From a virus, in the IMG/VR virus record IMGVR_UViG_3300025120_000718, positions 1-20,663 of that record: a stretch of DNA of 20,663 bases; one strand, written 5' to 3'. The number at the start of each line of letters is the position of its first letter. Position 1 is the stretch's first letter. Of the stretch, positions 1-20,663 are shown piece by piece. The notes under the pieces were generated by a model. That model saw only the letters and a program-made list of their open reading frames with translations. It was not told where the DNA came from and ran no database searches. Made by a program: the position numbers and the translations under genes.

Positions 1-64
1 CATCCTGAAAACGAATTTGTCTTCCGTCATTAGGTGGAGTTTTAAATTTTTCTAATAAGCTCAT
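1..64 (-). CDS. N-terminal fragment of next structural gene (partial)
   Basis: The first 21 residues of a protein that continues beyond the left window edge. It starts with ATG at 64 and reads MSLLEKFKTPPNDGRQIRFQ, then D. The start is supported by its position 25 bases after the tape-measure stop and by the AATATTTATA motif 15 bases upstream. In contractile phages the gene after the tape measure usually encodes a tail-tip or baseplate component, so that role is plausible from position alone. The fragment is too short to assign a family. Confidence 0.6.
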   Translation of the reverse strand, partial: MSLLEKFKTPPNDGRQIRFQD

Positions 65-79
65 AATATGTTATTTGGT

Positions 80-89
80 TATAAATATT
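80..89 (-). promoter_or_regulatory. Candidate late promoter motif before the left-edge gene
   Basis: The coding strand reads AATATTTATA, 15 bases upstream of the ATG at 64 and directly beside the tape-measure stop codon (90-92). It is an exact match to the motif repeated through the window. Confidence 0.5.
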
Positions 90-2201
90 TTAAATTGAAT
101 ACTGTCGTTGATTAAGTACATTAGGTACTTGTAATCTAGATGATACCCTACCTCCATCTAAATTGATATTGGCTTGTGATGCTCCATCTCTTACTGCTGA
201 TGCTATAGCTTTAATATCACCTCTAGATAAACCTGCATTTCTTCCTAAATTAGTTCCAGCAATTACTGTATCATCATTATTAAGTTGAATAGATCCTTTT
301 GGTGTTAATAATGTTCTTTTTCCATATCCTTGGGAAACCATATCATCTGCAAATACACCTTGTAATGCAACATAACTAGCTGCCATAGTTCCAATAATTG
401 CTGCTGCTCCTAATGGAGTTAGTCCTACACTTGCTAGGGCAGTTGATATTGCGGCGAATCTCATATTTTTAGCAAATAATGCTGAGAATATAGCTCCCTC
501 TTTGAACATTTTAATAAGTCTAAATGCGTAAGTTCCAGTTATTAAACCCATAGTAATAGATATTCCCGAAGTATTAGCAAATATTGCTGCAAAATCTTCA
601 AGTATAGGTGCTAAAGTTTGACTTAAAGATTGTAAGGAGGTTTGGATAGATTGTTGTGCCGAGAGTTGTTTTGCTGATTCTAATCCAATATCTGCTACAG
701 CTGCCGCTTGTCCAAGTGATGCACCTTCTGCTCTTTGTTGCAAAAATACTGCCTTAGCTAAATCGGGAACACTTAAACCAATAGCTGATGCAATAGCCTC
801 CTGTTGTATTCTATTTCCAGTGGCAAAAGTTGCTATAATCTCTTCATTATTACCTATTTCTTTTATTAAACCATTATAATCATTAGTTAAAGCAAATAAT
901 CTTGCTCTTTCTAGATTTAATTGTTTTCCTGTAAGTAATTCTGCTTCAAATTCCGCAGTAATAGAAGATTCAATATCTAATAATGAAGATGCTATTTGAT
1001 CTACTTGTTGTAGATTTAAACCTAATTGTTTTGCATTAGCAGCAGCTTTGCCTAAAGCAACTATATTCCCTTGAAATCTAAGTGCTATTTCTGCTGAAAT
1101 TTGACCTATATCTTCAAAAATTTGTCTTCTATTTAATTCAGCAGGTATTGCCTTAAATAATGCCTCAGTTTGTTGGTTTAAATTATTACCCGCTACTTCA
1201 GAAAATAGAGCTAAATTACCAGCAGATTCAGCAGATAATCCAAATAATTTAGTTAATTCGGCTATTTCTTGTATTGTTTCCGGAGAAAAAGCAGCCTGAG
1301 CGTTTAGGCCTAATTGTTCTGTTAATTCAACTTGGGTGGAAATTAAATCTACTGCTGTAATAAGATCTATATTAAGATCAGCTTGTAAATTTACTTGACT
1401 ACCTATTAATCTTCTAAATTCAGTTGCTTTTTCATTAACTTTACCAATTGAAGCTGCTAACCCACCTACACTTAAAGTTAATAAATTTGAAAATTTTGTA
1501 GTTTCATCTACGGCTTTTCCTATTTGTTTAAAAGAATTCGCCTCTTCTTTTAATTCCTCTAATCTTTCCTGGTCTGTTTCTTCAAGCTTATCTAGTTCTT
1601 TACCTTGTGATTTTAATTCTTTTTTAAAAATATCCAATGCGGATTTAGCATTAGGAAGATCTTTAGCTATTTTAGCAAATGGGTTAGCAAAACCTATATT
1701 TTCAAGTAATTTACCAAGCCCACCTATACCTGTAGTAATAAGATCAATATTATTTTCATTTTTCTTAAGTACCTCTCCTAATTGGGTTGTTAAATCTATA
1801 GATTTAGCATTCTCTTTATTAACTGCTTTTAAAGTTTCCTCAATTCTGTTTTCATTTTTTAACCTATTAAAAGAGGCCGTTGTAGATATCTCGGCATATC
1901 TTGAGTTTAAGAGAGTAAGTTTATTTTGAGCAGTCTGAATGTCTCTTTGTTTGGCATCACCGGCAATTATTTTTTCTTTAAGTCTAGAAACTACACCAGT
2001 TTCTCTACTAATTTCTTTGGTTATTGCTCTTAATTCTCTTAATGTTTCTTTATCCTGGGCTATATCAAAAGGATCTCCACCTTCTGATCCCACTGTTTTT
2101 ATAGTTTCATTAAGTCTACCTATAAGAGAAGTTACTGTATCTTTAAAGATAGCTTCTACTTCTTTTCTACTTAAACCAGTATCTTGATCTCCTTTTGCCA
2201 T
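90..2201 (-). CDS. Tail tape measure protein
   Basis: A 703-residue tape measure, which sets tail length and occupies the tail tube lumen before DNA ejection. The first half is strongly helical and charged, with coiled-coil character over roughly residues 50-270. The middle is Ala/Leu/Gln-rich helical repeat. A hydrophobic Gly/Ala/Ile zone at about 545-615 could hold membrane-inserting segments. The C-terminal part contains GYGKRTLLTPKGSIQLNN followed by DDTVIAGTNL, a motif I associate with tape measures of Bacteroidota and marine phages. Position supports the call: it follows the overlapping chaperone frames, as in most tailed phages. By the usual relation of about 1.5 angstrom per residue the tail would be near 100 nm, which is an inference. 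The start follows TATATTTATA by 13 bases and lacks a Shine-Dalgarno sequence. Confidence 0.88.
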   Translation of the reverse strand: MAKGDQDTGLSRKEVEAIFKDTVTSLIGRLNETIKTVGSEGGDPFDIAQDKETLRELRAITKEISRETGVVSRLKEKIIAGDAKQRDIQTAQNKLTLLNSRYAEISTTASFNRLKNENRIEETLKAVNKENAKSIDLTTQLGEVLKKNENNIDLITTGIGGLGKLLENIGFANPFAKIAKDLPNAKSALDIFKKELKSQGKELDKLEETDQERLEELKEEANSFKQIGKAVDETTKFSNLLTLSVGGLAASIGKVNEKATEFRRLIGSQVNLQADLNIDLITAVDLISTQVELTEQLGLNAQAAFSPETIQEIAELTKLFGLSAESAGNLALFSEVAGNNLNQQTEALFKAIPAELNRRQIFEDIGQISAEIALRFQGNIVALGKAAANAKQLGLNLQQVDQIASSLLDIESSITAEFEAELLTGKQLNLERARLFALTNDYNGLIKEIGNNEEIIATFATGNRIQQEAIASAIGLSVPDLAKAVFLQQRAEGASLGQAAAVADIGLESAKQLSAQQSIQTSLQSLSQTLAPILEDFAAIFANTSGISITMGLITGTYAFRLIKMFKEGAIFSALFAKNMRFAAISTALASVGLTPLGAAAIIGTMAASYVALQGVFADDMVSQGYGKRTLLTPKGSIQLNNDDTVIAGTNLGRNAGLSRGDIKAIASAVRDGASQANINLDGGRVSSRLQVPNVLNQRQYSI

Positions 2202-2214
2202 GGATATTATTTAA

Positions 2215-2224
2215 TATAAATATA
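2215..2224 (-). promoter_or_regulatory. Candidate late promoter motif before tape measure
   Basis: TATATTTATA on the coding strand, 13 bases before the tape-measure ATG. It begins where the U-tract of the preceding terminator ends, so it would restart transcription just after termination. Confidence 0.5.
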
Positions 2225-2251
2225 AAAAATGCCTACTTTTTAGTAGGCATT
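2224..2251 (-). terminator. Intrinsic terminator overlapping the end of the chaperone frame
   Basis: A perfect 10-bp stem (2228-2237 with 2242-2251) with a 4-base loop, followed on the minus strand by a U-run (2229-2224). The hairpin is part of the coding sequence: its arms encode the last residues (MPTKK) and hold the stop codon at 2233-2235. Confidence 0.8.
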
Positions 2252-2550
2252 GAAGTATTATAAGCACCTGAGGTATTAACACCAGGTCTTAATATATCTT
2301 TAGATGATTTATTTTGAAGTTTATTTTGAGATTTATCTATATCCTCTTTTTCTTTTTGGTAATGCTCTTGCATTGTTTTAAAAGTAAAATTTCTTAACCA
2401 TATAGGCATATTGTAAACAGTATGCCAATCATAGCCACCATTACCATGAAAAACTATTTGATGAATTTGAGAAAATAGAATTTGTCTATATTCCTGCGTC
2501 AGGCCAAAAAAAGTTAAGATTAATGGGGATAGTGATGTCCTCCTCGCCAT
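2233..2550 (-). CDS. Tail assembly chaperone, downstream (T-like) frame
   Basis: A 105-codon frame overlapping the 3' end of the gp26-type gene by 65 bases in the +1 frame. The part beyond the overlap encodes about 90 residues with YDWHTVYNMPIWLRNFTF, a pattern resembling the downstream domain of tail chaperone pairs (lambda T-like; T4-type gp51-like proteins), then a charged Lys/Gln-rich tail. It can be made in two ways. Ribosomes may shift frame at the seven-T run (2512-2506), giving a 341-residue fusion of 251 upstream residues plus 90. Alternatively there is separate initiation at the ATG at 2550, which has only a GGGGAAG stretch touching it. Being nested between a G-like gene and the tape measure is the standard context for G/GT chaperones. 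The true N-terminus is uncertain and may be the fusion only. Confidence 0.7.
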   Translation of the reverse strand: MARRTSLSPLILTFFGLTQEYRQILFSQIHQIVFHGNGGYDWHTVYNMPIWLRNFTFKTMQEHYQKEKEDIDKSQNKLQNKSSKDILRPGVNTSGAYNTSMPTKK

Positions 2551-3259
2551 CTTCCCCGATGTATTTTAAATTTATATCTGGTGATATAGATCTTATTTCT
2601 TCTCTAAAAGTTCTTGCATCTCTTGCTAATAAATAATTATCAACAAATTCTCTAATATCTTTTTTATCCGTATTTCCATCTATAGAAATAATCATATGTT
2701 TTAATCTAGTAGATATAGAGGGGTTAGAATCTTTGTTGATTTTTTGTAAACCTTTTATTTCCTTATCTATAGCAGTTTCATCACCATGAGTAAGTAATTT
2801 ATATTTAACTAATGTATTTGATGTTGGTAATGTAAATTCAAATTCATTTACTCCTTCTGTTTTTATGTTTTTTGAATCTAAATTTTTATCTTTTAAAGTA
2901 CTTAAATCTACTTCATATTCACTAGTTAAACCAGTATTTGGATTTGTTGCTTTAAATTTATAATCTTTACCGTAACCTAATACTCTTGATGCAATCATTA
3001 ATGCATTTTTATCTCCTAGTAATAAATCATTATAATCTATTTTAGATACTATTAATGACTCTATTAATTTATCAAATACTATACCTTGAGCAATGTAATT
3101 TTGATTTGTTAATATATCTTCTTCTTTAGCCGTCATGTATTTCATCTCTATTTTACCAGATGATAATGGGCTATCTTTAGGATATAATAATCCTTTAGAA
3201 GGTAATTCAACTATTTCGGTGGGAAATTTAAATTTTGATTCTGTAACTTTTTCTTCCAT
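2486..3259 (-). CDS. gp26: Tail/baseplate assembly protein, T4 gp26-like
   Basis: A 257-residue protein resembling the T4 baseplate family that contains gp26. The N-terminus has the signature ELPSKGLLYP (about residues 18-27), followed by a region rich in charged helices and ending in INLNFFWPDAGI. In many T4-type marine phages this gene lies before a short gp51-like gene and acts as assembly factor for the hub and tail initiator. Its place here, after the tube gene and before the tape measure with an overlapping second frame, is that of the lambda G chaperone, so it probably chaperones the tape measure during assembly. It starts 25 bases after a TATATTTATA motif, without a Shine-Dalgarno sequence. 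Residues F250-F251 lie on the T7 run where a shift would join it to the next frame. The unshifted product adds only six residues before the stop. Confidence 0.75.
   Translation of the reverse strand: MEEKVTESKFKFPTEIVELPSKGLLYPKDSPLSSGKIEMKYMTAKEEDILTNQNYIAQGIVFDKLIESLIVSKIDYNDLLLGDKNALMIASRVLGYGKDYKFKATNPNTGLTSEYEVDLSTLKDKNLDSKNIKTEGVNEFEFTLPTSNTLVKYKLLTHGDETAIDKEIKGLQKINKDSNPSISTRLKHMIISIDGNTDKKDIREFVDNYLLARDARTFREEIRSISPDINLKYIGEDGEEDITIPINLNFFWPDAGI
2506..2512 (-). other. Candidate programmed ribosomal frameshift site (T7 run)
   Basis: The coding strand reads AAC TTT TTT TGG in the upstream frame and ACT TTT TTT GGC in the downstream frame. A +1 or -2 slip on the seven T residues moves ribosomes from the gp26-like frame into the T-like frame. 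A -1 slip would meet TGA within three codons. The site lies in the last 27 bases of the upstream gene. Confidence 0.55.
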
Positions 3260-3284
3260 GTTTTAATAACTTATTATTTGTGGA

Positions 3285-3294
3285 TATAAATATA
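3285..3294 (-). promoter_or_regulatory. Candidate late promoter motif before the chaperone gene
   Basis: TATATTTATA, 25 bases before the ATG at 3259 and only a few bases beyond the U-tract of the tail-tube terminator. Confidence 0.5.
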
Positions 3295-3298
3295 TAAG

Positions 3299-3327
3299 AA
3301 AAAAAAAGGTGTTCCGAAGAACACCTT
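3299..3327 (-). terminator. Intrinsic terminator after tail tube gene, UUCG tetraloop
   Basis: A perfect 9-bp stem (3306-3314 with 3319-3327). On the transcribed strand the loop is UUCG closed by C-G, a very stable tetraloop, and a run of U residues follows (3307-3299). It lies 21 bases after the tube stop codon and would uncouple abundant tube mRNA from the chaperone gene. Confidence 0.88.
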
Positions 3328-3348
3328 AGGGTATGGAGAGTTGGGTAA

Positions 3349-3834
3349 TTAAAAGTTTAGGATACAATAATCCATAGCTATTGTGATATCTAGGCTAACT
3401 GCTGCTTCAGCACTCCAATCGTATTCTCCAAAAGTTGCTGTTTTACAATATGCGCCTTTTATAACCCATTGAGATACTACATCTCCTACAGGTCCTAAAA
3501 TATCTAGCTGAATGTCTTTTTTGTAGAAATCGGAGTAACCGTCTCTACCTGTTACGCTTTCATGCGCTAATCTTGCCCATTCCATTACGGCTTGTGCACC
3601 GGATGGAGTTACAGGGTCATATAGTGATAAAGTCATATCATTCCATCTTACTTTACCTTTTACTTTTCTATATACATTTATATGATCTAATACCACCTCA
3701 CCAGCGTCAAATCCAGGAGCAGAAGCAGTCTTTACTAAGTATGATGGAATACCATCGATAAACATAATAAATCTATTTTGCACCTTTGGTTCAAAGGCGG
3801 TGAACATTATTTCATTTGGATCTTTTACTGCCAT
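3349..3834 (-). CDS. gp19: Tail tube protein, T4 gp19-like
   Basis: A 161-residue protein of the T4 gp19 tail tube family, which forms the inner tube of the contractile tail as stacked hexameric rings. Supporting features are the length (T4 gp19 is 163 residues), the N-terminal NRFIMFIDGIPSYLVKTASAPGF segment with the strand-turn after DGIPSYLV typical of tube proteins, the KVRWNDMTLSLYDP strand, and the C-terminal GEYDWSAEAAVSLDITIA strand pair. It lies directly downstream of the sheath gene, as in T4, with 29 bases between them. The start follows an AATATTTATA motif by 13 bases and lacks a Shine-Dalgarno sequence. Confidence 0.92.
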   Translation of the reverse strand: MAVKDPNEIMFTAFEPKVQNRFIMFIDGIPSYLVKTASAPGFDAGEVVLDHINVYRKVKGKVRWNDMTLSLYDPVTPSGAQAVMEWARLAHESVTGRDGYSDFYKKDIQLDILGPVGDVVSQWVIKGAYCKTATFGEYDWSAEAAVSLDITIAMDYCILNF

Positions 3835-3847
3835 TTTTATTGTTTAT

Positions 3848-3857
3848 TATAAATATT
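3848..3857 (-). promoter_or_regulatory. Candidate late promoter motif before tail tube
   Basis: AATATTTATA, 13 bases before the tube ATG, filling most of the 29-base gap after the sheath stop. Confidence 0.5.
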
Positions 3858-3863
3858 ATGTTT

Positions 3864-5636
3864 TTAAATTTCTACCCCAGTTGGTGTAACGTTAAAGTCT
3901 AGAATTATAAATTCAGCCGTTCTTGTTGGTTGAATAAATACTTGACCTACTAATTGGTTTCTATCTATTACATCTGGTGTATTATTAGTATCATCCATTA
4001 CAACTCTAAACGAGAATATACCTTGTCTTTGTTGTACTGATTCTAAGTATGGATTAACTTGGTTTAAGAATCTACCTCTTGTGGCAGCTGTATTTTGTTC
4101 AAATAATAATCCTTCACCAATTTGACCAATTACTCTTTTAAGCTCTATTAATAATCTTCTAACATTTACTCTATCTAACGCTGTAGATTTTGTTTGTAGT
4201 GTTTTCTGACCAAATATAGTTGGACCTTGTCCTGGGAAAGAAGCAATCGGATTAACTTTTCCTAAATATAATTTATCTCTATCAGATGGAGTTAATTTTC
4301 TTTCTGCTTGAATTGCACCTACTACACCACCTCTATTAAATCCTGCTGGAGCGAACCATTCAGCACCTAATCTATCGTTAGTAGTATAGACAGCTGGTAT
4401 TAGTGTTGAAGCAGGTACCTGTACTAATTTATTAGTTTCAGGTGATAGTGCTTGAACCCATGGCCAGTATGTAGCTGCAAAGCTAGAATCTACTGTTGCT
4501 GCAGATGTAATTGCTTGGTTTATAGTTGATCCATAATTTCTAGGATCAATTACTGCAATTGAATCTCCTCTTTCTGTTACAGTTGATATAGCTGTTGTTG
4601 TTGCTATAGCACCGTTTTGCATATTAACACCTGGGAGTGTTAAAATTTCAAAATCATATTCGTCTTTATTTTCTAATAAGTTTAGTGAAGCTGTATAGTT
4701 AGCTGCAACTAATCCTTGAATTGAATCTGATGCTATTTCATCATTCATTTTTAATTTAATAGCACCTGTTCCTTTACCAAATGTGTGGCCTGCTGCACCA
4801 CCAAAGGCTCCTTCTTCTCCTGCGTTATTTAATGAGCCACTTCCTAATTGTGGTAATGATGAAGTATATTCTGGTTTGAAGTTACCTTCATTATCTAAAT
4901 AATTAATAGTAGGGTTAATTACTGATTTAACTCTTACAAATCTACTATTATTTAGGTAAGATCCTGTAATTTGAATAAAATTATTACCATCACTATCTGT
5001 ATCAAAGTTTCTAGTTTGGTTACCAATAACTGATTCAATATAATTTGTTGAATTTGGATCTAATGATAAATTAGTCCAAGTTTCTAAAACAACTTTATTA
5101 GCTGTTGTATCATCTCCTCTTCTAACTAATAAATTAAATGTACCACTTCCAGAATCTACATTAGCAATTTCAAATCTTAAGTTATCTGTAGATCCAGATA
5201 CTAAAGAACCACTAGTAGAAACAGCACCTCTATTATTCATTAATTCTCCTTTTGAGATTGATTCTAATGTAAAGGATCCTGTTTTATGATCGTTTGAAGC
5301 ATAGCTACGACTAATACCAAGACCACAAATAGATGCAGTTGCTGGTAAAAATGTGCCAGATACTATTCTAGTAATTAACATTGTTTCACCTCCTGCTTGG
5401 AAGTAATTATAGGCAGAAATTGAAGTTAAGTATTCAAAAGTAATACTTGCGCTTTCAAATGAACCACCAAATTTATTTTTGTATTCACTATATGAAGTTA
5501 CTAAAGTTGGAATATTCACAGGACCTTTTGTAGTTGGACCTAATATAGCAGCAGCAGCAACAACTGGACCTTGTGTGATCTGTGTTTGATCGTTTTCACG
5601 TGTTAGTACACCAGGGGATAATAAAGTTTCAGCCAT
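3864..5636 (-). CDS. gp18: Contractile tail sheath protein, T4 gp18-like
   Basis: A 590-residue sheath subunit that contracts around the tube to drive it into the host envelope. The N-terminus has the typical SPGVLTRENDQTQ start and GPVVAAAAILGPTTKGPVN, followed by VTSYSEYKNKFGG. The C-terminal conserved domain contains RRLLIELKRVIGQIGEG, FLNQVNPYLESVQQRQG and a final NQLVGQVFIQPTRTAEFI segment followed by a terminal beta strand. Residues of about 100-330 form the variable Ser/Gly-rich surface insertion. It is somewhat shorter than T4 gp18 (659 residues). The tube gene follows immediately. The start ATG at 5636 lies 22 bases after a motif variant (TATATTTATC). Confidence 0.93.
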   Translation of the reverse strand: MAETLLSPGVLTRENDQTQITQGPVVAAAAILGPTTKGPVNIPTLVTSYSEYKNKFGGSFESASITFEYLTSISAYNYFQAGGETMLITRIVSGTFLPATASICGLGISRSYASNDHKTGSFTLESISKGELMNNRGAVSTSGSLVSGSTDNLRFEIANVDSGSGTFNLLVRRGDDTTANKVVLETWTNLSLDPNSTNYIESVIGNQTRNFDTDSDGNNFIQITGSYLNNSRFVRVKSVINPTINYLDNEGNFKPEYTSSLPQLGSGSLNNAGEEGAFGGAAGHTFGKGTGAIKLKMNDEIASDSIQGLVAANYTASLNLLENKDEYDFEILTLPGVNMQNGAIATTTAISTVTERGDSIAVIDPRNYGSTINQAITSAATVDSSFAATYWPWVQALSPETNKLVQVPASTLIPAVYTTNDRLGAEWFAPAGFNRGGVVGAIQAERKLTPSDRDKLYLGKVNPIASFPGQGPTIFGQKTLQTKSTALDRVNVRRLLIELKRVIGQIGEGLLFEQNTAATRGRFLNQVNPYLESVQQRQGIFSFRVVMDDTNNTPDVIDRNQLVGQVFIQPTRTAEFIILDFNVTPTGVEI

Positions 5637-5658
5637 TTTATTCAGTTATTTTATCAGT

Positions 5659-5668
5659 GATAAATATA
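5659..5668 (-). promoter_or_regulatory. Candidate late promoter motif before tail sheath
   Basis: TATATTTATC, differing from the common form in the first and last bases, 22 bases before the sheath ATG. It lies within the 51-base gap after the small coiled-coil gene. Confidence 0.42.
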
Positions 5669-5687
5669 TAAGAAATTTATAAAAACA

Positions 5688-5945
5688 TTAGTTGGTAGGA
5701 ATAATTTCACCTGTTTTTAAATCAATTTGGGAATTCCCATATTTTTCTTTTAGATTATCACCTAATTCTTTTTCTTCGTTAATTAATTTTTCGTATTCAA
5801 GATCTATAATCTCTTTTTCTTTTTTAATATTTAATTTTTTTAACTCTAATTGTCCTAATCTAATGGTAACATTTTGAATATTATCCTGAAAGTTCTTTAT
5901 TAAATCAAGTTCTTCTTGAGTTGCTTTATTTTCTTGTATTGCCAT
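5688..5945 (-). CDS. Small coiled-coil protein of unknown function
   Basis: An 85-residue protein. Residues 8-70 form one long, highly charged helix with hydrophobic spacing typical of a coiled coil (segments such as LGQLELKKLNIKKEKEI). It ends in a short Gly-containing strand-like tail, QIDLKTGEIIPTN. It begins two bases after the stop of the S74 fibre gene (TAG, two bases, ATG) and has no motif of its own, so it is probably translated by coupling to the fibre mRNA. Co-expression with the fibre and position before the sheath suggest a role as a fibre chaperone or attachment factor. That is inference; I do not recognise a named family. Confidence 0.75.
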   Translation of the reverse strand: MAIQENKATQEELDLIKNFQDNIQNVTIRLGQLELKKLNIKKEKEIIDLEYEKLINEEKELGDNLKEKYGNSQIDLKTGEIIPTN

Positions 5946-5947
5946 AA

Positions 5948-8254
5948 CTAATTTTTATTTTCTAATTTTTCTATTCTCTCGTTTAAACCCTGTATTGTTT
6001 TTAATAACAATGCTGTTAATTTAGTGTAACTAATTCCTAATGCGCTTCCATCTGCACCATTAGTAACTAATTCAGGATATATTTTTTGTACTTCCTCTGC
6101 TATTAATCCGAAATCTTTTTTATTATTATTTCTCCATGTAAAGTGTACAGGTCTTAATTGGTAAATATCATCTGCCTGCCTATTAATATCTTTTACTGAT
6201 TTTTTATATCTTAATGCTGATGTTTCAGTTAATGATGTTACAAAAGCTGAACCTGTTACAACTAATGAACCAGATACTTCAACCGCATTTACTCCTGATC
6301 CAGTTATGTTTAAAGTACCACTTATTGCCGCTGATCCTGTATGTGGAAATCCTCCTACACCTGTTAAGCTAGCACCACTACCTTGGAATGAACCACTAAA
6401 TGAACCTGAACCTGCTCTAGATAATGTAGAGATATTAGCAAATGAAGCCGTTGCGGCAGCACTTAATGTTGTAGCTCTTGCAGCTACAGAAGCTGAGGTA
6501 GCGGTTACAGTTGGTGCTAATGCGTTTGCTCTTGTAGCTACTGATGCTGTTTGAGCATTAATAGCTGTTGAAGCTGAAGTAGCAGTTACTGTTGGTGCCA
6601 ATGCGTTTGCTCTTAGCGCTACTGATGCTGTTTGAGCATTAATAGCTGTTGAAGCAGATGTTGCCGTAACTGTTGGTGCTAAGGCATTTGCTCTTAATGA
6701 TACTGATGCTGTTTGTGCCGTTGTAGCTATTGAAGCTGAAGTAGCAAATGAAGATGAAACGGGGGAGGTATCTAATATATAAATAGGACCACCCATAGCT
6801 GCATGTGAAGTACATTGATAATATAATACTTCAGGGGCTTCCATAGATACATTGAAAGTTAATGTTTCATTGTTACCTGCATTATTATTTGTTACACCAT
6901 TATTATATGCAGTACCAGCTGAACCATTTGGAGTTACTTGAATTCGGAATGGATGTCCACCAGATTTATTTGTAAATTTATACTGTTGACCTCTAATTAA
7001 ATAAATATCTGGATCAGCTGTTGAACCTGTAAAACCAGGTCCTGTAAAAGTATAATCACTTGATCCATTAGCTCCTAAAATCCATTCAGAAGTATATGTA
7101 GCAATGTTTGCAATTGAAGCTGTTCCAGCAGTATGTGATGCTGTAGTAGCACTATCTGCAAAAGAAGCAGTAGCTGTAGGAGCTAAAGTGTTTGCTCTAA
7201 TAGCAACGGAAGCTGTTTGGGCTAATATTGCTGTTGAAGCAGATGTAGCTGTTACTGTTGGTGATAAGCTATTAGCTCTTGCAGCAATAGAAGCTGATTG
7301 AATTGAACCTGAAGCTATTACACCTGTTAATAATGTACCATCTCCTTGGAATGAACCACTAAATCCACCTACACTAGATGAAATATTACCTTTAACAATC
7401 ATACTACCTGTTTGTAGTAAACTTCCAGTAATTTGTTGGATATCATTTGCTTTATCACCAAAAATATTTGATCCAGAAGTAATTACTGTAGAAGAAGATT
7501 CAAATGTTTGTAATACAAAACTTGCTGTAATAGCAGAAATACTAGTTAAACCTGTTAAAGTAGCTGCAGTAGCTCCTAAATCTATTTCTGTTGAACCTAT
7601 AGTAACACTATCGTTTGCTAATTTAGCATTAGTAATATTACCATCGTGTACAGTACCCGCTACACTTGCAAATGAAGCTGTTGCTTGTGCACTTAAAGTA
7701 GTTGCCCTTGCAGCTACAGAAGCTGAGGTTGCAGTTACTGTTGGTGCTAACGAGTTTGCTCTTGTAGCCACGGAAGCTGTTACAGCAATAGTATCAGGTA
7801 ACCCTAATGTTACTTTTACATCATTACTAACTCTTGTTACTGCTGTTGAAATTTCATTTGTAGTACCAAGAATTTGTAGATCATCTGCTGTTAAACTTAC
7901 ATCTTGTGTTCCAGTATCACCATCAACTGTTAAATTAGTTGCTAATCCTGTTAACCCAGAGCCATCTCCTATAAATGAACCACTTACTGTACCACTTACA
8001 AATAAACTACCTGTTAAAGCTGTACTACCACTAACCCTTAATGCTAAAGTTGAGCTACCTGTTACTAATAATGAACCTGAAATTTGGCCTGAACCAGTAA
8101 ATGGGAAGCCTGCTACTCCTTCTAATCTTGATCCATCTCCTTCATATGAGCCACTAAAATGACCACTTGCTGTTGTTACTAATAAAGTACTACCAGTAAT
8201 ATTTACTTTAGTTCCGGAATTTGGGGATATTGCTCCTACTTTTAAGATACTCAT
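5948..8254 (-). CDS. Large tail fibre with cupredoxin-like insert and S74 chaperone tail
   Basis: A 768-residue modular fibre protein. Order: an N-terminal SILKVGAISPNSGTKVNI segment typical of aquatic phage fibres; strand-loop modules (SGSLLVTGSSTLALRVSGS, SGSFIGDGSGLTG) at about 25-110; an LTVDGD/GTTNEI module at about 110-155; Ala/Thr/Ser-rich repeats; a cupredoxin-like domain at 387-495 with His434, Cys481, His484 and Met487 in the spacing of type-1 copper sites; three 27-residue repeats (about 500-580); further strand-loop modules; and a C-terminal S74 intramolecular chaperone (about 679-768) with SALRYK, RPVHFTW and GLIAEEV. In that family a Ser with a Lys five residues on (here S679, K684) carries out self-cleavage, releasing the chaperone after trimerisation. 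It is probably a trimeric adhesion fibre. AATATTTATA ends only three bases before the ATG. Confidence 0.85.
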   Translation of the reverse strand: MSILKVGAISPNSGTKVNITGSTLLVTTASGHFSGSYEGDGSRLEGVAGFPFTGSGQISGSLLVTGSSTLALRVSGSTALTGSLFVSGTVSGSFIGDGSGLTGLATNLTVDGDTGTQDVSLTADDLQILGTTNEISTAVTRVSNDVKVTLGLPDTIAVTASVATRANSLAPTVTATSASVAARATTLSAQATASFASVAGTVHDGNITNAKLANDSVTIGSTEIDLGATAATLTGLTSISAITASFVLQTFESSSTVITSGSNIFGDKANDIQQITGSLLQTGSMIVKGNISSSVGGFSGSFQGDGTLLTGVIASGSIQSASIAARANSLSPTVTATSASTAILAQTASVAIRANTLAPTATASFADSATTASHTAGTASIANIATYTSEWILGANGSSDYTFTGPGFTGSTADPDIYLIRGQQYKFTNKSGGHPFRIQVTPNGSAGTAYNNGVTNNNAGNNETLTFNVSMEAPEVLYYQCTSHAAMGGPIYILDTSPVSSSFATSASIATTAQTASVSLRANALAPTVTATSASTAINAQTASVALRANALAPTVTATSASTAINAQTASVATRANALAPTVTATSASVAARATTLSAAATASFANISTLSRAGSGSFSGSFQGSGASLTGVGGFPHTGSAAISGTLNITGSGVNAVEVSGSLVVTGSAFVTSLTETSALRYKKSVKDINRQADDIYQLRPVHFTWRNNNKKDFGLIAEEVQKIYPELVTNGADGSALGISYTKLTALLLKTIQGLNERIEKLENKN
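6513..6755 (-). repeat. Three tandem 81-bp repeats within the fibre gene
   Basis: Near-identical units begin at 6513, 6594 and 6675, exactly 81 bp apart. Each encodes 27 residues of the pattern TASVALRANALAPTVTATSA plus a short Ser/Ala linker. More divergent single copies occur elsewhere in this gene (about 7170-7290 and 7680-7790) and in the 9064-9906 gene (about 9700-9790). The repeats lie just C-terminal to the cupredoxin-like domain. Confidence 0.8.
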
Positions 8255-8257
8255 ATA

Positions 8258-8267
8258 TATAAATATT
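8258..8267 (-). promoter_or_regulatory. Candidate late promoter motif abutting the large fibre start
   Basis: AATATTTATA only three bases before the ATG at 8254, inside the perfect palindrome TATAAATATTTATA (8258-8271). Because it is palindromic, this is the one site where the T4-type late sequence TATAAATA also reads in the gene's direction (8264-8271), which may be the element used here. Confidence 0.4.
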
Positions 8268-8276
8268 TATAATACA

Positions 8277-8573
8277 TTAAAACTCGTGTATTTTTAAAAA
8301 TGATCCTGCTGTTACAGTAAATGTAACTCCATCATTTATTGTTATATTACCTAATAAACTATTGAATGTGTTAGCTGTAGTAGTAAAGTCAGAAGTAAAT
8401 GTAGCTGGATTGCTAGAACCTATAACACTAACTCCTGTAATACCCGAACCATCACCATTAAATGAACCTGTAAATGAACCTGTAAATGAAGAACCAGTTA
8501 TTTGATTGCTAACTGTTAAAGAAGACAGATTAGCATCTGACCCACTGACGATAAGCTTTTTCCAGTTTGGCAT
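8277..8573 (-). CDS. Short fibre-type virion protein
   Basis: A 98-residue protein whose N-terminus, PNWKKLIVSGSDANLSSL, matches that of the 280-residue protein at 9064-9906 (ATWKKVIVSGSDAELNNL). This is followed by SFTGSFTGSFNGDGSGITGV strand-loop repeats and a short beta-rich C-terminus ending FLKIHEF. It looks like the N-terminal attachment module of a fibre with only a brief tip. It may be a small adaptor or knob, or a shortened paralogue of its neighbour. The frame is open and ends cleanly, so it is not an obvious pseudogene. It has a 65-base leader, the longest in the window, after its AATATTTATA motif. Function is inferred from the modules only. Confidence 0.75.
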   Translation of the reverse strand: MPNWKKLIVSGSDANLSSLTVSNQITGSSFTGSFTGSFNGDGSGITGVSVIGSSNPATFTSDFTTTANTFNSLLGNITINDGVTFTVTAGSFLKIHEF

Positions 8574-8580
8574 GGTACTT

Positions 8581-8633
8581 TATTATGGTTGGTTACAGAA
8601 TTGTCTGTCCACTTCCCTTACGGGCCGATAATA
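8581..8633 (-). other. Possible structured 5' leader RNA
   Basis: This is the only long leader in the window, and locally GC-richer. On the transcribed strand three helices can be drawn: a closing stem (8628-8633 with 8581-8586, plus GG/CC inside), a 3-bp stem CCC/GGG with a GUAA loop (8624-8615), and a 5-bp stem ACAGA/TCTGT with a CAAT loop (8608-8595). Together they would make a three-way junction with a GNRA tetraloop. All helices are short, so the fold is tentative. It resembles no riboswitch or ribozyme that I recognise. Confidence 0.25.
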
Positions 8634-8638
8634 TCAAG

Positions 8639-8648
8639 TATAAATATT
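8639..8648 (-). promoter_or_regulatory. Candidate late promoter motif before the 98-residue gene
   Basis: An exact AATATTTATA directly beside the stop codon of the 55-residue gene. It is 65 bases from the next ATG, much farther than at any other site. Confidence 0.45.
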
Positions 8649-8816
8649 TTAAGTTTTTAGAGAAGTAGATTCTATTTTATTTAGTTGTTTTTCAATATTA
8701 TTCACTAAAGAAATAAAACTACGTGCTTCTCTACCCTTAATATCTAAATCATATAAAGCCGCTATAATAACACGGATTTCTGAAGTTGTTAATCCCTTTA
8801 AATTGTGTTTTTCCAT
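8649..8816 (-). CDS. 55-residue helical protein of unknown function
   Basis: A small gene read directly from the minus strand: it starts MEKHNLKGLTTSEIRVIIAA, ends in SLKT and stops with TAA at 8651-8649. The protein is two predicted helices joined by an IKGRE turn (about residues 26-30). It starts two bases after the stop of the 73-residue gene (TAGGAATG), an arrangement for coupled translation; the AGGA touches the ATG, too close to be a normal ribosome site. It aligns without gaps to the helix-turn-helix hairpin of the preceding protein, so the two are probably ancient tandem duplicates. Reality as a gene is supported by the tight packing, the open frame filling the whole gap, and a promoter motif placed just after its stop. 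Function unknown. Confidence 0.65.
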   Translation of the reverse strand: MEKHNLKGLTTSEIRVIIAALYDLDIKGREARSFISLVNNIEKQLNKIESTSLKT

Positions 8817-8818
8817 TC

Positions 8819-9040
8819 CTAAGATTGGTCTTTATCTAAAGATAAGTACGCCTCTTGGAGTTTCCAAGTAAGATTAAATAGTTTTTCTAAATCTTTACCA
8901 TCAAATTGAGAATTTTTTATTAAATTTAAAAGCATCTCTAATTCTTTTTTATTTAAAAGAAGATCTTCGGGGGGAGTAATACTACTAATTATTTTACTAT
9001 TATTGTTTTTTACTATAACTTTTCCGGCACTAAAACTCAT
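8819..9040 (-). CDS. 73-residue helical protein of unknown function
   Basis: A small protein with a short N-terminal beta-like part (SAGKVIVKNNNSKIISS) and then two amphipathic helices separated by a QFDGKD turn (segments ELEMLLNLIKNSQFDGKD and LEKLFNLTWKLQEAYLSL). Similar small helical-hairpin proteins occur among marine phage structural genes, by memory only. The start at 9040 follows the 280-residue fibre gene by 23 bases of pure A/T, but the repeated AATATTTATA motif is missing here, so it is probably read through from upstream. No catalytic motif or membrane segment is visible. It could be a fibre-assembly factor, given its position in the fibre cassette; that is inference. Confidence 0.72.
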   Translation of the reverse strand: MSFSAGKVIVKNNNSKIISSITPPEDLLLNKKELEMLLNLIKNSQFDGKDLEKLFNLTWKLQEAYLSLDKDQS

Positions 9041-9063
9041 AACTTATTTTATTAATTAATATT

Positions 9064-9906
9064 TTAGGAATATATATAAACATCTCCTGATGAGGAAACA
9101 AACATATTACCTTTTTTAGTATATTTTGCTACAGTAGCAGTTGCTAGAGCACCTCCTGCACCTTCAACTACTGCTGGTAGAAAAGCATCGGGAGTAAATA
9201 TATTTTGTCTTGCATCAAATGAACTGGTTACACCAAATCTTAGTGTAGTTTGATCATAACCAAATACTTCACCAAATCCATTAGATCCTTGTTGTACTAC
9301 AAACCCACCTTCTCCTGCGGCATTTGAACCACTAGCTAATCTAATAAATCTATCTGCAACATCTAAATCAGTTGTTGCTTGGAATGAAGCTGTACCTTGT
9401 ACTGTTAAGTTTCTTGAAACAACGGCATCTCTTGTGATTGTTAAATCCTGCCCAATTGTTACATCATCTGGTAAACTAATAGTTGCTGTTACATTAGTAC
9501 CACTTTTACCTACTACTGTTGTTATTTCATTAGTAGTACCAATAATTCTTAAGTCATCTGATGTTAAAGATACATCTCCTGTGCCTGAATCACCATCTAC
9601 AGTTAATGTAGTAGCAAGTCCTGTTAGATTTGAACCGTCTCCTTGATATGATCCACTAAATGAACCTGAACCTCCTCTAGATAATGTAGAGATATCAGCA
9701 AATGAAGCTGTTACAGTAGGAGCTAAAGCATTTGCTCTTAGTGCAACAGAAGCAGTTTGTGCTAATGTTGATACTGAAGAAGAGGCCATTGTACCTAATA
9801 CTTCACCTTGGAAAGATCCTGAAAAAGAACCAGAGGCTTTTAATACATTTAAGTTATTTAATTCTGCATCTGACCCAGATACAATTACTTTTTTCCAAGT
9901 TGCCAT
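9064..9906 (-). CDS. Tail fibre/spike-type virion protein
   Basis: A 280-residue modular virion protein. It begins with the ATWKKVIVSGSD module shared with the 98-residue gene, then has SGSFSGSFQG strand-loop units, one copy of the SVALRANALAPTVTASFA repeat found three times in the large fibre, and an LTVDGDSGTGDVSLTSDDL module that is also in the large fibre. A C-terminal region of about 120 residues (ADRFIRLASGSN, GGFVVQQGSNGFGEVFGY, GNMFVSSSGDVYIYS) resembles beta-rich tip domains of phage fibres. There is no S74 tail. It is probably a trimeric fibre or side appendage. The start is 27 bases after AATATTTATA, with no Shine-Dalgarno sequence. Confidence 0.78.
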   Translation of the reverse strand: MATWKKVIVSGSDAELNNLNVLKASGSFSGSFQGEVLGTMASSSVSTLAQTASVALRANALAPTVTASFADISTLSRGGSGSFSGSYQGDGSNLTGLATTLTVDGDSGTGDVSLTSDDLRIIGTTNEITTVVGKSGTNVTATISLPDDVTIGQDLTITRDAVVSRNLTVQGTASFQATTDLDVADRFIRLASGSNAAGEGGFVVQQGSNGFGEVFGYDQTTLRFGVTSSFDARQNIFTPDAFLPAVVEGAGGALATATVAKYTKKGNMFVSSSGDVYIYS

Positions 9907-9933
9907 AATCTAAACTTTATTTTTCATTCTTAT

Positions 9934-9943
9934 TATAAATATT
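9934..9943 (-). promoter_or_regulatory. Candidate late promoter motif before the 280-residue fibre gene
   Basis: An exact AATATTTATA, 27 bases before the ATG at 9906, overlapping the stop codon of the 125-residue gene (9942-9944). Confidence 0.5.
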
Positions 9944-10319
9944 AGTCTCCTATAAATAAATTACTTCCACTATATAAAATCCCTCCTATAACTGCCGTAG
10001 CACTGCCCTGATATTCTGATAATTGTAGTATACCCTTATTATTAACTTTTAAATTTCCATCAGGGGTTCCTACTTTAAGGGGATCTTCAGTATTTGAGGA
10101 AGACACTTCTAATTTAGCAGAAGCTGATACTAAACCTATTCCAACTCTTTTTGATTCTTTATGAATTAAGATTATTGATTCATTTGAAGTTCCATCAATA
10201 AACTGAATGTTTTCCGTACTACCAACAGTTTGTAATTTTATAGAGCCAGTAGTATCAAATCCATCACCTGTAAAAAATATTGACCCTGATGCAGGCACAA
10301 TTCTTACATTCTTAGCCAT
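9942..10319 (-). CDS. Small fibre-type virion protein
   Basis: A 125-residue beta-rich protein. It starts KNVRIVPASGSIFFTGDGF, has a central RVGIGLVSASAKLEVS stretch of the kind found in shaft domains of phage fibres (typically VGIGTTSPSAKLEV), and ends with GGILYSGSNLFIGD. Its ATG lies inside the last codons of the S74 fibre gene (GATGGCTAA, 8-base overlap), so translation is coupled and the two proteins are probably made in fixed ratio. It may be a partner or cap of that fibre. I do not recognise a named family. Confidence 0.72.
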   Translation of the reverse strand: MAKNVRIVPASGSIFFTGDGFDTTGSIKLQTVGSTENIQFIDGTSNESIILIHKESKRVGIGLVSASAKLEVSSSNTEDPLKVGTPDGNLKVNNKGILQLSEYQGSATAVIGGILYSGSNLFIGD

Positions 10320-12117
10320 CTACTTTTGATTTTAGTATTTCTACTTCTTCTTTTAATTCTTGAACACTTTTTATTAAAACAGATACTAATTTACTATATT
10401 TAATACCTTGTGTAGTTCCATCTGTATTTAAAGTTACAAATTCAGGATATAACATTTGTACTTCTTCAGCAATTAATCCTTTATCTTCTTCTTTACTTTC
10501 TTTCCAAATAAAATCAACAGGTCTTAATAAGGCTACATTTTCTAATTCATTGCCCATTGGCTCAATTGCTTCTTTATATCTTAATGCTGAGGTCTCAGTT
10601 AATGATTGTACAAAAGCTGACCCTGTTACTACTAAACTACCAGAAACATCTATGGCTTTTACACCTGATCCTGTAATATTTAAAGTACCACTTATTGCTG
10701 CTGATCCTGTATGTGGAAATCCTCCTACACCTGTTAATCCTGCACCACTTCCTATAAAGGATCCACTTACTGTACCACTAACAAATAAACTACCTGTTAA
10801 AGCTGTACTACCACTAACTCTTACTGCTAAAGCTGAACTACCTGTAATAATTAATGATCCAGAAACTTTATTAGATCCTGTAACGTTTAATGTACTACCA
10901 TCAAATAATAAATTTGCTTCAGCATTTGCATTAGTAGCATCTACGGATGTAATTACTCTATTATTAGCGGAATTTGCTACAGTATAACCCGCTATTCCTG
11001 TTAAACTAGACCCATCACCTGTAAATGAACCACTTACAGTACCACTTACAAACATACTACCTGTAAATGTGGAACTACCACTAACCCTTAATGCTAAGGC
11101 ACTACTACCAGTTACTATAAGTGAGCCAGATACTGTTCCAGATCCCGTAAATGGAAAAGCTCCTATACCTGTTAACCCTGATCCATCTCCTATAAATGAA
11201 CCACTTGCTGTTCCACTAACAAATAAACTACCTGTTAATGTTGTACTACCACTAACTCTAAGTGCATTTCCTCCACTACCAGTTACTATAAGTGATCCGG
11301 ATAACGCTTGGGATCCAGTTGCATTAAGTTGTCCAGATGTACCTGAACTACCTGATGAACCAGAAGTACCATTAGTCCCAGAAGTACCAGATGATCCTGA
11401 TGAACCACTTGATCCAGAAGAACCAGATGTACCACTCGAACCGGATGATCCAGAAGAACCATATTCACCTGTTAAATTTACATTCCAACTACTGGATGTT
11501 CCCGAGCCATTAACTATGGTTACATTTACTACTAAATTTGTACCGCTATAAGAGGTTACAGGCCCTACCATATACTTTGCGGCATTTCCTGCATCTACTA
11601 TTATAGCATGGTTTCCAGCTATATAGGCAAGACCCGCTGCTACAACAAATGTTTTTGAACCTGTACCAATACTAGTATTAGTAGATGATGTAGTTTTGTA
11701 TACACTACCAGATGTACCTGATGATCCAGATGTACCATTTGTACCAGAAGAACCAGAAGTACCAGATGTTCCAGAAGTACCAGAACTACCCGAAGATCCA
11801 GAAGTACCAGATGATCCAGATGTACCCGAACTACCCGAAGATCCTGAAGATCCACTTGTACCAGAAGTACCAGATGTACCAACTCTAGCTGTAAATCCTA
11901 CATTACCACTTCCAGTATTATATGATAGTATAAATTCAGAATTTGAGATATTACTAATGCTACTACTTTCAATACTTACACTTCCTGTAACTCCTAATGA
12001 ACCTGATATTAAAATATCATTGTCATCTTTTGAAGAAAGTGCATTTATTATTCTTGTAACATGCTCAGATCGGATAATACTACCGCTGATTATACCTGAA
12101 GTACTTATTGTAGCCAT
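10312..12117 (-). CDS. Tail fibre with Gly-Ser/Thr-Ser tracts and S74 chaperone tail
   Basis: A 601-residue fibre. The N-terminal module (ATISTSGIISGSIIRSEHV, to about residue 78) is paralogous to that of the 289-residue fibre. Then come 19 Gly-X-Y triplets (81-137) made only of Ser, Thr, Asn and Gly; an 80-residue beta module with SKTFVVAAGLAYIAGNHAII; a second run of 14 triplets (221-262); three copies of the module SGSLIVTGS...RVSGST..TGSLFVSGT.SGSFIGDGSGLTG; and a C-terminal S74 chaperone (510-601) with SALRYK, LRPVDFIWK and GLIAEEV. The Ser510/Lys515 pair has the spacing of the self-cleaving dyad. Gly at every third residue suggests a collagen-like triple helix without proline. The glycosyltransferase gene lies just upstream and an overlapping small gene follows. 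Confidence 0.85.
   Translation of the reverse strand: MATISTSGIISGSIIRSEHVTRIINALSSKDDNDILISGSLGVTGSVSIESSSISNISNSEFILSYNTGSGNVGFTARVGTSGTSGTSGSSGSSGSSGTSGSSGTSGSSGSSGTSGTSGTSGSSGTNGTSGSSGTSGSVYKTTSSTNTSIGTGSKTFVVAAGLAYIAGNHAIIVDAGNAAKYMVGPVTSYSGTNLVVNVTIVNGSGTSSSWNVNLTGEYGSSGSSGSSGTSGSSGSSGSSGSSGTSGTNGTSGSSGSSGTSGQLNATGSQALSGSLIVTGSGGNALRVSGSTTLTGSLFVSGTASGSFIGDGSGLTGIGAFPFTGSGTVSGSLIVTGSSALALRVSGSSTFTGSMFVSGTVSGSFTGDGSSLTGIAGYTVANSANNRVITSVDATNANAEANLLFDGSTLNVTGSNKVSGSLIITGSSALAVRVSGSTALTGSLFVSGTVSGSFIGSGAGLTGVGGFPHTGSAAISGTLNITGSGVKAIDVSGSLVVTGSAFVQSLTETSALRYKEAIEPMGNELENVALLRPVDFIWKESKEEDKGLIAEEVQMLYPEFVTLNTDGTTQGIKYSKLVSVLIKSVQELKEEVEILKSKVDG
10611..10726 (-). repeat. Near-identical segment shared with the large fibre (6241-6356)
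   Basis: This stretch and 6241-6356 encode the same linker (HTGSAAISGTLNITGSGV then VSGSLVVTGSAFV) just before the S74 domain. In 57 bases starting at 10681 and 6311 there is a single mismatch, far closer than the rest of the two genes, which points to recent duplication or gene conversion. Confidence 0.75.
11332..11457 (-). repeat. Gly-X-Y tract, 14 triplets (second tract of the S74 fibre)
   Basis: Encodes residues 221-262 as SSG/TSG/TNG triplets with a 9-base DNA rhythm. Gly is strictly at every third position and there is no proline. Confidence 0.85.
11707..11877 (-). repeat. Gly-X-Y tract, 19 triplets (first tract of the S74 fibre)
   Basis: Encodes residues 81-137. It is made of SSG, TSG and one TNG and ends at the beta module SVYKTTSS. 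The 289-residue fibre has a tract of about the same length before the homologous junction (SVFQGTST). Confidence 0.85.
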
Positions 12118-12143
12118 TAAAAATTATTTACTAGAGTTATTCT

Positions 12144-14462
12144 CTAATAAATATTAGACAAAGTTTGACTAATGGCTTTTATTACATTTTTTGGAACAAT
12201 TTTTTTAGTGCATTCAAATTGCCTTGATGTGTTTTTATGGACAGGGCACCAATCCCAATCTCCAGCATCTAATTTAAAATTATTAAAACAAGAATTACAT
12301 ACATTTTTATTAATAATTCGTTTAACATTAGATGTAAATTCAGTCCAATCTGCACTAAATCCCGATATCATTACTACTGGTTTTTTTAAAGCCCATGATA
12401 ACCATGCTAAACCACTAGAAACTCCTATATATAATTCTGAATGGTGTAATAAATTAATTGTATCTTCAAGAGGAATATTTCCTGTTTTATCTATTATATT
12501 CTTAAATGGTTTACCTTTAGGAAGCTTTGTGTTTTCAAAATTATCATTGTGTTTTTCTTTTGATATTTGAACCACTTTATAACCTTTATTATTTAAATCA
12601 TTTATAATATCTTGCCATCCAGTAGGGTGTTGCCAATATTTTGCTCCAGCAGATGCATGGGGTGATATACATACATATTTTTCTTTAATTGGTCTTTTTT
12701 TAATTTTGTAATTTATTTTAGGAATAATTTCTTTATATTCTAAACCTAATATATTAGTAGCAGTTTGTTGTAATGGATATGCCTTTGGGTCTTTAGATTG
12801 TTTAAATCCATCTAAATTATCTCCATCATCCCCATAAAACCACCCTACTTCATACATTGCATATAAATTAGGAACGGTACTACCAGGTTCTACAAAATCT
12901 AATTCAGGATACTTTTTTAGAAAAAAGTCATTCCAAAAAGTAGATACTGTTATAAAACAATTATGTTTCTTTTTAAATTCTAAAACATAAGGAAACCATG
13001 CTAGAGTATCTCCTAAAGATTTAGAACCAAGTGATATAAAAACTCTTTTTCCTGAAGCATTATATTTGTAAGATGATATTACTTCGTTAAATTTATCTTT
13101 TATTTGTATATCCCAATTTATAAAATATTTGTGGTATGATTTACCCCAATGGTTGTTTTTTAAATTTACAGAATATTCACTTTTACCTGTACTTTGATTA
13201 ATAAAGTCTACTAGATAATCCTGTTTAGCATCTCTTAAACAAGCATAAGGACCATCTACAAAATTAATTTCTAATTTTGGTTTTTTTATTATTGGTTTTA
13301 ATTTAATTGTTTGTAGACGTTTAAATGCTTTTTGAGCTTGTTTTTTCCAAGAATATTCTTCTCTTATTTCTTTAGAACGATGTAAATGCCATTTTTTCCA
13401 TATATTGTAATTATTATAAGAATCTTTAATTTTATCAACTAAATCATCTAAATCTGGAGTGTAAAAATTGCCTGGAATATTATGTTCATAGGTTAAATTT
13501 TCATTATTAGTTGCAGGTTCTTCTCCTATAACTTTTACCCCTAATCCTTTATTTTTAGTAAATTCTAATTGTCCTGAACATTTAGTGTAAATGGATGGTG
13601 TTCCACAAGCTAATGATTCTATTAATGGTAAATTCCATCCTTCAGAACGAGCACAAGATATTAATACATTAGAATTTTGTAGTAATGAAATGTATTGTTT
13701 TCTATTTAAAAATTTTAGTATTTTTATTCTATTATCTTCTAAACCATAATATTTTAAACGTTCTTCAGTAGTTTGCATACCATCTACAGGATATGGATTT
13801 TCTACATTTAATAATAATTCAACATCAGGGTTATCAGGAAATGCTTTTAAAAATCCTTCTATACTTTCTTTAATACCTTTTCTATAATCCCACCTACCTA
13901 CTATAACAAATTGAAATTTCTCTTGTTTTTTATTTTTAGAATTTGGTTTAAATAATTTACCATCTACCCCTTCTGGTATTACAAAAATTTTATCTTGAGG
14001 ATATCCTTGTTCTATTGTAATTTCTTTTTGCCATTGAGTAGGAACCCATAACTCATCTAAACGTAAAAGTTGTTGGAAAAATTGTTCTGAATATCTAGTA
14101 GATTCCCAAACATTATATCCTATTTTATAACCATTATATGCATCATAAAAATAATGATGATCATGTTCCTCTAATATAATATCAATATCTGATGTATAAT
14201 TTTCTTTATAGGAATAAATTGGATGGTCTTTTCTAGTACTATCATTTTCAAATAGAGTTTGCAAATGAAGCATTTTTTTCATTTGAGGTGTTATATAAGA
14301 TTCTCTATTATGAGGTGTTGAATTAGGCCAATTAAAATTTTTACCTACAGTAAAATTTCTAACCTTTATGGGTATTATTTTATCTAATTCTGTAAAAAAA
14401 GATTGGGCATGGTTAGCATAACCCGTAGTGCCTATAAAACTCGTATGAGCTTGTATTTTCAT
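12144..14462 (-). CDS. Two-domain glycosyltransferase: GT4 plus TibC-like O-heptosyltransferase domain
   Basis: A 772-residue enzyme. Residues of about 1-390 form a GT-B fold of the GT4 type: KIGYNVWEST and LDELWVPTQWQ, then IPEGVDGKLFKP, VGRWDYRKG (about 188-196) and EGWNLPLIESLACGTP with the E-x7-E sugar-nucleotide motif (about 272-287). Residues of about 400-772 match the bacterial autotransporter O-heptosyltransferase family (TibC/Aah): FVDGPYACL, NINW-type strand before GKRVFISLG, SLGDTLAWFPYV (the Asp corresponds to the catalytic base of related GT9 enzymes), STFWNDFFLKKYPELDFVEP, PTGWQDIINDL, LSWALKKPVVMISGF, and four cysteines C722, C725, C739 and C751 (VCNSCF, WDWCPVH, FECTK) as in the iron finger of TibC. 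No signal peptide or membrane segment, so it is cytosolic. Flanked on both sides by Ser/Thr-Gly fibre genes, it probably glycosylates fibres; sugar and acceptor are unproven. Confidence 0.88.
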   Translation of the reverse strand: MKIQAHTSFIGTTGYANHAQSFFTELDKIIPIKVRNFTVGKNFNWPNSTPHNRESYITPQMKKMLHLQTLFENDSTRKDHPIYSYKENYTSDIDIILEEHDHHYFYDAYNGYKIGYNVWESTRYSEQFFQQLLRLDELWVPTQWQKEITIEQGYPQDKIFVIPEGVDGKLFKPNSKNKKQEKFQFVIVGRWDYRKGIKESIEGFLKAFPDNPDVELLLNVENPYPVDGMQTTEERLKYYGLEDNRIKILKFLNRKQYISLLQNSNVLISCARSEGWNLPLIESLACGTPSIYTKCSGQLEFTKNKGLGVKVIGEEPATNNENLTYEHNIPGNFYTPDLDDLVDKIKDSYNNYNIWKKWHLHRSKEIREEYSWKKQAQKAFKRLQTIKLKPIIKKPKLEINFVDGPYACLRDAKQDYLVDFINQSTGKSEYSVNLKNNHWGKSYHKYFINWDIQIKDKFNEVISSYKYNASGKRVFISLGSKSLGDTLAWFPYVLEFKKKHNCFITVSTFWNDFFLKKYPELDFVEPGSTVPNLYAMYEVGWFYGDDGDNLDGFKQSKDPKAYPLQQTATNILGLEYKEIIPKINYKIKKRPIKEKYVCISPHASAGAKYWQHPTGWQDIINDLNNKGYKVVQISKEKHNDNFENTKLPKGKPFKNIIDKTGNIPLEDTINLLHHSELYIGVSSGLAWLSWALKKPVVMISGFSADWTEFTSNVKRIINKNVCNSCFNNFKLDAGDWDWCPVHKNTSRQFECTKKIVPKNVIKAISQTLSNIY
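12146..12155 (-). promoter_or_regulatory. Candidate late promoter motif before the 601-residue fibre
   Basis: AATATTTATT (one mismatch), 28 bases before the ATG at 12117. It overlaps the stop codon of the glycosyltransferase gene. Confidence 0.42.
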
Positions 14463-14485
14463 AACCTATAAAATAATAAAAAGGA

Positions 14486-14495
14486 TTTAAATATC
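14486..14495 (-). promoter_or_regulatory. Degenerate promoter motif before the glycosyltransferase gene
   Basis: GATATTTAAA matches the repeated motif less well than the others and lies 23 bases before the ATG at 14462. It falls inside a weak 5-bp hairpin (14482-14486 with 14493-14497) followed by a short T-run, so the site may instead slow or end transcription from the fibre gene. Either reading would give lower expression of the enzyme than of the virion proteins. Confidence 0.25.
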
Positions 14496-15365
14496 CTAGA
14501 AAGCTCCAATAGTTACTTTCTTCCATTGATGACCATCATAAAAAGCTAAATTTGATCCAGTTACTGCTAGAGAACCTGAATTTATTCCACTTGATGGTAA
14601 TGGGTGGCTGGGAGATAATTCTAAAATGGCAGATCCAGTAACTTGAAGTGATCCTGATATTGTTGCTGATCCCGTAAATGGAAAACCACCTACATTTAAA
14701 GTAGATTCTAAATTAGTAGTCCAGCTTGTATGATTACCACTACCACCTATAACTGTAACATTAACAACTAATTGTCCAGTTGAAGAATTATAACTATTAA
14801 TTTTACCTACCATAAAATTAGCAGCATTTGCAACACTAGTTATAGAAACTGATTGTCCTACTGTATATGCTAATCCCGCACTTGTTGTAATAGTTTTAAC
14901 TCCTGTACCTATAGCTATATCAGTAGTTGAAGTACCTTGAAAAACACTTCCACTGCTTCCTGAAGTTCCATTTGTGCCACTTGTTCCAGAACTACCAGAT
15001 GTGCCCGAACTACCCGAAGATCCTGAAGATCCACTAGTTCCACTATTACCAGAAGTACCAGAAGATCCAGCAGCACCATTAATTCCAGATGTTCCATTAG
15101 TTCCTGAAGTACCAGAAGTACCAGAGGTAGAATTTGTACGATATATATCTCCTGAGGAAGTATTATAAGCTAGTACTACGGCATGATTAGAAATATTGAT
15201 TATACTTTCAGTGGCAATTCTAAGACTACCTGAAACATTTAATGATCCAGATAATGCTATATCAAAAGGGCCAGATGTACCATTAAGAGCATCAATTGAT
15301 CTTAATACATGTGTAGCATCTATTACACTACCACTTGTTATTCCTGTTGTACTAATTGTTGCCAT
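14496..15365 (-). CDS. Tail fibre-type protein with Gly-Thr/Ser-Ser tract
   Basis: A 289-residue protein. The N-terminal module (ATISTTGITSGSVIDATHV, about 1-78) is paralogous to that of the 601-residue fibre. Then there are about 19 Gly-X-Y triplets (83-139, mostly TSG/SSG), the same 80-residue beta module (GVKTITTSAGLAYTVGQSVS, about 145-225), a short strand-loop unit (GFPFTGSATISGSLQVTGS) and a C-terminus ending LAFYDGHQWKKVTIGAF. It has no S74 domain, so it is effectively the first 40 percent of its paralogue with a different tip. It may be a proximal fibre segment that carries the longer fibre. The glycosyltransferase gene begins 34 bases after its end. The start follows TATATTTATA by 11 bases. 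Confidence 0.8.
   Translation of the reverse strand: MATISTTGITSGSVIDATHVLRSIDALNGTSGPFDIALSGSLNVSGSLRIATESIINISNHAVVLAYNTSSGDIYRTNSTSGTSGTSGTNGTSGINGAAGSSGTSGNSGTSGSSGSSGSSGTSGSSGTSGTNGTSGSSGSVFQGTSTTDIAIGTGVKTITTSAGLAYTVGQSVSITSVANAANFMVGKINSYNSSTGQLVVNVTVIGGSGNHTSWTTNLESTLNVGGFPFTGSATISGSLQVTGSAILELSPSHPLPSSGINSGSLAVTGSNLAFYDGHQWKKVTIGAF
14949..15119 (-). repeat. Gly-X-Y tract, 19 triplets (289-residue fibre)
   Basis: Encodes residues 83-139 with Gly every third residue. X and Y are Ser, Thr or Asn, apart from one ING and one AAG. A 9-base DNA rhythm is visible. It produces long but spurious open frames on the opposite strand. Confidence 0.85.
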
Positions 15366-15376
15366 AATTTATCTAT

Positions 15377-15386
15377 TATAAATATA
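15377..15386 (-). promoter_or_regulatory. Candidate late promoter motif before the 289-residue fibre
   Basis: TATATTTATA, 11 bases before the ATG at 15365, in the 23-base gap after the gp15-like gene. Confidence 0.5.
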
Positions 15387-15388
15387 TA

Positions 15389-16267
15389 TTATATTATTGT
15401 TTCTTTAAATACAGTTTTAGTAACACTATATGATTTTGGACTAGGGCCGGCCATGGCAGCATTGATACCTGTAGGTATAATATATCCACTTACTAAAACA
15501 TTCATTGTAGTTCTATTAGCTCTATCAGTTCCATTTTCTAATAAAACGGGGGTATTGAAAGTATCTATATTTGCTCTAAACATAAATCTTTCTGGATCAC
15601 CCCAATATGAACGAGCAGCAAATTCTATTGCCTCAGTTATTTCATTAGCTTGTTCTACATAATCTGTAAAAATAGACATTGTATAAGTAATATCTAAATA
15701 ATCTGGGATGATTCCTAACATGTATTCTTTTTGAGGTTTTTGTCCTCTTAATACGTTAAAGTTATCATATATGTTTTTTCTAGAATATCCAGTTTCAAAA
15801 TATTGTACATTATTTACTTTATTACCATCTAATTTATTACCTATGGTATTATTTTTAGTAAAACTATCTCTTTTAAACATTACAAGAGGTACCATTGTTT
15901 TACCATTTTTATCTCTATAAAAACCATCAGCTTGCATTGATTTCCATCTTTCAGGAGAACCATATATAGTAGGTACTGCGATTCTTCTATCGTTTTGTGT
16001 TACTGTAGGTTTAATTACATTTTCTAAATAGTATAAAATAGCACTATCTACATCTTTTAAACCAATAGATAAAGTTTTATTATTAGTATCATCTTTTAAG
16101 GATACTTCTAAAGCTCTGTTATGTTCAGGTTGGCCAGGTTTTACTTCTGCAGAAACAACAGTTTCTGTTTTTGGTAATACTTCTTCTTTAGTATCAGGAT
16201 TAATATAAGGCTCTGAAAATTTAGATAAGAATTCTCTTTTAGTATATGGTCTAGGTTTAAATTCCAT
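15389..16267 (-). CDS. gp15: Tail terminator/sheath stabiliser, T4 gp15-like
   Basis: A 292-residue protein matching the T4 gp15 pattern (T4 gp15 is 272 residues). RRIAVPTIYGSPERWKSMQ corresponds to the FIRVPITYASKEHF region of T4. The segment YLDITYTMSIFTDYVEQANE corresponds to IKMIYELSIFTRYEDD. The C-terminal MNVLVSGYIIPTGI corresponds to the final WSLTFEVNGWMYPP strand. In T4 gp15 caps the finished tail as a hexamer and joins it to the neck. It is third in a gp13-gp14-gp15 series in the same order as T4. Its ATG overlaps the gp14 stop by one base (TAATG), so translation is coupled. The alignment was made by eye from memory of T4, so distant homology is likely rather than proven. Confidence 0.78.
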   Translation of the reverse strand: MEFKPRPYTKREFLSKFSEPYINPDTKEEVLPKTETVVSAEVKPGQPEHNRALEVSLKDDTNNKTLSIGLKDVDSAILYYLENVIKPTVTQNDRRIAVPTIYGSPERWKSMQADGFYRDKNGKTMVPLVMFKRDSFTKNNTIGNKLDGNKVNNVQYFETGYSRKNIYDNFNVLRGQKPQKEYMLGIIPDYLDITYTMSIFTDYVEQANEITEAIEFAARSYWGDPERFMFRANIDTFNTPVLLENGTDRANRTTMNVLVSGYIIPTGINAAMAGPSPKSYSVTKTVFKETII

Positions 16268-16758
16268 TATAATCTTTGTTCTTTAAGTCCTATTCTTTCT
16301 GGTCTTGTGTAATGACATTCTATTATTATTGAATGACTTGATCCAAAATCATCTACTGTATCACTATATGGATAAGAAGGATCTTTACCAACTACTAATT
16401 GGTTTTCAACTAAATTATCAACTTCATAATAATCTTCATTCCATAATATTACATCTCCTATTTCAGGAACTACATTTGCATCAACTAAATCTTTTCTAAA
16501 AAATCTAGCAGATAATGTTCTATTTCTATCAACTCCAAAATCATCATATGATGGTGTTTGATCACCTCTATCTAATAAACATTTTAATAAAACAGGACCA
16601 ATCCAAGTTTTATTTTGTGCTTCTCCATAAATGTTAGATGGAGTATCTTCTAATTTAGGTTTATAGTATCCTACTTGTTGTTCTATTATATTATGTAAGA
16701 GCTCTGTATTAAGCCCTTGAAATAGTAATACATCTTTATTTCTTCCGTATAACGCCAT
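16267..16758 (-). CDS. gp14: Neck protein, T4 gp14-like
   Basis: A 163-residue protein between the gp13-like and gp15-like genes, the gp14 position in T4. It shares recognisable pieces with T4 gp14: a RTLSARFFRKDLV stretch (T4 VTLSINPNLF) and IGDVILWNEDYYEVDNLVE (T4 [20 protein letters not shown]). It is much shorter than the T4 protein (256 residues), lacking the C-terminal extension. With gp13 it would form the neck that binds the portal vertex and receives the tail. The ATG is one base after the gp13-like stop, and no promoter motif is present, so it is part of a gp13-14-15 operon. Confidence 0.78.
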   Translation of the reverse strand: MALYGRNKDVLLFQGLNTELLHNIIEQQVGYYKPKLEDTPSNIYGEAQNKTWIGPVLLKCLLDRGDQTPSYDDFGVDRNRTLSARFFRKDLVDANVVPEIGDVILWNEDYYEVDNLVENQLVVGKDPSYPYSDTVDDFGSSHSIIIECHYTRPERIGLKEQRL

Positions 16759-16759
16759 A

Positions 16760-17911
16760 TTATAATATATAAATTGGGATTGGGACTTGTTCTAAAGTTT
16801 TACCCATAGCTTCAGCTTCTTCTGCTTTTCTTTGTAATTGCATTTTTCTTGAATTTTCATCTAAGTCAATTCTTAATTTTTCAATTAAAGCAGCTTTTTC
16901 TGTATTAGCAGCAGCTATTAGATCTGCTTGGTTTAATGTTACTTCAGCACCAGGAATAGGAACCTGAGAGTATTTACCTCTTACATATCCTAATAATTCT
17001 TTAGTTAGTGCTAATGTATATTCGAAAATCCAGTATCTTCCAGGGGCATTTATGTATTGATAAGTAGGGTTGTCATAGGGTACATTAGAAATATCTGTCA
17101 CCATATTACTGCCTGAGTATGCCGCTGATGTTGGTGCATTTCTTTCTTCAGTAAGAATATATTGAATAAATAATTGTCCTTCTTGGTTTGGTATAGGGAA
17201 TATTCTTATGTTATTATTTACTAATTCAAATGAAAATGCTGATTTTCTAATAGTATCATTTAGTTCAATAGCTTGGATTACAGATATATCATAATATATA
17301 GGCATTAATAAAAAATTAATAGCTGGGGAATAATTTCCAAATCCAAACACATCTAATAATTGTTGAGAACCATATCCTGTACCAGCATATGGATCGAAAT
17401 ATCTTACTATTGCCGGGGTGTTTTGGTAAAATACTGTTTTTACTTCAATTGAACCTGTAATGCCTTGTGTTTGTTTCCAATCATCTAAATTATATTCTTG
17501 AACAGAGCCTGTTAATGGGATTGAACCAGAATACCAAGATACTTTACCTCCTGCACCTGCCTCTTGCCCATAATTATCTGATATTCTTATTATATTTCCT
17601 AAATTAGGATTAATAACGTCTTGATTATGAGAAGAACCAGTAGATGTTGCTTCTAAACTAATAAAATTATTTCTTATTTGGTATAAATAAACTTCATTAC
17701 CATATGTAGTTACAGCTTCTTCAAAACAAGCATAAAAAGATCCACTACCCATTTCTACATCAACTGTTGGGTAACCTAATCGAGATGCACAAAAAGTAGA
17801 TACTTTATCTGCATCAACTTGAAAATTAGTATCATAATCATAAAACCCAAATGGTGTTTGGCCAGGGTAAAATGATGAAGAACCAGGATATATTATAGGG
17901 TTTTGTGCCAT
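16760..17911 (-). CDS. gp13: Neck protein, T4 gp13-like
   Basis: A 383-residue neck protein (T4 gp13 is 309 residues). The N-terminal part has FGFYDYDTNFQVDADKVSTF and a CASRLGYPTVDVEMGSGSFY segment typical of gp13-type head completion proteins, followed by FEEAVTTYGNEVYLYQIRNN. The C-terminal half holds RYWIFEYTLALTKELLGYVRGK and PGAEVTLNQADLIAAANTEK, followed by a helical Lys/Glu-rich tail ending in IPIYIL. The extra length lies mainly in a Ser/Gly-rich central beta region. It sits at the head of the gp13-14-15 run. The ATG at 17911 follows AATATTTATA by 12 bases, without a Shine-Dalgarno sequence. Confidence 0.82.
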   Translation of the reverse strand: MAQNPIIYPGSSSFYPGQTPFGFYDYDTNFQVDADKVSTFCASRLGYPTVDVEMGSGSFYACFEEAVTTYGNEVYLYQIRNNFISLEATSTGSSHNQDVINPNLGNIIRISDNYGQEAGAGGKVSWYSGSIPLTGSVQEYNLDDWKQTQGITGSIEVKTVFYQNTPAIVRYFDPYAGTGYGSQQLLDVFGFGNYSPAINFLLMPIYYDISVIQAIELNDTIRKSAFSFELVNNNIRIFPIPNQEGQLFIQYILTEERNAPTSAAYSGSNMVTDISNVPYDNPTYQYINAPGRYWIFEYTLALTKELLGYVRGKYSQVPIPGAEVTLNQADLIAAANTEKAALIEKLRIDLDENSRKMQLQRKAEEAEAMGKTLEQVPIPIYIL

Positions 17912-17923
17912 AGTTGATTTTTA

Positions 17924-17933
17924 TATAAATATT
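17924..17933 (-). promoter_or_regulatory. Candidate late promoter motif before gp13
   Basis: An exact AATATTTATA, 12 bases before the gp13-like ATG. It touches the last base of the stop codon of the preceding gene. Confidence 0.5.
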
Positions 17934-18658
17934 TAGAGTTTATTTCTAACTTTAGGTTCTAAAATATCTAATCTACCTTCATTAAACCTTTGAGCATGGA
18001 CTATAAAATAGCAATGTGGTTTTCCACAATCACATCCTACTTCAATTGTTTCTTTTGAAACTGATTTAACAAAATGTTGACAAGCATTTCCTATAGCTGT
18101 AAGCTGAACGGAAATATCTGTTTCATCTACTGGTAGATCTTTCCAATAATCTGGAAGGTGAATTGTATCAGAGGTTTTTAATTTACCTCTATAATATATT
18201 CCTCTTTCAGGTCCTTCTAATGATGAATGAACTAAATAATAACCTTCCATTGTTGGATGGTCTATTTTAAAATTTTTGGTTGCAGCATCTAAAGTTCCAT
18301 TTACAAAAATACTTCCTGAAATGGTTAATAGATCTCCAACTATAACTTCTGTAGTATTAGTAAAATCTGCAACTGATCCAGAACCAGAAACAAATAAAGA
18401 TCCTGTAATACTAGCACCTGTATTTGAAGTTACTGTACCTGGGGGACCTGTTGAACCTGTAGGACCTGTTGAACCTGTAGGGCCAGCATCTCCTGATATA
18501 CCAGCGGGACCTCTACCAGAAACTATTACAATTTCAGGAACTGTTTGAGTTACATTAACAGTGGTACCAGTACGGTTATCAGTGACTAAAATTTGTCTTC
18601 TCTGATCCGTTAGTTCTACCTTATTGGTATCCGGCTTTATAGTAACTTGATTTGACAT
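17933..18658 (-). CDS. Collagen-tract virion protein with conserved C-terminal domain
   Basis: A 241-residue protein in three parts. The N-terminal 48 residues are beta-rich (VTIKPDTNKVELTDQRRQIL). Next is a short true collagen-like tract with proline (GPAGISGDAGPTGSTGPTGS, residues 50-74, 8 triplets). The C-terminal domain (about 125-241) is of a kind recurrent in marine T4-type phage structural proteins: KNFKIDHPTMEGYYLVHSSL then EGPERGIYYRGKL, IHLPDYWKDL, VQLTAIGNACQHFVKSVS and CYFIVHAQR. A cluster of three cysteines and a histidine (CDCGKPHC) lies in its last third and could bind a metal or form disulphides. It starts immediately after the preceding stop (TAGATG), so it is coupled to that small gene. 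It is probably a virion decoration or short fibre protein. The domain has no function that I can name. Confidence 0.75.
   Translation of the reverse strand: MSNQVTIKPDTNKVELTDQRRQILVTDNRTGTTVNVTQTVPEIVIVSGRGPAGISGDAGPTGSTGPTGSTGPPGTVTSNTGASITGSLFVSGSGSVADFTNTTEVIVGDLLTISGSIFVNGTLDAATKNFKIDHPTMEGYYLVHSSLEGPERGIYYRGKLKTSDTIHLPDYWKDLPVDETDISVQLTAIGNACQHFVKSVSKETIEVGCDCGKPHCYFIVHAQRFNEGRLDILEPKVRNKL
18437..18508 (-). repeat. Collagen-like Gly-X-Y tract with proline, 8 triplets
   Basis: Encodes residues 51-74 (PAG ISG DAG PTG STG PTG STG PPG). Unlike the tracts in the fibre cassette it contains proline, so it can form a collagen helix without modification. Confidence 0.8.
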
Positions 18659-19063
18659 CTAGAATGATCCTGAGGTTATTTCTTTAGATAACCCAACTGC
18701 ACCTTCTAAAATTCGGGTTACTCTAGCACTATTATTAGTACCAGAAACTATTTCTAAATCATAATATGCATTACCAAAATTAAGATTAGATGAAGTAGTA
18801 TGTGAAATAAATATACCTATTGAACCAGATGTAGGTGAATTAGTACCTGATGAGCCACTTAGATTAATTCCAGTACCATCAGGGTTTAAACTTGAAGTTA
18901 GAGTTAAAAATGCTTCACTAGAAGCCGTTTGAGCAGCTCTAATTTGCATTCTAGCTCGATGACCCGATAGGTCTACTGGATCTCCATTAGAATCTTTATA
19001 TAAAATTTCAAAATCAGTTGTTGCTCCTTGTTCTATTACAAACGAATATCTTCCTGCAGCCAT
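18659..19063 (-). CDS. Small Ig/BppU-N-like virion protein
   Basis: A 134-residue protein with the signature of a widespread phage baseplate/virion beta-sandwich (BppU N-terminal-like): SFVIEQGATTDFEILYKDSN, GDPVDLSGHRARMQIRAA, SEAFLTLTSS and YYDLEIVSGTNNSARVTRIL, ending in a strand GAVGLSKEITSG. In other phages this fold attaches receptor-binding proteins to the baseplate or decorates the virion. Here it is the first gene after the capsid terminator and is coupled (TAG directly followed by ATG) to the collagen-tract protein, so the two may form one appendage. The start follows AATATTTATA by 15 bases. Confidence 0.72.
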   Translation of the reverse strand: MAAGRYSFVIEQGATTDFEILYKDSNGDPVDLSGHRARMQIRAAQTASSEAFLTLTSSLNPDGTGINLSGSSGTNSPTSGSIGIFISHTTSSNLNFGNAYYDLEIVSGTNNSARVTRILEGAVGLSKEITSGSF

Positions 19064-19078
19064 ATTAAAAGTATTTAT

Positions 19079-19088
19079 TATAAATATT
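19079..19088 (-). promoter_or_regulatory. Candidate late promoter motif after the capsid terminator
   Basis: An exact AATATTTATA, 15 bases before the ATG at 19063 and about 20 bases beyond the capsid terminator U-tract. Confidence 0.5.
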
Positions 19089-19109
19089 TACTTTTTTAGT
19101 GTTCCCAAT

Positions 19110-19141
19110 AAAAAAAAATCCCGCCTTAAAGGGCGGGATTT
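19110..19141 (-). terminator. Strong intrinsic terminator after major capsid gene
   Basis: A perfect 10-bp stem with a GC-rich core (19116-19125 with 19132-19141: CCCGCC/GGCGGG flanked by A/T pairs) and a 6-base loop. The minus strand continues in a run of nine U residues (19118-19110). It lies 23 bases after the capsid stop codon. Confidence 0.92.
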
Positions 19142-19164
19142 AATTTAAAGTATATTTGTTGTTA

Positions 19165-20663
19165 TTAGATTACATTTAAATCTGCAACAAGTACTTTTCC
19201 ATAGAATTCAGGTCTTACCATTTTCTTAGCGTATCTAGTCATAATACCTTTTCTTGGAGTGAAAGTATTAGGATCATACACTAATGGTGTCATGATTAAT
19301 GGAATATATGGAGCATATACAGCACCACTTTCTAGGAATTGATTACCTCTGAATCCCATTAAGATCGTATTTTCCGTCATATATGGGTTCTTGTAAACTT
19401 TATATCTGCTGTTTAATGCACCAATTTTCTGTACACCAAATGCATATTGCATTTTAGCAGCATCCCCGTCAGTATCAGCAGCAAATCCTGGAATAGATTC
19501 TAGGATCGTAGCAACAGTTGGAGAAACAACCATAAAGTTAGCACCACCTCTTAAAGTTTTCTGGTGGATTAAGTTAGAGATTTTCTGTAATTTAATTCCA
19601 AGAGTTTGGAACCAGCTCATTTGTGTATAATATACACCATCTGTATTAGATGTGAAAGCTGTACCAGCTGTGTTAATTTCGTTACCTACTTTTGCAGACC
19701 ACTCAGCGACCTGGTTAGTTGGTACGTTTTCAATTAACATATCTAAAATTTCAAGGTCGATTTCTAATGAAATGTACTCACTTAAAATGTTAGTTAATTC
19801 TGCTTCAGCATCTAATGAATGGAATGCATTTAAATCCTGAGAGAATTCTGGTGTCCATTGTGCTTTTAACTTTCTTGTTTTAGCAGCAATAGTTTCACTT
19901 CTTAATTGAACATCGATTTCTGGGATGTTAATTGCTCTACCAGTACCTGTCTGGGAAGAATAATTAGCTCCATCTTCGAAGTCACCTCTTGCGTTATCTG
20001 CAGTTTGCTTGTTATAGAAAACAGTGATATCTTCATCACTTTCAATACCTGATGATGTTACAAAGAATTCAACGCTATCTCCATTTAACTTAGTTAATGC
20101 TGGAAGGTTTTCACCAACTGTAATAGCAGCTAATGCTCCGTTATCACCAATTAAATAGAATCCTCTAACTCCGTTTTGATCCATATTTGCTAAAGATCCT
20201 GTTTTAACAGCAATCTTAGTAATTTGACCTGGAGCAGCAGCTACAGAAGCTGATAAAGTTGCATCAAAGTTTACATCAGCATAAGAAGCTGAAGAAACAG
20301 TGTGGTTAGCATCAGCAACAGAAGCTGAGAATTGGTTAATTGAATATCCAAATCTACCAGCACCGTATAATCCGCCTGTATTTGTGTTACCGAATGGAAG
20401 GTTTCCACCTCTATCACCATACATTGAATCACCATCAGTGATTGGAGTTTTAGATGATCCGTACTGGAAGTCTAGGTAAAATACTAAACCAGCAGGTAAA
20501 GACATTGGCTGAACAGAAACGAATTCCTTAGCAGCTATTTGTCCAAATACCTTTCTTACAAGTGGTAATGCTACAGCAGCATATTGTTCACCTGTACCTG
20601 GAGTAAATGTTGCACCTGTCCCAGTAGTGTTAGCTTCAACAACAAGTTGTTTAGCTTGGTTTT
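19165..20663 (-). CDS. gp23: Major capsid protein, T4 gp23-like (5' end outside window)
   Basis: The capsid hexamer protein with an HK97 fold. The reading frame stays open to the right window edge, so the internal Met at 20505 is not the start; about 499 codons are visible and T4 gp23 has 521. The newly translated upstream part contains LPLVRKVFGQIAAKEFVSVQ followed by PMSLPAGLVF, equivalent to the T4 gp23 region around CGVQPMNSPTG. Just before it, LVVE|A (Glu codon 20635-20637) aligns with the T4 prohead-protease site LFAE|A, so the mature protein would begin at that Ala and be about 489 residues. The C-terminus has FTPRKGIMTRYAKKMVRPEF and GKVLVADLNVI, typical of the family. The gene ends in a strong terminator. 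No scaffold or portal gene is visible in the window. Confidence 0.95.
   Translation of the reverse strand, partial: NQAKQLVVEANTTGTGATFTPGTGEQYAAVALPLVRKVFGQIAAKEFVSVQPMSLPAGLVFYLDFQYGSSKTPITDGDSMYGDRGGNLPFGNTNTGGLYGAGRFGYSINQFSASVADANHTVSSASYADVNFDATLSASVAAAPGQITKIAVKTGSLANMDQNGVRGFYLIGDNGALAAITVGENLPALTKLNGDSVEFFVTSSGIESDEDITVFYNKQTADNARGDFEDGANYSSQTGTGRAINIPEIDVQLRSETIAAKTRKLKAQWTPEFSQDLNAFHSLDAEAELTNILSEYISLEIDLEILDMLIENVPTNQVAEWSAKVGNEINTAGTAFTSNTDGVYYTQMSWFQTLGIKLQKISNLIHQKTLRGGANFMVVSPTVATILESIPGFAADTDGDAAKMQYAFGVQKIGALNSRYKVYKNPYMTENTILMGFRGNQFLESGAVYAPYIPLIMTPLVYDPNTFTPRKGIMTRYAKKMVRPEFYGKVLVADLNVI

Follow-up and report, generated by a model that had tools for sequence, protein, structure and literature searches.

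The window, which is a complete IMG/VR virus fragment of 20,663 bases, encodes a fused glycosyltransferase that a T4-like aquatic phage probably uses as an O-glycosyltransferase dedicated to its virions. As read from its sequence and surroundings, it would modify the phage's own fibre stalks, with a TibC-like domain priming the glycan and a GT4 domain extending it. The T4-like late genes of the window, located on the minus strand, encode the major capsid protein gp23, the sheath, the tube and fibres. The closest annotated matches of the capsid protein are in Flavobacterium phage immuto (55%) and Microcystis phage Mel-JY01 (50%). The sequence-only reading had placed the enzyme gene between two fibre genes, and its open reading frame is real. 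It runs from the start at 14462 to 12144, is co-oriented with both flanking fibre genes (at distances of 33 and 26 bp), and the plus strand at the same coordinates is crowded with stops. The features of the enzyme are as follows.

12144..14462, minus strand: fused glycosyltransferase gene, GT4 + TibC-like, 772 aa (ORF, profiles, model)
13293..14462, minus strand: GT4 (GT-B fold) domain, aa 1-390 (Pfam, PHROG, fold)
13617..13643, minus strand: E-X7-E motif of GT4, E274...E282 (alignment; invariant in 42/42)
12147..13283, minus strand: TibC-like domain, aa 394-772; beta-barrel (aa 394-478), then GT9-type GT-B catalytic domain
13008..13010, minus strand: D485, equivalent to the TibC catalytic base D110 (invariant in 42/42; PMC4358343)
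12210..12299, minus strand: four-cysteine iron finger, C722, C725, C739 and C751 (cysteines kept in 41/42)

The C-terminal half is a homologue of the bacterial autotransporter heptosyltransferase (BAHT) family by score and by fold. Profile search and structure prediction, which had been proposed as checks of this part, both lead to TibC. The NCBIfam profile TIGR04414 (hepto_Aah_TibC) matches at E 7e-94 with 314.9 bits (cut-off 200), and TibC crystal-structure sequences match at E about 1e-55. We built an AlphaFold2 model of the fusion from an alignment of 42 phage sequences (mean pLDDT 86). The top 21 Foldseek matches of the model are all TibC chains, and VIA-align superposes residues 394-772 on TibC 21-391 with Z 38.0 and an rmsd of 3.0 A over 364 residues, beta-barrel included. 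The pTM of 0.55 leaves the relative placing of the two halves unfixed. The motifs SLGDTLAW, STFWNDFF and WDWCPVH and the four cysteines lie exactly where the sequence-only reading had located them. Taking the roles of TibC residues from PMC4358343 and mapping them onto the alignment of 42 sequences, we found, among the donor-binding residues, the equivalents of K230 (K608) and W305 (W687) to be invariant (42/42), and that of T226 to be S604 here and T or S in 42/42. The fusion thus has in common with TibC and AAH the fold with its N-terminal beta-barrel, the catalytic Asp, the Lys, the Trp and the four-Cys iron finger. In a sister pair of fusions (L477:8918-11221 and L085:997-3348; support 100/97), the iron-finger cysteines have been lost and the catalytic residues kept.

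The joining of this domain to a GT4 domain, also claimed earlier, is borne out by a complete N-terminal GT4 half. It matches Pfam Glycos_transf_1 (PF00534) at E 1e-14 and the glycosyltransferase family phrog_2170 at E 4e-40 over residues 12-384. The nearest solved fold to this half of the model is 3oy2, a chlorovirus glycosyltransferase (Z 33.4, VIA-align). Both hallmarks of GT4 glycosyltransferases, the GT-B fold and the EX7E motif, are therefore present. The invariance of that motif and of the catalytic residues of the TibC-like half indicates that both active sites are under selection.

The C-terminal half probably works like TibC in outline, but the comparison does not support the name 'heptosyltransferase'. 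In TibC, R286 contacts the adenine of ADP-heptose and bears on the choice of ADP-sugar, and a beta-hairpin thumb (Phe265/Val266) is required for the dodecamer (PMC4358343). The equivalent of Arg286 is Thr668 here; the position holds I, V, T, L or S in 41/42 aligned sequences and R in 1/42, and the arginine is retained in some distant relatives (L462, L464-L467, L003 and L087). The thumb region is deleted in 31/42 sequences and is modelled in the window as a low-confidence helix (F642/E643). With the adenine-reading arginine replaced and the thumb missing, the donor and the oligomer of TibC are not to be assumed. The partner differs as well: TibC and AAH act on an adjacent autotransporter with strand-loop-strand repeats, whereas the fusion, set behind a GT4 domain, has collagen-like phage fibres as neighbours. 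For these reasons, and for want of an autotransporter partner, we advise against naming the protein an autotransporter heptosyltransferase.

The fusion is not peculiar to the window and is carried by at least 80 virus contigs: a scan of viral contigs gave 181 stretches encoding a relative, of which we kept the best 80, mostly full length and 41-80% identical. Among the annotated isolates of the phage collection searched, one has a match over at least 80% of the protein, Mel-JY01, where the fusion is at 4750-8430 and its product is named 'methyltransferase FkbM'. A search of openly available papers turned up none that describes TibC-like domains in phages, which is weak evidence of absence. Fusion and sheath gene are both present in 75 loci, and in all of them the sheath follows downstream of the fusion on the same strand within 8.5 kb (within 1 kb in 47). 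The position of the fusion among the virion late genes is thus constant wherever the sheath can be seen. In the window, this landmark is the following.

3864..5636, minus strand: tail sheath, conserved landmark downstream of the fusion

A scan for consensus promoters and terminators gave sites no more frequent than in shuffles. Other phage GT-B enzymes glycosylate DNA bases against restriction, and this role could be extended to the fusion. Such a reading is highly improbable, given a domain of the TibC type, which glycosylates protein, and a gene placed in a late structural operon; a base-modification gene was not seen within the window.

The distant phage relatives that we scanned nearly all have the GT4 domain followed by the TibC-like domain, with further domains in several of them (FkbM methyltransferase, DXD-type, GT25 or class I methyltransferase). 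The tandem is therefore general, and by its domain make-up it resembles a glycan assembly line. At L035:10264-11727, a gene for a PIG-L-type de-N-acetylase follows the fusion, and at L042:7983-11717 the C-terminus of the fusion itself carries a segment that looks similar, which hints at the processing of an N-acetyl sugar. At L017:6848-9160, the fusion is split, with ORFs of 487 and 234 aa, although the contig has the same layout as L005 and L007 in other respects.

The fibre genes around the enzyme had been noted earlier, and the 289- and 601-residue neighbours are indeed real and collagen-like by Pfam PF01391 (E 6e-9 and 6e-17).

10312..12117, minus strand: 601-aa fibre with two (Gly-Ser/Thr-Ser)n collagen-like blocks, Ser/Thr-Gly beta repeats and an S74 chaperone end; likely acceptor
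11701..11880, minus strand: its collagen-like block 1, aa about 80-139
11293..11463, minus strand: its collagen-like block 2, aa about 219-275
14496..15365, minus strand: 289-aa fibre with a 20-triplet collagen-like block; likely acceptor
14943..15128, minus strand: collagen-like block of the 289-aa fibre, aa about 80-141
5948..8254, minus strand: 768-aa S74-ended fibre with an excess of Ser-Gly; possible further acceptor

Both neighbours contain uninterrupted Gly-X-Y runs of 20 triplets, and the two flanking fibres have Ser-Gly pairs in excess of what their composition predicts (56 and 25, against 23 and 10). The acceptor proposed earlier, a strand-loop-strand repeat, has to be replaced: the associated repeat is a collagen-like Gly-X-Y with X=Ser/Thr and Y=Ser. 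In most collagens adjoining fusions, X is Ser or Thr, Y is Ser (roughly 55-98%) and Pro is almost absent. Each Y-position Ser precedes a Gly and so forms a Ser-Gly pair. The two TibC sites mapped in a TibA peptide are both Ser-Gly, with Thr unmodified (PMC4358343). We dropped the Y=Ser bias as a discriminator, the medians being 0.82 in TibC+ and 0.81 in TibC- records with a Ser/Thr collagen; since TibC- records have the same bias, the Ser-Gly fit is compatible with a TibC-like enzyme and is no evidence of specificity.

The evidence for a partner comes from association in both directions. In the forward test, we took sheath loci that extend 5 kb or more upstream and asked for an upstream ORF with at least 15 consecutive Gly-X-Y triplets. 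Such an ORF was found in 17/37 fusion-bearing and 1/19 fusion-free loci (p=0.002; this and the following p-values overstate independence and are optimistic, most records being fragments and kin by descent). Across whole records, an 8-triplet Gly-(S/T)-(S/T) DNA pattern occurred in 21/51 TibC+ and 1/29 TibC- sheath records (p=2e-4). Among the sheath controls there was one clear exception, L146:2-4423, a 213-triplet Ser/Thr-rich collagen-like ORF on an 11-kb fragment that has the sheath but not the fusion. In the reverse test, records were picked by their repeat DNA only, checked for real ORFs and then searched whole for TIGR04414. The TibC-like domain was present in 21/50 Ser/Thr-collagen records and in 1/50 Gly-Pro-X records (p=9e-7), and this single Pro-collagen record also has Ser/Thr triplets; among records shorter than 60 kb the counts were 9/34 and 0/41 (p=4e-4). 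GT4 domains were found in 23 Ser/Thr and 9 Pro records. Among these GT4-bearing records (which by our counting include those with a TibC-like domain), the TibC-like domain occurred in 21/23 and 1/9 (p=4e-5). The association with Ser/Thr collagens is thus more than a general enrichment in glycosyltransferases. A collagen-like ORF lay within about 5 kb of the enzyme in 12/20 neighbourhoods fetched. From these genomic data, the partner of the enzyme appears to be a (Gly-Ser/Thr-Ser)n collagen-like stalk. Neither strictly requires the other, because a Ser/Thr collagen is not within reach in about half of the fusion-bearing loci, and the TibC-like domain was not seen in 29/50 Ser/Thr-collagen records.

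These counts bear on two other targets. The enzyme could remodel a host surface polysaccharide, the O-antigen, and so block superinfection, as was proposed for glycosyltransferases of pelagimyophage fibre regions from GT8-type enzymes (PMC7029224); the C-terminal domain is also distantly GT9-like, as are LPS heptosyltransferases. We regard this as unlikely. The best match is to the protein-modifying TibC branch (315 bits, against at most 44 for LPS models), down to the TibC beta-barrel and iron finger, the association is specific to Ser/Thr and not Pro collagens, and wherever a sheath gene can be seen the enzyme is encoded among the virion late genes. Taken together, the data argue for a virion target over the host O-antigen. 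That target could be another virion protein (the S74-ended beta-repeat fibres, the sheath or the baseplate), with the collagens mere neighbours in a variable region. The beta-repeat fibres of the window are likewise rich in Ser-Gly and Thr-Gly, and some fusion loci are without collagens. This too is improbable, because the reverse test, starting from collagens, recovers the domain in phages both large and small whose gene neighbourhoods differ widely, and because a bacterial locus described below has a Gly-Thr-Ser lipoprotein and no phage fibre.

Of the earlier proposal that the phage glycosylates its own fibres, what stands is the function, which the two-way genomic association leaves as the likeliest; heptose, the strand-loop-strand acceptor and the 'borrowed' origin are not supported. 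For glycosylation of the fibre stalks, we infer activity, acceptor site, sugar, linkage, order of steps and benefit as follows. Expressed with the late genes, the enzyme would act in the cytoplasm on fibre chains as they are made, before the virion is assembled. The TibC-like domain would put the first sugar on the Ser preceding Gly in the proline-free (Gly-Ser/Thr-Ser)n stalks of the neighbouring fibres, and the GT4 domain would lengthen it. We favour this order because TibC acts directly on protein. The modified stalks would then be built into the tail, where the glycan may stabilise and hydrate stalks that have no proline, shield them and tune adsorption.

The idea of a recent loan from adhesin systems finds no support in these sequences. 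In a tree of 34 rows, TibC and an AIDA-partner enzyme from Paraburkholderia form a tight pair (100/99) that joins a phage enzyme (99/95) inside wider phage diversity; the tree is midpoint-rooted with three bacterial rows, a thin sampling, and does not fix the direction of transfer. When we searched TIGR04414 across the class of G003 (369 genomes), the seed genome alone was over the cut-off, so bacterial relatives are thinly sampled. A scan of genome contigs gave four loci; one of them, L086, has sheath and tube genes and clearly belongs to a phage. Plasmid-borne BAHTs align to residues 400-770 only and are annotated as stand-alone; the one that we inspected adjoins an AIDA-repeat gene. In an Arenicellales MAG (L087), a (Gly-Thr-Ser)n lipoprotein-like ORF (3596-3934) lies directly upstream of a stand-alone TibC-like gene (4042-5178), and the two are possibly a bacterial glycoprotein pair.

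A virus that modifies its own collagens has a precedent in Mimivirus, which infects amoebae and relies on a lysine-based chemistry and a different enzyme. The likeness lies in the hydroxylation and glycosylation of its own collagen-like proteins, as cited in PMC8968730. In Clostridioides difficile, SgtA, encoded just upstream of bclA3, glycosylates the collagen-like repeat of BclA3 (PMC7157674). There too a glycosyltransferase gene adjoins a collagen-like gene and Gly-X-Y repeats are O-glycosylated, but SgtA is a single O-GlcNAc transferase of other domain make-up, the repeats are Gly-Pro-Thr and the structure is the spore coat, not a virion. Mycobacteriophages encode glycosyltransferases thought to modify virion proteins (Freeman 2023, cited in PMC12619734); as cited there, the targets are the C-termini of capsid and tail-tube subunits and a TibC-like domain is not reported.

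More tentatively, and at rather less than an even chance, the fusion may belong to an undescribed general phage system. Fused glycan synthases (GT4 + TibC-like, with FkbM methyltransferase, GT25 or DXD-type domains in larger members) would build oligosaccharides on proline-free Gly-Ser/Thr-Ser stalks, the glycan would replace the stabilising role of proline, and the autotransporter heptosyltransferases would have branched off from this family of collagen-modifying enzymes. If the fibre stalks are indeed the target, aquatic phages of a large and common group use enzymes of their own to make glycoprotein fibres, and the glycosyltransferases that crowd phage fibre regions, so far read as modifiers of host LPS, would need rereading. 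There would be consequences for adsorption, for the stiffness of fibres and for the recognition of receptors. A simple rule would follow: where (Gly-Ser/Thr-Ser)n is found, look for a TibC-like domain.

Pro-rich collagens lie near the fusion in four loci, two of which also have a Ser/Thr collagen elsewhere in the record. Where the fibre beside the fusion is Pro-rich (Gly-Pro-Ile/Gln), a 203-aa 2OG-Fe(II) oxygenase (PF13640; L025:5323-5934 and L480:12700-13311), perhaps a prolyl hydroxylase, is encoded between fibre and fusion; L045, L071 and L078 have an equal-sized gene in the same place. In Mel-JY01 (L002:2-3052; PP395634.1), a plus-strand ORF close to the fusion has a run of 149 Gly-X-Y triplets. 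GenBank annotates minus-strand hypothetical proteins over it (1-651 and 739-2298), which are probably antisense miscalls.
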